Assembly: GCA_938074205.1 (NCBI GenBank)
Contig: CALJES010000018.1
Span: 1 to 64,000, forward strand
DNA length: 64,000 nucleotides
Origin: an uncultured bacterium
GTDB taxonomy: Bacteria; Armatimonadota; UBA5829
Direction: 5' to 3'
The position numbers were made by a program, and so were the translations under genes. This document shows positions 1 to 64,000 of this stretch, one piece after another. The first letter of the stretch is position 1, and every line of letters begins with the position of its first letter. Under the pieces are notes generated by a model. That model was not told the DNA's origin. It saw nothing but the letters and a program-made list of their open reading frames with translations, and made no database searches.

Positions 1-3
1 CAT
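1..3 (-). CDS. Start codon of a gene leaving the left edge
   Basis: Only the start is in the window. On the minus strand an ATG (positions 3-1) is preceded, seven bases upstream, by a perfect Shine-Dalgarno AAGGAGG (positions 17-11). The gene would be read leftward, downstream of the tRNA-Glu gene. No product can be inferred. Confidence 0.5.
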
Positions 4-53
4 CTGGGGTCCTCCTTCTTTGTGTCGAAACCCGGCAAACCATGTTGCCGAAT

Positions 54-78
54 GAGGTGGGAGTTGAACCCCCACCTC
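54..78 (-). repeat. Hairpin downstream of tRNA-Glu, T-arm-like loop
   Basis: A perfect 8-bp inverted repeat (GAGGTGGG/CCCACCTC) encloses a 9-base loop, GGTTCAACT on the minus strand, which resembles a tRNA T-loop. It lies 12 bases after the tRNA-Glu CCA. A second hairpin (CGGCAA/TTGCCG) follows between about positions 30 and 50. No full tRNA fits here and there is no T-run. It may be a 3'-processing or termination structure, or a remnant of a second tRNA. Confidence 0.45.
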
Positions 79-90
79 CGCACTGTAACC

Positions 91-167
91 TGGTAGCCCC
101 GAAGGGATTCGAACCCTCGACCTCATGGCTGAGAACCATGCATCCTAGACCACTAGACGACGGGGCC
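91..167 (-). tRNA. tRNA-Glu (anticodon CTC)
   Basis: The minus strand folds into a complete cloverleaf. The acceptor GGCCCCG pairs with CGGGGCT (first pair G-U), the discriminator is A and CCA is encoded. The anticodon stem CATGG/CCATG carries the loop TTCTCAG, so the anticodon is CTC, reading the glutamate codon GAG. The T-arm has the canonical TTCGAAT loop. Length is 77 nt including CCA. A good promoter lies directly upstream. Confidence 0.96.
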
Positions 168-187
168 ACGTTCGCTCTTCGGCATGC

Positions 188-216
188 ATTATACCAAACC
201 ACGCGCCACTTGTAAA
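188..216 (-). promoter_or_regulatory. Sigma70-type promoter of tRNA-Glu
   Basis: On the minus strand: TTTACA (216-211), 17-base spacer, TATAAT (193-188), with an extended -10 TG. The predicted transcription start is near 181, about 14 bases before the tRNA 5' end. Confidence 0.72.
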
Positions 217-407
217 CACCCTAACTACATCCTCGATCCTCCACCATTGCGTATTTTGCCTCAGCAGACGATGCTTGCTCCACGCAGCTGACAAATCGCA
301 CAACGTCAAGTGAATGTGCAAGCCTGTGACACGCGGGCAGGAAAATGTCGGATGAAGCTAGTAAGTAGAATAGGTTTATTTAGTACACAAGCCGTCAGGG
401 CAATCGA

Positions 408-1181
408 ATGGAACACGCTAACATTCAGATCTTCATCGCGACTATACTAATCGCCGGTTTGATATTGCATGGCATATTTACTGCCCGCAGGGGCGGACCC
501 CTCTTTATTAGGCGCATACCGGGGCTAACAGAAATTGACGAGGCTGTAGGGCGCGCAACCGAGATGGGCCGGCCGGTGATATTCCATCCTGGCACGGCAG
601 AAGTTCAGAACATCGGTACGCTTTCAGCTCTTGGCGTATTGGGGCATGTAGCTCGAAACTGTGCCCGCCTGGGAACAAGGCTTATAGTTACTACAGCAAT
701 TCCGGTGGTTGTGCCGGTGGCGGAGGACATTGTAAAGCAAGCCTATCAAGAGGAAGGTCGTCCGGAGCTTTTTGATCCAGAAGACATAAGATTCCTGGCA
801 GCTTCTGCAGATCAGCTGGCCTTGGCCACGGCGAACTTGATGGAGCGGGAAAAAACGGCCTCGCACTTCTTCTTCGGCTCCTATGACTACACGTCTCTTT
901 TGCTTACCGAGCCTGGCCAGCGCACGGGAGCACTTCAGATAGCGGGCACAGATCAGTACTTTCAGGTGCCTTTTTTTATTGCCAGCTGCGACTACACGGT
1001 TATCGGCGAGGAGCTCTATGCCGCTAGTGCCTATCTGACACGTGAGCCTACTATGCTCGGCAGCCTAGTCGGACAAGATAGAGCCAAGGTTGTTATACTA
1101 GCAATTATCGTGTTGGGAGCGCTTGGCGTTACATTTGGTCTAGGCGACTTGGTAAACACCATTGTGGGGGTCTACAGGTAA
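408..1181 (+). CDS. DUF6754-like membrane protein
   Basis: A 257-residue protein with an N-terminal membrane helix (about residues 8-25), a cytoplasmic-looking alpha/beta domain and a C-terminal helix (about 226-250). The short basic stretch after the first helix (ARRGG) and the segment GRPVIFHPGTAEVQNIGTLS recall the DUF6754 family, which is of unknown function. I assign the family from memory with moderate confidence. It is the first gene of a six-gene operon and its stop codon abuts the GTG of the next gene with no spacer. An ATG start fits, with a weak AGGG upstream. Its role is probably as a membrane-anchored part of whatever complex the next three genes form. Confidence 0.7.
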   Translation: MEHANIQIFIATILIAGLILHGIFTARRGGPLFIRRIPGLTEIDEAVGRATEMGRPVIFHPGTAEVQNIGTLSALGVLGHVARNCARLGTRLIVTTAIPVVVPVAEDIVKQAYQEEGRPELFDPEDIRFLAASADQLALATANLMEREKTASHFFFGSYDYTSLLLTEPGQRTGALQIAGTDQYFQVPFFIASCDYTVIGEELYAASAYLTREPTMLGSLVGQDRAKVVILAIIVLGALGVTFGLGDLVNTIVGVYR

Positions 1182-2039
1182 GTGGCAACCAGAAGACGTT
1201 TAATCGCCGCGGTTACCTTTCTGGCAGGCCTGTACTATTTTTTGGAGTTCATCGTCCCGCCTACGATCCCGTGGCGGACCGTGCAAGGGCGGGTATTAAA
1301 AGTCACCCGCAATGAAGTTATCCTCAAAACGGACGGCCGCACGGTCAAAGTTTACTCGCTGCAGAATATGATCGCATTCCGGATGCGGCCGACTGGAGCG
1401 CCTGAGCGAGTAGAATTGCGATCTCTACGACCTGGTGACGAGGTCTCCATAGGTCCGACAACTTATCTTTCGGATTGGATAACGGACGTCAACAATTTCT
1501 TTGTCGTCTTGGGCGCTATGGCTTGGGGCATGGGGCTGATGAGCCTTTGGATGGTCCACTCGGCTAATATCCGAAAGCGAAAAGAGGAGTGGTATGGCAG
1601 CGTTCTATTCTTCGTAGCGGTTGCCGTCGGTATTGTTGCTGGCCTAGGATATGGTGCAGAGGCAGGTATGCTCAAGCGAATGAACGATGTGGTTGTAAAC
1701 GATGTGCTGCGCCCGATGGGCTCTACGGTTTTCTCGCTGCTGGCTTTCTATATGGCGTCGGCTGCGTATCGGTCTTTCCGACTCAAGTCGCGCGAAGCTA
1801 TTCTAATGATGGGTTCTGCTTTCATAGTGATGCTGGGACAAATACCCATTGGGCTTTGGCTTACGCATCGCTTGCCTGAACCGCTCTGGTTTCCGGTTAT
1901 GAGCCAGTGGATTCTGTACATAGCAAATTCAGCCGCGGTTCGAGGGATGTGGTTTGGGATGATGCTGGGCGCTATCGCGGTCGGATTACGGTTTTGGTTG
2001 TCATTGGAGCGAGGGGCTTTCTTCGGCAAGGAGTTGTAG
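1182..2039 (+). CDS. Polytopic membrane protein, DUF6754 operon
   Basis: A 285-residue protein starting at GTG immediately after the preceding TAA. One N-terminal membrane helix (about 8-26) is followed by a small beta-rich segment (about 33-95, with alternating valines and the phrase VQGRVLKVTRNEVILKTDG) that looks like an OB or SH3-type barrel. About five more helices follow (roughly 103-125, 138-158, 178-195, 204-222, 250-270). I recognise no named family. Zero spacing to its neighbours argues for co-translation with the DUF6754-like protein and probable assembly into one membrane complex. Confidence 0.65.
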   Translation: MATRRRLIAAVTFLAGLYYFLEFIVPPTIPWRTVQGRVLKVTRNEVILKTDGRTVKVYSLQNMIAFRMRPTGAPERVELRSLRPGDEVSIGPTTYLSDWITDVNNFFVVLGAMAWGMGLMSLWMVHSANIRKRKEEWYGSVLFFVAVAVGIVAGLGYGAEAGMLKRMNDVVVNDVLRPMGSTVFSLLAFYMASAAYRSFRLKSREAILMMGSAFIVMLGQIPIGLWLTHRLPEPLWFPVMSQWILYIANSAAVRGMWFGMMLGAIAVGLRFWLSLERGAFFGKEL

Positions 2040-2043
2040 GAAG

Positions 2044-2916
2044 TTGGATTTCTTGATCAGGCTTCAGAACATAGACCGTCGATGGCTGTATTTGGCGCTT
2101 GCAATTGCTTGCCTGGTCCCATTTCTGGTGACGATACGTCTTCCGGTATATGTCTCGCCGGAGACGCGCAATCTGTACGAGTGGATCGACAAATGTCCAC
2201 CGGGCAAGGTTGTACTCGTAGACAGCGCTTGGGATGCAGGAAGCCTGGGTGAGAATTGGGGACAGGTGGAAGTGGTCTTTGATCACATGCTTCGGAAAGG
2301 CATCAAGTTCGTAGTTATCTCACTGGACATAACCCCTTTAGGTCCGCAGTTTGCCGACAAAGTCATCACCAAGCTGGTAACCACAAAATATCCGCATCGC
2401 AAGTATGGTGTAGATTGGGTTAATCTGGGGTTTACCAAGGGTGATTGGCAAGCGATGCAGCAAATAGCCAGAGACATTAGACGTCAGTTCAAACGCGACT
2501 CTCGGGGCTGGTCGTTGGACGACTTTGAGCACCTGCCTCTTATGCGGATGGTACGCAACATCGACGATATCTACATGATCTACTCTGTGACATACTCGCC
2601 ACTGGAGAATTGGATTCCTTTTGTCCACGGCGTATACGGTACACCAATCGGCTTTGGATGTGCGGGTATACAGTCTACAACCTACTACCGGTATATACTT
2701 TCTAAACAATTGGTTGGTATGTTGGTCGGTGTGCGAGGCGCGGCTGAATACGACGCCCTGCTTTATCCTGACGTGCAAAAACGCGAGAGTCTGGGTACAA
2801 AGCTAATCGTCCCCCAGGCTTTTGGGCATGCAGCCATAATAGTGGCTGTTGTTTTAGGGAACATCGGCTATTTTGCTTCGAGGAAGAAGGAGCGTAAAGT
2901 TGGATCAACCCGCTAA
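2044..2916 (+). CDS. Membrane-anchored protein with large soluble domain
   Basis: A 290-residue protein with a TTG start four bases after the preceding stop. There is an N-terminal helix (about 16-34), a soluble domain (about 40-250) with alternating strand and helix pattern (for example GKVVLVDSAWDAGS and GIKFVVISLDI), and a C-terminal helix (about 258-278). The two-anchor layout mirrors the DUF6754-like protein at the operon start. The strand-helix order suggests a Rossmann-like or nucleotidase-like fold, but I see no catalytic motif. No named family is recognised; the link to its neighbours rests on operon position. Confidence 0.62.
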   Translation: MDFLIRLQNIDRRWLYLALAIACLVPFLVTIRLPVYVSPETRNLYEWIDKCPPGKVVLVDSAWDAGSLGENWGQVEVVFDHMLRKGIKFVVISLDITPLGPQFADKVITKLVTTKYPHRKYGVDWVNLGFTKGDWQAMQQIARDIRRQFKRDSRGWSLDDFEHLPLMRMVRNIDDIYMIYSVTYSPLENWIPFVHGVYGTPIGFGCAGIQSTTYYRYILSKQLVGMLVGVRGAAEYDALLYPDVQKRESLGTKLIVPQAFGHAAIIVAVVLGNIGYFASRKKERKVGSTR

Positions 2917-3700
2917 TTGGCAGATCTGGCTTGCTGCGATTGTAACTTTAGGTATCTATTCTTACCTGTGGAACGATAACAAGCTGTACCGGATGCTGTT
3001 GAACGTTATGATTGGACTTGGTGTTGGTTACAGCTTCATCGTGATTTGGAAGAACGTGCTGGGCCCTTTGTGGTGGCAGCCGATGTGCCGGGGATTTGTG
3101 GCTGTCGCCCGCGGTTTTGCTCCCGGAAGCGCCGGAGCGCTTTGGATTTTGGTAGGTATTCTTGGAGCGCTTTGGTACTTTCAGTTCAGCCGCAAGTATT
3201 TCTGGCTTTCAAGAATAGTTATCGGCATGACGCTGGGCGCAGGCGCGGGGATGACGTTCAAGCAGCAGTTTCTGTTGAACGCACCTCAGATTACTGACTC
3301 TTTCCGTCCGCTAATCGCGCGAGCAGACGGCACACCGCTGTTTAATGGCAGTACGGCTCCCGTAAGCCTTTGGATGTCATTGAACAACATAATATTCGTA
3401 GGGACCATTATCTGTGTGATGGTCTATTTTCTGTTTTCGTTCGAGCATAAAGCTGCGCCTGTACGTGGAGCCGCCAAAGCCGGTAGATGGCTCTTGATGA
3501 TCAGCTTTGGAGCATTCTTTGGCAACACGGTGATGACTCGTATGGCTGTGTTCCTTGAGAGGCTGCAATTCCTAGCTGATAGTTGGGGACCCATTGTGCC
3601 AACCTGGATGTGGATTGCCGGCGGCGCGATTCTCGGAATATTCATTTATCTCATGCTCAGACATGCTCAGCATGGGCGGGCTAGTCAAAGTCAAACATGA
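2900..3700 (+). CDS. Polytopic membrane protein, DUF6754 operon
   Basis: A protein of about 266 residues with roughly seven hydrophobic segments spread over its length, no soluble domain and no recognisable family. I choose the TTG at 2900 because AGGAAGAAGGAG (2881-2892) is placed correctly before it. That start overlaps the previous gene by 17 bases, typical of translational coupling. The stop overlaps the next ATG in an ATGA arrangement. As the most hydrophobic member of the operon it is a candidate channel or scaffold subunit; that role is an inference. Confidence 0.6.
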   Translation: MDQPANWQIWLAAIVTLGIYSYLWNDNKLYRMLLNVMIGLGVGYSFIVIWKNVLGPLWWQPMCRGFVAVARGFAPGSAGALWILVGILGALWYFQFSRKYFWLSRIVIGMTLGAGAGMTFKQQFLLNAPQITDSFRPLIARADGTPLFNGSTAPVSLWMSLNNIIFVGTIICVMVYFLFSFEHKAAPVRGAAKAGRWLLMISFGAFFGNTVMTRMAVFLERLQFLADSWGPIVPTWMWIAGGAILGIFIYLMLRHAQHGRASQSQT

Positions 3701-6156
3701 AAGGAGCACTACCTCCAATGTGCAGACGTATTTTCTTTCTGTGCATAGTAGCCTCACTCGGTATTTCTGGTTCCATGAGCACTTACGCGGGAACTCCTCA
3801 CGACCCCTATATTTATTGGTTACCTACGGGCCAGACAAAGGCATCGGCGACATTCACCGTCAAACTGCGCCATACTAGATTCGGCTTGCCGGATGCTGAT
3901 CTGGTGTTGGTGCGACAATTGCAAGGGTCTAGAAAGCTGCCTACGCTGAAGGTAACAGTAGCGGGAAAGGATATAGGACCGGCGTGGTCGGGATTATGCC
4001 TTGTGATTCCTGCCAAGGATTTCGAGGGAATGGAGGAAGTGCCGATTACCCTGAGCGCGCCCACAGCGTGCAAATTCTATTTGACAAGAGACTTCCGCGA
4101 TCTATCCCCAGCACAGGTAAGTGACTACTTTCGCATCCTTAATGCTCAGTTTGCGGGAAACTGGAAGGAGATGCTGAAGACATCCGAGTTGCTGGCTGTC
4201 CGCAATGCTGACAACGCCTTGGGACGTCTAGCTCGCCTGAAAGCTCGATATGCAAGGTACAGAATGAAGTCGCAAGACAAGAAGATTTCGGCGCGAGGTC
4301 GATACCTGCTAGGCATGTACTGTATGGAAAACGGTTTCTGGGAAGACGCTGTGCGAGAATTTGAACTTGCTACCAAGCTGGATCCAAAGGATGCCGACTC
4401 CTGGTATATGCTAGCCGACGCACTGGCCTACCGCGACGGCGACAGCGGAGACAGGGTCGAGAAGCTGATACCCCTCTATAGACGGAGCGCCGAACTTCGA
4501 AGGCGCCAGCCTAACTGCTGGAACATATATGTGGGTATTTTCCGCAGAATGTGGGTTGAGGCTGACGACGGTAATGGCGGTCGCACTAAGAAGCTTCTTG
4601 AGATGAGCGAAGAGAACGTCGAGCGGATCAAGCGAGAATGGGGCTGGACGACTGACATACTATGGGCTGCGTCCCGAGGAAGCATGAAGTTCAACAATAA
4701 AATAGTCGTCCACGAGGAAGAGTTCGACAATACAGATCCTCACGCTTTCGATATGCTCTGGAAGCCCGGAGAGCAAGATGTCTTCATGAAGTTCTATGAG
4801 GGCGGACCCGCTGATGCAATGGGCCACGACTGCGGACCAAACCGCACAGCGATAGTGAATATTGGCACCTGGTGCGGTTGGGAAGTCTACCTGCACGAGT
4901 GGAACCATACCCTGGACTGGTCGATGATAACAAGTGAGAACGGTAAGGGTGTGCCGGTGACTCATTCGTCGGACTGGTGCGGTTTTCAGCCTATCCCTTC
5001 GATGGGGCGAGGCCATGCGTCTTGCAATCACTACTATATGACACCTGGTATGTTCTTGTCGGTTAAGGGCTCAGAGGCAAAAAGGCACGGGTACAACACC
5101 AAGTGGCTGATATACGGTCCGTATGAGTGTGAGCCGAACAAGGGGTTGGAAACGCCCTTCATAGACGAAACGTCTACGAAATTTTCGGAATCCAAAACTA
5201 GCACATCCGAAACTACCGTCAAAGACGACTGGATCGATCTCAAAAAACTGCTCAAGCCGTCCTCTGATGCCGTAGTCGCCTATGCCGGTGCCTACGTTTA
5301 CTCACCAACGAGGCAGAAGGTTAGAATGTGGCTTGGGATGAACGACGGCATTCGCGTTTGGCTCAACGGACGCCTAGTACATAAAGGGCTGTACAAGTCT
5401 ATCGCAATTTGGGAAGAAGCTAATGAGCCCGACCAAGTGGTGCCGACTATCCTCCTGCAAAAGGGTTGGAACTCGGTTTTGGTAAAGGTTGAAAACTTGC
5501 CGAGAACGCGAGAGGACCTCGAGAGGCTCGGTGTAAAGGAGAACGGCTGGGGATTTTCGCTGAGACTTAGCGGACTTCGAAACGAGGAACTGCCGGGAAT
5601 CAAGTGGTCGGTTGTGCCCCCCGCAAATTGGACACCCTCGAAAGTTACTCCAGATCCATCAGAGCACAAGCTTTACAGGTGGGAAGAAGTTCGCGACGAC
5701 TATACCACCTTACTCCCGTGCTTTTCCAACAAAGACCTCGAGGGTTACACTGGGCTGAAGAACTTGCACATCTCAAAGGAATGCCTGATCACCTGTGAAG
5801 GCGCTCAGAATAAACACAATTGGGTTGGCGCTTATGACGAGAATGACCGCACCCTCAACAACCTACTTAACTGGCGGTTCGAGTCTGCAGCCGTATTGCG
5901 TTACACAAACAAACAAAATCAGCTCAGAGATCTAGTCTTTTTACGGCCTGAAGCGTACGAGACTTACATATCGCTCATGCGAACAGACCCCAGCAGTGGA
6001 ATAAAACGTCACGAGGAACGAGTCCTGGGTTATGTATTGGTTTTTGGTCTAGAAGACCATCCGAACGGTCGCGTTATGTTGGTATTGGACACTTATGTAG
6101 GCAAGGAGTTGCCAGCTGAGGACAAGGACCTCTTGGATCTTACGAGAATCCGATAG
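3697..6156 (+). CDS. Secreted HExxH metallopeptidase with TPR-like region
   Basis: An 819-residue exported protein. The signal peptide runs to about residue 35 (hydrophobic core FFLCIVASLGISG). An all-helical, TPR-like region lies at about 150-280. A zinc-peptidase signature HEWNH is at residues 400-404, followed by a GH-x-x-x-x-HYY motif about 30 residues later. A beta-rich domain at about 490-620 (ending QKGWNSVLVKVENL) resembles galactose-binding or PA14-like modules. The last 200 residues are unassigned. The ATG overlaps the preceding stop (ATGA); a second ATG at 3718 would give a shorter signal peptide. The substrate is unknown. Its position at the end of a membrane-protein operon suggests it acts on or is delivered by that complex. 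Confidence 0.72.
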   Translation: MKGALPPMCRRIFFLCIVASLGISGSMSTYAGTPHDPYIYWLPTGQTKASATFTVKLRHTRFGLPDADLVLVRQLQGSRKLPTLKVTVAGKDIGPAWSGLCLVIPAKDFEGMEEVPITLSAPTACKFYLTRDFRDLSPAQVSDYFRILNAQFAGNWKEMLKTSELLAVRNADNALGRLARLKARYARYRMKSQDKKISARGRYLLGMYCMENGFWEDAVREFELATKLDPKDADSWYMLADALAYRDGDSGDRVEKLIPLYRRSAELRRRQPNCWNIYVGIFRRMWVEADDGNGGRTKKLLEMSEENVERIKREWGWTTDILWAASRGSMKFNNKIVVHEEEFDNTDPHAFDMLWKPGEQDVFMKFYEGGPADAMGHDCGPNRTAIVNIGTWCGWEVYLHEWNHTLDWSMITSENGKGVPVTHSSDWCGFQPIPSMGRGHASCNHYYMTPGMFLSVKGSEAKRHGYNTKWLIYGPYECEPNKGLETPFIDETSTKFSESKTSTSETTVKDDWIDLKKLLKPSSDAVVAYAGAYVYSPTRQKVRMWLGMNDGIRVWLNGRLVHKGLYKSIAIWEEANEPDQVVPTILLQKGWNSVLVKVENLPRTREDLERLGVKENGWGFSLRLSGLRNEELPGIKWSVVPPANWTPSKVTPDPSEHKLYRWEEVRDDYTTLLPCFSNKDLEGYTGLKNLHISKECLITCEGAQNKHNWVGAYDENDRTLNNLLNWRFESAAVLRYTNKQNQLRDLVFLRPEAYETYISLMRTDPSSGIKRHEERVLGYVLVFGLEDHPNGRVMLVLDTYVGKELPAEDKDLLDLTRIR

Positions 6157-6183
6157 TAACCAATTTAAAGGAGCTAGCAACAA

Positions 6184-8598
6184 GTGAGAAAGCTACGCGC
6201 GATCTTGACGATCTTTACGCTGGTATCTTTGTTTCTGGGCTATTGCAGAGCAGACGAGCTTTCAATACGCACACTGAAAGTCTTGGCCGTCATCTACCGC
6301 GGAGCACCAGGAGATACACAGCGCCTCGATGATGCTGCCCTTGCGGGTACTCGCAATGGGATCGAACTGGGCCGACTTTTTTACTTCCGTAACACTCGCT
6401 GCAAGCTGAACTTGGACATTACATATCTGGTCGTGGATTCACCTGCCCCCAACAACGCCGGACCGACATATGACTACATAGTAAAAGATCTCGAGTCCCG
6501 CGGTATCAAGAAAGGCCAGTACGACGGGGTCTTTTGTACAGGCGTAGGATTCTTGGGCAATTTCGGCGGTTTCCGAATAATGGGCAAGACCGGCGCGTGC
6601 TTTGGCGGGACAGATCCGCGTGGAAACTTCTCCTGGTATCCGGAGGACAATCCCGACGTATGGTACGGCACAGCTTGGACATTTGTCCACGAGTTCCAGC
6701 ACGCACTTGACTCGCCGATTTGCACCAGCTCGGGCCACCCAGAAATGCTGCACGGTCATCCCTATGCGGACTCTATGGAACACTATTTCACCTGGGGACA
6801 TCGAGGCGCTATGCATTGGGATTGGATCGCACATACACTTTCGAGTTTTCAGGACTATCTCGACGTCTCCAGTGTGACGGACACTGTTATAACTACAGCT
6901 GACGCCGACGGTGACGGTATGCCGGATGATGACCCCCGCCTCCCAATGGACGAAAAACGCTTCGGATCAGACCCATCTAAGCCAGACACTGACGGTGACG
7001 GCCTGAACGACTTGGCTGAGTTCTGTGCCGACATATATAGGGGTTCCAACCCTCTGAAAACTGATACTGACGGGGATGGAACATCAGACGGCAACGATAG
7101 GAACCCGACTGTTGCAATAGCCGAAACGGTGGCTTATACAAAGACTGAGCTTCAAATTGACGGTCGCATGGAGGCGTGTTACAAGCAGCTCGTATCAAGA
7201 CCTTATGCGGGAAACTCGAGGGAGCTCGAAAACGCCAAGATATACGCGTGTTGGAATGAAGACGCGTTTTTCCTTCTCATCAAATCGAGTAAGCGCTGCA
7301 CATTGGATATGCTCATCGACACTAGCGCAGAGAACGGCTTCTGGGAGGGCGGGGATACATATCCGATTCGAGTTAGCCCAGACGGCAAGGTCACATTCTT
7401 CGAACTCGGTCTCTCTGGTGAGGTGCCCGGTGCGAAGGCTGTTTGGGGCAGTGACGGTTTGGAAATCAAGATTCCTGCTCTAATTGGCCAGGGAGTTTCA
7501 AATGAGATTAACTGGGGCGGCAAGCGCAGGCAAGAAGACACGACAGACGGAATGGTTCTGATGGCAGGGCGCAGGATCAGCTTTAACCTAATACTTTCGG
7601 CAGGCAAAGAGAAGGCTCTTTTCACTCCGAATTGGTCGATGTTTGATACCACACTTGCCAAATCGCCAACTGATCCACCCAAACCTAGTCTTCGATTCAC
7701 CAATAAACTCACTACTGAAGCGCAGCCGACGGTCGTTGTGACAGGTGTCTCGAGCACAGACCGGGTGGAGGTCGTAGATGGCCGAGGAAGGAAGCTGGGT
7801 GAGCGTTTGGGCAACGGACCGCTCGTTTTAACTGGAAAGGTGAGGGTTGGTTCAGACGCTGCCACAGGTTCCAACGTTTTGAAAGCGGTTTGCCGTGGCA
7901 TTGAATCTGAAGCGGTGACGGTCGTAGTAGACACTGCCGCTGAGCCGCCGCGCGTAAAGAGAACCAAGGAAGGGTTTGTTTCGGTAGAAGGAGAGGGTGG
8001 GGCCAGTGTCGATGTGTTTGTCGGCACGCGGTTATCCCCTGTGTGGCCGCTTCTCACCATTCAGCTAGATTCGCATGGGCGCGGTCAAGTTGTTTTGCAC
8101 GAGAACTTGAAGGGGTTCGTAGGAGCCTACGGCCTTGGCATGGCTTTTGATAAGCCAGTGTTTTGGCGTTTAGATGAAGAAATCAAGTTCGACTACAACG
8201 GCGACACTTGTGACCCGCGTCTTCCGGCGGAAGGGTTTTGCATAAGGTGGACAGGCTATCTTGATATTCCAAAAGATGGCGAATACACGTTTTACTTGTC
8301 TACCGATGACGGTTCGCGGTTGTGGGTTGACAACCAGTTGCTCGTGGACAACTGGGGCCACCACGCACTACAAGAGAAATCCGGTACGATGTTCTTAACC
8401 CGCGGTGAGCACGAGATCCGCATAGATTATTACGAGGAGTACGGCTGGGCAGCGGCGCATCTCGAGTGGTCCGGTCCGGGGATAACTCGTACTCACACGC
8501 TGCCGGTGAGACCTTGGCCAAGTGCGGCATCACCAGTCTCGTTTTTTGCACGACAGACAGACCCACTAGGAAATAGGTCAATCTTCAGAAACTTTTAG
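6184..8598 (+). CDS. Secreted HExxH metallopeptidase with TSP3 repeats and PA14
   Basis: An 804-residue exported protein. The GTG start follows AAAGGAG, and a signal peptide covers about residues 1-24. The peptidase domain has HEFQH at 169-173 and a later GHP...EHYF segment like that in the preceding gene. Three acidic calcium-binding-type repeats follow (about 237-310, DADGDG, DTDGDG, DTDGDG), typical of thrombospondin type 3 repeats. A CBM9/DOMON-like domain is at about 320-440. A C-terminal PA14 domain (about 640-790) carries STDDGSRLWVDNQLLVDNWG. It ends the operon. The architecture fits a cell-surface or released, glycan-associated protease; the substrate is unknown. Confidence 0.78.
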   Translation: MRKLRAILTIFTLVSLFLGYCRADELSIRTLKVLAVIYRGAPGDTQRLDDAALAGTRNGIELGRLFYFRNTRCKLNLDITYLVVDSPAPNNAGPTYDYIVKDLESRGIKKGQYDGVFCTGVGFLGNFGGFRIMGKTGACFGGTDPRGNFSWYPEDNPDVWYGTAWTFVHEFQHALDSPICTSSGHPEMLHGHPYADSMEHYFTWGHRGAMHWDWIAHTLSSFQDYLDVSSVTDTVITTADADGDGMPDDDPRLPMDEKRFGSDPSKPDTDGDGLNDLAEFCADIYRGSNPLKTDTDGDGTSDGNDRNPTVAIAETVAYTKTELQIDGRMEACYKQLVSRPYAGNSRELENAKIYACWNEDAFFLLIKSSKRCTLDMLIDTSAENGFWEGGDTYPIRVSPDGKVTFFELGLSGEVPGAKAVWGSDGLEIKIPALIGQGVSNEINWGGKRRQEDTTDGMVLMAGRRISFNLILSAGKEKALFTPNWSMFDTTLAKSPTDPPKPSLRFTNKLTTEAQPTVVVTGVSSTDRVEVVDGRGRKLGERLGNGPLVLTGKVRVGSDAATGSNVLKAVCRGIESEAVTVVVDTAAEPPRVKRTKEGFVSVEGEGGASVDVFVGTRLSPVWPLLTIQLDSHGRGQVVLHENLKGFVGAYGLGMAFDKPVFWRLDEEIKFDYNGDTCDPRLPAEGFCIRWTGYLDIPKDGEYTFYLSTDDGSRLWVDNQLLVDNWGHHALQEKSGTMFLTRGEHEIRIDYYEEYGWAAAHLEWSGPGITRTHTLPVRPWPSAASPVSFFARQTDPLGNRSIFRNF

Positions 8599-8621
8599 GG
8601 TTTTCGACCTTATCAAATCTA

Positions 8622-8650
8622 TTGACCAAACGCGAAACGCACGATATACT
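8622..8650 (+). promoter_or_regulatory. Sigma70-type promoter of pseudopilin genes
   Basis: TTGACC (8622-8627), 17-base spacer, TATACT (8645-8650). It lies just after the end of the second metallopeptidase gene, so the pseudopilin genes appear to be a separate transcription unit. Confidence 0.72.
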
Positions 8651-8757
8651 AAATGTGAAGATTGGTACATCATTGTGCACTTGGTAATGACTTCGCACGG
8701 CAGGAGGTGTGATCTACGGAATCAGCCGAGCACAGTAGCAGCCTGACGAGGATTATT

Positions 8758-8979
8758 TTGGTGGTGGTAGTTATCCTGATCGTCGTGGCGGCAGTGGTTT
8801 TTGCTTTTGTCGGTCGAAGTAAGCCCCTGCCGACCGGGGAGGCAGCCGGAGTTGATCTCCCGCCGGTGAAAATTCCAACGTCGGCAACACCGATAAACCC
8901 TTATAAAGAGCGATCGAAGCCAGCGCCTGTCGAATCAAATCAGATTCCTTCGAAAGGCGAGCAATCGTGGGGCCCGTGA
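8758..8979 (+). CDS. Small single-pass membrane protein, start unclear
   Basis: The readable part is 73 residues: a strongly hydrophobic helix (residues 1-18) and a proline-rich, polar tail. Its stop overlaps the start region of the next gene (TGATG). The first usable codon is a TTG at 8758, inside the helix. A perfect AGGAGG lies upstream at 8702-8707, but the GTG behind it (8709) is in another frame and stops after nine codons. In the right frame 15 extra polar codons (8713-8757, no stop) would make a natural N-terminus, without a normal start codon. A non-canonical start, an indel, or a sequencing error are all possible. Confidence 0.45.
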
Positions 8980-9848
8980 TGCGACGCACTAAGTCAGGAT
9001 TCACACTTGTAGAGCTACTGGTAGTAATCGCAATCATAGCCATATTGGCAGCGATAATGTTTCCGGTAATGACGAAGGCCAAGCTGGCGGCACTGCGCTC
9101 GTCTTGTGCTTCGAATCTGGCACAGATAGGCAAGGCCCTAAAAATGTATGCTCAGGATTATCAAGGCTATTGGCCGGAGATGGACAACCCTATTCCGAGC
9201 AAGGAATTTCCGGGATCTGGAAGATACGATCTCAATTCCTGGGCGGACTGCCTGATTAGAACGAAGTACGTTACCAGCAAGAGGGTGTTCATATGTCCGG
9301 CTGCGAAGACGCCGAGTCGAGACATTGCTGACTGGAACGATCCCGCGGTGTGGGATGCTTCACCGGTTGGTCTCGGGAATAACTATGCCAGGGCGGCAGC
9401 GTGGGGATTTGTTCCCTACCAATATTCGTATGCGGCGAATTATTGGCTGATGGGTTCGAACGCTGGTATCAAGGTTGACGAAAAATGGGCGGTGCCGGTT
9501 TCTAGGATTATATGGATTGCTGAAGGAAACTGGTCCTGGTTCCAATGCCAATACGAGACGGCGAATGGCAAATGGCGATCCTCAGACTGGTATACGCTGT
9601 CGATGATAGACTGGCGACATCCGGCACCCACAAGTCCGGGAAAGCCACCGTCGCAAGGCGGCACTGGAACACTGGATGGGGCAGCCAATTTCCTGTTGCT
9701 TGATGGGCACGTGGTGTGGCTGGGTAAGTATATAAAGTTAGCGACAGAAAATCCCGAAAAGAAAGGGTTCTACATAAACCCACCTGGTGCAGACCCAATC
9801 GGGCTGCCATCGGACCTCGATTTCCTGCGATGGTTTGGAGCCGAATAG
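8967..9848 (+). CDS. Type II pseudopilin-like protein, H-X9-DG type
   Basis: A protein of about 293 residues. It has a prepilin leader and methylation motif (KSG cleaved before [19 protein letters not shown]), then a globular domain ending in the LLLDGHVVW segment typical of H-X9-DG proteins. These are abundant in Planctomycetes, Verrucomicrobia and Armatimonadota. Processing by a prepilin peptidase and insertion in the inner membrane or a pseudopilus is expected. The start may be GTG 8967 (AAAGG nine bases upstream) or ATG 8979 (just before the leader). It overlaps the preceding gene and precedes a paralogue. Confidence 0.85.
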
Positions 9849-9895
9849 GCGACAAATTTCGCAGAAAACCAATAATTATTGTGGGGGTGGCGAAA

Positions 9896-10732
9896 ATGAC
9901 ACGAGGAAAAACCGGATTCACGTTAATAGAGCTGCTCGTGGTGATCGCAATAATAGCAATACTGGCTGCCATCTTGTTCCCAGTGTTTGCGTCTATTCAG
10001 CGTAACGCTCAGAGAACAAGCTGCGCCGCAAATGAGAAACAGATTCTCTACGCGATTAACCAGTACATGCAAGATAATTCAGGCCGCGTGCCTCCGGGAT
10101 ATGATCCGGATCCTTCTGCTCCTTACAATTGGAGTACAGGCGATTTCGGCGTAACCTGGAACGAAAGGATTCTGCCCTACCTGAAAAACAAAGATGTTTT
10201 CATCTGTCCGTCGGTACCGACCGGGTTGCTCAGGCCGACCGTCAATTACTTTAAGTACAGGGCAGGGGGGTTCCCGACGACTTATGGTTACAATTGGCGT
10301 CTTTGCAGCGGTGGTGGGGATCAGAGCACAAACCCTACTTTGTATCCTCATTCAACCAAGTCTGCGCTAAGGGCAGCTGGGTTGTTTGGATTGACAGTGG
10401 CACCTGACTCGGTGCGTAGGCCTTCAAAAGTCATAATGATTTGCGAGTCTCAACATGGCGCAGATCGGATTACCGATAAGGGTCGATACTCCACCATTCG
10501 CGGCGGTGGCGGTTGTCTGGTCTATGCTGATGTAGGAAACTACTACTGGTTAATTCGCGGCCTTACAAATCCGTATCTACCACAGGGGCATATGGGCGGT
10601 GCTAATTTTGGAATGGTCGACGGGCACGTTGTGTTTGTAAAAATGACCCAGCCAAATACCAGTAGCCCTACCGGTCCAGGGACTCCACCGACGACAAGCA
10701 GTGTGGAGGCGGCGGGCCTGACCTGGTGGTAG
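9896..10732 (+). CDS. Type II pseudopilin-like protein, H-X9-DG type
   Basis: A protein of about 278 residues and paralogue of the gene before it. The leader KTG is followed by [19 protein letters not shown], and near the C-terminus there is FGMVDGHVVFVK, the H-X9-DG segment. I place the start at ATG 9896 or the in-frame GTG 9887, both next to the G-rich stretch at 9881-9890, since the longer frame has no ribosome binding site. It is followed by a bidirectional terminator, so the pair plus the small membrane protein form one transcription unit. The function of this family is not established. Confidence 0.85.
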   Translation: MTRGKTGFTLIELLVVIAIIAILAAILFPVFASIQRNAQRTSCAANEKQILYAINQYMQDNSGRVPPGYDPDPSAPYNWSTGDFGVTWNERILPYLKNKDVFICPSVPTGLLRPTVNYFKYRAGGFPTTYGYNWRLCSGGGDQSTNPTLYPHSTKSALRAAGLFGLTVAPDSVRRPSKVIMICESQHGADRITDKGRYSTIRGGGGCLVYADVGNYYWLIRGLTNPYLPQGHMGGANFGMVDGHVVFVKMTQPNTSSPTGPGTPPTTSSVEAAGLTWW

Positions 10733-10763
10733 TAAGCTGGCAGGTTTAACTGAAACAGTTGAG

Positions 10764-10803
10764 TAGCCCCGGAAATAAGTGCGAACTTCGCTTGCCGGGG
10801 CTA
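10764..10803. terminator. Bidirectional intrinsic terminator
   Basis: Perfect 9-bp stem TAGCCCCGG (10764-10772) / CCGGGGCTA (10795-10803), with an internal AAG...CTT extension and a T-rich tail (TTCTTG) on the plus side. It sits between the convergent pseudopilin and glycosidase genes and slightly overlaps the end of the latter. Confidence 0.75.
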
Positions 10804-12609
10804 TTCTTGTGCCCATTTTAGAGCACCGCTTGAGCACAGACCTATGAAAGCGAGGAGACCGCCCCAAAAATAGACCGGCTCCGAGTAGCGCGCGTCATCT
10901 CCTTCCCCGGTATCCGCATTGTAGTTTTCGTGAACGTGTGATTCTTCGAGCCACTCTGTAAGGAACGTTCTAAGCGATTTCTTACCGAATTCTCGCGCAA
11001 TATGGTCCAATCCGTAAGCGCGCAGACCTTCATACACGAGCCAGTTCATAGGACCCCATATTCGGCCGCGCCAGTAAGCCTGATCTTTGTACGCGGCGTC
11101 ATTGCGGGATATACTGGGAATAACGTGCTCGCCCCAGAATTCCGACTCATTCAGTAGATGGATTCCCACCATGCGCTCTGCTGTGCGGCAATCGACAATC
11201 CTGCCTGCCATAGGATAAAACAGAGTGGGGGCGAGGCGCTTTACGAATGAACCGTCCCAACGCCGGTTGAGGAAGATGCCTTCTTCTTCGCACCACAGTT
11301 TTTCGTTTACAAGCTTGCTCATTCTTTTATGTTCTTCAGTAAGCCGCGCTGCGCTAGCTGTATCGCCTAGCACGTCTGCCAGGCGCGCGAGAGCCCAGGC
11401 ATCCATCGCATAAGCGGCGTTCAGGCCGACGTCAGCCACCCGCATCGTGTTGGCTATAGGATCAAACTCGGCGTCGTCATACAAGGGGCTGTTATCTAAG
11501 CCAGATTCATAGCGAGCAGCCTGGAGAGTATGAGCTTGCCACTGTGGGTGTGGTGGATGAACATTGTCCGAACCCCACTCAAGAAGTCCATCGCCGTTTC
11601 CGTCTCTAGCAGTGAACCACCAGTCATGCCACCTCAAGAGTTTTGGATAGACCTCCGAAATAAAATCTCGGTCGCGAAATCTTTCATAAAGTTTGAGAAC
11701 TACTATTGATCCAACCGGCAACATTGACCGATCGTTACTCTTACCGAGCTCGCAAAAGATGCTCGGAACAAACCCTCGTTCAGTAACTCCTTCAAGAACA
11801 GCTCGGACGTTAGCGTAGGCTAGCTCCTTTGAGACTACTGCAGACTGAAGCGCTGCGAAAAAAGTGTCCCACTCAAAGAGCACAAAATCTCCATAGTTGC
11901 CGTCAACGCACCAGTCGCGCGAGACTACCGTTACTGGTCGCTTAATGGATGGCGCGTATATAGTATTCCAGATGACGGAGCGCCACATTCCCTCAAAAGC
12001 CGACTGCAGTTCAGGATTATCGAACCTGTGCTCCCAGTATTCTGCTTCTGCTCGCTTAGATTCGACTAAGGCAATCGCTTCTTCGGCACTCAGGGTACCT
12101 ATCGAGGGGCTTGCTACTATCACCAGCTCATTGGGTAACTTAGTTACGAAGGACGCGCTTCCCAGAAAGCACAGTTGAGGGTGCAAAGTGCCCGTCGGAC
12201 AATAAATGCTAAACGCAGCATCAGCAGTGTTCACCTTGGCCGAATTGTGTGAGGTAGCAATTAATCCTTTGAAGCCGCGATAGAAGAAAGCATCAATACA
12301 CGGTACCAGATCGTATAGGTTCCGAGTGATAGTAACTCGCAATACTAGTAGGTCTTGATCCGAGGCGAACTCAACGTGCATCCGACATTCGGGGATTTGC
12401 AACGTTACGTCCGCATACGAGCAGTCGGGCATGTGCATGCCCAGTCTAGCAAGCTCAGGCCAACGAAACTCTGTTCTATGAACCTGGCCATCCCTCGACA
12501 ACAGACCCGCTCGTAGTTCGAGCCCCGAAGGCAAGTGAACTGCGGCCGTCAGCGAACGAACATCGAACGTATTCCAACCTTGGAGTTTAAACTCGTGAGT
12601 TGTTTCCAT
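10801..12609 (-). CDS. GH63-like alpha-glycosidase
   Basis: A 602-residue protein without a signal peptide, so probably cytoplasmic. An N-terminal beta domain (about 1-190) is followed by an (alpha/alpha)6 toroid. Segments FEWDTFFAAL, YESGLDNSPLYDD and YWRGRIWGPMNWLVYEGL, and the final HENYNADTGEG and SEPVYFWGG, match the GH63/YgjK and mannosylglycerate-hydrolase relatives. Acidic residues in DNSPLYDD and HENY are likely catalytic. The substrate is probably an alpha-linked glucoside or mannoside (glucosylglycerate, mannosylglycerate or trehalose-like). Its ATG overlaps the upstream stop (TGATG), coupling it to the UPF0210 gene. Confidence 0.8.
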   Translation of the reverse strand: METTHEFKLQGWNTFDVRSLTAAVHLPSGLELRAGLLSRDGQVHRTEFRWPELARLGMHMPDCSYADVTLQIPECRMHVEFASDQDLLVLRVTITRNLYDLVPCIDAFFYRGFKGLIATSHNSAKVNTADAAFSIYCPTGTLHPQLCFLGSASFVTKLPNELVIVASPSIGTLSAEEAIALVESKRAEAEYWEHRFDNPELQSAFEGMWRSVIWNTIYAPSIKRPVTVVSRDWCVDGNYGDFVLFEWDTFFAALQSAVVSKELAYANVRAVLEGVTERGFVPSIFCELGKSNDRSMLPVGSIVVLKLYERFRDRDFISEVYPKLLRWHDWWFTARDGNGDGLLEWGSDNVHPPHPQWQAHTLQAARYESGLDNSPLYDDAEFDPIANTMRVADVGLNAAYAMDAWALARLADVLGDTASAARLTEEHKRMSKLVNEKLWCEEEGIFLNRRWDGSFVKRLAPTLFYPMAGRIVDCRTAERMVGIHLLNESEFWGEHVIPSISRNDAAYKDQAYWRGRIWGPMNWLVYEGLRAYGLDHIAREFGKKSLRTFLTEWLEESHVHENYNADTGEGDDARYSEPVYFWGGLLAFIGLCSSGALKWAQE

Positions 12610-13979
12610 CAGTTGTTGAGGCTCATAAGAGGAGCTGGAATTCGGCCAGCCTTGCGAACAAACGCATCACTTCCGCCATTCGGCACGGGTAGTATTGGGC
12701 ATTCGCCGAACAAACCGCCGAAAACCGCGCGATCGCCTGCTTTCTTATTTGGCACAGGTATGAGGCGCACTGAGGTTGTCTTGTTGTTAACAACCCCGAT
12801 AGCAAGCTCGTCCATAGCTATGGCTGCCAGCGTTTCAGGACTCGTGTCGCCGGGCAAAGCTATCATATCGAGGCCGACCGAACACACGCTGGTCATGGCT
12901 TCTAGTTTTTCCAGAGACAGGTGACCAGCCTCGGCAGCTCGTGCAAGACACGCGTCTTCAGATAGCGGTATAAATGCTCCCGAAAGACCTCCAACAGAAG
13001 AAGAAGCAAATGCGCCACCTTTCTTGACTGCATCGTTCAACATCGCAACTGCAGCGGTGGTTCCTGGCGCTCCAACCCGAGATATTCCCATCACCTCGAA
13101 TATCTCGCCCACGCTGTCACCAACTTCAGGAGTGGGAGCCAGAGAAAGATCGACTATTCCGAACTCGGCACCTAGTGCCTTTGCCACTTCGCGACCTATG
13201 AGCTCTCCCGACCGCGTTACGCGGAATGCTGTGCTTTTTATCTCTTCCGCAATTGTGCCGAGATCGCACTTCCTCCCGCTTTGTAGAAGCCTTTCAATAG
13301 CGCGTTTTACTACTCCAGGTCCGCTCACTCCTATGTTTACTACTACATCGGGCTCTCCTATCCCCTTATACGCTCCTGCCATGAAAGGATTATCTTCAGG
13401 CATATTCGCAAACACCGAGAGCTTGCAGCACGCAAAACCATCAGATTCCGCAGTCCTGAGGGCAGCATCTACCCATACATCGCCTAGTAGCAGAAGTGCA
13501 TCAACATTGATTCCGGATTTGGTGCTTGCCGCATTAACTGATGCGCAAAGACGAGACGTCTCCGAAAGGACCTCGGGAAGAGTTTCTATCAGCTGCCTAT
13601 CGGACGATGTCATCCCTTTGTGAACCAAAGCCGAATAGCCCCCGATGAAATCAATGCCAATCTCCTCCGCCGCTTCATCGAGTGCGTGGGCAAACTGCAC
13701 GAGCCCTGCCGAATCGTGGCCCGCCATAACATCAGCAACGGGACTGACGGCAACGCGCTTGTTCACTATCGGTATACCGTAGCGCCGGGAAACAACCTCG
13801 CATACGCGCACGAGGGATGCTGCCTTCGCAACTATTTTCTCCTTGGCACGTTTGCAGGCGCGGTCAACGTTCTGGTCTGCGCAGTCAAAAAGGTCTATTC
13901 CGACGCTTACAGCACGGACGTCCAGGTGTTCGCTCTGGAGCATCTCTACAGTCTGAAGAATGTCCTCAACCCATTTCAC
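12609..13979 (-). CDS. UPF0210 (PFL-like, DUF711) family protein
   Basis: A 456-residue protein that matches the UPF0210/DUF711 family, with glycine-rich stretches (for example VGGLSGAFIPLSED) and VSVGIDLFDCADQNVDRAC near the N-terminus. The family is related to pyruvate formate-lyase-like folds but lacks a proven reaction. It starts at GTG inside the end of the ACT-domain gene (GTGA overlap). Pairing of UPF0210 with a small ACT protein (UPF0237) is conserved in many bacteria, so a joint regulatory or amino-acid-sensing role is likely. Confidence 0.9.
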   Translation of the reverse strand: MKWVEDILQTVEMLQSEHLDVRAVSVGIDLFDCADQNVDRACKRAKEKIVAKAASLVRVCEVVSRRYGIPIVNKRVAVSPVADVMAGHDSAGLVQFAHALDEAAEEIGIDFIGGYSALVHKGMTSSDRQLIETLPEVLSETSRLCASVNAASTKSGINVDALLLLGDVWVDAALRTAESDGFACCKLSVFANMPEDNPFMAGAYKGIGEPDVVVNIGVSGPGVVKRAIERLLQSGRKCDLGTIAEEIKSTAFRVTRSGELIGREVAKALGAEFGIVDLSLAPTPEVGDSVGEIFEVMGISRVGAPGTTAAVAMLNDAVKKGGAFASSSVGGLSGAFIPLSEDACLARAAEAGHLSLEKLEAMTSVCSVGLDMIALPGDTSPETLAAIAMDELAIGVVNNKTTSVRLIPVPNKKAGDRAVFGGLFGECPILPVPNGGSDAFVRKAGRIPAPLMSLNN

Positions 13980-14548
13980 TCTCGCATCCCCTCTAAACCT
14001 ATTACAGGCTGAACCTCGCTGGTGGCTTTGAAGATGTTCTCGTGCTGCAGGTGAGCGGCAACGTCAAAATCTTTCAATGCTTCTTGCAGACCAATCTGAA
14101 GTTCTTCTACGTCGACTTCCGCGGGCACGCTTACCTGTGCCAGGATCAGTGCCTTGCCGTCGTGAACATACGCATACACATCCTCGATGTTTATGTTGTT
14201 TTCAGCCAGATAGGACGTGGCAGCAGCAATCAAACCGGACCTGTCAGCGCCGCGCAGACTAAGCGTGAACCTTTCGATACTTCGTGGCTCGGGAATCGGT
14301 GGCTCCACGAAGGGTCTGACGTTAACTTCGAATTCGCCGACATCTCCCGCGCGCTCCACGGCTTGCCTTATTTGCAGTAGGGTGCGGTCCTTCGGTACGT
14401 CCACAGAGAGTATCAGGGTAAAATAACCGCGCATAACGGTCTGACTTATGTGCGTAATGTTGCCTCCGAGCGACGCTAGAGCATGGCTAACATCTCGCAC
14501 GATTCCAACCCGATCTTGCGCCATAACTGTCACGATGTAAGTGGTCAC
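13976..14548 (-). CDS. Tandem ACT-domain regulatory protein
   Basis: A protein of about 190 residues with two ACT domains: residues about 1-80 (starts MTTYIVTVMAQDRVGIVRDVS) and about 88-170 (RFTLSLRGADRSGLIAAAT). ACT domains bind amino acids; the tandem form recalls the GcvR-type repressors and the UPF0237 family. I start it at GTG 14548 because GAGAGGAA precedes it and the domain begins there; the longer reading frame adds residues outside the domain. It is the first gene of the operon with the UPF0210 protein and the glycosidase, under the promoter at 14602-14631. Confidence 0.85.
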   Translation of the reverse strand: MTTYIVTVMAQDRVGIVRDVSHALASLGGNITHISQTVMRGYFTLILSVDVPKDRTLLQIRQAVERAGDVGEFEVNVRPFVEPPIPEPRSIERFTLSLRGADRSGLIAAATSYLAENNINIEDVYAYVHDGKALILAQVSVPAEVDVEELQIGLQEALKDFDVAAHLQHENIFKATSEVQPVIGLEGMRE

Positions 14549-14601
14549 AGTTCCTCTCTTGCAAAGCGAATCCAACAAACTGATTTCAAATTACAATGCG
14601 A

Positions 14602-14631
14602 ACTATACACGACTTTGGTTCCAGCAGTCAA
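14602..14631 (-). promoter_or_regulatory. Sigma70-type promoter of ACT-UPF0210-GH63 operon
   Basis: On the minus strand: TTGACT (14631-14626), 18-base spacer, TATAGT (14607-14602). The predicted transcript starts near 14595, about 47 bases before the GTG of the ACT gene. Confidence 0.72.
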
Positions 14632-14742
14632 CTTTACCCTCCGAGTGGGAAACGAAGGCTTCGCTTCATCAAGTGAAGGTGTCCGACAGGTGACGTCTTA
14701 TTTGCGCAAGTTACGAAGCCCGAATGAGCAGCCGGATCTCGC

Positions 14743-15969
14743 TCACACTTCGAGAACCTTCTTGGCAAAACTAACACCAGGAAAGAAGTGGGCTACTCCC
14801 AGCAAGTCAGCGAGGGTGCATGCCAAGTCACAAAATGATTTTCTGATACCTAGGTTTCTGCCTCGGCGCGACCTAGGATTGTATACTAACAGAGGTACGT
14901 ATTCGCGCGAATGATCCGTGCTCGGCGTTGTAGGATCGCAGCCGTGGTCGGCTGTGATCACAAGTAAGTCGTCTTCCCTGAGGGCATCTAAGAGACTCGG
15001 GACTGCTGAGTCGAATGACTCCAGTGCTCGGGCATAGCCGGCTGAGTCGTTTCTATGACCGTATAACATATCGAAGTCTACTAGGTTTGTAAGGATCAAG
15101 CCGCTCTCGCATTGAGCCATTGAACTAAGGGTAGCTCGAATCCCTTCGTCATTGTTTGCCGTGTGAACTGACATTGTTAGTCCGCGACCTGCAAATATAT
15201 CCTCGATCTTTCCGATCCCGACCACATCTCTGGTTGTCCTACTGATCAAATCAAGCAACGTGTCTGACGAGGGCGGTAAAGAGAAATCCTTTCGGCGCTC
15301 AGTTCGCACGAAAGCACCTGGGTTGCCAATAAATGGCCGAGCTATGACTCTTTGCACGTTGTGCGGCGGCACGAGCAGTTTTCTGGCAATCAAGCACATC
15401 GAGTACAGCTGTTCAACTGGAACCACTTCTTCGTGGCAAGCTATTTGAAACACACTGTCGGCAGAAGTGTAGACTATAGGAAATCCGGTCTGCATATGCT
15501 GCTCGCCCAGCTCGTTGAGAATTTCCGTACCAGAAGCCGCCTTGTTGCCAAGAACCTTTCGGCCTATACGATTCTCAAACTCCGAGATCAGGTCTGCCGG
15601 GAATCCGTTTGGATATGTAGGGAAAGGTTTTTCTGTAACGACACCCATCAGTTCCCAGTGGCCAACCGTCGTGTCCTTTCCCGCGGATCTTTCCGCCATC
15701 TTCCCATAGTTTGCTCGCGGCGATCGACAGGCTTCGACACCAGGTACCTGGATTACGTTACCTAAGCCCAACTTCTCGAGATTCGGCAGATTAATCCGGC
15801 CCACTGCTTGAGCAACGTGCAGCAGCGTGTTTGAACCCTCGTCCCCGTAAAAGTGTGCATCTGGAAGTTCACCGACTCCAAGCGAATCTAGAACTATTAC
15901 CACCGCGCGCCTGATATACGAGGGTTTTTCAGGATCGCAGCCGGGGCTAGGCACGTGGGTGCGATTCAC
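14743..15969 (-). CDS. deoB: Phosphopentomutase
   Basis: A 408-residue metalloenzyme of the alkaline phosphatase superfamily that interconverts ribose 1- and 5-phosphate in nucleoside salvage. Conserved pieces: [13 protein letters not shown] (first metal-binding aspartate), [12 protein letters not shown] (the Thr that is phosphorylated), [27 protein letters not shown], and the metal site [18 protein letters not shown]. Length is normal. It starts at GTG and overlaps the end of the recombinase gene by 23 bases. It is the last gene of its operon. Confidence 0.97.
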
Positions 15970-16834
15970 GGTATACCTCTCTCAAGTGATCGCGTGACAC
16001 ATGGGTGTAGATTTGTGTGGTCGCTATGCTGGCGTGTCCCAACATTTCCTGCAGACTTCTCAGATCTGCCCCTCTTTCCAATAAGTGCGTTGCAAAGGAA
16101 TGCCGAAGTGTATGCGGGGTAATCTCTTTAGTGATGCCGGCAGCACGCGCGTATTTCTTTATGATCTTCCAGAACATGACTCTTGACATGGGTCTGCCCT
16201 GGTTAGTCAAGAATAGGTACTCAGTGCACATCCCTCCAGCTAATCGATCGCGTGCACCAGATATGTAGAGCGCTATGCAGTGTGAGGCAATTTCGCCGAG
16301 CGGTACCAGTCGCTCCTTACCTCCCTTGCCGATGCATCGCACAAATCCTCTGTCGAGATTGATATCGCTTGTCCGGAGCGCTATAAGCTCTGACACGCGG
16401 AGCCCCGTGGCGTAGAGAGTTTCCAGCATAGCCTTGTCCCGAAGTCCTAGGGTGGTTCGCACGTCTGGCGCGCTCAGTAACTTTGCCACTTCGGCAACAT
16501 CCAGAGACTTGGGCAGGCGGCGAGCCGGCCTCGAAAATGTGACTAGAGCCAGGGGGTTGCTGTCAATTACTCGCTCAGACACCAGAAATTTCAGAAAGCT
16601 CCTAATTGCTGAGAGTTTACGTGCCACGCTCGCAGCTGCATAACGGCCGCGCTCCAGGTGCGATAAGAACCCCAGGATCAACTTCTCATCAATGTTCTGC
16701 AGGTTCGTCACCCCACGTCTGGCTGCAAAATTGGCGAACTGAACTAGGTCTCGGGAGTAAGATGCGATAGTGTGGTTAGACAGCCCACGTTCTACCACCA
16801 ACCAGTCTAGAAACTTTTCGATCTCTACATCCAT
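15947..16834 (-). CDS. xerD: Tyrosine recombinase, XerD type
   Basis: A 295-residue recombinase with all catalytic residues: R146, K170 or K173, H241, R244, H267 and Y276. The N-terminal SAM-like core-binding domain (about 1-90) and the phrase [19 protein letters not shown] match the XerC/XerD group that resolves chromosome dimers at dif. The XerD rather than XerC call is from general likeness. No dif-like site was noticed nearby. It sits in an operon with a glycosyltransferase and deoB (3-base gap upstream, 23-base overlap downstream), unrelated in function. Confidence 0.9.
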
Positions 16835-16837
16835 TGC

Positions 16838-18490
16838 TCAGTCACCCAGCTTGTATATCACTATACGTGGATTTGTATACCGCATGTCGTGAGGTAGCTT
16901 ATTCCAATTGATCATGCCGGTAGACCCTCCAAATACGGCACGACACGTATACTTTTTGCGCACGATATTCACTGCACGGTTTATCAGCGCTACCTGCTTT
17001 CGCTGTTGATACGGCAGTTTGTTGCAACCGACCAACCGTAAAGCATCTTCGACTTCGTAGTCCGAAATCACTACCCACTTCGGCAAAGACCGCCACATGT
17101 CAGACTGCGACAGCAGGACTTTTAGATCGTAAGGTGTTTTCTTCGTGGCTTTCTGTCGCTGTGGCAGTGTGCCGAAACCAGCCCACTTGCTGTATGGTGG
17201 TGAGTAGAACCAGGGCCAGTCTATTACGCCGATAGTCGTGCCTTTAGGAATGTTGGCGAAAATCCATCGCGCCGCCTTATCACGTGGGTCTTGGCCTGAG
17301 AGCGATGCGTTCAAAGAGAGCGAAGTTATAAAAGCAAGAACGACGCCAATTGAGCACAAGCTCAGCAAACTCGCCTTACCCAATCTCCTGACCAAACCAA
17401 TATTGCGAAGTTTGTCCCGCCCAGCTATTACCGTCCAAGCGACCAAAATAGCTATTCCCGGAAGCAAAGGAACTGTATATCTAGCAAACCTTACCTGAGA
17501 TATCGAGATGACCACCAAGTAGGGAAGCACGAATGCTCCTATTGTCAGGGCACACCTGTCGCGCGCTACAGCGGCAGCGACTAGGGATATGACGAACAAA
17601 CAAGTCAAAACGATACCCAGACCTGGAGCAAGCGAGTGCCAGAAAGTGTATGTGAAACCGTTGCCAGTGCATGCAAATACTAAGCCATGCCCGCTTGCTG
17701 AGTGACGCAGCTCATAATGCAGTCCGTGAATAAACCGCTGGGTATCCAAAAGACACCCAGGCGTTGAGAAAATAAACGCAGCAATAGCTGATATCACTAT
17801 CACGACCAAACCCCGCAACCTGCTGTAGCTTACTTGCAAATCTGACCGTAGAAAATGCGCGGCAATCGGCGAGAGCACTACCAGCCCAGCGTTGTACTTG
17901 GTGCCGGCAGCGAAACCGGCCATTAACCCGGCAAGAATGTAATCCTTAGTAAGGCCTTGCCGATAAATCCTACCAGAAAATCCCATGGCCAATGCAATGA
18001 ACAAAGTGCTGGGAACGTCTACCGTAGCAAAATGCGAATGCTGCACATGCAACGGGGCTACGCAAAGAATTGTCCCGGCGAGAAGTCCTAAGCGCTTATC
18101 GTATAAGACAGATCCTGCCCAAAACACTGCCACAACTGCAAGTGTGCCCATCGCAGCGGATACGCACCGACCACACAAATAAACCATCGCCGGAGATAAT
18201 TGGGCTCGAACTACTGCTGTGCAAGCTACTATAGCCGCTGCAGATAGATACAGATATAGCGAAGGATAGTTATAGAAGCCAGGATTCCAGAAATGTCCTA
18301 GATATGCGATTGCGAAGGCTGCCCCTATCGTCAGAAACTCGTCCGGATGATACGAGTACTCTCGCAGATCGTTGGGCAAACCCCATTTCAATCCCCAAAA
18401 GCGAAGAAAAGCGGAAACGGCAAGTATTGTCAGTGTCAGCAGAACATCTCGGCGAAGGTTTCGATCATTGTTTTGCAGCAACGCTGTCAC
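16838..18490 (-). CDS. ArnT/PMT-like (GT39-type) membrane glycosyltransferase
   Basis: A 550-residue polytopic protein. The first lumenal loop carries YSYHPDEFLTIGAAF; the acidic DE pair near a transmembrane helix is typical of GT-C enzymes (GT39/GT83) that use lipid-linked sugars. At least nine to ten hydrophobic helices are followed by a soluble periplasmic C-terminal domain (about 400-550). The likely role is transfer of a sugar to protein or lipid at the outer face of the inner membrane; the substrate is unknown. GTG start, overlapping the DUF5317 gene by 26 bases. Confidence 0.85.
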   Translation of the reverse strand: MTALLQNNDRNLRRDVLLTLTILAVSAFLRFWGLKWGLPNDLREYSYHPDEFLTIGAAFAIAYLGHFWNPGFYNYPSLYLYLSAAAIVACTAVVRAQLSPAMVYLCGRCVSAAMGTLAVVAVFWAGSVLYDKRLGLLAGTILCVAPLHVQHSHFATVDVPSTLFIALAMGFSGRIYRQGLTKDYILAGLMAGFAAGTKYNAGLVVLSPIAAHFLRSDLQVSYSRLRGLVVIVISAIAAFIFSTPGCLLDTQRFIHGLHYELRHSASGHGLVFACTGNGFTYTFWHSLAPGLGIVLTCLFVISLVAAAVARDRCALTIGAFVLPYLVVISISQVRFARYTVPLLPGIAILVAWTVIAGRDKLRNIGLVRRLGKASLLSLCSIGVVLAFITSLSLNASLSGQDPRDKAARWIFANIPKGTTIGVIDWPWFYSPPYSKWAGFGTLPQRQKATKKTPYDLKVLLSQSDMWRSLPKWVVISDYEVEDALRLVGCNKLPYQQRKQVALINRAVNIVRKKYTCRAVFGGSTGMINWNKLPHDMRYTNPRIVIYKLGD

Positions 18491-19055
18491 CTTGCTTAGG
18501 GTTCAGCTCGGACGGAATGGGAGTTCGCATAATCGCGATAATGCAGATGAAAATTCCTATCGACATCACAATATCGCCGACGCTGTAGACAGCCGGGACG
18601 AGCACAAATGGACGTCTTGCAGCGATTATATCGCACAGGAAACCCAATTCGGTAGTAGTATCCATTATTGCACTGCGCACATGAACGGCATTGCGAGCGT
18701 GCTTGACATATTCCGGTCCAAACGCAGATGCTAATGCGCTTTCACTAGCTGGCATCATGCCGCCATTTACTGAAAGCGCAGCAATATTAAGCAACATTCC
18801 CAACAGGATAAGCTTAACACCGCGCAGTCTAAGGTTAAACAGTGCCACAGCGATTAGAGCCAGTTTTTCAACAATAGCGATAATACCGAGGAACATAGGA
18901 GATCTGACGAGCGGTGGCGTCCACGAAACTAGGTAAAGCCCAAGCGGCACAAAAATCAACCAGACGTGACGAATCTTAGCTTCCGCAAGCCGCCAAAACT
19001 TGCCGCCAGAAACCCAGCCTACTAGTAGTGCGATCAATATAAGCTCAGGTATCAC
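18465..19055 (-). CDS. DUF5317 family membrane protein
   Basis: A 196-residue integral membrane protein with about six helices. The segment NIAALSVNGGMMPAS matches the conserved motif (asparagine- and glycine-rich, followed by MP) of DUF5317, a family seen in Firmicutes, Chloroflexi and Armatimonadota. Function is unknown. GTG start. First gene of the unit with the glycosyltransferase, xerD and deoB, which overlap one another; no convincing promoter was found in the 43-base gap to the upstream HD-GYP gene, so read-through is possible. Confidence 0.85.
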   Translation of the reverse strand: MIPELILIALLVGWVSGGKFWRLAEAKIRHVWLIFVPLGLYLVSWTPPLVRSPMFLGIIAIVEKLALIAVALFNLRLRGVKLILLGMLLNIAALSVNGGMMPASESALASAFGPEYVKHARNAVHVRSAIMDTTTELGFLCDIIAARRPFVLVPAVYSVGDIVMSIGIFICIIAIMRTPIPSELNPKQGDSVAAKQ

Positions 19056-19098
19056 AGCGAGAGAGCAATTCCTTTAGTAGGTACCAAGACAATGTATC

Positions 19099-19800
19099 CT
19101 AGGCAGCGGCGACCTGCTGTGTCACCGCTTGTTCCGAACCAACTATTTCGAGAAAAACCTCGACGACACGAGGGTCATACCTCGTTCCAGAGCCGAGGCG
19201 AATCTGCTCAATTGCCTCGTCAGGAGAAAGCGCTCGAAGATGGTACGGCCTTTCAGAGATCATTGCGTCATAGTCTGCTGCAACGCACAATATTCGCGAT
19301 GCGAGCGGTATTTCCTCGCCTGCCAGGCCATCCGGGTAACCGCTACCGTTCCACAACTCGTGGTGATGCAGCACTATGTCTTCCAAATCCTTCAGAAATG
19401 GAACTGCGCCGACCATTTCGGCGCTCAATTTCGGGTGACTTTTCAGGATTTCCCATTCCTCAGGCGTCAGAGGATCTTTTTTGTTGAGCAAGGCGTGAGG
19501 TACTCGTGCTTTACCCATATCCATTATTAGGGCTGCGTAATGGATCCGCTCGAGCTCGTGTCCCTGCAGCCCTAGTCGGCGGGCAGTTTCCACTGCAAGC
19601 TGTGCGACTCGCTGTGCGTGGCCTAGTGTGCCCGAATCCCTGGTTTCTACTGCTGCCGCCAGCACAGTGATAGACTTGAGATAGGCTGCCTTTATCCTGG
19701 CTGGCAAGTAGACCCTGGAAACATATATCGACAGTATAGCCAACGAAAGAAGTAGGCTGCCCGTAATTATCACCCCAGGAGTCAGCTGATAGTTACCCAT
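19099..19800 (-). CDS. HD-GYP domain protein with altered HD motif
   Basis: A 233-residue protein: an N-terminal membrane helix (about 10-30) and an HD-GYP domain, the class that hydrolyses c-di-GMP. H61, H122, HHH at 145-147, GYP (154-156) and D176 are kept, but the HD pair itself reads M93-D94, so the metal-ligand histidine is replaced. The DNA reads ATAATGGATATGGGTAAA at that point, so this is a clean substitution, not a frameshift. Activity is therefore doubtful. It overlaps the intact HD-GYP gene upstream by 8 bases and is probably coexpressed with it. Confidence 0.88.
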   Translation of the reverse strand: MGNYQLTPGVIITGSLLLSLAILSIYVSRVYLPARIKAAYLKSITVLAAAVETRDSGTLGHAQRVAQLAVETARRLGLQGHELERIHYAALIMDMGKARVPHALLNKKDPLTPEEWEILKSHPKLSAEMVGAVPFLKDLEDIVLHHHELWNGSGYPDGLAGEEIPLASRILCVAADYDAMISERPYHLRALSPDEAIEQIRLGSGTRYDPRVVEVFLEIVGSEQAVTQQVAAA

Positions 19801-21370
19801 TTAGCTTAACACCGTCTCTTTCTACCATCGCGAGAAAAGCCTTCACTACCCGCGGGTGAAATTGCGTGCCCGCGCCGCGGCGTAATTCGTCAATGGCCTG
19901 GTCTAACGTCTTTGGTTCTCTATATCTGCGCCGCTTTTCCGCCCCGCATTTTGGACAAGTTCTCGGCCGAGAACCGTCTGGCGGTTTGTAACCACAGGAG
20001 TCGCATATCCATTCCAAGCTCAGCTCGCGGTCGTCGGTCATCGCGTCGAATGCGTCGGCAGCAGCGATTATCGCCGCTTCTATTGGGATTCTGGAACCAT
20101 CACCATTTCCGGCCGGATAGCCGGATCCGTTATACCACTTGTGGTGATACTTTACCCAATCCACAATTCCTTCTAAGAAGTCTAGATGGCTTATAATTTC
20201 GGCTCCCTTAACCGGATGCTCTTTGATCTGTGCCCACTCTTCGTCCGTAAGCTGTGAGGGTTTGTCCAGGACTTCCTCGCTCACTCCAATCTTACCGATA
20301 TCATGCAGCAGACCCGCGACGCTCATATGCCGAATGCTTTCAGCAGGCAGACGTAATTCGCGTGCTAATCGCTCTGACAAGTCGGCTACGCGCTTGAGAT
20401 GTCCTTTCGTGTATGGGTGGTAATGCTGCATGTAGGTACCTAGCGTGGCAATTGTGTTGAGATATGCCTCCCTTTCCCGAACCCAATGGACAAAAAAGTC
20501 TCTCAGCGCCAGAACCGGGGTAACCGCGAGAACGAATCCCAGGACACCTATTCGAGCATACAAATAGGCAAGGAGCAGGGCGACAACAGAAAGCACAATT
20601 TGCCCCTTTACAATCGGCAGGGCCGTTTCGATAATGGCGAGTCTCATTCTGAGGAGCACGCCGTACAGCCCCTTTGTGCCAGGTATGGGATCGACTGCCG
20701 CTGTGCTTATGGCATATTCTGCCACGTGCATCGCTGCAGAAACCGCAACGAGAGCAATTGCTGGGAGCAAGAAGTTTGTTGTAAACTGAAAATCCTCGGT
20801 TGTATTTATCAAGAACTGTCCGCCCAACCAGTAGTATGCCAGTCCGCCAGGTCCCACCTCACCAATAACACACGCGAGGTACCAGCAGAAATACATCACC
20901 GCTATACTAAAACCGCGGTCTTGCCAAGTTGACCCTATCTCACTTACAAAGCGACACAAGATCCCCTTCAGATCTTGCCTATCTTGTGCCCGTTCGTCGC
21001 AAAATCGCCTGTGAAGGTGAAATGCAATACACTTGAGCGTATTTGATGTTATTGCGCTAACAACACCTAATACGATTGCAGGCAACACGCCTATAACACA
21101 CGTTGCAGCCCAGAGGATTGGGCTAGTGGGGGAAATACCTGCGCCCTCATACTCATACAGCCTTACAGCCAACAATTCAGTAACCGAAATCAGGATAATA
21201 AACTGCACGGCTGCAGGCCAAGGGTTTCCTTCAACCGGTACCCTTAACCAGGCAACAAGAGTAATGAGAGCTGCCGCGGTGCACAAAAATTCCGTGGCGA
21301 TCCTGTATGCTCTCAGCCTATCGTCCACTGCAAACCATCCCAAATCCGTCACAAGCGCGACGGTGGACAA
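19793..21370 (-). CDS. Membrane HD-GYP phosphodiesterase with zinc-ribbon insert
   Basis: A 525-residue protein. About eight hydrophobic segments (residues 25-290) form a sensory membrane part. The HD-GYP domain (about 305-520) has H356-D357, HH 409-410 and GYP 417-419, so it should hydrolyse c-di-GMP. Between the helix ending DAMTDDREL and the LRRGAGTQFHP segment lies an extra 35-residue zinc-ribbon-like piece with C456, C459, C472 and C475. TTG start without a clear ribosome binding site; an internal GTG (seventh codon) is an alternative. Confidence 0.9.
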   Translation of the reverse strand: MSTVALVTDLGWFAVDDRLRAYRIATEFLCTAAALITLVAWLRVPVEGNPWPAAVQFIILISVTELLAVRLYEYEGAGISPTSPILWAATCVIGVLPAIVLGVVSAITSNTLKCIAFHLHRRFCDERAQDRQDLKGILCRFVSEIGSTWQDRGFSIAVMYFCWYLACVIGEVGPGGLAYYWLGGQFLINTTEDFQFTTNFLLPAIALVAVSAAMHVAEYAISTAAVDPIPGTKGLYGVLLRMRLAIIETALPIVKGQIVLSVVALLLAYLYARIGVLGFVLAVTPVLALRDFFVHWVREREAYLNTIATLGTYMQHYHPYTKGHLKRVADLSERLARELRLPAESIRHMSVAGLLHDIGKIGVSEEVLDKPSQLTDEEWAQIKEHPVKGAEIISHLDFLEGIVDWVKYHHKWYNGSGYPAGNGDGSRIPIEAAIIAAADAFDAMTDDRELSLEWICDSCGYKPPDGSRPRTCPKCGAEKRRRYREPKTLDQAIDELRRGAGTQFHPRVVKAFLAMVERDGVKLNG

Positions 21371-21825
21371 TAACTACGCATTTTGCTAATGTCGGTCTTT
21401 CTCGCAAATCTTTGCAGGAGTTAATTCGAGCTCCGGTTTGGCGGATTCCTAATATAAATTATGGCCCCGGTGGGGCCTGATTTGAATTGAATATGCTCAA
21501 AGGTGAGCCAACGGCGGGCAGATTTGTTAGAGAGATTGTCTTTGCGGACTAAGCCGACTTGTGACTACTTACCTCGGCGGCCAGATTATCCAAGGCGCGC
21601 CCGCGGTGGCAGCCAAAGTTGCCAGTCCCACGAGAACTTTCAACAGGCGACTCATGCTCAGCGTCAACCCCTTTCGGTTTAGAGCTAGCTTGCTTACCGC
21701 TATGCAAGCCGCAGTCAAACCGCTTCGCTCGGGTTGATATTCCGCTTCCTGCCATCACCGCTATCGCCGTTGGCTCAAATCTGGCCTGGGTCACACTTTT
21801 CCCTTCCCACAAAGCGCGACCCGGA
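21371..21825. other. 455-base region without a supported gene
   Basis: Between the HD-GYP gene and the conserved hypothetical. It holds a GC-rich hairpin (21463-21477), and an 87-codon open frame on the minus strand (21812-21549, TTG start) lacking a family match, ribosome binding site or convincing composition. I see no promoter of good quality. The rest looks like spacer. Confidence 0.5.
21463..21477 (-). terminator. Possible weak terminator hairpin
   Basis: Six-bp stem GGCCCC/GGGGCC with a 3-base loop. On the minus strand it is followed by A/T-rich sequence (ATAATTTATATT) without a real T-run. It could end transcription from the pheT-214-residue unit; the distance from that gene (about 350 bases) makes this weak. 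Confidence 0.3.
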
Positions 21826-22470
21826 TTACCTCTCGCGAGACACGAACAACCTGCGATTCACCGCATCTAATGTAGCATTCACCACACCCTTCCAAATATC
21901 CTGCTTAATTACTGCAGATCCTGCAAGAACATTTTCTCCGCGGTCTGTAATTGTCGACACAAGCACAACGGCAACTCTGCGACCCCCGATGCCAATCTCA
22001 TCCACATCTTCCAGTGTAAATACTGCGTCGCTCAACGCTGAGCTCTGGATTGCACGCAACGTCGCCTCTGCTATGAGCTTCATCTGTGATGCCGGAGAAG
22101 ATGTTCCACTTGATGTTCCGGAGTATATCACACCGTCCTTCGCCAATCTTACAGTCGCCTCAGTTTTACATCCGTCGATGGAAATCGACACGTCAGAAAA
22201 CTTCAGTCTGGAATGATCATACTTCGGCGCTGCGTCTTCAACCTGGGCTACGCTGATTATTTTGTGATCGACGGAATACCCCAATCGCGCCATCAGCGCA
22301 GATTCAATGTCGCGCACCACTTGCTTAGGCGATCTGGCGCTGCTCGCTAGGACGTGGATCTCCTCTATGCGACCTTCGTTATTTGCGACGACGCTAGCGG
22401 CAATTACATCCTTGAGGCGACAAATTATTGATTCGATCTCAGCCGCACTGAACTCCCTTTGCACAGCCAT
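21826..22470 (-). CDS. Conserved hypothetical protein
   Basis: A 214-residue soluble protein with two alpha/beta repeats: about residues 5-75 (ends YSVDHKIISVAQV) and about 90-205 (starts FSDVSISIDG). The first half has the wording VRDIESALMARLGYSVDH that I recall from uncharacterised proteins in other phyla, including Actinobacteria. No catalytic motif is seen. The ATG has a strong AAAGGAGG ahead. It follows pheT by about 39 bases and is probably cotranscribed with the pheST unit. Function unknown. Confidence 0.7.
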   Translation of the reverse strand: MAVQREFSAAEIESIICRLKDVIAASVVANNEGRIEEIHVLASSARSPKQVVRDIESALMARLGYSVDHKIISVAQVEDAAPKYDHSRLKFSDVSISIDGCKTEATVRLAKDGVIYSGTSSGTSSPASQMKLIAEATLRAIQSSALSDAVFTLEDVDEIGIGGRRVAVVLVSTITDRGENVLAGSAVIKQDIWKGVVNATLDAVNRRLFVSRER

Positions 22471-22509
22471 CTCGAGTTGGCCTCCTTTCCTCCGTTCGAA
22501 GATTCCAGA

Positions 22510-24591
22510 TTAGCGGAATGTCGCGCCCAGAGTGTCGCTTAGCGCTTTCCTGACCTGCGACAGTACCGCGTTAACCTCTTCATCAGTTAGCGTTCGATCG
22601 GGAGATCTGAAAACCAGTTCCAGGGTCAAACTCTTGCACTCGGAGGGTATTTGCGGTCCCTTGTAGAGGTCAAGCACGCACACTTCCTCCAGTATACTTC
22701 CTCCAGCTTGCGAAACCACTTCCAGAACTTCCTCGTATGCGGTAGTATCCTTAACCACAACAGCAATGTGCCTGCGAAGTGCGGGATACTTGGGAAGAGG
22801 CTTGTAAGTTACAGACTCAGGCGCAGCTTGCATGAGTGCCTCGAAATCAAGCTCGAACACACACGGCCTGCCTTTGATATCGAAGAATTCGATAGCCTGC
22901 GGCGCAACTTCACCCACGAAACCTATTTCTCGACCGTTTGCTAGTACCTTCGCAGCACGCGTGGGATGAAGTAGCGGATTATTAGTCCGTCCAAAACCTA
23001 CGTGCCCTATGTACAGACTCTGCATCAGGCTTTCAACCAGCCCCTTACACCAAAAGAAATCGGCCGTGAGTGCTTCAGCCGGCAACGACCAACCGCTCCG
23101 CCACATCGTGCCAACCATCGCTCCGGCGATCTTGCGCTGCTCGCAGATCTCGCCCTTTACCCAGCTGAAAACCTTGCCGATTTCAAACACTGAGACATTT
23201 TCCATCTCGCGCGCTTGATTTCGGGCAATGACCTGAAGCAAGTTCACAGCAAGCGACGTTCTCAAGCTGTCTAAGTCTTCGCTCAAGGGATTTCGCACGC
23301 GGATAACTTCGTTTTGTTTACCAGCCAACTCTGCATATCGACTGTCAACTAGACTGTGAGTCAACACTTCCTGGCAAGCGCATGAAATCAAAATGCGGCG
23401 CACACGCTCCGCGAACGCCCCCTCTCGGCTGTCTTTTCCCTGAAGCGATCTACTGGGCATTGTTTGAGGCAACTTGTCGTAGCCGTATAATCTGCCGATT
23501 TCCTCTATGAGGTCTATTTCTCTAGTGATGTCTGAGCGGAAGGTTGGTACGGTGCACCGTAACATGCCGTTTTCTAATACGGTCTCAATGGCCAACGAGT
23601 TAAGAATCTGAACCATAACATCAGGCTCGATTGATGTGCCAAGCACGCTGTTTACTCGCTGCGGTCTAACGGTGAGTGAGAGCGACTCAACGCGACAAGG
23701 GTAAACGTCAACAATACCTGTGGCAACATCGCCGCCTGCGATTTCCTTTATCAGTTGCGCGGCGCGCCAGGCCGCAAAATCTGTTATTCCCGGGTCTACA
23801 CCTCTCTCGAATCTATACGATGACTCTGTGCTCATTGCGAGTCGCTTCGATGTCTTCCGAATGCCAACAGGATCGAAATTGGCTGACTCAATAAGTACGT
23901 CTGTTGTCGCGTCGGTTATTTCGGTGTCTGCACCGCCCATTATACCAGCCAGGGCAACGGGCCGCTCGGCATCTGCAATAACAAGCATCTCGCTGTCTAG
24001 CTTCCTAATTTCGCCATCGATCGTAGTCAGGACTTCTCCTACTCGTGCTCGACGTACTATGATCTCCGGTCCTCGGATAAGCCGATAGTCGAAAGCGTGC
24101 AGCGGTTGGCCGAGCTCGAACATCACGTAGTTCGTGACATCAACGATATTGTTAATAGGGCGCATGCCTGAAGCGATGATTCGATCCCTTAGCCAACCCG
24201 GAGACTGTCCGACTTTTACGCCTCGTATTATTACGCCTGCGTATCTGCGGCACAAATCCAGAGCGTCAATTCGAATTTTTATAAGCTCGGAGGCTTCAGG
24301 GCCGATCTGCGCCACATCGACCTTTGGAATTCGCACAGCGCGGTTTAGAACTGCTCCGACTTCCCTTGCCGTGCCGATGATTGAAAGCCAGTCGCCTCGG
24401 TTTGGCGTCACTTTTGTGTCCCAGATCACATCATCTTGCTCGCCAGAGCCTCCAAGTGCCGCAAACTCCTGCGCGGTGAGGGGTTTGGATTCCTCGATCT
24501 CCAGCCCGACCATTGTCAGCTTTTGAGCCAATTCGTCTGGAGAGCAATCAAAGTATACGTAATCTTTTAGCCAATTCACTGAGACTTTCAT
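22510..24591 (-). CDS. pheT: Phenylalanyl-tRNA synthetase beta subunit, short form
   Basis: A 693-residue subunit, about 100 shorter than the usual bacterial form of about 800. It begins MKVSVNWLKDYV and after LTMVGLEIEE jumps, at about residues 40-60, to the VTPNRGDWLSIIGTAREVGAV segment of the core. The EMAP-type OB-fold (B2) tRNA-binding domain normally inserted there is absent. B3/B4, B5 and the C-terminal anticodon-binding FDX-ACB domain (about 600-693, starts YKPLPKYPALRRHIAVVVKD) are present. It attaches phenylalanine to its tRNA as an alpha2-beta2 enzyme with PheS. Three-base gap after pheS. Confidence 0.97.
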   Translation of the reverse strand: MKVSVNWLKDYVYFDCSPDELAQKLTMVGLEIEESKPLTAQEFAALGGSGEQDDVIWDTKVTPNRGDWLSIIGTAREVGAVLNRAVRIPKVDVAQIGPEASELIKIRIDALDLCRRYAGVIIRGVKVGQSPGWLRDRIIASGMRPINNIVDVTNYVMFELGQPLHAFDYRLIRGPEIIVRRARVGEVLTTIDGEIRKLDSEMLVIADAERPVALAGIMGGADTEITDATTDVLIESANFDPVGIRKTSKRLAMSTESSYRFERGVDPGITDFAAWRAAQLIKEIAGGDVATGIVDVYPCRVESLSLTVRPQRVNSVLGTSIEPDVMVQILNSLAIETVLENGMLRCTVPTFRSDITREIDLIEEIGRLYGYDKLPQTMPSRSLQGKDSREGAFAERVRRILISCACQEVLTHSLVDSRYAELAGKQNEVIRVRNPLSEDLDSLRTSLAVNLLQVIARNQAREMENVSVFEIGKVFSWVKGEICEQRKIAGAMVGTMWRSGWSLPAEALTADFFWCKGLVESLMQSLYIGHVGFGRTNNPLLHPTRAAKVLANGREIGFVGEVAPQAIEFFDIKGRPCVFELDFEALMQAAPESVTYKPLPKYPALRRHIAVVVKDTTAYEEVLEVVSQAGGSILEEVCVLDLYKGPQIPSECKSLTLELVFRSPDRTLTDEEVNAVLSQVRKALSDTLGATFR

Positions 24592-24593
24592 AG

Positions 24594-25619
24594 TTATAGC
24601 TGCCTAAGAAAGCGTAAGTCATTCTCCATAAACAGGCGCAAGTCGTCGATGCTGTACTTGATCATCGGTATGCGATCGACGCCGAATCCGAACGCAAACC
24701 CCGTATACTCCTCAGGGTCGATTCCGACAGTCTCTAAGATCCGAGGGTGAATCATACCGGCTCCCGCAAGCTCCATCCACCCTGTGCCCTTGCACACTCC
24801 GCATCCTTTACCTTCACAGATTGTGCAGGTGACAGCGACTTCTGCGCCAGGTTCCACAAAAGGGAAGAAATCCGGCCTGAATCTGACCTGCACCTCCCTT
24901 CCAAACATCTCAACGGCGAACTGGTGCAGGGTACCCTTCAAATCGGCCATTGTGATACCGTGATCAACTGTGAAGCAGTCCACTTGGTGGAAAGTATGGG
25001 AGTGGGTGGCATCAACTGCATCTACACGAAAGCACTTTCCCATGGTGCACACGCGTATCGGCGGTCTCCGTTTTTCCATCACTCGATGCTGAAACGCTGT
25101 GGTTTGGGTGCGGAGCAGTCGGTCATCTGTTATGTAGAAGGACATTTGCTCGTCGAGCGCTGGGTGCTCTTCAGGATAGTTTAAAGCTGCAAAGTTGTAC
25201 TTGTAGGATTCTACTTCGGGACTTTCAACAATCTCATAGCCCAAGCCTATGAATATCTCTTTGATCCTTGTTAGTGTTTCTACCAAGACATGTGGTCGAC
25301 CAATCTGGAAAAACCTACCAGGCAATGTGACGTCAAGTGCTTCTTGTCGAAGCTTTGTGCTTACCTCAACGATGGCCAACTCATCCCTGCGGGCTTGGAT
25401 GGCTGATGCCAACTCTTCTTTGAGTTGATTGACCTCTTGTCCAAAGGTTCGGCGTTCCTCTGGCGGAAGTGAGCCGATTGTACGCAGCAGTTGCGTAACC
25501 TCGCCCTTGCGTCCCAGATAGCGAGTTTCAATTGCGTCAATTTCTGCTAGGCTTCTGGCTTTGGCTATGTCGTCAAGTGCTTGCTCTCTCAGACTTTTTA
25601 TTTTCTCGTGTTGCGACAT
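24594..25619 (-). CDS. pheS: Phenylalanyl-tRNA synthetase alpha subunit
   Basis: A 341-residue class II synthetase subunit. An N-terminal coiled-coil (about 1-90) is followed by the catalytic domain. Class II motifs: motif 2 around FRVDAVDATHSHTFHQVDCFTVD, motif 3 GFAFGFGVDRIPMIKY. It also has the CEGKGCGVCKGTG cysteine segment. It makes Phe-tRNA with PheT (next gene). A candidate structured RNA leader lies at 25644-25728, directly upstream, and a weak promoter at 25759-25788. Confidence 0.97.
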   Translation of the reverse strand: MSQHEKIKSLREQALDDIAKARSLAEIDAIETRYLGRKGEVTQLLRTIGSLPPEERRTFGQEVNQLKEELASAIQARRDELAIVEVSTKLRQEALDVTLPGRFFQIGRPHVLVETLTRIKEIFIGLGYEIVESPEVESYKYNFAALNYPEEHPALDEQMSFYITDDRLLRTQTTAFQHRVMEKRRPPIRVCTMGKCFRVDAVDATHSHTFHQVDCFTVDHGITMADLKGTLHQFAVEMFGREVQVRFRPDFFPFVEPGAEVAVTCTICEGKGCGVCKGTGWMELAGAGMIHPRILETVGIDPEEYTGFAFGFGVDRIPMIKYSIDDLRLFMENDLRFLRQL

Positions 25620-25643
25620 GCGTAATCTGCCCTCAATAACCGT

Positions 25644-25728
25644 CCAGCGTCCAACTGCATAAGACCGCCGACTTATTGCGACCTAACTGACAAATTCGGT
25701 CGCGCGGCCTCATGCCTTTGGACGCTGG
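25644..25728 (-). ncRNA. Cloverleaf-like structured leader upstream of pheS
   Basis: An 85-base segment closed by a perfect 11-bp stem: CCAGCGTCCAA (25644-25654) and TTGGACGCTGG (25718-25728). Inside, three further hairpins fit: ATAAG/CTTAT with an 8-base loop, GCGACC/GGTCGC with a 14-base loop, and a short GGC/GCC hairpin. Together they make a four-way junction of about tRNA size. In the transcript (minus strand) the 14-base loop starts GAA, the Phe anticodon, though its place is not the canonical anticodon position. It lies 24 bases before the pheS ATG. A regulatory RNA is likely but untested; an inverted-repeat miniature element is the alternative. Confidence 0.5.
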
Positions 25729-25758
25729 GCGATGATTCTTACCTTTGGCTCTCTGCTA

Positions 25759-25788
25759 TTATTAAATTAAACCGGTGAATACTCGCAA
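25759..25788 (-). promoter_or_regulatory. Weak candidate promoter for pheST
   Basis: On the minus strand: TTGCGA (25788-25783), 18-base spacer, TAATAA (25764-25759). The -10 box is only half matched. If real it would start transcription just before the structured leader. Confidence 0.3.
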
Positions 25789-25810
25789 GCCCAAAACTCG
25801 CCGTGTTTAA

Positions 25811-26170
25811 TTATGACGAAAGCTGGGCTTTTGCTTTTTCGACCAACACCGAAAAACCAGGCGCGTCCGCGACTGCCATATCAGCCAACACCTTCCTGTC
25901 CAGATCAATCCCAGCGCCCTTAAGGGCGTAGATGAATCTGGCGTAGGGTAGGCCGTGAGCTCGGCACGCAGCACTGATTCTAGCAATCCACAAACGGCGG
26001 AAGTCTCGTTTCCGTACTCTTCTGTCGCGGTACGCGTACTGGCCGGATTTCATTACCTGCTCTTTGGCAGTTTTGAATAAACGGCTCTTCGCACCCCAAT
26101 ACCCACTTGCCAGCTTTATTATCTTAGAGTGACGCTTACGCGTCATCGTTCCTCGTTTTACGCGACTCAT
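25811..26170 (-). CDS. rplT: 50S ribosomal protein L20
   Basis: A 119-residue, highly basic protein that begins [21 protein letters not shown] and contains [21 protein letters not shown], all typical of L20. It is required for early assembly of the large ribosomal subunit. In other bacteria it also represses the infC-rpmI-rplT operon through its own mRNA. It is the third gene of the classic order infC, rpmI, rplT, and a hairpin in the preceding spacer (26224-26262) may take part in such control. Confidence 0.98.
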
Positions 26171-26223
26171 AATGCCAACCTCACTACGCGCACTTTAATC
26201 GTCAGTATCTTAGTAGATCGCCA

Positions 26224-26262
26224 AACAACCGTGGGCTTCCTGAACACCCACACGGCTTGTTT
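26224..26262 (-). promoter_or_regulatory. Hairpin between rpmI and rplT
   Basis: On the minus strand, AACAAGCCGTG-TGGG and CCCACGG-TTGTT can pair with a two-base bulge around an 11-base loop. The 3' side runs into TTGTTTGG. It could be an attenuator, a processing site or part of L20 autoregulation. The T-run is too short for a strong terminator. Confidence 0.4.
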
Positions 26263-26270
26263 GTTCGGAA

Positions 26271-26477
26271 CTAGACTATTCCCGGAACCAACCTCTTGAT
26301 TACACGCTTCTGCCCGGGAGTCACTGTCGACTTTATGCTTAGCCTTCTCTTGCCGCTCTTGGTTTTTTTAAGCTTCAAGTGGTTCATTCCGGTAGCGCCG
26401 TGTCGTATCTTGCCTCGGCCTGAGACCTCAAATCTCTTAGCAGCTGTTTTGCAAGTTTTTATCTTGATCTTTGGCAC
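26271..26477 (-). CDS. rpmI: 50S ribosomal protein L35
   Basis: A 68-residue basic protein with the family signature MPKIKIKTCKTAAKRFEVSG and the closing KRLVPGIV. It sits between infC (17 bases upstream) and rplT, the order found in most bacteria. Structural component of the large subunit. Confidence 0.98.
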   Translation of the reverse strand: MPKIKIKTCKTAAKRFEVSGRGKIRHGATGMNHLKLKKTKSGKRRLSIKSTVTPGQKRVIKRLVPGIV

Positions 26478-26494
26478 TTTGCTTACCTCTAACC

Positions 26495-27070
26495 TTAACT
26501 GGATTTCTCGCCTGATTGTTCACCCTCTGCCTTGCGCGGTCCACCTTTCCGTTCAGCAATTGGCGCCAGAACCATAGTCATCATTCGACCTTCCATTTGA
26601 GCGGGCCTCTCCACAATACCAGCTCCAGCAGCTGCCACTGCATCAGCCATTCGCTGCAAGGCGTTTTCCGCAAATTCCGGGTGTGTATACTCCCGGCTTC
26701 GAAATATAACGGTAACCTTTACCTTGTGCCCCTGTTTGAGGAACTTCAAAGCATTGTTGATCTTGAATTGGAGATCGTGCTCGTCCGTCTTCGGCCGCAA
26801 ACGGATGCCCTTCATTTCGGACATTCTCTGTTTTCGCTGGGCATCTCGCTCCTTTTTGCTTTGCTCGTATTTGAACTTGCCGTAATCCATTACGCGGCAC
26901 ACGGGAGGATTGGCGTTTGCGGCAACTTCAATAAGGTCGAGCCCCTTCGATTTGGCAAACTCTAGAGCTTCTCGCAACGGTACTATCCCGACTTGGGAAC
27001 CGTTTTCGTCTATTAGCCTCACCTCGCGCGCTCGGATGCGCTCGTTAACCCTCAAGTCTTTGAGTATAAT
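26495..27070 (-). CDS. infC: Translation initiation factor IF-3, AUU start
   Basis: IF-3 of about 191 residues, which keeps the ribosomal subunits apart and checks start codons. Conserved: NERIRAREVRLIDENGSQVG, then IRLRPKTDEHDLQFKINNALKFL. The frame extends five codons upstream of the TTG at 27055 to an ATT at 27070. The extended start (M-I-L-K-D-L-R-V-N-E) lines up with the usual N-terminus of other IF-3 proteins. GGGGTGAT (27080-27073) is correctly spaced for the ATT and too far from the TTG. AUU starts that make IF-3 control its own translation are known for infC. The C-terminal tail (about 20 residues, EGEQSGEKSS) is slightly extended. Confidence 0.95.
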   Translation of the reverse strand: MILKDLRVNERIRAREVRLIDENGSQVGIVPLREALEFAKSKGLDLIEVAANANPPVCRVMDYGKFKYEQSKKERDAQRKQRMSEMKGIRLRPKTDEHDLQFKINNALKFLKQGHKVKVTVIFRSREYTHPEFAENALQRMADAVAAAGAGIVERPAQMEGRMMTMVLAPIAERKGGPRKAEGEQSGEKSS

Positions 27071-27121
27071 GCATCACCCCAACTTTGTTCCCGTATCGAA
27101 TAAATCGACAGGTCGACCCCC

Positions 27122-27151
27122 AGTATATCGCACACTCCTAGGGTATGTCAA
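27122..27151 (-). promoter_or_regulatory. Sigma70-type promoter of infC operon
   Basis: On the minus strand: TTGACA (27151-27146), 18-base spacer, TATACT (27127-27122). The predicted start is near 27115, leaving a leader of about 45 bases before the ATT start of infC. Confidence 0.8.
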
Positions 27152-27369
27152 ATATCGAATTGATCAAGCCGCGCTTATATCACTGGCAGACAAAATGTGT
27201 CTTTCAACCATCAACAATCGACAACCCTGCCGTTTGATATCCTTAGTGTGTTTTCATGACGCAGCCTGTGGTAATAAGCAAAAGAACTTACCAAAACGCA
27301 CAGGTCCCCACCTTTAACACGTGAATGAGATGCAGTGTGCGTAGGCTGTCTGACAATTTAACTGGCGCG
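27152..27369. other. Spacer between divergent infC and sulfatase promoters
   Basis: The full gene-free stretch is 27071-27488. Apart from the two promoters described separately, I see no open frame, clear riboswitch or repeat here. Confidence 0.5.
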
Positions 27370-27398
27370 TTGACCCTGCTTTGTGCCGTTGCTAGAAT
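27370..27398 (+). promoter_or_regulatory. Sigma70-type promoter of sulfatase gene
   Basis: TTGACC (27370-27375), 17-base spacer, TAGAAT (27393-27398) with an extended -10 TG. The leader to the ATG at 27489 is about 85 bases and contains a small GGGGTTACCC stem just before the ribosome binding site. Confidence 0.78.
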
Positions 27399-27488
27399 CA
27401 TACGGAGGCTCACATGCCGCGTTCAGCGTGGTTATACTCGCATAATCCAGAAACGGTTTTTAAGGGGTTACCCTGATGAGGTAAGCCG

Positions 27489-28865
27489 ATGACGAAACCT
27501 AATATCATACTCATACTTGCAGACGACTTGGGTTACGGAGACGTTGGTGCTTTTGGAAATCCCGATGTTCTTACGCCCAATCTAGATGCCTTAGCTACTG
27601 AGGGCGTCTGTCTGACGCAGCACTACTCAGGCTCTCCTGTCTGCGCTCCTGCTCGAGCAGCTCTTCTCACAGGCAGATATCCGCACAGAACAGGGGCTAT
27701 TGATACTCTTGAGGTTCAAGGACTAGACCGGCTTGCTTTATGCGAGACTACCATGGCTGACATACTGAAGGATGCCGGTTACGCAACAGGGCTCATTGGC
27801 AAGTGGCATCTCGGAGCCTTTGATCCCAGATATCACCCGAACGCCCGGGGCTTTGACGAGGCGGTTTGTTTTCGCGGCGGCTGGAGTGACTATTGGCAGT
27901 GGCGCCTCGACTACAACGGCTCATACCGCAAACCCGACGGTCGTTATCTGACAGATGTGTTCACTGAAGAAGCAATTGACTTCATAAAGAGGCACCGGCA
28001 CGAACCTTTTTTCCTGCACTTGACCTACAATGCACCGCATTTTCCATTCCAAGTGCCGGATGAAGAAGTTGAACCATTCAGGAATTTGGGCAAGTACAGT
28101 GAGGGTGTTTGCTTAATCTACGGAATGAATCGTCGTATGGATAGGGGAATTGGCGAGGTATTGAATGCTTTGCAGGACTACGGTATCGAAGAGAATACTA
28201 TTGTGCTTTTTACAAGCGACAACGGTCCGCAATTTGGTGGAGAAGGGGAGCAATCCACTACGCGTTTTAATTGTGGTTTTAATGGCTGTAAAGGTTTGGT
28301 CTACGAGGGAGGTATAAGAGTGCCGGCGATAGTTCGCTGGCCTGCCGGATTCGATGGCGGGCGCACCGTAGGCCATATGATTCACTTTACCGACTGGTTA
28401 CCAACTTTGGCGATCGCCGTTGGCGCTTTCATTCCGGAGGGTTTGCGAATTGACGGTGTAAATGTTCTACCGTTATTGCGGGGTGAGGTGCAGTCCTATG
28501 ATCACTCCAGATTTTGGCAGTGGAACCGGTACACTCCTGTAAGAACGTGCAATGCTGCTGTTCGAATGGGGTGTTGGAAACTAGTCCGACCTGTCATACA
28601 GGAGGCCATGGTTGTTTTGCCGGAGCACTTAGAACTCGATCGCCGCGCTAAGTACGAGCCTGACGCTGTTACGGATGTGTGTCTCAGGTGCGAACCTGCG
28701 CGCGTGATTCCGGATCCTCCACCCCCGGTGCTATTTAACATTGATGAAGATCCTTACGAGCAGCACGACTTAGCTGGCGAATATCCTGACGTCGTTGAGC
28801 AGATGTCGAACGCTTTAGACAGCTGGTTTGAGGAAGTAGAGCGAGAACGTCTGTCTAAAACTTAA
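27489..28865 (+). CDS. Sulfatase, arylsulfatase-A type
   Basis: A 458-residue sulfatase. Metal site ADDLGYGD near the N-terminus. The formylglycine motif is C52-x-P-x-R ([11 protein letters not shown]), so the cysteine is the one converted by a formylglycine-generating enzyme, not seen here. Further conserved parts: [17 protein letters not shown] and the C-terminal [13 protein letters not shown]. There is no signal peptide, so it looks cytoplasmic, unusual for a polymer-degrading sulfatase. The substrate is unknown. It has its own promoter and is followed by an FmdB protein. Confidence 0.93.
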
Positions 28866-28955
28866 GTTGCTCGTTTGCCCAGGTATGCGGAGTTATACTG
28901 TGTTGTCTCCTTTTGATCTTTGAAGAATGTATAAGTCTTGCGAGGTGTAGGAAAA

Positions 28956-29303
28956 ATGCCGGTCTATGAATACCGATGTGCAAAATGCCGAAAGAAGTTC
29001 AGCGCGCTCGTGGGTGTAACCGCTGACTGCCGCGAACCGGCTTGTCCTAGGTGTGGAAGTTCTGACGTAAATAAGCTGATATCGCGTTTTGCCAGGCTGA
29101 AGGACGAAGAAGCTGTACTGGACGACCTTGAAGACGCCGCTTACTCAGCCGGTGATGATCCTCGCGCAATGCGCAAGCTGATGCGCGAAATGGGCAAAGA
29201 ACTCGGCGAAGATGCTGACGAGGAGTTTGAAGAATTGCTAGACGAAGCCGAACGCGAAATGTACGAGGAAGGTGATCTATCGGATACTGATTCAGAGGAT
29301 TAG
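28956..29303 (+). CDS. FmdB-type zinc ribbon protein
   Basis: About 115 residues from ATG 28956. It starts MPVYEYRCAKCRKKFS, the FmdB/CxxC_CxxC_SSSS hallmark, with a second CPRCG pair further on. The second half (about 60-115) is a very acidic helical tail. The family is small and poorly understood, described as putative regulatory or metal-binding. It converges on the DUF2993 gene: the two stop codons overlap. Confidence 0.85.
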   Translation: MPVYEYRCAKCRKKFSALVGVTADCREPACPRCGSSDVNKLISRFARLKDEEAVLDDLEDAAYSAGDDPRAMRKLMREMGKELGEDADEEFEELLDEAEREMYEEGDLSDTDSED

Positions 29304-30067
29304 TTATCGGCTTTGTTCAATAGTTTTAGCGTTTCGATTCGGCCAATACCATTGACGGTGATGAGTCTCGGTGTCACTACTACTGAGGTTAATTGCCCTG
29401 GCAAGTTGGCGTTCGAAATATCAAACACCGGGTTTATCCTACTCTCCAAGTATTTACGGAGTATCTGAGAAGACACCGGTGCATTGCAGAAAACTCGCTT
29501 TATAAGAAGCACTACTTGAGTGCCCTGTCGCACCTTCGGAGATAGATCGGCAGCTATCCAAACGCTCTTACCACGGATTACCGCCGAAGTGGTAACGGAA
29601 ATGTAACCGCTTCGGAGCTCCATCTGAAATTTCGCGTTAGGATACTTGTTATATAGGTATGACGCAAGCTGATCCTTTGTTGCGGAAAAAGAGAACTTTA
29701 CTCGGTCGATTCCTTTTAATTGTCTTCGTAGCGGGTCGACGCGTACGCCTTCCAGTGTCGCAGTTAGTTTCTCAGCGACAATCCCTTTTCTGAGGTCCAC
29801 ATTAGTCGCCGATACTGTCACAGAGTCAATCTTGCCCCGGATTACTCCGCACAGGCTGAGGGAAGTTTGCACCCGACATGTTCCAACGTGGTCAATCGCG
29901 TCTGCCAATCGATCTTGAACCTCGCGTGCCACGCGTTGTTCAAGCAGATCGGTCGCTTTCCAATATCCCAGGCCAACTGCTATTACCACTGCAAACGCTG
30001 CCAAGAAGATGTAGAGTCTCCTGTCAGGTTTTCTCGTAGTTCGAATAGCATCAGATGAGGTCACCAT
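29300..30067 (-). CDS. DUF2993 (LmeA-like) membrane-anchored protein
   Basis: A 255-residue protein. An uncleaved N-terminal helix (about 17-37) is followed by a DUF2993-type lipid-binding domain. Landmarks: RLADAIDH...SLCGVIRGKIDSV and the C-terminal NPVFDISNANLPGQLTSVVV. The domain is the same type as mycobacterial LmeA, a mannolipid-binding periplasmic protein. It is a paralogue of the gene 44 bases upstream, and probably in one operon with it. Confidence 0.75.
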   Translation of the reverse strand: MVTSSDAIRTTRKPDRRLYIFLAAFAVVIAVGLGYWKATDLLEQRVAREVQDRLADAIDHVGTCRVQTSLSLCGVIRGKIDSVTVSATNVDLRKGIVAEKLTATLEGVRVDPLRRQLKGIDRVKFSFSATKDQLASYLYNKYPNAKFQMELRSGYISVTTSAVIRGKSVWIAADLSPKVRQGTQVVLLIKRVFCNAPVSSQILRKYLESRINPVFDISNANLPGQLTSVVVTPRLITVNGIGRIETLKLLNKADN

Positions 30068-30110
30068 AGTCTAAGTACACACGTCTCCTGTTCTTACTTT
30101 TCGTGGCTGC

Positions 30111-30884
30111 CTAATTCCAATCATTAAGAACTGTTGTTGGATCAAAGGTTCCTGTTAGAACCAAAAAGTTGTTCTCTGTTCTGACTTCGCTTATTTGTGC
30201 ATCGAAGCCGATGTCGGAAGCCTCAAACACCGGGTTAAAGCGGGTCTCGAGGAATTCTCGGGCAAATCCTGGGGTCGGTATCGGGCCTACATCTATCCTC
30301 TTCAGATCAAGCACAACCTGCGTGCCGTTTTTTGTCTTTAACGAGGCGTATGCAATTATCGGAATCCTGATTCCCGCAGGTCGAGGCGAGGTCTCGATTC
30401 TCAGCTCGTGATTTGCCAGGTGCATTCGGAGTTCAGGTATGTCTGGGTAGCGCTTTCGAAAGTATGCTTCTAATTCGTCCTCGGATATGCGCGCTGTGTA
30501 TTGAGCCTGTGCACACCTTTTGATGGTGCGCGACGCCAGGTCCACTCTCACGTTTTCCAGGACGACATCGAGTTTGTCAAGGGTTATTCCCTCCGGCAAG
30601 GAAACCTCTTCTGCTGCCACTCGGATTTCCTTGATATTGCCGCGCACAATGGACAAAGTGGAGCCTCTGAGACTCACCGAATATGATTTAGCCGGTCCCA
30701 GTCTACCCTGCAAGCTCTTTGCAATCTGCGCTTCTATCTTATGTCTAATACTTGTTCCGCCACAGCCGGCGCCAAGTATGATAAGCGCGACAGACAACAC
30801 CAGACCTGTGAAAAGCTGTTTCGTTCCAGTGACTTGGTCTCTTGCACTAGTTACAGATTCTTCTGCTCGTTTTGTGTGGTACAT
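30111..30884 (-). CDS. DUF2993 (LmeA-like) lipoprotein
   Basis: A 257-residue protein with an N-terminal hydrophobic segment (about 25-40) ending in the lipobox LGAGC, so a lipid-anchored envelope protein is expected. The DUF2993-type domain (about 50-255) contains FNPVFEASDIGFDAQISEV, parallel to its neighbour. About 23 residues precede the hydrophobic segment, long for a lipoprotein signal; an internal start is possible. It is transcribed from a strong promoter that overlaps the mreB start (30911-30938). Confidence 0.75.
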   Translation of the reverse strand: MYHTKRAEESVTSARDQVTGTKQLFTGLVLSVALIILGAGCGGTSIRHKIEAQIAKSLQGRLGPAKSYSVSLRGSTLSIVRGNIKEIRVAAEEVSLPEGITLDKLDVVLENVRVDLASRTIKRCAQAQYTARISEDELEAYFRKRYPDIPELRMHLANHELRIETSPRPAGIRIPIIAYASLKTKNGTQVVLDLKRIDVGPIPTPGFAREFLETRFNPVFEASDIGFDAQISEVRTENNFLVLTGTFDPTTVLNDWN

Positions 30885-30909
30885 CTGTGCATTGATTGCA
30901 CTTTTATGC

Positions 30910-30915
30910 TATCAT
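30910..30915 (+). promoter_or_regulatory. Extended -10 box for mreB
   Basis: TATCAT preceded by TG (TGC-TATCAT); no convincing -35. The expected start lies at 30922-30923, the position of the mreB GTG, which suggests a leaderless message. Confidence 0.4.
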
Positions 30916-30938
30916 ACTTGCCGTGGGTATATTGTCAA
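30911..30938 (-). promoter_or_regulatory. Near-consensus promoter for DUF2993 lipoprotein
   Basis: On the minus strand: TTGACA (30938-30933), 16-base spacer, TATGAT (30916-30911). It runs over the first codons of mreB, so the two transcription units compete for the same DNA. Confidence 0.75.
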
Positions 30939-31996
30939 AAATCTTCAGCAGGTTCTCTCGCGGGATAGGTATAGATCTTGGAACGGCGAATACTTTAATT
31001 CACGTTCGGGGTCGCGGTATCCTTCTACGTGAGCCAAGCGTGATTGCACTTGACACGCAGACAAAAAAGGTGCTTGCCGTAGGGGAAGAAGCGAAGCGTA
31101 TGCTCGGGCGAACGCCGGGTTCTATTGTTGCAATTCGACCGCTCAAGGATGGCGTTATCGCAGACTTCGACCAAACTGAGCAGATGCTTCGTGGCTTCAT
31201 ACGAAAGGTGCACCGTCACAACGGTCTTATTCAACCGACAGTTGTAATTGGTATACCGTCGGGTGTTACCGAGGTTGAATGGAGAGCAGTCAAGGAAGCT
31301 GCAATCAAGGCTGGAGCTGCTGAGGCATACACTCTGGAGGAACCCTTTGCGGCTGCTATAGGCGCTGGTTTGCCTGTAAGCGAACCGACAGGGAGCATGA
31401 TCGTGGACATCGGTGGCGGAACGACGGAAGTGGCGGTGATTTCGCTTGGCGGCATAGTTAAGTGCACTTCTATAAGAACAGCCGGTGATGAGATCGACGA
31501 AGCAATAATGGCATATATGCGAAAATCGTACAGCCTACTAATCGGCGACCGCACAGCCGAAGAGGTGAAGATCGAGATAGGTTCCGCTTATAAACTTGAC
31601 GAAGAACTCACCATGGAAGTTCGCGGACGCGATCTGGTTTCAGGTTTGCCGCGAAGCGTTGTGATCAGCAGCGAGGAGATTAGAGAAGCTATTCACGAGC
31701 CGGTGATGCAAATAGTCGAGGCGGTAAAACAGACTTTGGAAGCGACTCCGCCTGAGTTGGCAGCGGACATAATGGAGCGAGGCATAATGCTGGCGGGTGG
31801 CGGAGCGTTGCTTCGTGGAATCGATAGGCTCATAAACGTCGAAACGAATATGCCAGTTCACATTGCGGAGGACCCATTGAGTTGTGTCGCCATAGGAACT
31901 GCGAAAGCACTGGAAGAGTCTGAAACTAATCCTGTGCTTAAGAAGGTCCTCGTTGGGTCGACGCCTCGTGGCTACATGCGATCTTCCAGGGCATGA
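30923..31996 (+). CDS. mreB: Rod shape-determining protein MreB
   Basis: About 357 residues, the bacterial actin that guides cell-wall synthesis in rod cells. Conserved: [15 protein letters not shown] (phosphate 1), [29 protein letters not shown] (phosphate 2), and [11 protein letters not shown] (adenosine). I choose the GTG at 30923, because known MreB proteins start a few residues before the IDLGTANT motif; TTG 30932 is another option. No ribosome binding site is visible, in line with a leaderless message. Its stop overlaps the mreC start (ATGA). Confidence 0.96.
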
Positions 31997-32817
31997 ACGG
32001 ATCTTCTAGCAAAACTGCCGCTTATCTTGCCGTTCTTCTATTCCTTTGTGGCGCACTTAGTTACTTCAACAACCGTTCTGTGCAATTCGGTCGACCATTC
32101 TTCGTTCGTGACGGGTTGCACCTGATCTTGGCTCCTGCGAACATGGCTGCGCACCGCATTTTTGCCGTCGGGGAATGGTTTATTCGTGTCGCAAGACCAC
32201 GGCGGTTAATACTCCAAGAAAACGCTTTTCTGCGGCGTGAAGTGCAACGACTGACAGCAGAAAATGCTCGTCTTGCAAACGCTGCCGAGGAAAACGCTCG
32301 GTTGCGGCGGCTATTAGGTCTAAAAGAAAACGTGCCCATGAATACGATTGCTGCGGAAGTGATTTCCCGCAAACCAAGCAACTGGTTCGCTACTGCCACT
32401 ATCAATCGAGGCAGGCGAGACGGTGTTAGCCCGGGAGATGCGGTGGTAGATTTTCGCGGCTTAGTGGGTCAAATTGTGGAAGCTGACTTACTTAGTGCTC
32501 GTGTGGTTTCAATTACTGACCCTTCAAGTGCCGTCGGCGCAATGGTCAGGCGGTCGCGTAGCTGCGGAGTGTTGCAGGGTCAGGCTTCGAACTACTTAGC
32601 GCTCACCTATCTGCCGAAGGATGCCGACGTAAAGGTTTCTGATGTGGTTGTCACTTCCGGAATGGGGAAAGTGATCCCCAAAGGATTCGTTGTCGGCCGC
32701 GTGGTAAAAGTTACGCGCAACCTCACCACTGGTATGAGTACTGCCTTAGTTCGTCCAAGCGTCCGTTTCGACGAGATAGAACACGTCTTGGTGGTTAGAA
32801 GGGTCGGCGCGCAATGA
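31993..32817 (+). CDS. mreC: Rod shape-determining protein MreC
   Basis: A 274-residue periplasmic protein anchored by one N-terminal helix (about 8-22), then a coiled-coil rich in heptad leucines (about 75-115, [20 protein letters not shown]). A beta-barrel domain follows, with [17 protein letters not shown] and [19 protein letters not shown], typical of MreC. It links MreB to the cell-wall machinery. Start and end overlap mreB and mreD by four bases. Confidence 0.95.
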
Positions 32818-33311
32818 AGCGTTCGGTGTGGGCGCTGCTATTGGTTTTCGTTGCTGCTGTTTTACAGGGCAATATTCCAAGTACTTTCTCGATTCTTGAT
32901 GCAAAACCCGACCTGGTGTTGGTTGTTATTATCGTCTATTCATTGGCCTCCAATCCGATATCGGCAGCGACTATAGGGCTGTTGGCAGGGATCGTCCAAG
33001 GGTTTAGTGTTGGCACAAGCCTAGGTAGCTTCGCGCTTACTCGTATGCTTACGGGGTTCTTGGCTGGGTTCTGTACAGTTCACGTGTTCAGCGAGAACTT
33101 ACTGGTGCCTAGTGGATCCGCCTTAGTGCTCACTGCAGTGTGTGAGTCCGCATTCTTGTTGGTAAACCCCGCGGTAGCCCGAGGTTCGGTGTGGAAGGTT
33201 ATTGTTGGCGAGAGCGTCTGCAACGCTATAATTGTTGTTGCGATCTATTTTGTTGTCCGTGTATGTGAAGGGCGTCGCAGGAATAAACTGATCGACTCTA
33301 AGATTTACTGA
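32814..33311 (+). CDS. mreD: Rod shape-determining protein MreD
   Basis: A 165-residue integral membrane protein with about five helices, matching MreD in length and in the N-terminal LLVFVAAVLQGNIPSTFSI and the KPDLVLVVIIVYSL segments. It completes the mreBCD operon. PBP2 and RodA genes, often next, are absent here; the flagellar cluster begins instead. Confidence 0.88.
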   Translation: MKRSVWALLLVFVAAVLQGNIPSTFSILDAKPDLVLVVIIVYSLASNPISAATIGLLAGIVQGFSVGTSLGSFALTRMLTGFLAGFCTVHVFSENLLVPSGSALVLTAVCESAFLLVNPAVARGSVWKVIVGESVCNAIIVVAIYFVVRVCEGRRRNKLIDSKIY

Positions 33312-33410
33312 ACTTGTAATCCTTCATATTGACATAGCGTAATCACCCCCAAGTGCCTTCCAGCTTCCTCGGATAATTCGTCTGCGTTCGTCATCCCTTT
33401 CGTTTCAACT

Positions 33411-33426
33411 TGGCACGGTAATTGCT
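33411..33426 (+). promoter_or_regulatory. Sigma54 promoter before flgB
   Basis: TGGCACGGTAATTGCT fits the RpoN consensus TGGCACG-N4-TTGC[AT] at every fixed base, with GG and GC ten bases apart. It lies about 35 bases upstream of the flgB ATG, with CGGAGG in between. Confidence 0.85.
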
Positions 33427-33459
33427 GTCAAAGCCGCTGACAATCCGGAGGTTTCCTTT

Positions 33460-33846
33460 ATGCGCACAGATCTTCTTGGAGACATTACGGCGAGCATACT
33501 GGCAAAAGCACTCGACGCTACTGCGGCTAGGCACAAAGCCATAGCTAACAACATTGCTAACGTTGAAACTCCGGGCTATAAGAGGATGTTTGTTTCGTTC
33601 GAAGATGAATTAAGGCGAGCTCTAGAGGAGAATTCCAATCATCGGGTTAGGGAGCGATTGGCAAGGCTCACACCTATTCAACACATCGATTGGTATAGTC
33701 CCAGTCGGCCTGACGGAAACAACGTCTGCATCGACGCGGAGATTGCCGACCTAGTGAGAAACGCTATGAAGCAGAAGGCCTTAGGTGTCCTTCTCGAGGG
33801 GAAAATTGCCATGCTCCGATCGGCGATAACGGAGGGAAAGCGGTAA
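33460..33846 (+). CDS. flgB: Flagellar basal body rod protein FlgB
   Basis: A 128-residue proximal rod protein with the N-terminal LDATAARHKAIANNIANVETPGYKR signature of axial rod proteins and a C-terminal helix able to pair with it (VRNAMKQKALGVLLEGKIAMLRSAI). It forms the rod with FlgC. It begins the flagellar operon, just after a sigma54 promoter. CGGAGG precedes the ATG. Confidence 0.95.
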   Translation: MRTDLLGDITASILAKALDATAARHKAIANNIANVETPGYKRMFVSFEDELRRALEENSNHRVRERLARLTPIQHIDWYSPSRPDGNNVCIDAEIADLVRNAMKQKALGVLLEGKIAMLRSAITEGKR

Positions 33847-33847
33847 A

Positions 33848-34267
33848 ATGAGTAATTTTTCCTCATTCGACATCAGTGCGTCGGGAATTTATGCACAACG
33901 AGTGCGTATGGATGCGATTGCAAACAACATTGCAAATGCAGAATCGACGCGTACTCCAGATGGCCAACCGTACCGGAGGCAGATTGTGACGTTCAGGGCT
34001 GTGTACCAACAAGCTGTGGGCAATCACGCGGCGCCCGCTGGGGTTGCTGTGGATGGTGTATTTGAAGACCCCACCGATTACAAGTTGGTTTACGACCCTG
34101 GACATCCAGATGCAGACGCGAGCGGTTATGTTCGACTTCCCAATGTAAATGTCGTGGAAGAGATGGTGGATCTAATCTCAGCAACGCGTGCTTACGAGGC
34201 GAATGTAGCCGCGTTAAATGCTGCCAAGTCTATGATAGCCGCCGCGATAGAAATTGGCAAAGCTTAA
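33848..34267 (+). CDS. flgC: Flagellar basal body rod protein FlgC
   Basis: A 139-residue rod protein. It has the N-terminal RVRMDAIANNIANAESTRTPDGQPYRR and the C-terminal VNVVEEMVDLISATRAYEANVAALNAAKSM helices found in all FlgC. It is separated from flgB by one base and follows it in the usual order. A 100-base spacer leads to fliE, without a visible promoter. Confidence 0.96.
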   Translation: MSNFSSFDISASGIYAQRVRMDAIANNIANAESTRTPDGQPYRRQIVTFRAVYQQAVGNHAAPAGVAVDGVFEDPTDYKLVYDPGHPDADASGYVRLPNVNVVEEMVDLISATRAYEANVAALNAAKSMIAAAIEIGKA

Positions 34268-34368
34268 TTTCAAAACATTGCGAGATCTGCATTAGCTTCT
34301 TGCTCTCAGAATACCAAATTATGGTGCTTGCGGTGTCATAGTAACGGTTTTTTTAGGGGGCTTACAAG

Positions 34369-34680
34369 ATGGAAATTGAATCATTGACTCGTTTAAATCC
34401 TGTTGAGTCTCTGCGGGATGCTACACAGGTCGCAGATCGAGAGTCGAGCGAGTCTCCTGCAACTTCCTTCAAGAGCTTATTCAAGCAGGCTATTGCTGAA
34501 GTGAACAGGCTCCAGAGCGAAGCTGACGATCTCGCTACAAAGCTGGCTGCTGGCGACATAGATGATGTGCACCGTGCGATGATTGCTATGCAAAAGGCCA
34601 AGCTTGCCCTGGACTTAACTGTTCAGGTTCGTAACAAAGTAATCGAAGCTTACCAGGAAGTAATGAGGATGCAGGTCTAG
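34369..34680 (+). CDS. fliE: Flagellar hook-basal body protein FliE
   Basis: A 103-residue adaptor that joins the MS ring to the rod. The C-terminal part (SFKSLFKQAIAEVNRLQSEADDLATKLAAG, then HRAMIAMQKAKLALDLTVQVRNKVIEAYQEVMRMQV) is diagnostic. AGGGGG precedes the ATG. An 88-base spacer leads to fliF. Confidence 0.95.
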   Translation: MEIESLTRLNPVESLRDATQVADRESSESPATSFKSLFKQAIAEVNRLQSEADDLATKLAAGDIDDVHRAMIAMQKAKLALDLTVQVRNKVIEAYQEVMRMQV

Positions 34681-34777
34681 AAACCACGCCTTGTGCTCCA
34701 ATATATGCTGTCGCTTTCTTCTTCGAGCCAGCTATTCTGAATAGGTCTCGCCAACTAGTCGGCATGAGGTGAATGTG

Positions 34778-36397
34778 GTGAATCAGCTTTCTAAATTTGG
34801 ACCATTTGCGGCACTGTCAAAACTGTGGGGTGAGCTAAGCGCTCCGCAACGACTTGTAGTGGCTGCCTTTTCGGGTGTCGCTTTTGCCTCTCTTGTTCTT
34901 ATCGGGGTGGTTGCCTCTAAGCCTCGCATGACCGTTCTATTTTCGGGGCTTACAAGCGAAGACGCGGGTGCGATTGTGCAAAAATTGACCGAACAAAAGA
35001 TTCCATACCGAATTTCCGGTGATGGCTCGACAATTGAGGTTCCTGCGAACAAGGTATATGATGTGCGCTTGCAATTAGCTACCCAGGGGTTGCCCCAGGG
35101 AGGAACGGTTGGTCTAGAACTGTTCGACAAATCAAACTTCGGCATGACTGAGTTCGCAGAGCGCCTCAACTATCAGCGTGCAATTCAAGGCGAGTTACAG
35201 CGGACTATCAAGCAGTTAGCGCCGGTGATAGATGCTAGGGTACACGTAGCTTTGCCCGAGGAGAAGCTGTACGCGAGCGAACAAAACCCAGTCACAGCGT
35301 CTGTGGTCCTGCGACTTCGCCGGGGAATTCCGCTAAGCGAAGAGCAAGTCGGCGGCATAGTTCACCTTGTGGCCTCAGCGGTTGAAGGTCTAAAGCCGTC
35401 CAACGTCACTGTCGTCGACACCGACGGAAATATATTGTCAGAACCTTTCGCTGGAACCGGTGGGGGAGGCCAGTTGTTGACCGCGGCGCAAAGCAAGCTG
35501 AAGCGCCAGTACGAGAGTGAACTCGCGGCGAACCTACAAAGCATGTTAGCACGAATAGTGGGGCCTGATAAGGCGGTTGTTCGCGTCAGCGCGGAACTTA
35601 GTTTCGATCAAAAGGAGACCAAGTCTGAGATTTACGAGCCAGCGAGGGGTACTGGAGAAGGCGCTGCCGGAGCAGGTACCTCGCCAGCAGAGGGTGTTTT
35701 GGTCTCACAAGAGACAAGAACCGAGACCTATAGCGGCTCCGTACAACCGCCTCCGAATTTGCCGGCTACATCTGCTGCACGTTCGGCTGCCGCAGGTGGT
35801 GACAACTATACTCGAAGGGAGACAACTGCACATTATCAAGTAACCAAGAGAATAGAACAAACCGTCAGCGCTCCCGGGCAGATTCAACGTCTGTCGATAG
35901 CTGTGTTGGTTGATGACAAGGTCGAACCGGCAAAAGTGCCGGCTATAGAGCAAGCCGTAGCCGCTGCAGCGGGCATCGATACTACCCGTGGAGACCAGAT
36001 CACAGTACAGCGCCTAAGATTCGATACGAGTTCAGACAAGGCTCGCGAGCAGGAAATGGCAAAGGCTGCTAGGGCAGAATTCATAGGCACGGCGGCAAAG
36101 AATGCAGGTGCGGTGTTGCTTCTGGTTGTGTTCTTGGTTGCGCTTCGCTCAATCGTTAGGCAGATACGTGTACAGGTGCCTACTGATCGTTCATCCTCTG
36201 CTGGTACCCGCGAGCGAGTAATGCAAGAGATGTCTTCCGAAGCTTATCCAGCGCGCTCTGATATTGCACAGGCTCCCCCGCAACCATCGGAAGCTACTTC
36301 GACCGCAACTGCTTTCGACGAGCTTCCCGAGGAAATTGCGCAATCAAAGCCGGAGGACTTGGCTAGGTTAGTCAGGTCTTGGATGTCTGAGCAGTAG
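34778..36397 (+). CDS. fliF: Flagellar MS-ring protein FliF
   Basis: About 539 residues. An N-terminal helix (about 28-50) is followed by YscJ-type ring domains (PRMTVLFSGLTSEDAGAIV, GLELFDKSNFGMTEFAERLNYQRA), and a second helix at about 425-445. The last residues (ELPEEIAQSKPEDLARLVRSWMSEQ) are the conserved tail that binds FliG. I choose GTG 34778, since GAGGTG (34766-34771) is correctly placed; GTG 34769 is an alternative. No fliG follows, though it usually does. Confidence 0.95.
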   Translation: MNQLSKFGPFAALSKLWGELSAPQRLVVAAFSGVAFASLVLIGVVASKPRMTVLFSGLTSEDAGAIVQKLTEQKIPYRISGDGSTIEVPANKVYDVRLQLATQGLPQGGTVGLELFDKSNFGMTEFAERLNYQRAIQGELQRTIKQLAPVIDARVHVALPEEKLYASEQNPVTASVVLRLRRGIPLSEEQVGGIVHLVASAVEGLKPSNVTVVDTDGNILSEPFAGTGGGGQLLTAAQSKLKRQYESELAANLQSMLARIVGPDKAVVRVSAELSFDQKETKSEIYEPARGTGEGAAGAGTSPAEGVLVSQETRTETYSGSVQPPPNLPATSAARSAAAGGDNYTRRETTAHYQVTKRIEQTVSAPGQIQRLSIAVLVDDKVEPAKVPAIEQAVAAAAGIDTTRGDQITVQRLRFDTSSDKAREQEMAKAARAEFIGTAAKNAGAVLLLVVFLVALRSIVRQIRVQVPTDRSSSAGTRERVMQEMSSEAYPARSDIAQAPPQPSEATSTATAFDELPEEIAQSKPEDLARLVRSWMSEQ

Positions 36398-36410
36398 GTG
36401 GAGGCTTGAG

Positions 36411-37127
36411 TTGGCGCGAGTAATCAAGCGGCAAGGAAGCAGGGCGCTTCACCAGAACCACGCGAGCTTAGCAGTTAAGCCTATAGATCTTGAACCCGTT
36501 GGTACACCGCTGCTGGAGTCTGGAGAGGATGGTTCTATTTCAGATCCAATTCAACGTGCTAGTAAAGAAGCCAGCCTAATACTGCAATCCGCTCGCGAGC
36601 AGGCGCAGATCATCCTCAAGACCGCAGAAGCTGAGGGGTATAAGGCCGGTCTTGCACAAGCCGCAGATCAGGCGGCAAACCTACTTCGCGAAATAGAAGG
36701 CATTCTTCAAGAGACAATTACAGCAAGAAATGCCGTTATCGATGATGTTGAGCCTGTTCTACTAAAGCTTGTAACCGAATGTGTCGAGAAGATTACTAGA
36801 CACGAAATTCGCACCGATCGACGCGTTGTAGAGCGTGCATTAAGAGCATGCTTAAACCGAGTCAAGAACTCGGCTGAGATCTGGGTGCGAGTTAGTCCAG
36901 CTGACGTAGACCATGTTAAAGAGATTCGCGAGGAGCTTTTAGTACTTGCTGATAAGGCAAGGTCACTACACATTTCCGCAGATTCGCGTATTGAACCCGG
37001 CGGTTGTGTGGTGGAGTCCTCCTGCGGAGTGTTCGATGCTCAATTGGCTACGCAGTTTGAGAGGATACGCGAAAAGCTGATGGAGGCGTTCACAAATGGT
37101 CGCCAGAGCTACTCTGGATCTGACTAA
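36411..37127 (+). CDS. fliH: Flagellar assembly protein FliH
   Basis: A 238-residue protein of the FliH/YscL type that regulates the export ATPase FliI. It has a helical middle (about 45-120) with ASLILQSAREQAQIILKTAEAEGYKAG, and a C-terminal domain (about 120-235) with the EIWVRVSPADVDHVKEI segment. TTG start behind GGTGGAGG. It overlaps fliI by 32 bases. Confidence 0.88.
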   Translation: MARVIKRQGSRALHQNHASLAVKPIDLEPVGTPLLESGEDGSISDPIQRASKEASLILQSAREQAQIILKTAEAEGYKAGLAQAADQAANLLREIEGILQETITARNAVIDDVEPVLLKLVTECVEKITRHEIRTDRRVVERALRACLNRVKNSAEIWVRVSPADVDHVKEIREELLVLADKARSLHISADSRIEPGGCVVESSCGVFDAQLATQFERIREKLMEAFTNGRQSYSGSD

Positions 37128-38466
37128 ATACTTTCAGGCCGTCAGCAAGCTCGACACAATTCGGGTTAGCGGAAGCGTCTCGCAAGTCGTTGGTGTCATA
37201 GTCGAGTCAAACGGTCCGCCGTGTGGTGTTGGTGAATTGTGCAAAGTGTACCCGGCCAATACAGATGAGCCTATTCTGGCTGAGGTGGTCGGATTTCGCG
37301 AGAACCGAACATTGCTAATGCCATTTAGTTCCGCGGGCGGTATAAGGCCGGGTAGCCTAGTGGTTGCTAGCGGTTCATCGTTGCGCGTGCCAGTTAGTGA
37401 AAAGCTGCTCGGGAGAATCCTGGACGGGCTAGGTCGTCCGCTGGATGGCAAGGAATTCATAGAACCAGAGAAAGAAGTCTCGGCTTCTGCTACGCCTCCG
37501 CATCCGCTCGATCGGCGACGAATCAGCGAGCCGTTGCCTCTGGGAATTAGAGCGATTGATGGCCTTACAACAGTTGGCAAAGGGCAACGTATCGGCATCT
37601 TTGCGGGCAGCGGTGTCGGGAAAAGTACGCTCCTGGGCATGATTGCTCGTAACACCTCTGCTGACATAAACGTTATAGGATTAATCGGCGAACGCGGTCG
37701 CGAAGTTAGAGAGTTCATCGAAAAGGATTTGAAAGATGAAGGCCTGGCCAAGTCGGTGGTCGTTGTAGCTACATCCGATCAAATCCCAGTCGTAAGGATT
37801 CACGGTGCTCAAGTGGCTACTGCAATAGCAGAGTACTTTCGCGACCAAGGTTTGGACGTTCTGCTTATGATGGATTCAGTTACACGAGTTGCTTGGGCAC
37901 AGCGCGAAATAGGCCTTGCATCTGGAGAACCACCGACAACACGAGGATACACACCTTCAGTTTTTGCTTTTCTACCGCGGCTTCTTGAACGCTCCGGCTG
38001 CTCGTCACGCGGATCGATCACAGGGCTATACACTGTTCTTGTCGAGGCTGATGATATGAATGAACCTGTTGCAGACACGGTTCGAGGGATTCTCGACGGC
38101 CACATAGTACTTTCTCGCGATCTCGCCGCTCGCAATCACTACCCAGCAATTGACGTACTAGCCAGTGTGAGCCGACTGATGAGCGATGTGACGACGCCGG
38201 AGCATCGCCTTTTGGCGGGTAGATTGCGTGAGGTGTTGGCAACCTATAAAGCCAACGAAGATCTAATCAACATAGGTGCATATGCTGCGGGCAGCAATCC
38301 GAAGATTGACTTAGCCATATCGAAAATCGATGCGGTGAATAGCTTTCTCAAACAACGGGTAGATGAAGCTGCTGATTTCGATGCTACATTGACTGCTTTG
38401 AAGGAGCTTTTTGCGAACAGTGAGGAGATTCAAGTTCAAGTTACAAGCAGTGCTGGAGCATCGTAG
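37096..38466 (+). CDS. fliI: Flagellum-specific export ATPase FliI
   Basis: A 456-residue ATPase of the F1-beta family that energises flagellar protein export. Walker A is AGSGVGKST (about residues 170-178), Walker B VLLMMDSVTR, then the ATPase signature PAIDVLASVSRLM. It forms the cytoplasmic hexamer with FliH and FliJ. It overlaps fliH upstream by 32 bases and fliJ downstream by at least 47. Confidence 0.97.
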   Translation: MVARATLDLTKYFQAVSKLDTIRVSGSVSQVVGVIVESNGPPCGVGELCKVYPANTDEPILAEVVGFRENRTLLMPFSSAGGIRPGSLVVASGSSLRVPVSEKLLGRILDGLGRPLDGKEFIEPEKEVSASATPPHPLDRRRISEPLPLGIRAIDGLTTVGKGQRIGIFAGSGVGKSTLLGMIARNTSADINVIGLIGERGREVREFIEKDLKDEGLAKSVVVVATSDQIPVVRIHGAQVATAIAEYFRDQGLDVLLMMDSVTRVAWAQREIGLASGEPPTTRGYTPSVFAFLPRLLERSGCSSRGSITGLYTVLVEADDMNEPVADTVRGILDGHIVLSRDLAARNHYPAIDVLASVSRLMSDVTTPEHRLLAGRLREVLATYKANEDLINIGAYAAGSNPKIDLAISKIDAVNSFLKQRVDEAADFDATLTALKELFANSEEIQVQVTSSAGAS

Positions 38467-38890
38467 ATTCCAGGAAGATCAGCTTAAGGTCGAATTGGCA
38501 GTATTAATGCGCAACGAAGCACAAGAACGCTTCAAACTTGAGGAGTTGACGCGTGAACTGGAAGCGTCATACCAGATCCTAGCGGACAAATTGCATAGTG
38601 GAGCTGATGTTCGCGAGTTGGCGTTGTTAGACGAATACGTAAAAACGCTGCGGGACGACATTGGCGTTCAGTGTTTAACAGTCGAGGCAATTGGTAGGCA
38701 AGTAAATGAGAAGCGCTCTGAGGTTCTCGAGGCCATGAAGCGTCGGAAGCTTCTGCAAGCTCTGCGCGACAAGCAAGAGCGTGCGCATTTGTATGAGTCT
38801 GCTCGAGTTGAACAGAGCGAACTCGATAACCAAACATCAGTCAGGTTTGCTAGAACACACACTAGCAAGTGTCACCAGTCAAACTCTTAG
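38411..38890 (+). CDS. fliJ: Flagellar export protein FliJ
   Basis: About 156-159 residues, almost entirely helical and charged, with the N-terminal FKFKLQAVLEHRR of FliJ. It is the central stalk of the export ATPase. Possible starts are TTG 38411 and GTG 38420; AAGGAG (38401-38406) lies between the distances usual for the two. It overlaps the end of fliI. The C-terminal 20 residues look non-conserved. Confidence 0.88.
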   Translation: MRTVRRFKFKLQAVLEHRRFQEDQLKVELAVLMRNEAQERFKLEELTRELEASYQILADKLHSGADVRELALLDEYVKTLRDDIGVQCLTVEAIGRQVNEKRSEVLEAMKRRKLLQALRDKQERAHLYESARVEQSELDNQTSVRFARTHTSKCHQSNS

Positions 38891-38912
38891 AGCCGATTTG
38901 TAGCTGCGGAAT

Positions 38913-39509
38913 ATGGTTATGCTGGACGGATTGGCAAGTGTGCTGTCTCGAATACAGGAAATTAAGGCTCATTTTCGTGGGGCTTCAGCGGGCGGACCTG
39001 TTACAGTAGCCACTCGTTACTATGGGATGAGACAGCTTGAGCCCGCGCGTGTGGTTGCTTTTGGGCTCGGCAACTTGGCTGAATCGCCCCAAGAATCGAC
39101 AAGAGGGTTCGTCCAAACCATTTCGGCTTATGACGATCTTATCAACCAAACAGCTCAAAAGTACAAACTTGATGCCGCCCTCCTCAAAGCGCTGATACAT
39201 GCCGAGAGCGGCTTCAACCCCCAGGCGGTTTCGCCGGCCGGCGCAAAGGGGCTAACGCAGCTTATGCCTGCTACAGCCGCGGCGTTGGGAGTTACTGATC
39301 CTTTCGATCCTGCGCAGAGTATAGACGGCGGCGCACGCTATCTAAGGGCGCAACTGGATCGTTTCGGAGGTGACGAAGCGCTAGCACTGGCTGCGTATAA
39401 CGCCGGACCGGCAGCAGTAATCAAATATCGCGGTATTCCGCCTTACAAGGAGACGCAGAACTACGTGCAAAAGGTGCTTAGACTCAAGGAAAGTTACTCG
39501 GACCAATAA
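38913..39509 (+). CDS. Lytic transglycosylase (SLT family) in flagellar cluster
   Basis: A 198-residue protein with an SLT catalytic domain (about 75-195). The catalytic glutamate is in HAESGFNPQAVSPAGAKG; GLTQLMPATA and AYNAGPAAV are the other family motifs. No cleavable signal peptide is obvious, so it may leave through the flagellar export route. It probably opens peptidoglycan for the rod, like FlgJ. No FlgJ is seen in this cluster. Confidence 0.9.
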   Translation: MVMLDGLASVLSRIQEIKAHFRGASAGGPVTVATRYYGMRQLEPARVVAFGLGNLAESPQESTRGFVQTISAYDDLINQTAQKYKLDAALLKALIHAESGFNPQAVSPAGAKGLTQLMPATAAALGVTDPFDPAQSIDGGARYLRAQLDRFGGDEALALAAYNAGPAAVIKYRGIPPYKETQNYVQKVLRLKESYSDQ

Positions 39510-39584
39510 ACCCTGTGGCAGCCTTGTGCTGCAAATCATAGAAGGCTCTGTAACTAGCGGTGGCTTGAGGATCGGGAGAAAGAA

Positions 39585-41399
39585 TTGAACGCGCAACTTA
39601 TAGTACGTGCAACTTGCGAGTGGGAAGCGCTACAGCAAACTCCGCGGCTGGACGCAAAAAGCCGCGAGGCCGCTGACTGTTTCGAGTTGCTGCTGAGCAG
39701 TGCCCTATCTGAGGGGTCGAGAACTCCCGATCTTAGTGCAGACGAACGGGACAATCGATCCGATGCGGTAGGGACAGAAGATCAAGCCCGTAAGGTTGAA
39801 GATATTAATCTTCTTACCGCTGCGTTGAACCAGTCGACTAGTGTAGCGGTTAGATCGGCTGGTGTTTTCTATGAGAGTTCTTGTAGTGATACAGATGGTT
39901 GTCACGAAGTAACCCAGGAACTCGTCGCAGATTGTACGTTATCGTTTCCTAGCAGTCCTCAGCTTTCTCAGGTAGCGCCTGGAGATACCGAAGGAGAAAG
40001 TCACGATGTCGCTAGTGTTCCCACTTTGTCGGGTTCCTGCGCTACTGTCGAGAATCCAAGGAGTCTGCCGGAAGCGAGTCAATCCCGTTCGGTTTCGGAA
40101 GAATTTGAGTTTGGGTTGGAAAGAAACGATGCGGTGAGAAGCTTACCTAATCCTCTGGCGGAACTTGTAGCTAGCCACAGGGGAACTCTGGTTAGAAGTC
40201 CAGTAAGCGAGTCCAAAGCTTCCCCAGGGGTGTCAGAAGCTTCAATACCCATTGGTATTGAAAAAGCATCAGCGGCAGAATCCAAAGATGATCGGCTACC
40301 TCTTAGCAGGCTAACTCGGGAAAGTCACACCGTTTCCGAGGCAATGCCGCTATTGCGGGGTGACGTAAGCTGTGAGATAGAGAGCACCTTGTCTGGTCAG
40401 ACAGTTTTCCAGGCAAAGCCACTATTGCAAGAGGCGGAAAGATATAAAACGTCGAACAACACCGATTCTGGCGTTTTGACCGCTGTGTTTGATGACTTAT
40501 ACGCTGTTGATGCTGTGGTTGAAACGATGGGAACGCGTTCGGTGGTCAAGGATACACCTACTGTCACTGACTCGAATGCAGTTTCGAGTGATTCGTCGCC
40601 TACATTGAATAGTGTGACCAGAACTCATCGCAGTGTGGTTGTTGAAGAACTTGACTCTATAGGAGCAAGTTCGATTACTCAATCTCAGATAGGTAGTGCC
40701 GGCCCCGAGGACGAGCTAGCTGGTTTGGTTTCAGGAGGTCGTCGTGTCGAAGTAAGTGATGATGTATTAAACCAGTCAGACTTATCGGTAGGTTCCGAAA
40801 AGCAAAGTAACTCGCTACTCGACGAACGCGTATACGTTCCTATCTCAACGAGAATAGAAGGTGCCCGACCGATACACTATCATCCATCGCAAACACTAAA
40901 CCCTGCATCTGTCAATGTCTCCCAAGCTGAAGCAGTTTTACTGCAGAACATGCTGGATCAAATCAGAACCGCGCTGCTAAATAAGGAAGTTGAGCGCTAC
41001 GAGATTGTAATAAAGCTTCACCCGCCGGAACTGGGGCATCTGACAGTCAGGGTTATCCAAGATGCGCAGGGCTTAGTGTCGCATATTCAGGCAACAAGGG
41101 AAGAAGTGCATAGTTTGCTGAAAGCTCATTTGCCGCTATTGACCGATACTTTGTTAGATGCTGGCTTAAGAGTCAACTCTCTTACAGTGAGCCATAGTTC
41201 CCCGTCTTCTACTGTTTACCACGAGCTAGATCAACAGTGGGGAAGTTCTCAACAAGGTGCTTTCTACAACAACCAAAGGGGTAAGCATCCCTCGGCTGGT
41301 ATTTACGTGGCAAGCGAGTCACCATGGTTCGACCAGCCGGATCCTATCAATTGGTTACCTGAACCGTTTTATAACGTGGGATATAGTTGGTTTGCTTAG
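39585..41399 (+). CDS. fliK: Flagellar hook-length control protein FliK
   Basis: A 604-residue protein. A long, low-complexity, serine- and glutamate-rich part (about 1-430) acts as the ruler in this family. The compact C-terminal domain (about 440-560), with IVIKLHPPELGHLTVRVIQDAQ and VHSLLKAHLPLLTDTLLDAGLRVNSL, is the Flg_hook domain that switches export specificity. TTG start behind GGGAGAAAG. It sits next to flgD, as usual. Confidence 0.9.
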   Translation: MNAQLIVRATCEWEALQQTPRLDAKSREAADCFELLLSSALSEGSRTPDLSADERDNRSDAVGTEDQARKVEDINLLTAALNQSTSVAVRSAGVFYESSCSDTDGCHEVTQELVADCTLSFPSSPQLSQVAPGDTEGESHDVASVPTLSGSCATVENPRSLPEASQSRSVSEEFEFGLERNDAVRSLPNPLAELVASHRGTLVRSPVSESKASPGVSEASIPIGIEKASAAESKDDRLPLSRLTRESHTVSEAMPLLRGDVSCEIESTLSGQTVFQAKPLLQEAERYKTSNNTDSGVLTAVFDDLYAVDAVVETMGTRSVVKDTPTVTDSNAVSSDSSPTLNSVTRTHRSVVVEELDSIGASSITQSQIGSAGPEDELAGLVSGGRRVEVSDDVLNQSDLSVGSEKQSNSLLDERVYVPISTRIEGARPIHYHPSQTLNPASVNVSQAEAVLLQNMLDQIRTALLNKEVERYEIVIKLHPPELGHLTVRVIQDAQGLVSHIQATREEVHSLLKAHLPLLTDTLLDAGLRVNSLTVSHSSPSSTVYHELDQQWGSSQQGAFYNNQRGKHPSAGIYVASESPWFDQPDPINWLPEPFYNVGYSWFA

Positions 41400-41414
41400 G
41401 AGGTGAGATAAAAA

Positions 41415-41819
41415 ATGGCTGTTGACGCAGTTGCCGGTGTGAATACAGGCGGGGGAGCTTCCTACAAAAGCTCAATCGCCTCTTTGGATAAAGATGTATT
41501 TCTAAGGCTTCTGATAACCGAATTGCGTAATCAGGATCCGCTTCGTCCAATGGAGGACAAAGACTTTATTGCCCAACTCGCCCAGTTTTCTTCGCTGGAA
41601 CAAGTCCAAAAGATGGTAGCTGGCTTCACCGAACTGACAAAGCATCAAGCGGTAGCAAAAGCGTTTGCGATGATAGGCAAGAGTATAGAATTCACCGACT
41701 CGCAGGAAGGACAATGCACCGGAAAAGTCACCGGCGTTGTTTTTGAGAATGGCTGGCCTATGCTGGAAGTGGGTTCCAGAACTGTCGATCCAAGTACTGT
41801 TCTGAGGGTTACAAACTAG
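41415..41819 (+). CDS. flgD: Flagellar hook capping protein FlgD
   Basis: A 134-residue hook cap. The N-terminal part with LDKDVFLRLLITELRNQDPLRPMEDKDFIAQLAQFSSLEQ is diagnostic. The C-terminal domain is short, as in Bacillus-type FlgD. AGGAGGTGAGAT precedes the ATG. A 200-base spacer with a sigma54 promoter follows, separating it from flgE. Confidence 0.95.
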   Translation: MAVDAVAGVNTGGGASYKSSIASLDKDVFLRLLITELRNQDPLRPMEDKDFIAQLAQFSSLEQVQKMVAGFTELTKHQAVAKAFAMIGKSIEFTDSQEGQCTGKVTGVVFENGWPMLEVGSRTVDPSTVLRVTN

Positions 41820-41881
41820 TGTTATGTGATGCCACCTTGGTGTGTCGTAGCTAAGCAATTTGATGATCTTTTAAGTTGTGC

Positions 41882-41897
41882 TGGCACGCGAATTGCT
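41882..41897 (+). promoter_or_regulatory. Sigma54 promoter before flgE
   Basis: TGGCACGCGAATTGCT matches the RpoN consensus TGGCACG-N4-TTGC[AT] at every fixed base, with the GG and GC ten bases apart. The flgE start is about 125 bases downstream. Confidence 0.85.
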
Positions 41898-42021
41898 GCT
41901 TGCGCACCTCGGGCAGTTGCTGTGAAGGCGATCGACAATTGACATGCTCAGTGGAGCGTTAAGAACCGAATGTGTTTAGTCGTTTGAATTACGTGTAGCG
42001 AAGCTTTGGAGGTTAGCAAGA

Positions 42022-43284
42022 ATGATACAGTCGCTCTTTAGTGGAATTTCGGGTTTGAAGGCTTTTAAGTCAAGTTTAGATGTTATAGGAAATAACATCG
42101 CCAACGTCAACACCACCGCTTACAAAGCATCCCGTGCGAGCTTCAAGGAAATGTTAGCGCAAACGCTCAAGCCGGCTACTGCTCCTTCTTCAACATCCGG
42201 CGGTACAAACCCGTTCCAGGTTGGTTTGGGGGTAATGGTAGGTTCTGTTGACACGGATCAAAGACAGGGATCCATGCTCGCTACAGGTCGCGAGACCGAT
42301 CTCGCAATTGAGGGAGCTGGTTATTTTGTGCTTTCAGGGGGCGACAGAGTTTTGTATACCAGAGATGGGGCTTTTGCGCTTGATGCTTCAAACAATCTGG
42401 TCAGTGCTTCCACAGGTCTATATGTTCTTGGTTGGATGGCGGATGCAAATACTGGCGAGATCGATACTTCTGCCCCTATAACAGCAGATTCCAGAATCGC
42501 TATTCCAGTTGGGAAACTTACTTTATCTAGGCAGACCTCACTGGTTAATGTTAGCGGTAACCTGGACGCAACTGCATCGGAAGGCGAATCTTATTCAATA
42601 CGCTTTTCCATCTATGATTCGCTCGGCGTGATGCACGATATAGACATAGTCTTTACTAAAGCGGCAAACCAGACTACTCCCCCATATGAACCCACTTGGA
42701 ACTATTCCATAAGCTGCCCTGATGCGGGGACGAATCCAGTTGCAACCGGAACCATAACCTTCGACTCATTAGGTCACAGCAAAGTGACTTCAATTCCGCT
42801 GTCCATAACCCTGGCTAACCCGAACGGTTCTACTCAGCCGTTGGTAGCCACTATTGACACAAGCAATATTAGCCAGCTTAATGGTCAGCACACAGTGGAC
42901 ATGACTTACCAAAACGGATTGCCTATGGGGGTGCTGGAATCCTTTTCGATCGACCGGTACGGAGTGGTTGTAGGAAGGTTTAGTAACGGTTCTGCACGCA
43001 GTATTGCGCAGATTGCCCTTGCTGATTTCAACAACTCTTCTGGTCTTGCTAAACTCGGCAACAGTCTGCTGGTCGAAACCCCTAATTCCGGGTCTGCGCG
43101 CTTCGATGCGCCGGGGGTAGGCGGCCTAGGATTGATAAGTTCAGGTTTCCTCGAAGGGTCTAATGTCGATCTGGCAGCAGAGTTTGCCAACATGATAATA
43201 GCTCAGCGTGGATTCCAAGCTAATTCTAGGGTTATCACTGTTTCAGATGAAGTACTCCAAGAACTGGTTTCTATTAAGCGGTAA
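42022..43284 (+). CDS. flgE: Flagellar hook protein FlgE
   Basis: A 420-residue hook subunit. It has the N-terminal FSGISGLKAFKSSLDVIGNNIANVNTTAYK and the C-terminal FANMIIAQRGFQANSRVITVSDEVLQELVS coiled-coil pair of axial proteins. Internal FlgE domain: ATGRETDLAIEGAGYFVLSGGD and VLYTRDGAFALD. Normal length. It follows a sigma54 promoter, so hook synthesis is probably tied to the RpoN step. Confidence 0.96.
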   Translation: MIQSLFSGISGLKAFKSSLDVIGNNIANVNTTAYKASRASFKEMLAQTLKPATAPSSTSGGTNPFQVGLGVMVGSVDTDQRQGSMLATGRETDLAIEGAGYFVLSGGDRVLYTRDGAFALDASNNLVSASTGLYVLGWMADANTGEIDTSAPITADSRIAIPVGKLTLSRQTSLVNVSGNLDATASEGESYSIRFSIYDSLGVMHDIDIVFTKAANQTTPPYEPTWNYSISCPDAGTNPVATGTITFDSLGHSKVTSIPLSITLANPNGSTQPLVATIDTSNISQLNGQHTVDMTYQNGLPMGVLESFSIDRYGVVVGRFSNGSARSIAQIALADFNNSSGLAKLGNSLLVETPNSGSARFDAPGVGGLGLISSGFLEGSNVDLAAEFANMIIAQRGFQANSRVITVSDEVLQELVSIKR

Positions 43285-43370
43285 TGGAGCAGGTAGTTCG
43301 AGGTAGTTCTAGCCTGTCTTGGTTCGTTGCAAGCGGTAAGAATCCTGGGGCGGCTAGGAAGAAGTGTGAG

Positions 43371-44198
43371 ATGGACTTCACCACGTTGTTGGGGCTTTTC
43401 GTAGCGCTAAGCGCTTTGATAGTTGGCTGGCGGTTTGCGGGTTACTGGAGCGGTGAGCTTGTAGATCTGCCTGTTCTTCTGCTGGTGATCGCTGGTAGCT
43501 TCGGTACGGCCGTCGCCAGCTCCAATATGCGTACGCTGGCGTCAATTCCTGGAGTGCTTCGTAAAGTGTGGTCTGGAACTTATACGGATCCGACATCTCT
43601 TATTCGGACTATGGTTGCTCTCGCTCGGCTAGTGAGGGTGGAGGGATTATTATCTCTTGAGCGCATACTCCCTGACATTCCAAACAAGTTTCTCAAGAGA
43701 GGAATCGAGCTAGTTATAGACGGGAGGCCAAGTCAGGTCATCAGAGAGATTATGGAGGCGGAAATGTTAGCCTCTTACCAAAGATTGATTGCAGTAGAAA
43801 ACTTTTTCAACACGATTGGTTACCTAGCTCCATCTTTCGGTGCGGTCGCAACGGTTTCGATTTTGAGCGCGAATCTGGCGAGCATAGAAGAGCCGGGAAA
43901 GGTGAGCTCTGCGGTGGCATCTTCGCTTTGCGGTGTTTTGTATGGTCTTTTGCTGCGTACTCTTGTCTGCGTGCCCATTGGCCGCAAGTTAAGAGTTACC
44001 GCAGAGGAGGAATTGATAACCCACGCCATGGTGGTAGAAGGGATTCTTGCCCTGAACGCATCTGAAAACCCCCGAATCCTCCAGGATATTATGAGTGCGT
44101 TCCTGTCTCGCGAAGGTTCTAGGGGGTTTCCGGCTACCCAACGTCCGCTTGCTGAGACACAAGCAAGAACTGGCTCATTCCAGAGGAGGGCTTCGTAA
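43371..44198 (+). CDS. motA: Flagellar motor stator protein MotA
   Basis: About 275 residues. MotA/TolQ/ExbB family with four helices and a large cytoplasmic loop. NTIGYLAPSFGAVATV carries the conserved proline of the third helix. ATG 43371 is preferred to the longer reading (43284), because AGGAAG is placed before it and the protein begins at the hydrophobic N-terminus. The stator pairs MotA with MotB, but no motB follows; fliL starts right at the stop. Confidence 0.92.
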   Translation: MDFTTLLGLFVALSALIVGWRFAGYWSGELVDLPVLLLVIAGSFGTAVASSNMRTLASIPGVLRKVWSGTYTDPTSLIRTMVALARLVRVEGLLSLERILPDIPNKFLKRGIELVIDGRPSQVIREIMEAEMLASYQRLIAVENFFNTIGYLAPSFGAVATVSILSANLASIEEPGKVSSAVASSLCGVLYGLLLRTLVCVPIGRKLRVTAEEELITHAMVVEGILALNASENPRILQDIMSAFLSREGSRGFPATQRPLAETQARTGSFQRRAS

Positions 44199-44651
44199 GT
44201 GTTTGCCAACGAAAAAGGTAAGCTGCTGATCATTCTAATAGCGGGCGTGTTGGTGATTGCGCTGCTTGCCGGAGTAGGTACGTTTGTTCTCAAGGGCAAA
44301 GGTAAGTCCAAAAAAGCATACAAGCCAAAAGAGGAACCGGTTCAGACCCTTGCTCTTGGCGAATTTATTGTGAACTTGGCTGATAAGGATGATTTGCGTT
44401 ATTTGAAGGCCACCATAGTGCTTGGTGTTACTGGAAAGGTACCTTCGTCAGGAGGGCATGGGGCGGAAAGTGGTCCTAGCCCAGCCGTTAGAGACGCTGT
44501 GATAACCGTTTTATCTAGCAAACGGTTCTCAGAGCTCATTACCTCCCAAGGAAAAGAGAAACTCAAAAAAGAGTTGATAGCGGCGGTCAACAAGCGGCTT
44601 CACGAGTGCAAGGCAGTAGAAGTGTACTTTAGCGATTTCGCGATGCAGTGA
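44199..44651 (+). CDS. fliL: Flagellar basal body-associated protein FliL
   Basis: A 150-residue protein. A helix (about 8-30), a basic stretch, then the FliL domain with VQTLALGEFIVNLADKDDLRYLKATIVLGV and RDAVITVLSSKRFSELITSQGKEKLKKEL. It stabilises the stator. GTG start immediately after the motA stop. A 76-base spacer leads to fliN. Confidence 0.93.
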   Translation: MFANEKGKLLIILIAGVLVIALLAGVGTFVLKGKGKSKKAYKPKEEPVQTLALGEFIVNLADKDDLRYLKATIVLGVTGKVPSSGGHGAESGPSPAVRDAVITVLSSKRFSELITSQGKEKLKKELIAAVNKRLHECKAVEVYFSDFAMQ

Positions 44652-44727
44652 GCAGCTCAAGCGACTCGGATTCCATTTAGCTTTAGGATTAGTAGCATCT
44701 ATCTTGGATATGTGAATCGGAGGTAAG

Positions 44728-45201
44728 TTGATGTCGAACGAGCCATTCACTAAGGAAGAACTAGAAGCACTTGCTGCTCAGGGGATGCAAGCAGGGGAGG
44801 AACCGGACAAAGAATGCGATTCACAGTTGACCGGCGGAACGTGCGAATCTGACGACGCAGCTGATGCCGGACGTGGAACGGTCGTTAAAACAGTCCAATT
44901 TGATTCATTTAGCGGTTCTGGGGGCTCAAGTGTTCGGGCGGGTATGGACCTCATAATGGACGTCAATCTTCAGGTTACCGTCGAGCTAGGTCGAACGATT
45001 CTGAAGGTGCGCGATGTATTAGAACTTGGTCCCGGAGCAGTTGTTGAACTCGACCGACACGCTGGGGAGCCAGTAGATGTAGTGGTAAACAACAAACCCA
45101 TAGCCCGTGGCGAAGTGGTTGTGGTAGACGAGAACTTCGGAGTGAGAATAACAGAAATAATCGACCAGGAAGAAAGAGATGCTAGAGCAAAGGCTGCTTA
45201 G
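44728..45201 (+). CDS. fliN: Flagellar motor switch protein FliN
   Basis: A 157-residue protein. An N-terminal helix (PFTKEELEALAAQGM) resembles the CheY-binding end of FliM and FliY. A variable linker (about 20-70) is followed by the SpoA/FliN domain (about 75-157) with MDVNLQVTVELGRTILKVRDVLELGPGAVVELDRHAGEPVDVVVNNKPIARGEVVVVDENFGVRI, split by natural breaks. It forms the C-ring with FliG and FliM, which are not in this cluster. ATG behind GGAGG. Confidence 0.94.
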   Translation: MMSNEPFTKEELEALAAQGMQAGEEPDKECDSQLTGGTCESDDAADAGRGTVVKTVQFDSFSGSGGSSVRAGMDLIMDVNLQVTVELGRTILKVRDVLELGPGAVVELDRHAGEPVDVVVNNKPIARGEVVVVDENFGVRITEIIDQEERDARAKAA

Positions 45202-45880
45202 GGGAAGGATTGTGCCGCTATTGCTGGGGATGGCTCTTCTTGTTTCGGTTGGCACATCGCAAGAAGCGGAGGCGCGAAATGCCGATAACCAACCTATGTT
45301 CACGGAGCAACTTATAGTGTCCCAAGAGAAGCAGCCGAAAGAACCGCGTGCGGATATTCCCAGCGATTACATTGCTTCGCTTGAAGCGTCCGCCTCTGAT
45401 CGTGATACTAATCCTGAGTCAGTTTCCATTGCCCGCGTGCTGATCAGTTTGGTCATAGTCGTGGGTTTGGTTTACTTAACGATGGTTTTTCTCCGTAGGT
45501 ATGGGGGTGTTGGGAACGTCCAAAACCAGGAACAGCGCTTGATGCGAGTAGTAGGGAACCTATCGTTGGGGCCAGGTCGTGCATTGCATTTAGTTGAGGT
45601 TGGCTCGAGAAAACTAGTGGTCGGATCTACTGCAACAAACGTGACAATGTTAGCTGAACTTACTGAGAGTGACCTGCCGCCTGCTTCAACTGGCACACCT
45701 ATAGACCATTGCTATGGCGGTGTTTCATTCAAAGATCATCTTGTTCAGTTCCTGGGTACTGTTTGTCCAAACCTCGAGTCTTCTAAGCGCGTAGCTCATA
45801 TACTTCGAGATTCCACAGCGTTCATCCAGGGTAAGCGGTTGTCTCTAGCAGAACTTCGCTGGAGGCTGCGCAATGGATAG
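45179..45880 (+). CDS. fliO: Flagellar biosynthesis protein FliO
   Basis: A 233-residue protein. An N-terminal signal-like segment (about 10-25) is followed by a periplasmic stretch, a helix (about 86-105) and a FliO-type domain ([31 protein letters not shown]). It helps FliP assemble into the export gate. It overlaps fliN by 23 bases and fliP by 8. The C-terminal 70 residues are extra. Confidence 0.85.
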
Positions 45881-46703
45881 CACAGCTACAACGCATCCCG
45901 ACTACCAACCCCGCGAACTGGTAAATCAGCGTTTTGCTTGGTGCCCAGGAGTGGTATTCTGGGCGTTCACTGCCGTGTTTATTCTTGTCATGTCTATTTG
46001 CGATTGTCCAGCGTTAGGCCAAACTTTGGCTGTTCCTAGAATAGAGATTGGCTTAGATCGCGCAAAGACTCCTCAGGAAGTGTCGACGAGCCTTCAGATA
46101 TTGTTTCTGCTAACAGTATTGTCATTAGCTCCGGCTCTGCTCATAATGCTTACCTCGTTTACTAGAATCGTGATCGTTCTTTCGTTTACGAGAAGTGCAT
46201 TGGGCTCGCCGCAGATTCCTCCTAACACGGTTTTGATCGGCCTGGCTCTCTTTCTGACTTTTTTCACAATGGCACCTGTTTGGCAACAAGTCAACCAAGA
46301 CGCTGTTCAGCCATACCTTGCCCACCAGATATCGTTCCAACAAGCTATTCAACGGGCCTCCGTACCGGTTCGCGATTTTATGCTCAAACAAACGCGTCCG
46401 AGAGATGCAGCTCTTTTTGTTTCCTTATCACACTCTCCGAGGCCTAAGACGAAAGACGACTTACAAATGCACGTGCTGATACCAGCGTTCCTCATAAGCG
46501 AACTGAAAACAGCGTTCACTATTGGTTTTGTCATATTTATCCCGTTTCTTGTCATCGACATGGTTGTGTCGGTGACACTGATGTCTATGGGGATGCTTAT
46601 GCTTCCTCCTGTGATGATCTCTTTGCCATTCAAGATACTGCTTTTCGTGCTAGTGGATGGCTGGCACTTGCTCGCGAGATCTTTGGTGTTAAGTTTCCAC
46701 TAA
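45873..46703 (+). CDS. fliP: Flagellar biosynthesis protein FliP
   Basis: A 276-residue core subunit of the export gate. Typical: [92 protein letters not shown], given as two conserved blocks. A signal-like N-terminal helix (about 28-48) precedes them. It overlaps fliO by 8 bases and leaves an 81-base gap to fliQ. Confidence 0.96.
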
Positions 46704-46784
46704 TCACTAACCACTGACCAGGTTTACCTTTGCGCAAAACAGGATGACTTTCTAGATTGTCCACTGGTTTGGGGGTGATTTCTG

Positions 46785-47054
46785 ATGACTGATACAGGAG
46801 TGCTGGAACTTGCGCAGCGTGCAGTAGCTCTTGGACTAATGATTTCCGGGCCGATTTTGGGTCTGGGCTTAGTAGTAGGTCTGCTGGTAAGCATTTTCCA
46901 GGCAGCTACGCAGATACAAGAGATGACTTTGACCTTCGTGCCAAAGATTATAGCTGTGGGGGCTGCTCTGGTAGTTTTCGGTCCTTGGATGCTTAAGAGC
47001 ATGGTTGTCTTCACGACAAAACTTCTCGCGAGCTTACCTAACTTCGTTAGATGA
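46785..47054 (+). CDS. fliQ: Flagellar biosynthesis protein FliQ
   Basis: An 89-residue protein with two helices (about 15-40 and 55-80), containing GLVVGLLVSIFQAATQIQEMTLTFVPKI. FliQ forms the export gate with FliP and FliR. GGGGGTGAT precedes the ATG. It is followed by fliR after 38 bases, the usual order. Confidence 0.95.
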   Translation: MTDTGVLELAQRAVALGLMISGPILGLGLVVGLLVSIFQAATQIQEMTLTFVPKIIAVGAALVVFGPWMLKSMVVFTTKLLASLPNFVR

Positions 47055-47092
47055 GGTTGTTGGTCTGGTAGTTTTCTACCGCTTGCGACAAT

Positions 47093-47878
47093 ATGACTGA
47101 AGATAGTCTGTACGCATTTGGCTTGTTCCAGGTATTGAAATTCTTGTTGGTACTGGCAAGAATCGGGGGCATTTTCACGTCTGCACCAGTTTTTGGCGAC
47201 GTGCACGTGCCGCCGCGAGTGCGCATCGTGCTAGCAGTTGCATTGACGTTAGTCTTTTTCCCTATTGTCAAGTGCGATGCGTATCCCTTGGATATTTTCC
47301 CTTTTGTATGTGTGTTGGTAAAGGAGGCTTGCATAGGTTTAATAATAGGCTTCATCGTTGCTTTGGTTTTTTCTGCGGTGCGTATTGCCGGAGCATACGT
47401 AGACCTCGTTCTCGGCTTCGGTTTTGCAAACCTCGTTGATCCGACATTCAAGGAGAACAGCGCCGTTGTTGGCCAGTTGCAAAACCTTGTTGCTACACTG
47501 CTTTTTCTATCGATCAACGGTCACCACGTTGTGATCAAGGGTCTTAGCGACAGCTTCACAATTCTTCCTCTAGGAAACAGTGGTGTTTTGGAGCCGGCTG
47601 TGCAGGGATTGACTGCAGCTTTTGCAGTGATGTTTGGATCGGCCTTGCGTATAGCCTTGCCTGTCGTTGGTGCAATTTTCCTCACAGACGTGTCATTGGG
47701 GATTCTTGCCCGTACAGTCCCACAGCTGAATGTATTCGTCGTTGGGTTCCCAGCAAAGCTGGCAGTTGCGTTTTTCGTACTGGCAGTTTCTTTGCCATTC
47801 ACTTCTGGGGTTATGGCGCACATGTTCAGCGGACTTCAACGAGACATCGCTCTCGTTCTAAAAAGTATCGCCCTTTAG
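47093..47878 (+). CDS. fliR: Flagellar biosynthesis protein FliR
   Basis: A 261-residue integral membrane protein with about six helices. Family landmarks: VLARIGGIFTSAPVFGDVHVPPRVRIVLAVALTLVFFPIV, IGLIIGFIVALVFSAVRIAGAYVDLVLGFGFANLVDP. It is the last of the gate subunits P-Q-R and is followed by flhB after 19 bases. Confidence 0.94.
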   Translation: MTEDSLYAFGLFQVLKFLLVLARIGGIFTSAPVFGDVHVPPRVRIVLAVALTLVFFPIVKCDAYPLDIFPFVCVLVKEACIGLIIGFIVALVFSAVRIAGAYVDLVLGFGFANLVDPTFKENSAVVGQLQNLVATLLFLSINGHHVVIKGLSDSFTILPLGNSGVLEPAVQGLTAAFAVMFGSALRIALPVVGAIFLTDVSLGILARTVPQLNVFVVGFPAKLAVAFFVLAVSLPFTSGVMAHMFSGLQRDIALVLKSIAL

Positions 47879-47897
47879 CAAACGGAGTGTCGCATAA

Positions 47898-49001
47898 ATG
47901 GCGCTCGAAGACAGAACCGAAGCCCCAACGCCTCGTAGAAGACAAGAAGCTCGGCAGGAAGGTCAAGTCGCTCGCAGTGTCGAGTTGAATTCGGCTCTGA
48001 TTCTCCTGTTTGCACTTCTCATAGTTAAACTGTGCGCGCCGTGGTCTGCCGACAAGCTCAGGAGAATAATGGTTGATTCGTTTACTCATTTTCCGGCGTC
48101 TGACCTGTCTGCTGGTGATGTTGCGAACAAGCTGGTACGAGTGTTGCTAGAGGCAACAGCAGTTATTGCGCCATTGATTCTAGGTGTGGCAGTGGTGGGG
48201 TTTGTCTCTTGTGCGCTTCAAGTGGGCTTTACGATATCGGGAAAGCCTTTACAGCCCAAAGGAGAAAGGTTGAACCCAGTAGTTGGTCTCGGTCGGATGT
48301 TTTCCCTGAGAGCAGCAGTGGAATGCCTAAAGGCTGTTGCGAAGGTTATAATTGTTGGCTACATCGTCTACTCGTTCATTAGTCGCAGGCAAGCAGAGAT
48401 CGCCATATTGGCTGGTAGTAATTACGTAGTCGGACTTAAAACGATTGGCAAGCTAACTTGGGAATTACTTTTAAATGCTGCGTTAGCCATTTTAGTTCTG
48501 GCAGCCCTTGACTACATATTCCAAAGATGGCAGCACGAGAAGCAACTTCGTATGACAAAGCAGGAAGTAAAAGAGGATCTGAAACGAACCGAGGGAGACC
48601 CCCTGGTAAAATCGCGCATTCGACAGCGTCAGAGAGCGATAGCGCAACGTCGAATGATGCACGAAGTTCCAAAAGCTGATGTGGTTGTTACCAACCCTAC
48701 ACACTATGCTGTGGCACTCAAGTATGAGCCAGAGAAGCATAGCGCACCCGTCGTTGTGGCAAAGGGACAAAGACTAATAGCACTCAAAATAAGGGAGATC
48801 GCCGAGCAGAATGGCGTGCCAATAGTAGAAAATCCGCCTCTCGCTAGAACTCTTTACGCGACGGTTGATATAGGCGACGAAATCCCCGCTCATTTGTACC
48901 AAGCGGTAGCGGAAATACTGGCTTATGTATACCGGTTGAGTCAAAAGGTTGCGAGCGGTCGGCACGGCAGCGCATTTAGCAGCAACACAACTTCGCAGTA
49001 G
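47898..49001 (+). CDS. flhB: Flagellar biosynthesis protein FlhB
   Basis: A 367-residue protein. Four-helix membrane part (to about residue 215) and a cytoplasmic part with the self-cleavage motif NPTH at residues 266-269. Cleavage there switches export from hook to filament substrates. N-terminal DRTEAPTPRRRQEARQEGQVARS is typical. The ATG follows AAACGGAG. Next gene flhA starts 40 bases downstream. Confidence 0.96.
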   Translation: MALEDRTEAPTPRRRQEARQEGQVARSVELNSALILLFALLIVKLCAPWSADKLRRIMVDSFTHFPASDLSAGDVANKLVRVLLEATAVIAPLILGVAVVGFVSCALQVGFTISGKPLQPKGERLNPVVGLGRMFSLRAAVECLKAVAKVIIVGYIVYSFISRRQAEIAILAGSNYVVGLKTIGKLTWELLLNAALAILVLAALDYIFQRWQHEKQLRMTKQEVKEDLKRTEGDPLVKSRIRQRQRAIAQRRMMHEVPKADVVVTNPTHYAVALKYEPEKHSAPVVVAKGQRLIALKIREIAEQNGVPIVENPPLARTLYATVDIGDEIPAHLYQAVAEILAYVYRLSQKVASGRHGSAFSSNTTSQ

Positions 49002-49041
49002 CTAGCTGTTCGCCGGTTTTGCACTTTGGAAGGATTTGGCT

Positions 49042-51135
49042 ATGTCGGTAGCGTTACCGGGTTCAAAAACACAATCTACGCTGGGGGCACTAACTAGATA
49101 CAGCGACATATTCGTGGCATTTGCGGCTGTCGTTATTGTCGGAATGATGATCTTGCCGATGCCGCATTGGCTTCTCGATGTATCGCTTTGTGCCAATATA
49201 GCGCTGGCTTTATCCGTTCTCTTGGTGACAATGTACACTGCTGAGCCGCTCCAGTTCAGCTCATTTCCTTCCTTGCTTCTTTTGACGACACTGTTCCGTC
49301 TAGCCCTGAACATCTCTGCAACGCGCTTGATTCTTCTCCATGCGGATGCGGGCACAGTTATAAGGGCTTTTGGGACGGTGGTCGTTGGTGGAAACTATGT
49401 GGTTGGCATTGTAGTTTTCGCGATCATTATAGTCATCCAGTTTGTAGTCATAACCAACGGTGCCGGTCGGGTGGCTGAAGTTGCCGCGCGGTTTACTTTG
49501 GATGCAATGCCCGGCAAACAAATGGCAATAGATGCAGATCTCAATGCTGGTTTGATTGACGAAGCCGAAGCTCAGCGTCGCAGGCTGGAGATCGCCCGCG
49601 AGGCAGACTTCTACGGAGCTATGGATGGTGCGTCCAAATTTGTCCGCGGTGACGCTGTCGCCGCGATAGTGATGATAATCATCAACATATTGGGTGGGTT
49701 TGTCGTTGGTGTATTGCAAAAAGGCATGAATCTAACTCAAGCCCTGCAAACCTACACACTGCTCACCGTTGGTGAAGGCCTCGTAACCCAGATTCCAGCC
49801 CTGTTGGTTTCTACAGCTACAGGTCTAATGGTTACCAAAAACGGCTCGGAACGGAATCTAGGCCACGAGCTGATCTCCCAAGTTTTTTCGAGTCCTAAGG
49901 CCATTGGCATAACTGCGAGTGTGTTTGCTGCATTAGTGATAGTTCCCGGAATGCCGAGGGTGCCGTTGCTGAGTGCGGCTTGCGCCGTGGGCGCAGTTGC
50001 ATATTTCCTCGCACAGAATCAACGTCTTGCCGAAATCGAGGCTAAGCGGAAGGCGGCTGCTGAAAAAGAAATTCCCCAAGCGCCGGAGTCTATGACTAAT
50101 CTGCTAGGCGTGGATCCGCTCTCGGTTGAAATAGGATACGGACTTATTCCGCTTGCTGATCCCAGGCAAGGTGGCGAACTTTTGGAGCGTATAACCTTGC
50201 TCAGAAAGCAAGCCGCTCTCGAATTGGGCATTGTGGTTCCAGCCATCAGGGTTCGTGACAACGTGCAGCTAGGCGCTAACGAGTATGTGGTCAAGCTTCG
50301 CGGGGTTGAAATATCAAGAGGGGAAGCCTATGTGGGACAGTATCTAGCTATGAACCCAGGTGGCGCCACAGAAAAACTGAACGGCATACCCACACAAGAA
50401 CCCGCCTTCGGTCTACCAGCAATCTGGATTTCGGAGAGTCAGCGGACGTTTGCCGAAGTGGCTGGATACACGGTTGTCGACCCTACTACGGTAATTATTA
50501 CCCACCTTGGGGAATTAATCCGCCGATACGCCGCTGATTTGCTTACACGGCAAGAGACACAGGACATTCTCGATACTGCCAGAGAGATAGCGCCTGCCGT
50601 GGTAAACGAGCTTGTGCCGGACGTGGTGGGTATTGGTGATATTCAGAAGGTGTTACAGAACCTGCTGAGAGAACGGGTGCCTATCAAGGACATTGTGTCG
50701 ATACTAGAGGCAATCGCCGATCACGCTTCACTTACAAAGGACACAGACATATTGACAGAGTACGTACGCCAGCGCCTGTCCCTCGCGATATGTCAACAGT
50801 ATAAGGGTCCTGGTGGTAAGATCGTCGCGTTCGCTTTTCATCCAGCCACAGAACAGATCATTGCAGACAACATAAGACAAACTGAGCTGGGAATGCGTCT
50901 GATATTAGAGCCCAGCCTGGTACGGGAATTGCTGTCTTCTATTCGCGACCAAATAGAACAATTGTCGGCGTTGGGCTATGCTCCAGTTGTGCTTTGCTCG
51001 CCTAGGATCAGAATGCACGTGAGGCGATTGGTCGAGCAGAGCTTTCCGACTCTTGCGGTCCTTTCTTATGCTGAGATCGCCCCCAACGTCGACGTAGAAA
51101 CAAAGGGCATGGTGAAGATAGGAAATGCGAATTAA
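49042..51135 (+). CDS. flhA: Flagellar biosynthesis protein FlhA
   Basis: About 697 residues. Eight helices (to about residue 330) include the FHIPEP region (NPAFGL-type segment EPAFGLPAIWI lies in the soluble half). The cytoplasmic half (about 340-697) receives export chaperones. Family features: SSFPSLLLLTTLFRLALNISATRLIL and GFVVGVLQKGMNLTQALQTYTLLTVGEGLVTQIPALLVSTATGL. I take ATG 49042 (GGAAGGA seven bases upstream) over the in-frame TTG. It overlaps flhF by 11 bases. Confidence 0.96.
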   Translation: MSVALPGSKTQSTLGALTRYSDIFVAFAAVVIVGMMILPMPHWLLDVSLCANIALALSVLLVTMYTAEPLQFSSFPSLLLLTTLFRLALNISATRLILLHADAGTVIRAFGTVVVGGNYVVGIVVFAIIIVIQFVVITNGAGRVAEVAARFTLDAMPGKQMAIDADLNAGLIDEAEAQRRRLEIAREADFYGAMDGASKFVRGDAVAAIVMIIINILGGFVVGVLQKGMNLTQALQTYTLLTVGEGLVTQIPALLVSTATGLMVTKNGSERNLGHELISQVFSSPKAIGITASVFAALVIVPGMPRVPLLSAACAVGAVAYFLAQNQRLAEIEAKRKAAAEKEIPQAPESMTNLLGVDPLSVEIGYGLIPLADPRQGGELLERITLLRKQAALELGIVVPAIRVRDNVQLGANEYVVKLRGVEISRGEAYVGQYLAMNPGGATEKLNGIPTQEPAFGLPAIWISESQRTFAEVAGYTVVDPTTVIITHLGELIRRYAADLLTRQETQDILDTAREIAPAVVNELVPDVVGIGDIQKVLQNLLRERVPIKDIVSILEAIADHASLTKDTDILTEYVRQRLSLAICQQYKGPGGKIVAFAFHPATEQIIADNIRQTELGMRLILEPSLVRELLSSIRDQIEQLSALGYAPVVLCSPRIRMHVRRLVEQSFPTLAVLSYAEIAPNVDVETKGMVKIGNAN

Positions 51136-52342
51136 GACTTTTGAAGCTCCAACGTTGCAAGATGCTTTGGAAAAGGCCCGTAGAGAACTGGGCGAGGATG
51201 CCGTGGTACTCAATACCCGTTATGTAAAGTCTACCGGATTGCTGGGAATTCGCGGCGCTTCAAAGGTGGAACTAACAGCAGCCGTGCAACCTGAGGAACC
51301 TGGGGCAGTCGAGGTCGAAAATTGTGCGGATCGAACTCATAGTACTGCCATGGTCGAGTCTTCTTACCGATCGCTAAACAATCCGCTGTGCGATGGGGAC
51401 AACTCCACACAGGTGCAGATGGCTTCGGAGAATACTGAAGGCCGATGTACAAGTTTTTCCAAGGCCGAATCAACGGCGCCAGATATCGCTGACATAAAGT
51501 GGGAGCTTCGGCGCCTTGGTCTGATCGTCGAAAACTTACTTGCAGCGCGAATGTCAGTTTCTGCGGGCGAGCGGACACCTGAACAAGTGCATACGCCGTT
51601 ACTGATCCGCGCAGGGGTGGAAGCAAATATCGCCTACAAACAACTTGCTGACCTCGTGTATTTTGACGAGTTTGATACGCTCATAAAAGCGCTGGCTTCG
51701 AAACTTGAAAGTTTCGTGCGTCCGTTTGATTGTGCTGATTCTAGAGTCGTTGCTTTAGTCGGCCCTACCGGCGCGGGTAAAACCACTACTCTGGCCAAAC
51801 TTGCAGCTAAATGCTCGCTAGAGCAAGGCAAAGATGTTGCTCTCGTTACGGTCGATACATACCGCATTGGTGCAGTGGATCAGCTTCGAACATATGCGCG
51901 GATCATGGGTATCCCCCTTGAAGTTGCTTTTTCCCCTGCAGATGTAGCGGCAGCAGTTAATAAGCATAGGAACCGTGACCTCATACTGATCGACACGGTG
52001 GGTCGTAGCCAGCGAAGCGAGGAGCACTTGCGCGAGCTTAAGGCTTTCCTTGACGCGGCTGATGGCGTGGAAACACACCTTGTTGTATCGGCTGCTCTGT
52101 CACCAGACGTGCAGTACGAAGTTGTGGAGAGATTCTCGATTTTCTCACCGAAGTGCCTGATAATCACCAAGCTGGATGAAGTGTCCAACTTGGGTGTCCT
52201 GGTGAATCTACCCTTCCGCAGTGGTTTGCCGGTTTCTTGCACCACGTCAGGACAAAACGTCCCGAACGATCTGAGCATAGCCGATGCCAATGAAATGGCC
52301 GCAGCGGTTTTAGGACGTATTACCGCGGAGGTTGCTAGATGA
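51125..52342 (+). CDS. flhF: Flagellar placement GTPase FlhF
   Basis: A 405-residue SRP-type GTPase. N-terminal MRIKTFEAPTLQDALEKARRELGEDAVVLNT, a variable linker (about 60-135), then the NG domain. P-loop VALVGPTGAGKTTTLAKLA, DTVGR (usually DTAGR; V instead of A), and TKLDE. FlhF positions the flagellum with FlhG. It overlaps flhG by four bases (ATGA). Confidence 0.96.
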   Translation: MRIKTFEAPTLQDALEKARRELGEDAVVLNTRYVKSTGLLGIRGASKVELTAAVQPEEPGAVEVENCADRTHSTAMVESSYRSLNNPLCDGDNSTQVQMASENTEGRCTSFSKAESTAPDIADIKWELRRLGLIVENLLAARMSVSAGERTPEQVHTPLLIRAGVEANIAYKQLADLVYFDEFDTLIKALASKLESFVRPFDCADSRVVALVGPTGAGKTTTLAKLAAKCSLEQGKDVALVTVDTYRIGAVDQLRTYARIMGIPLEVAFSPADVAAAVNKHRNRDLILIDTVGRSQRSEEHLRELKAFLDAADGVETHLVVSAALSPDVQYEVVERFSIFSPKCLIITKLDEVSNLGVLVNLPFRSGLPVSCTTSGQNVPNDLSIADANEMAAAVLGRITAEVAR

Positions 52343-53250
52343 TCGACCAGGCTGCGAGTTTAAGAGAACTTGTTAGTACCAGAAGCGCCGACCGGTGCAG
52401 GGGTCAGTCGGCGCAAGTGCAAGGTGCCGCTTACACCCTTGCGGTTACTAGCGGCAAGGGTGGGGTGGGCAAGACCAGTCTCGCAGTCAACCTTAGTCTC
52501 CTGCTTGCTCGCAAAAAGCGGAAGATTTGGTTTATGGATGCTGACTTTGGTCTTGCGAATGCTGAAGTACTTCTAGGCGTGACACCGCCATTTAACGTAA
52601 TGCATGTGTTGCGCGGCGAGGTCGATCTGGCAAGTGCTTGGTTGGACGTTGCAGAGGGCGTGAAGCTGCTCTCTTCCGGTTCGGGACTTGAGGACGTAGC
52701 GAATATTGATGGATGTCGGGCTGCTTATCTAATCCGCAGTGTCAAATGTCTTTCTGGGCCAGATGACATTGTTCTAGCTGATACTGGCCCGGGTATCGAT
52801 GATCCGGTCATGTCTATCTTGACGGCGGCGGACGAGGTTATGGTGGTTACCACACCGGAACCGACTGCTCTCACAGATTCCTACGCAACAATGAAAGTTT
52901 TATTTTCACAGCGGCCTGAGTCGGATGTGACTCTTGTTATCAATTGCTGTGAGAGCCCTTCTCAAGCTGAGTCTCTGGCAAAGGCGATCAGCAACGTGTG
53001 CCAAAAGTTCCTCGGTAGAAGCTTCCAACGCTACGAGTACCTACCAGTGGATAACAGCTTGGCTCGCGCGATACAGGCTCAGAAGCCTCTTGTTATGGGT
53101 TCGTATCGCAGCCGCTTGGAACCGTGGCTGTGGAAGCTGGCAAACGGCATAGAAAGGAGAATGAAAGACAGGCACTCGGCTCTCGCATTCCGCGAGGCCG
53201 GTTTGCGTGTTGGACATTGGTCAGAAGCTGCAGCGGCGCGGTCGTTTTGA
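52339..53250 (+). CDS. flhG: Flagellar number regulator FlhG (MinD/ParA type)
   Basis: A 303-residue P-loop ATPase. Deviant Walker A SGKGGVGKTSLAVNL, then MDADFGLANAEVLLG. The N-terminal DQAASLRELV matches the conserved helix by which FlhG stimulates the FlhF GTPase. The C-terminal membrane-targeting helix is amphipathic (about 260-275). It limits flagellar number. Its final stop overlaps the start region of the next small gene. Confidence 0.95.
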   Translation: MIDQAASLRELVSTRSADRCRGQSAQVQGAAYTLAVTSGKGGVGKTSLAVNLSLLLARKKRKIWFMDADFGLANAEVLLGVTPPFNVMHVLRGEVDLASAWLDVAEGVKLLSSGSGLEDVANIDGCRAAYLIRSVKCLSGPDDIVLADTGPGIDDPVMSILTAADEVMVVTTPEPTALTDSYATMKVLFSQRPESDVTLVINCCESPSQAESLAKAISNVCQKFLGRSFQRYEYLPVDNSLARAIQAQKPLVMGSYRSRLEPWLWKLANGIERRMKDRHSALAFREAGLRVGHWSEAAAARSF

Positions 53251-53492
53251 TCGTTGGAGGATGGGTACCTGAGTTGGGTAGAGCCATATGGAGGTTGATA
53301 AGTTTGCTCTTGGCCCTAGGAACCTTCTTGGCTGTTGCGTCAGTCCAGCTTTTGAACGGCGAGGATTTGTTATGGTTGGTGATCAAGGCAATAGGAGCGT
53401 TTTTCGCGAGCTGGTTGGTTCTAGGGTTCCTGGGTGAGCTGTTGGGATCGCTCCTGGACAACAGGGGCGAGGATTCATTGACAGATGTTTGA
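53247..53492 (+). CDS. Small membrane protein after flhG
   Basis: A protein of about 70-81 residues with two helices (WRLISLLLALGTFLAVASVQLL, then LLWLVIKAIGAFFASWLVLGFLGELLG). Possible starts are TTG 53247 and TTG 53274; GGAGG (53256-53260) favours the latter, a little distant. An open frame upstream (from 53124) overlaps flhG and is probably not translated. I recognise no family. Between flhG and fliA it may be a flagellar accessory protein. Confidence 0.6.
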   Translation: MIVGGWVPELGRAIWRLISLLLALGTFLAVASVQLLNGEDLLWLVIKAIGAFFASWLVLGFLGELLGSLLDNRGEDSLTDV

Positions 53493-53521
53493 TCCCTAGG
53501 GGAGGGTAGTGCGGGTTAAAC

Positions 53522-54286
53522 ATGGATGCACGTGAGAAACTGTGGTTCGAGTATAAGAATAACGGCAGCGAGGAGGCAAGGGAGAAACTGATTGAAGAAT
53601 ATGCCTACCTTGCGAAGTACGCAGTGGACAGACTGAATCTGTCTCCTTCCGGCGCTTTGGGTTATGAGGATCTCATAGGTCACGCGATCGTAGGGTTGAT
53701 TGATGCCATAGAAAAATATGATCCTAGCCGCAGCGTCAAGTTTGAAACCTATGCATTGTCCAGGATTCGCGGGGAAGTTATCGACGTCATACGAGCACTA
53801 GATTGGGCTCCCCGATCTCTCAGGAGGCAAGAAGCTGAACTTCGCAGGGCATACGCTTACTTGGAAACCGTTCTAGGACGAAGTGCCACCGACCAGGAGG
53901 TGGCTGATTATCTCAATATCACAGTGTCCGAACTCGAAAAGCTTTTGGCGAACGTTTCCCAATGCGCATTGTTGTCCTTGGATGAAATCATAGCTTCAGG
54001 TGGCGATGTGTTGCATTCAGCTGATGGTTATTCGGACTCAGGTGACCCTGAAGCGATGATCGAGCGTTCGGAGCAAGTGCAGTTGCTAGCTCAGGCTATC
54101 GAAGAATTGCCCGAGCGTGAGCGTACGGTTATATCGCTTTACTACTACGATAAACTGACTCAGAAGGAGATAGCAGCAGTTCTAGGAGTTACCGAATCGC
54201 GGGTATGCCAGATGCACACAAAGGCCGTGTTGCGGTTGGCTGCAAAGCTGACCCGTATGCCGTTGTCACTCTACGCTGCTGCGTGA
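53522..54286 (+). CDS. fliA: Flagellar sigma factor FliA (sigma28 type)
   Basis: A 254-residue sigma70-family factor. Region 2 with YALSRIRGEVIDVIRALDWAPRSLRR, region 3 and region 4 (KLTQKEIAAVLGVTESRVCQMHTKAVLRL) match the FliA/WhiG group. It transcribes late flagellar and chemotaxis genes. No FliA-type promoter was found in this window, so its targets are elsewhere. The start codon ATG is preceded by GGGGAGGG. Confidence 0.95.
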   Translation: MDAREKLWFEYKNNGSEEAREKLIEEYAYLAKYAVDRLNLSPSGALGYEDLIGHAIVGLIDAIEKYDPSRSVKFETYALSRIRGEVIDVIRALDWAPRSLRRQEAELRRAYAYLETVLGRSATDQEVADYLNITVSELEKLLANVSQCALLSLDEIIASGGDVLHSADGYSDSGDPEAMIERSEQVQLLAQAIEELPERERTVISLYYYDKLTQKEIAAVLGVTESRVCQMHTKAVLRLAAKLTRMPLSLYAAA

Positions 54287-54313
54287 GGCTCGCAGCGGCT
54301 TTTCGAAAAGGCG

Positions 54314-54616
54314 GTGATAGATGTGGATACGGATCCAACAGGGCTGACAGGATCGATTTCGAGACTGTTTGGTGTGGGGAAGTCGCTCGGATCAACTCAG
54401 CGAGCGAGCGAACTAGCACAAGATCAACTGGCGGACGAGTCAGTCAATGCTCTACATCGTAAGTCACCCAACCAAGCGAACGGGGTATCAAGAGAGAAAA
54501 TAAGAAGAGATCGCGAGCGAAGGCAAAAAGAGCACCAGCGCAAACTTGGCCGGAGCGGTGAAAAAGACATAGAACTGGCTGCAGAGACGTCCAGCGAGAT
54601 TGATTTTACTGCATAG
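54314..54616 (+). CDS. Hypothetical basic protein after fliA
   Basis: A 100-residue protein with a GTG start 27 bases after fliA. The N-terminal half is polar and serine-rich; residues about 58-85 are highly charged (KIRRDRERRQKEHQRK), then an acidic end. No membrane helix and no family. Position suggests a flagellar accessory role. Short and low in complexity, so it is less certain than its neighbours. Confidence 0.5.
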   Translation: MIDVDTDPTGLTGSISRLFGVGKSLGSTQRASELAQDQLADESVNALHRKSPNQANGVSREKIRRDRERRQKEHQRKLGRSGEKDIELAAETSSEIDFTA

Positions 54617-54703
54617 CGTCTTTCCATATCGTGGCTTAGTTTGGGCATGGTGGGTGTACGTCTGGATCGGAAGCTGCTGTAAATTTTCGGAGCGCAGAAG
54701 AGC

Positions 54704-55162
54704 ATGGAAACTTTGTTCTGTTCATTCGTTTTAGTGTTAGTCTTTTGGCTCCTATGGCGTGGCGTTGTATGGATGCTGCGGGCGGGTGGAAAAAACAACC
54801 TTAAGTTCGAGCCGCTAACCCCAGCCGACCTTCGCGTTTTGGAAGAGGCTGCCGCGCGGCTCATGGAGGAACTCAGAGCAACGGCAGATGAGTGTGTTGC
54901 TAAGATCGAAGCAGCATGTGCCCAGGCAACTCAAACTAAACAACGTTTTGATGCCGCGACAACCGCTACAGATATGCAAAACCCTGATTGGGCGAGATGT
55001 GACATAAGTGCATCGGAACTTGCAAGGCAAGTTGGGCTTACTACGGGCGAAATTGAGCTAATGCGCTCTTTACGTTCTTTTTGCCCGGGGTACAACAAAG
55101 ATTCGACAGCTCAAAAGCCCGATTCCGAGTCTAAAATTCTTACTTTAGGGTCAGATTCCTAA
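54704..55162 (+). CDS. SwrB/DUF6115-like single-pass protein
   Basis: A 152-residue protein. N-terminal helix (about 4-22), a charged helical middle (about 38-80), then a helix-turn-helix-like end with ISASELARQVGLTTGEIELMRSL. This architecture (membrane anchor, coiled-coil, terminal HTH) resembles DUF6115 and Bacillus SwrB, which act with the flagellar export gate. Family call is from layout and gene position. Its 3' end overlaps the convergent TPR gene by 23 bases. Confidence 0.65.
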   Translation: METLFCSFVLVLVFWLLWRGVVWMLRAGGKNNLKFEPLTPADLRVLEEAAARLMEELRATADECVAKIEAACAQATQTKQRFDAATTATDMQNPDWARCDISASELARQVGLTTGEIELMRSLRSFCPGYNKDSTAQKPDSESKILTLGSDS

Positions 55163-57029
55163 GTCGTGTTGCTCGTTTTGCAGCTTCGCTGCCCAATTCG
55201 CCTTTCGGATCTTCTTGGGCCGTTTGTTCATACTGTTCAAGTGCTCTTTTGACAAGTCCTGCCTTCTCGCAAGCAAGAGCATATTCGAATCGGTCGTTTG
55301 TAGACAGAATACCCAAAGCATTTGCCTTTGCGTAAGAGTCAATCGCTTTATTGAAATCACCCAATCTTAGACTTACCCTAGCAAGACCTATCCACGCAGC
55401 GCGAAGCTTAGGGTTGAGCAATATGGCACGTGAGAACGCCTGTTCAGCTTTTTTCAGATCGCCGAGAAGGATGTAGGAGCTTCCTAAGCTCACGTATATC
55501 CGTGCGTCATCGCCTATTTCTTCCAGGGCTTCCAAAAGAACTTTCTGCGCATGATTAGGTCTGCCAAGTGCTCGCAGGGAATTAGCAAGGCCGAGATAAT
55601 CCGTAACGTCTCGCGAACCGTGCTCTATAGCAGCCTTATATTCGTGTTCAGCTTCTCGGTAGAGGCCCGCCTTGAAGAAGTAGTATCCAGCCCAGCTGCG
55701 GAAGAAGCGACCACCTGTTTTTGAGATTGCCCTCGCCCAGGCAACGTCAGAGGAGTAGGGCTGGCAGCTTTCCACAGTTAGTGCTCCGCAATAAAGAACG
55801 AACCAGACTATAATTGCCCACCCAATGATGCGCCAGATTCGCAGCTGACGTGGTTTCCATGTGAGAATCCGGTTCGCTAGCCACCCAATGATCATCGATG
55901 ATCCAACACTTGGTAGGTAAACGAAACGCTCCGCCGGGATTGGTGACATTGCCGGCAGTAAATTTACCACCGGGAGCAGTGTGACGAGAATCCATAGTAG
56001 GGCGAATGCCAAGTGAGGAACATTTTGTCTCAGGCGCACGGCTGACATTGCAAGTCCTATAGGTATCAGCCAAGCTGCAAGAGCAACCGGCGGGTACTTA
56101 ATGCCTATCGGAAACACGTCGTAAACAACTCGTCCCAATTGAGGTATGAACATCATGCGTATGTAAGCTGCGTACGCTATCCCGATCCCAAGCAACCGTT
56201 TGCCAAGCGCAGCAGTGGGATAGTTGACAATTGTCACGTGAACTGCGTGTCGTCGAAACAGTGTAAAGATCAGCAGTGAAAGAACTATCGCGACTGCCCA
56301 TTTCGTCCTATCAGCTTTCGTCAAATGGCATCGGAAAACCCACACGTAACCTGCCATAACTAGCGGCAGAACAAGCGCGTTTTCCTTCGAGAAAAACGCA
56401 CATAGTGCTAGCAAACTACAGGCGACTATTGCTTTAGCTGAAGATTTATGCTCAGACTCGCATGCCTTCACGAAGACTAAGACAGCCGAAACCGTTAATA
56501 GCGCAGAAATAACGTCCGTCCTTCCAGATACCCAACCTACGGCCTCAGCGTGTGCTGGGAGAACTGCGAAAACGAGCGCAGCTAGTCCGGCTGTGCGCAG
56601 ATTACCCAAAATCCTTTGCGAAAGGGCGAAAACAAGCAAGCTGGTCACAATGTGAAATAACAAATTGGTAAGGCGATAGGCGAATGGATTTGGTCCCGAA
56701 ATCGCGTAGTTCAGCTGGAACGATACGGTGACAAGAGGCCTGTAGTAGATAACGTTCGGCCCCAGTGCTCCGTGAAGGAAATCCCTGGTGAATGCTTTTA
56801 ACACGTATTTCAAACTGTGGACATATGGATCTTTGACGATCAGTTGAACATCGTCGAGCGCAAAGTCGCCTCGCAGCGAAGCTATATATGGCAACGCTGC
56901 CGCAGCGATTATAACCAGTACCCACATCACAACCATTCTGCGTTGTTTGTTGCTTTTCATCATTGCTAACTTGCTTTGTGCGGCTGAGATTCTCAGCGCA
57001 AGGTTACCATGACGATAGCTGTTGGTCAA
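55140..57029 (-). CDS. TMTC-like membrane protein with TPR repeats
   Basis: A 629-residue protein. About ten to twelve hydrophobic helices (about 30-420), with FALDDVQLIVKDPYVHS and YYRPLVTVSFQLNYAISGPNPFAYRLTN in the first loops, then TPR repeats (about 445-620). This is the layout of TMTC-type O-mannosyltransferases and of bacterial GT-C enzymes. Substrate unknown. Several starts are possible: the long frame starts at 57029, but an ATG near 56963 before KSNKQRRMVVM is more natural for a first helix. It converges on the flagellar cluster. Confidence 0.78.
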   Translation of the reverse strand: MTNSYRHGNLALRISAAQSKLAMMKSNKQRRMVVMWVLVIIAAAALPYIASLRGDFALDDVQLIVKDPYVHSLKYVLKAFTRDFLHGALGPNVIYYRPLVTVSFQLNYAISGPNPFAYRLTNLLFHIVTSLLVFALSQRILGNLRTAGLAALVFAVLPAHAEAVGWVSGRTDVISALLTVSAVLVFVKACESEHKSSAKAIVACSLLALCAFFSKENALVLPLVMAGYVWVFRCHLTKADRTKWAVAIVLSLLIFTLFRRHAVHVTIVNYPTAALGKRLLGIGIAYAAYIRMMFIPQLGRVVYDVFPIGIKYPPVALAAWLIPIGLAMSAVRLRQNVPHLAFALLWILVTLLPVVNLLPAMSPIPAERFVYLPSVGSSMIIGWLANRILTWKPRQLRIWRIIGWAIIVWFVLYCGALTVESCQPYSSDVAWARAISKTGGRFFRSWAGYYFFKAGLYREAEHEYKAAIEHGSRDVTDYLGLANSLRALGRPNHAQKVLLEALEEIGDDARIYVSLGSSYILLGDLKKAEQAFSRAILLNPKLRAAWIGLARVSLRLGDFNKAIDSYAKANALGILSTNDRFEYALACEKAGLVKRALEQYEQTAQEDPKGELGSEAAKRATRLRNLTLK

Positions 57030-57283
57030 TGCATACGCAAGCAGCTTGAATTTATAATTGGCGAGTGAAGCCTAAAACGGTAGTTTAGCTGTCTAACCGG
57101 TTCCGAGATGCAGACCTAGCAAGGTTTACTCTGGGGTAGGGGCCAGACGATTTAGCCCGGGCAGAGGAGATAGTAGCTGCGGTGACCGCTTACTTTGGCA
57201 GGTTTGCGTCGTTCAAATGTACAAACCCTCATTGCTACTCAATGGAGTTTATCACACAGATGTTATTTTCTGGGAGGTACTTG

Positions 57284-58465
57284 ATGCTTCGCTTGGGAAT
57301 TATCGGTTATGGTGCTCGCGCCCGCGGCTTGGTGAGCATAATGGAAAAATTCAATGCCGGCGTCCACGTTACGGCCGTAACTGACGTCCGCAACGATCAG
57401 ATAGCTAGAGAAATGTCTGAGAGAGGCGAGGATCCCAGCCGTGTTACGTTCTACACCGATGCAGACGAAATGTTAGACAAGGAAAAACTGGACGGAGTTC
57501 TCATCGGTACACGGTGTTCATTACACGCTTCTATGGCGGTGAAGGTGCTCGAGAGGAACATACCGCTCTTTCTGGAGAAACCTGTGGCGACAAGTATGCA
57601 AGACCTTATTCGATTGAGGGATGCAGCGGTAAAATCACGAAGTGAAGTGGTGGTTTCTTTTCCACTACGGGTTACTCCTCTGGTCCGTTTAGCAAAGGAG
57701 ATCATCGATTCCGGTAAGATTGGTACGGTTGAGCACGTCCAGGCTTGGAACAATGTTGGCTATGGCATTTGTTACTATATGGCCTGGTACCGTGACGAGA
57801 ATGAGACCCAAGGCCTTTTCCTCCAAAAGGCAACTCACGACTTCGATTATATAAACTACCTTCTGGGAATCAAGCCAGTGTGGATCTGCGCGATTACTTC
57901 TAAACGCATCTACAAAGGTGATCGCCCGGCTGGACTGACATGTGATGAGTGCAACGAGTGGGAAGAGTGTATGGAGAGCCCATATCACTTGTTCTTTACC
58001 AGAGCCGAGACTCACGATGTGAGGAAGAATGGCAGACCGTGTGGGTTTGCAGTTGATACTGGGAATGAGGACTCCGGCAGTGCTATCGTGGAATACGAAA
58101 CCGGCATGCATGTCTGTTACAGCCAGAATTTCTTTGCAAGACGAAAAGCACACGCTCGAGGAGCGCGATTGCTTGGATACAGAGGTACCGTAGAGTTCGA
58201 TTGGGCTACTGATGAGCTGAAAGTCTATATGCACCACGTTCCCCGCGTCGAAACCTACAAGACGGATACCAGCCAAATGTCACACGGCGGTGGTGACACC
58301 GTTCTTGCGGACAATTTCATTCGGGTAATGCGCGGCGACGCGAAATCTGTGGCACCTCTGTCTGCTGGTATCCTAAGCGCGCTAATGTGTCTGAAGGCTA
58401 AAGAATCTGCAGCCACGCGCACGTTCCAAAAGATTGAGTTTCCCGACGCTTTAGCGCAATCTTGA
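57284..58465 (+). CDS. Gfo/Idh/MocA family oxidoreductase
   Basis: About 393 residues. The NAD(P)-binding Rossmann start LGIIGYGARARGLVSI and the EKPVATS motif identify the family. The C-terminal domain (about 130-390) has a cysteine cluster (LTCDECNEWEECMES), possibly metal-binding. Reactions are typically sugar or inositol dehydrogenation; the substrate is not predictable. I choose ATG 57284 over the upstream GTG, because GGGAGG precedes it. A perfect -10 (TATAAT at 57053-57058) lies upstream, without a clear -35. Confidence 0.87.
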   Translation: MLRLGIIGYGARARGLVSIMEKFNAGVHVTAVTDVRNDQIAREMSERGEDPSRVTFYTDADEMLDKEKLDGVLIGTRCSLHASMAVKVLERNIPLFLEKPVATSMQDLIRLRDAAVKSRSEVVVSFPLRVTPLVRLAKEIIDSGKIGTVEHVQAWNNVGYGICYYMAWYRDENETQGLFLQKATHDFDYINYLLGIKPVWICAITSKRIYKGDRPAGLTCDECNEWEECMESPYHLFFTRAETHDVRKNGRPCGFAVDTGNEDSGSAIVEYETGMHVCYSQNFFARRKAHARGARLLGYRGTVEFDWATDELKVYMHHVPRVETYKTDTSQMSHGGGDTVLADNFIRVMRGDAKSVAPLSAGILSALMCLKAKESAATRTFQKIEFPDALAQS

Positions 58466-58573
58466 TGAACGCGCGTGAGAACCCTTCAAACGAACCAGAC
58501 ATTCGATCACTTAAGTTCTTTTTTGCCTCTGAGAGCGGCAACCAATTTAGGATTGGCGACCACAAACAAAATG

Positions 58574-58605
58574 CCCCTGTCGTCCACATTGGTTGGACAC
58601 AGGGG
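58574..58605. terminator. Bidirectional terminator between oxidoreductase and tpiA
   Basis: CCCCTGTCGTCC (58574-58585) pairs with GGACACAGGGG (58595-58605), one unpaired base, 9-base loop. On the plus side TATTATTTTTC follows shortly; on the minus side CATTTTGTTTG. It separates convergent genes. Confidence 0.85.
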
Positions 58606-58642
58606 ACATGCTATTATTTTTCTTTAGGCTATGTAGAATATG

Positions 58643-59443
58643 CTACAAAGCTGCCCTTACGATGGCTGCAAAGTCGGAAGCATTCAACGAAGCACCGCCA
58701 ACAAGCGCTCCATCTATGTTCGGCTTATGGAGAAGCTCATACGCGTTGTCGGGTTTTACGCTGCCTCCGTACTGTATACGAATCGATTCTGCGATATCGG
58801 TTCCGTACATGTCAGCGACGATTTCCCTGATAAGTCCACACACTCGATCTGCTTCGGTGGCATCACATACTTGTCCGGTACCAATTGCCCACACAGGCTC
58901 ATATGCAATTACCATCTGTGAAGCCTGCTCTTTTGTAAAGCCCGCAACATCGATATTGATCTGCCTTGCAATAACTTCGTCTGTCTTGCCTTCCTCTCGT
59001 TCGGAAAGAAGCTCTCCGCAAGCGATGATGGGAGTCAATCCTGCTGCAAACGCTGCCTTGGCTTTCAAGTTTACCGTCTCGTCGCATTCCCCGAAGTACG
59101 AGAGCACTCCAGCCAACTCCTCATCCACCGTACCAAACCGACCTCGCGTTTCGGAATGCCCGATTATGACCCACTTGCAGCCGACATCTACCAGCATTTC
59201 AGGCGAGATCTGGCTTGTCCATGCACCCGAGGATTTCCAGAAACAGCTCTGAGCGCCAAGAGTGATGTTTGAGCCGTTCAGCCGCTCGCTCACAGCAGGA
59301 AGCGAAACAAAGGTTGGGCAAACGGCAATGTCAACCGAGTTTATATCGGCAACCAGTGGCTTCAGTTCATCTACTAAGGCGAGCGATTGGCTCACCGTGT
59401 TGTTCATTTTCCAGTTTCCAGCAATGAAAGGTCGTCTTTGCAT
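58643..59443 (-). CDS. tpiA: Triosephosphate isomerase
   Basis: A 266-residue TIM barrel enzyme that interconverts dihydroxyacetone phosphate and glyceraldehyde 3-phosphate. Catalytic residues: K12 (AGNWKMN), H96 (IIGHSE) and E182 (AYEPVWAIGTG). The phosphate loop IQYGGSVKPDNA is present. Normal length. It follows pgk, but a strong terminator lies between them (59503-59529); no separate promoter was found, so expression may depend on read-through. Confidence 0.98.
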   Translation of the reverse strand: MQRRPFIAGNWKMNNTVSQSLALVDELKPLVADINSVDIAVCPTFVSLPAVSERLNGSNITLGAQSCFWKSSGAWTSQISPEMLVDVGCKWVIIGHSETRGRFGTVDEELAGVLSYFGECDETVNLKAKAAFAAGLTPIIACGELLSEREEGKTDEVIARQINIDVAGFTKEQASQMVIAYEPVWAIGTGQVCDATEADRVCGLIREIVADMYGTDIAESIRIQYGGSVKPDNAYELLHKPNIDGALVGGASLNASDFAAIVRAAL

Positions 59444-59502
59444 GGTCTTTCTCGATAACCACCTCTCGGTTTTTCCAGGCGAATAAATCTAATCTACAAA
59501 AT

Positions 59503-59529
59503 GGGCAGCCTGTCGCGTACAGGCTGCCC
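59503..59529 (-). terminator. Intrinsic terminator after pgk
   Basis: A perfect 11-bp stem GGGCAGCCTGT/ACAGGCTGCCC with a 5-base loop, followed on the minus strand by ATTTTGTAGATT. It ends or attenuates the gap-pgk message before tpiA. Confidence 0.85.
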
Positions 59530-59545
59530 AACATTATCCTTCTGT

Positions 59546-60781
59546 TTACTTATCTTGGAGTGCAGCTACGCCGGGCAACTCTCTACCTTCTAGGAATTCC
59601 AAAGACGCTCCCCCTCCAGTAGACACGTGGTCTATTTTGTCAGCATACCCCAATTGTTCCACGGCAGCAGCTGAATCTCCACCGCCGACGATGGTAGTGC
59701 CGGGACACTCTGCCATAGCTTGAGCTATTCCCAGAGTGCCTTTAGCGAACCTGGGATCCTCGAACACACCCATCGGACCGTTCCATACCACAGTTTTGGC
59801 GGACTTGATCTTGTCTGCGTATACTTTTACAGTCTCGGGACCGATATCAAGCCCACGGTAGCCATCAGGTATTGAAGTCGACGGAACAACCTGGATATTT
59901 ACGTTCTCCGGCACGCCCGATGGTATGTCGAAATCTGCCGGCAGTTCAACAGCCACGGTGTCCACTGGCAACATCAACTCAACTCCACGGTCTTTTGCCT
60001 TTTGCAGCGCCTGGTTTGCCAACGCGATGCCGTCAACATCAACCATGGAGTTTCCTACACTGTATTCTTGAGCCTTCAGAAACGTGTAGGTCATAGCGCC
60101 TCCGATAAGGAGGGCGTCCACCTTGTTAAGAAGGTTATCTATCACCTTGATCTTGTCGGAAACCTTGACGCCACCCAAGACCGCAACAAATGGCCTATCT
60201 GGGCTTTCCAGGGCCTTGCCCAGGTAATCTAACTCCTTCTCCATAAGGAAACCGGCCACCCCAGGCAGTATACGAGCAACGCCTTCGGTGGAGGCGTGAG
60301 CTCTGTGCGCTGTCCCAAACGCATCGTTCACATATACCTCACCGAGTGACGCAAGCTGCTTAGCAAACTCGGGATCGTTCTTTTCTTCAGCCTTGTAGAA
60401 GCGCACATTCTCGAGAAGGACAACTTCTCCCTCCGACATCGCTGCAACTGCATTGGCCACTTCTTCGCCGATGCAGTCATTGAGCTTCTTGACGGGCTTG
60501 CCAATGAGATCTGAAAGGCGCTTGGCCACTGGGTCGAGGTTATACTTCTTCACTGACTCAGCGTCGGCCTTACCAGTGTCGTCGTGCTTTGGTCGGCCAA
60601 GGTGGGACATCAGAATGATCTTAGCCCCCTGATCCATTAGATATTTGATGGTGGGCAGCGCCGCAACTATTCTTCTGTCGTCGGTTATGTTCCGTTCGGC
60701 ATCGAGTGGTACGTTGAAGTCGACCCGCACGAGAACTCGTTTGCCGTGCACGTCGATATCTCGAACAGTCTTCTTTTTCAT
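59546..60781 (-). CDS. pgk: Phosphoglycerate kinase
   Basis: A 411-residue glycolytic enzyme that makes ATP from 1,3-bisphosphoglycerate. N-terminal [22 protein letters not shown] and [29 protein letters not shown]-terminal [36 protein letters not shown], all split in the usual way. It is an unfused enzyme of typical length. GCGGAGG precedes the ATG. It follows gap in one operon. Confidence 0.98.
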
Positions 60782-60848
60782 CGAAGTAACCTCCGCTCAA
60801 ATCTAGCCTTCGGTACCAAGCTAGGCTCGGTCCGACAATAGGAGCCGG

Positions 60849-61913
<1,065 letters not shown>

Positions 61914-61917
61914 TTAA

Positions 61918-61948
61918 GTCCGCCAGGTGATGCACCGTCCTAGCGGAC
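61918..61948 (-). promoter_or_regulatory. Leader hairpin/operator candidate of gap
   Basis: GTCCGC and GCGGAC form a 6-bp stem, continued after a mismatch by AGG/CCT. It begins about six bases after the predicted transcription start. It could be a stabilising 5' hairpin or an operator for a glycolytic regulator; neither is proven. Confidence 0.4.
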
Positions 61949-61960
61949 AAATGCCTATCT

Positions 61961-61989
61961 ATTCTACCCGTTGAGGCGCTACCTGTCAA
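61961..61989 (-). promoter_or_regulatory. Sigma70-type promoter of gap-pgk
   Basis: On the minus strand: TTGACA (61989-61984), 17-base spacer, TAGAAT (61966-61961). One of the best promoter matches in the window; start near 61954. Confidence 0.82.
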
Positions 61990-62072
61990 ACTTAATGGCG
62001 GGCGTTCTTATGCTGCAGTGCGGGATCTTGAGGGGGATTCCCGAAAGGACACTTTCTCCACCCGTAAATAAA

Positions 62073-62105
62073 GGGTCCTATGGGTCGAGTAGACCCATAG
62101 GACCC
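62073..62105 (-). terminator. Intrinsic terminator after hppA
   Basis: A perfect 14-bp stem GGGTCCTATGGGTC/GACCCATAGGACCC with a 5-base loop, followed on the minus strand by TTTATTTAC. It lies 22 bases after the hppA stop and isolates it from gap. Confidence 0.9.
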
Positions 62106-62127
62106 ACATAATGCACAGAGCTCAGAC

Positions 62128-64000
62128 CTACACCGCTGAAGGTTCTTTTTCTTCAAGTGCTTCGCCGGAACTTCCGGAAGTCTCGCCCGTTTCGGCCTCC
62201 AAACCTCCCCGCTTCGACCACAGAGTGGCTCCAGCAAGAGCTAGAACTGCTACGACGACAATTGCCGTTCTAGCTGCGTTCGAAATAGGCTGGATAGCAA
62301 TCGGGGCGACCAATATAGCCACAAGGTTCATAACCTTTATGAGCGGGTTTAAGGCGGGGCCGGCGGTGTCTTTGAACGGATCTCCAACTGTGTCGCCTAC
62401 CACACCTGCTTTGTGTTCGTCTGTTCCCTTGCCACCGAACATACCTGCCTCTATGGTCTTCTTGGCGTTATCCCAGAGCCCACCGGTGTTGGCAAGCAGC
62501 ACCGCCATTAGCTGTCCCGACAAAATGGCACCAGCCAAGAATCCGCCCAACGCAGCAGCTCCTTTTACTGGGTCTTCGTAGCCCAAACCAAACCCGACCA
62601 GAATCGGAGCGCTTACGGCAAGCACGGCAGGACTTAGAAGCTCTTTCTGCGCTGCTGCGGTCGAGATCTCGACACATCGCTGATAATCAGGCTTGCCCTT
62701 GTCTGAGCCGGAGCGAGGATCGTAATCCATTATACCCACTATCTCGCGGAACTGCCGCCGAACCTCCTCCACCAACTGGAATGCGGCTCGACTGACAGCG
62801 TTTATCGCGAACGAGCAGAATAGGAAGGGAACTGCGCCGCCGATTAGAAGCCCAATGAATACCTGTGTCCAGTCTATCCGCAATCCTACCTCCAGCAAAT
62901 TCGCGTCTGCCATGAACGACCTGAAAAGCGCAGTGGCAGCAATAACCGCGGTGGCAATAGCTAGTCCCTTAGTCAGTGCCTTGGTGGTGTTGCCCACCGC
63001 ATCCAGCTTGGCAACTATCTTGTGAGCATTGGAATCTTCCCCTGCATCCTTTAGTGCCCCAGACATCTCGAATATACCGTTTGCATTGTCTGAAATGGGT
63101 CCGTAGGTATCCATCGCAAGCATGAAGCCAGTTGTAGAGAGAAGTCCGAGGCCGGAAAGCGCGATTCCGTATGCTGCTAGTGCAGGATCACCCTTGAACA
63201 AGAGCATAGCGGCGAGGATAGTCAAACAGATGGCAACTATACCCCATACGCTCGATTCTAAGCCGGATGCAAATCCTGTCAGGATAACGGTCGCCGGACC
63301 GGTCTTGGCAGCTTTGGCAGTCTCTTGTACTGGCTTGTATCGAGTAGAGGTGAAGTACTCAGTAAGTCGGCCTATCACCAGCGCAAGTAGGATACCTACC
63401 AGATTAGCCGTGGCAAACCTCCACCATTCAAAGCCCTCTATCGGTATCCTTACAGCGAACACGTAGTATGACACAAGGTAGAACCCTATTATTCCGAACA
63501 ACGCAGATACCCAAAAACCTACGTTAATAGGTTGCATGGGATCCATATCTATATCGTCTCTACCTCGAACCGAGTAGACGCCGATAATCGAAGCAATAAC
63601 ACCGACGGCCCTCATTAGAAGGGGGTAAACCACCAAAGCAAGAACAGCGGCTCCGCCGCCAACTGCCGCAGCTGCAGCAGCACCAAGAATGATGGCAGCA
63701 ACAAGAGTTACCTCGTAGCTTTCGAACACATCAGCTGCCATACCGGCGCAGTCGCCGACGTTGTCACCGACGTTGTCCGCTATAGTTGCCGCATTGCGAG
63801 GATCGTCCTCGGGTATGTTCTTTTCGATCTTACCGACTAAATCAGCACCCACGTCTGCAGCCTTGGTATATATGCCGCCGCCTATTCTCATAAACAGCGC
63901 CGCAAGACAGCCTCCGAACCCAAAGCCCACGAGTACCTTCATCGACTCTTTGCCAAAGAAAAAGAAAACAAGGCAGGCGCCTAGCAGTCCAAGTCCTACA
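62128..64000 (-). CDS. hppA: Membrane H+-translocating pyrophosphatase (5' end outside window)
   Basis: At least 623 residues; the frame continues past the right edge without a start, so the gene is partial at its N-terminus. It splits pyrophosphate and pumps protons. Conserved: GGGIYTKAADVGADLVGK, DNVGDNVGDCAGMAADVFESY, and the C-terminal GDTVGDPFKDTAGPALNPLIK. The segment VGNTTKALTKG has Lys where K+-dependent enzymes have Ala, which marks the K+-independent, proton-pumping type. The C-terminal tail (about 35 residues, acidic) is longer than usual. Confidence 0.96.
   Translation of the reverse strand, partial: VGLGLLGACLVFFFFGKESMKVLVGFGFGGCLAALFMRIGGGIYTKAADVGADLVGKIEKNIPEDDPRNAATIADNVGDNVGDCAGMAADVFESYEVTLVAAIILGAAAAAAVGGGAAVLALVVYPLLMRAVGVIASIIGVYSVRGRDDIDMDPMQPINVGFWVSALFGIIGFYLVSYYVFAVRIPIEGFEWWRFATANLVGILLALVIGRLTEYFTSTRYKPVQETAKAAKTGPATVILTGFASGLESSVWGIVAICLTILAAMLLFKGDPALAAYGIALSGLGLLSTTGFMLAMDTYGPISDNANGIFEMSGALKDAGEDSNAHKIVAKLDAVGNTTKALTKGLAIATAVIAATALFRSFMADANLLEVGLRIDWTQVFIGLLIGGAVPFLFCSFAINAVSRAAFQLVEEVRRQFREIVGIMDYDPRSGSDKGKPDYQRCVEISTAAAQKELLSPAVLAVSAPILVGFGLGYEDPVKGAAALGGFLAGAILSGQLMAVLLANTGGLWDNAKKTIEAGMFGGKGTDEHKAGVVGDTVGDPFKDTAGPALNPLIKVMNLVAILVAPIAIQPISNAARTAIVVVAVLALAGATLWSKRGGLEAETGETSGSSGEALEEKEPSAV

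Follow-up and report, generated by a model that had tools for sequence, protein, structure and literature searches.

A conserved DUF6754 membrane cassette of Armatimonadota, its probable ASKHA-type ATPase partner and two locally added exported proteases

What do four membrane genes accomplish that run, on one strand, into the genes of two predicted exported proteins with HExxH motifs? This arrangement occupies bases 408–8598 of the window, i.e. the stretch of 64,000 nucleotides analyzed here (bases 1–64000 of contig C18 from a genome of 3.02 Mb). An earlier note on this DNA had described a six-gene operon starting with a DUF6754-like gene, and had proposed that the membrane proteins form a complex which delivers, anchors or activates the two proteases at the cell surface. 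All six plus-strand ORFs, designated g1 to g6, are indeed present in the ORF list. The contig begins at window base 1, leaving just 407 bp upstream of g1, and the 2.6 kb located 5’ of the cassette on the sister contig (L005/L104) contain no additional cassette genes. Gene g1 (408–1181) directly abuts g2 (1182–2039), which is separated by 4 bp from g3 (2044–2916). The overlap of 17 bases between g3 and g4 (2900–3700), which the earlier note had listed together with the preceding gaps of 0 and 4, is correct provided that g4 starts at the TTG at 2900. This likely start is preceded by the ribosome-binding site AAGAAGGAG and agrees with the start of a homolog; the g4 frame is open from TTG 2873, a longer alternative start. 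The 4-base overlap reported for g4 and g5 (3697–6156) is obtained with ATG 3697 as start of g5, but turns into a gap of 17 bp with ATG 3718, which has the better ribosome-binding site (AAAGGAG). A gap of 27 bp separates g5 from g6 (6184–8598). Promoter-like sites were not more common in a scan than in shuffled sequences, and terminator-like sites numbered 16 vs 9.5 in shuffles, none of them clearly dividing the six-gene run, an outcome compatible with a single transcript as well as with several.

The g1 protein is a full-length DUF6754 member (PF20539, residues 4–245, E 2.2e-87), scoring 293 bits against a curated cut-off of 27, which bears out the earlier assignment. As had likewise been noted, no function is assigned to this family; as far as the tools used here show, its description also mentions neither the cassette of four genes nor the ATPase discussed below. 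TM helices of g1 are located at residues 8–26 and 220–238 and enclose an alpha/beta domain. An RR...RR stretch immediately follows TM1, and in a longer relative the order is signal peptide, Fn3 domain, TM helix, DUF6754 domain. This fusion topology and the positive residues after TM1 of g1 suggest that the DUF6754 domain faces the cytoplasm. A GAF-domain match in DUF6754 (E 0.0024) stayed under the cut-off and is unsupported. The g2 and g4 genes encode polytopic membrane proteins, while g3 is predicted to carry an alpha/beta domain between an N-terminal (17–35) and a C-terminal (254–272) TM helix. Positive residues are found N-terminal of the first and C-terminal of the last of these helices, and thus the g3 domain would be periplasmic. 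Profile searches returned no consistent Pfam or NCBIfam family for g2, g3 and g4; a relative of g4, one of 16 members, matched Nramp (E 0.0044), which was taken as chance, and a relationship between g1 and g3 is unsupported by profile comparison (5%). AlphaFold models of g1 and g3, built with 9 and 7 close homologs, are of low confidence (pLDDT 57 and 69), and Foldseek retrieved no PDB fold for these models at E ≤ 0.001.

About 50 loci around DUF6754 were fetched, and profiles started from the proteins of the window were run against all their ORFs. In every one of the 44 loci having at least 3.5 kb after g1, g1 is followed by g2, and in 43 of them g1 to g4 occur in this order on the same strand. 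The exception (L008) belongs to the cassette type found in the window, subsequently designated type B, and shows only g1 and g2. A type-B g3-g4 pair lies approximately 5 kb further along in genome G044 (L076). The four membrane genes form a single unit, a conclusion that we regard as virtually certain, and to this extent the earlier view of the membrane genes as one set stands. Of 201 Armatimonadota genomes from across the phylum, 173 carry DUF6754, and all 14 control genomes lack it. A scan of genome contigs detected close relatives only, labelled Armatimonadota, Chthonomonadia or ‘bacterium’, with the first of these labels on a locus of the sister species. Searches of viral contigs and plasmids yielded no DUF6754 relatives; DUF6754 is also known from Chloroflexota. 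Presence of the set in about 86% of the sampled genomes and its loss as a block make it likely that these genes are central to how the cell is built or energized, and so far this near-universal set bears nothing but a single ‘unknown function’ label. The genome of the window itself contains two cassettes, namely the type-B copy on C18 and a resident one on contig C6 (L003), which is accompanied by c5 and c4. In the resident cassette these small genes are located 5’ of g1; c5 was seen there in 32 and c4 in 35 of 48 loci, and c5 encodes two TM helices followed by a short soluble tail.

In many families, two further genes, c9 and c8, are situated between c4 and g1. The c9 product is a MutL/GlmL-type ASKHA protein (PF13941, E 4e-126), and c8 encodes a barrel-sandwich-type protein of 372 residues with a weak lipoyl-like match. 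In families f13, f23, f28, f29, f32, f37, f38, f39, f41 and f42, c8 is located directly 5’ of g1, mostly together with c9, while in f18 the c9-c8 pair is found 3’ of g4. In the genome of the window the pair resides on a separate contig, C12. For a co-loss profile, DUF6754, g3, c8 and c9 were searched in the same 201 genomes and the 140 good genomes were counted. Thirteen of these lack DUF6754 and the same 13 lack g3 (13/0/0/127); ten of the 13 are also devoid of c8 and c9. Comparison with c8 yielded ten joint absences, three of DUF6754 only and none of c8 only (Fisher p ~5e-13), and comparison with c9 yielded 10/3/1/126 for both absent, DUF6754 only absent, c9 only absent and both present (p 5e-12); since these p-values count related genomes separately, they are too small and overstate independence, although the pattern itself is evident. 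Thus, one good genome carries DUF6754 with no c9 above the cut-off, and none carries DUF6754 without c8. The ten joint absences lie in f9, f11, f13 and f16, and carriers also exist in f11, f13 and f16, indicating several separate losses. The three genomes that keep c9 and c8 without DUF6754 (G023, G055 and G106) are all fragmented assemblies. Taken together, the cassette is co-inherited with c9 and c8, and it is very probable that the ATPase is its partner.

Which activity could such a set of proteins have? The gene set cannot be assigned to any described kind of system, in agreement with the earlier statement that none was known: the literature searched yielded none. No paper naming DUF6754, PF20539 or PF13941 was found in the open-licence literature, and the titles and abstracts retrieved there on proteins of the GlmL/ASKHA kind or on the envelope of Armatimonadota contained nothing relevant. 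A function in anti-phage defence was considered and discarded, as g1 to g6, c8 and c5 match no PADLOC model. On balance, we favor the explanation that g1 to g4 constitute an inner-membrane complex, which together with the ATPase c9 and with c8 represents a conserved machine of Armatimonadota. The cytoplasmic domain of g1 and the periplasmic domain of g3 would be joined via the polytopic g2 and g4 proteins. The co-occurrence of a cytoplasmic ASKHA ATPase and c8 with a cytoplasmic, membrane-anchored domain suggests that c9 with c8 may dock on g1 and that c9 may spend ATP to assemble or reset the membrane complex. The complex could act on the cell envelope, a role that we propose tentatively. Conceivable, yet short of probable, is the wider picture of a near-universal, energy-coupled machine that comprises some eight proteins (c5, c4, c9, c8 and g1 to g4), which may have recruited an ATPase of the type that reactivates B12 enzymes, and whose core may spread between classes and gain exported neighbors. 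Such a machine would resemble the PilM-PilN-PilO and FtsA platforms in its manner of working only: in these platforms an ASKHA protein is docked on inner-membrane proteins that have domains in the periplasm, and the cassette would likewise combine a cytoplasmic ASKHA ATPase with membrane proteins and a periplasmic alpha/beta domain, but sequence relation was not detected and the partners come from other families. In any case, c9 and c8 offer a testable handle on cassette function.

The main rival to an envelope role is a redox or ion-translocating membrane enzyme made up of c9, c8 and the cassette, in which c9 would act as a GlmL/BadFG-type reactivase, with c8 as a peripheral subunit resembling NqrA or RnfC. 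Membership of c9 in the ASKHA family, the presence of two polytopic subunits and the lipoyl-like match of c8 are compatible with this idea, as is a weak NqrA match of c8 over its barrel-sandwich part (E 5e-4). However, this match reaches 19 bits and falls far short of the cut-off of 321. Unlike in NqrA/RnfC systems, no other Nqr or Rnf subunit is present in the cassette and the neighbors of c8 are c9 and g1. Moreover, profile searches of g1 to g4 detected no cofactor-binding or quinone-binding family. We therefore consider such an enzyme unlikely, though it remains the strongest competitor of the membrane machine proposed above.

Next to its function, the origin of the window copy had to be explained. 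Over g1 to g4, this copy shares 41.2% identity with the resident cassette of the same genome, but 95.3% with the copy of the sister species and 77.5–78.5% with those of L006, L007, L009, L012 and G044 (L076), the last of which belongs to a different class. The resident cassettes of the window’s genome (G000) and of G044 are 48.2% identical, as compared to 78.5% for the window-type cassettes of the same two genomes, whereas resident copies within the genus share 93.0% identity. Hence, both types diverge at similar rates over a short range (95.3% and 93.0%) and differ in their long-range identity, from which we conclude that the window type has likely moved horizontally. Alternatively, the window cassette could be an ancient paralog that is inherited vertically under stronger constraint. 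The window type branches as a deep clade of its own and is present in more than one class, which speaks for this scenario. Against it stand the like divergence of both cassettes within the genus as compared to 78.5% vs 48.2% identity across classes, and the many losses that vertical descent would require, since the loci read in the window’s family are mostly of the resident type. We accordingly judge an ancient paralog to be improbable and retain horizontal transfer as the likely explanation. The g2 protein of type B carries an additional insert of ~90 aa between TM1 and TM2 in the alignment. In all type-B loci that were read, c4, c5, c8 and c9 are missing alongside the cassette. The g1 to g4 genes are thus a portable minimal unit, and the fact that they travel alone suggests that the four proteins are the core complex. 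Of note, as type-B copies are located apart from c9 and c8, some cassettes may act without this pair or share it in trans.

How do the two proteases relate to this unit? Both proteins appear to be exported as judged from their N-terminal sequences. The g5 protein, whose start is perhaps at 3718, exhibits TPR matches in Pfam and the motif HEWNH at residue 400; this motif, H423 and D426 are invariant in 5 homologs. In the g6 protein the motif reads HEFQH (residue 169), and H169, E170, H173, D176 and H192 are invariant in 7 homologs; the protein further exhibits Asp-rich repeats of the calcium type as well as a PA14 domain (residues 674–769, E 5e-24). In the aligned homologs both proteins keep HExxHxxD and a histidine exactly 23 residues past the first one. 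The closest known proteins are secreted zincin peptidases (HExxH) with PA14 or TPR modules, and proteolysis is a predicted activity. Searches of Pfam and NCBIfam did not place g5 or g6 in any named family of peptidases. Given the residues they share, the two may be distant relatives of each other, but comparison of their peptidase regions by hhalign gave a probability of only 46%.

In the window and its sister species, the genes are closely spaced on the same strand, and the genus has kept the two proteases 3’ of g4 (84% and 82% identity); both observations are in line with the initial proposal that the membrane proteins serve to deliver, anchor or activate g5 and g6. However, among the 39 loci whose flank extends for 3 kb or more, g5 or g6 follows g4 in just two, namely in the window and the sister species, which belong to one genus. 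Even within the family, g6 is present in 2 of 15 genomes, and most of the phylum carries the cassette without the proteases. Full-length relatives are encoded elsewhere, those of g5 in G190, G130 and G002 and those of g6 in G130, G031, G038 and G142; in the fetched flanks of these relatives from other families, no cassette gene was found nearby and g5 and g6 did not occur together. The C-terminal regions of g5 and g6 match many further proteins in the phylum and presumably represent common exported modules. The gene-neighborhood check in Armatimonadota thus revealed that membrane genes and peptidases rarely co-occur, which speaks against protease delivery. We regard this function as very unlikely and are highly confident that the proteases are outside the cassette core; they are a recent local addition, which joined the cassette in one genus. 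There, they would at most be passengers or clients on a shared transcript. The proteases are therefore the wrong place to seek the function of the cassette, and effort is redirected accordingly.

Finally, the identity of the ATPase partner was compared with known families. The c9 protein aligns along the entire length of GlmL/MutL-type ASKHA proteins (PF13941, NF040745, TIGR01319), but differs from them in scoring below all NCBI cut-offs: it reaches 241 bits of the 475 required for the GlmL equivalog and 193 bits of the 204 required for subfamily TIGR01319. The epsilon chain of glutamate mutase (PF06368), the enzyme with which GlmL would be expected to work, was detected in a single one of the 201 genomes. 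The strong Pfam MutL match could speak for c9 as a normal accessory factor of glutamate mutase that accompanies the cassette incidentally. This proposal is scarcely credible, given that 200 of the 201 genomes lack the epsilon chain, that c9 scores below equivalog and subfamily cut-offs, and that it is linked to the cassette in operons and lost together with it. Absence of the mutase and the low scores rather argue that c9 is a separate branch, which probably has another job than GlmL. Further differences from GlmL/MutL are the linkage of c9 to a membrane cassette in genomes without glutamate mutase and a C-terminus that is more than 100 aa longer.

In two genomes of genus g113, G181 and G184 (1.5 Mb, 97% complete), the genes for DUF6754, the membrane protein g3, and the cassette partners c8 (barrel-sandwich-type) and c9 (GlmL-like ATPase) are all absent. 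With its small genomes, this lineage is a candidate for studying which need the cassette serves.

Where the cassette is present, its head bears a tandem DUF6754 duplication in several genomes (loci L043, 7506-9271; L053, 7885-9470; L044; L060). In some families the DUF6754 protein is extended at its N-terminus by 150-380 residues (L066, 7598-8869; L063, 7903-9822), and in the L066 protein this extension contains a fibronectin type III domain. The g2/g3 junction is broken in some cassettes of the divergent type B, the type that the window also carries: about 5 kb separate the two genes in L076 of genome G044 (2220-7403), while a 336-residue ORF and one short ORF lie between them in L006 (3142-4605). 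Downstream of the type-B cassette of L009 follows a 1076-residue ORF (13737-16967); judged by eye, its N-terminal part resembles a nucleotide site of the tubulin-like/FtsZ type (GLGGSG).

In the window, two prepilin-like genes (8967-9848 and 9830-10732) are located downstream of the protease genes g5 and g6 on the same strand. The first, in which the N_methyl motif was tested, gave a weak DUF1559/SBP_bac_10 match. The sister species likewise has the prepilin-like pair behind the proteases, and the family was seen repeatedly close to cassettes of other genomes. Further along (window 30896-52342), mreB-mreC-mreD precede a long flagellar gene run, whose members include FliF, FliH, FliK, FlgE-type, FlhA-type and an FlhF-type GTPase.
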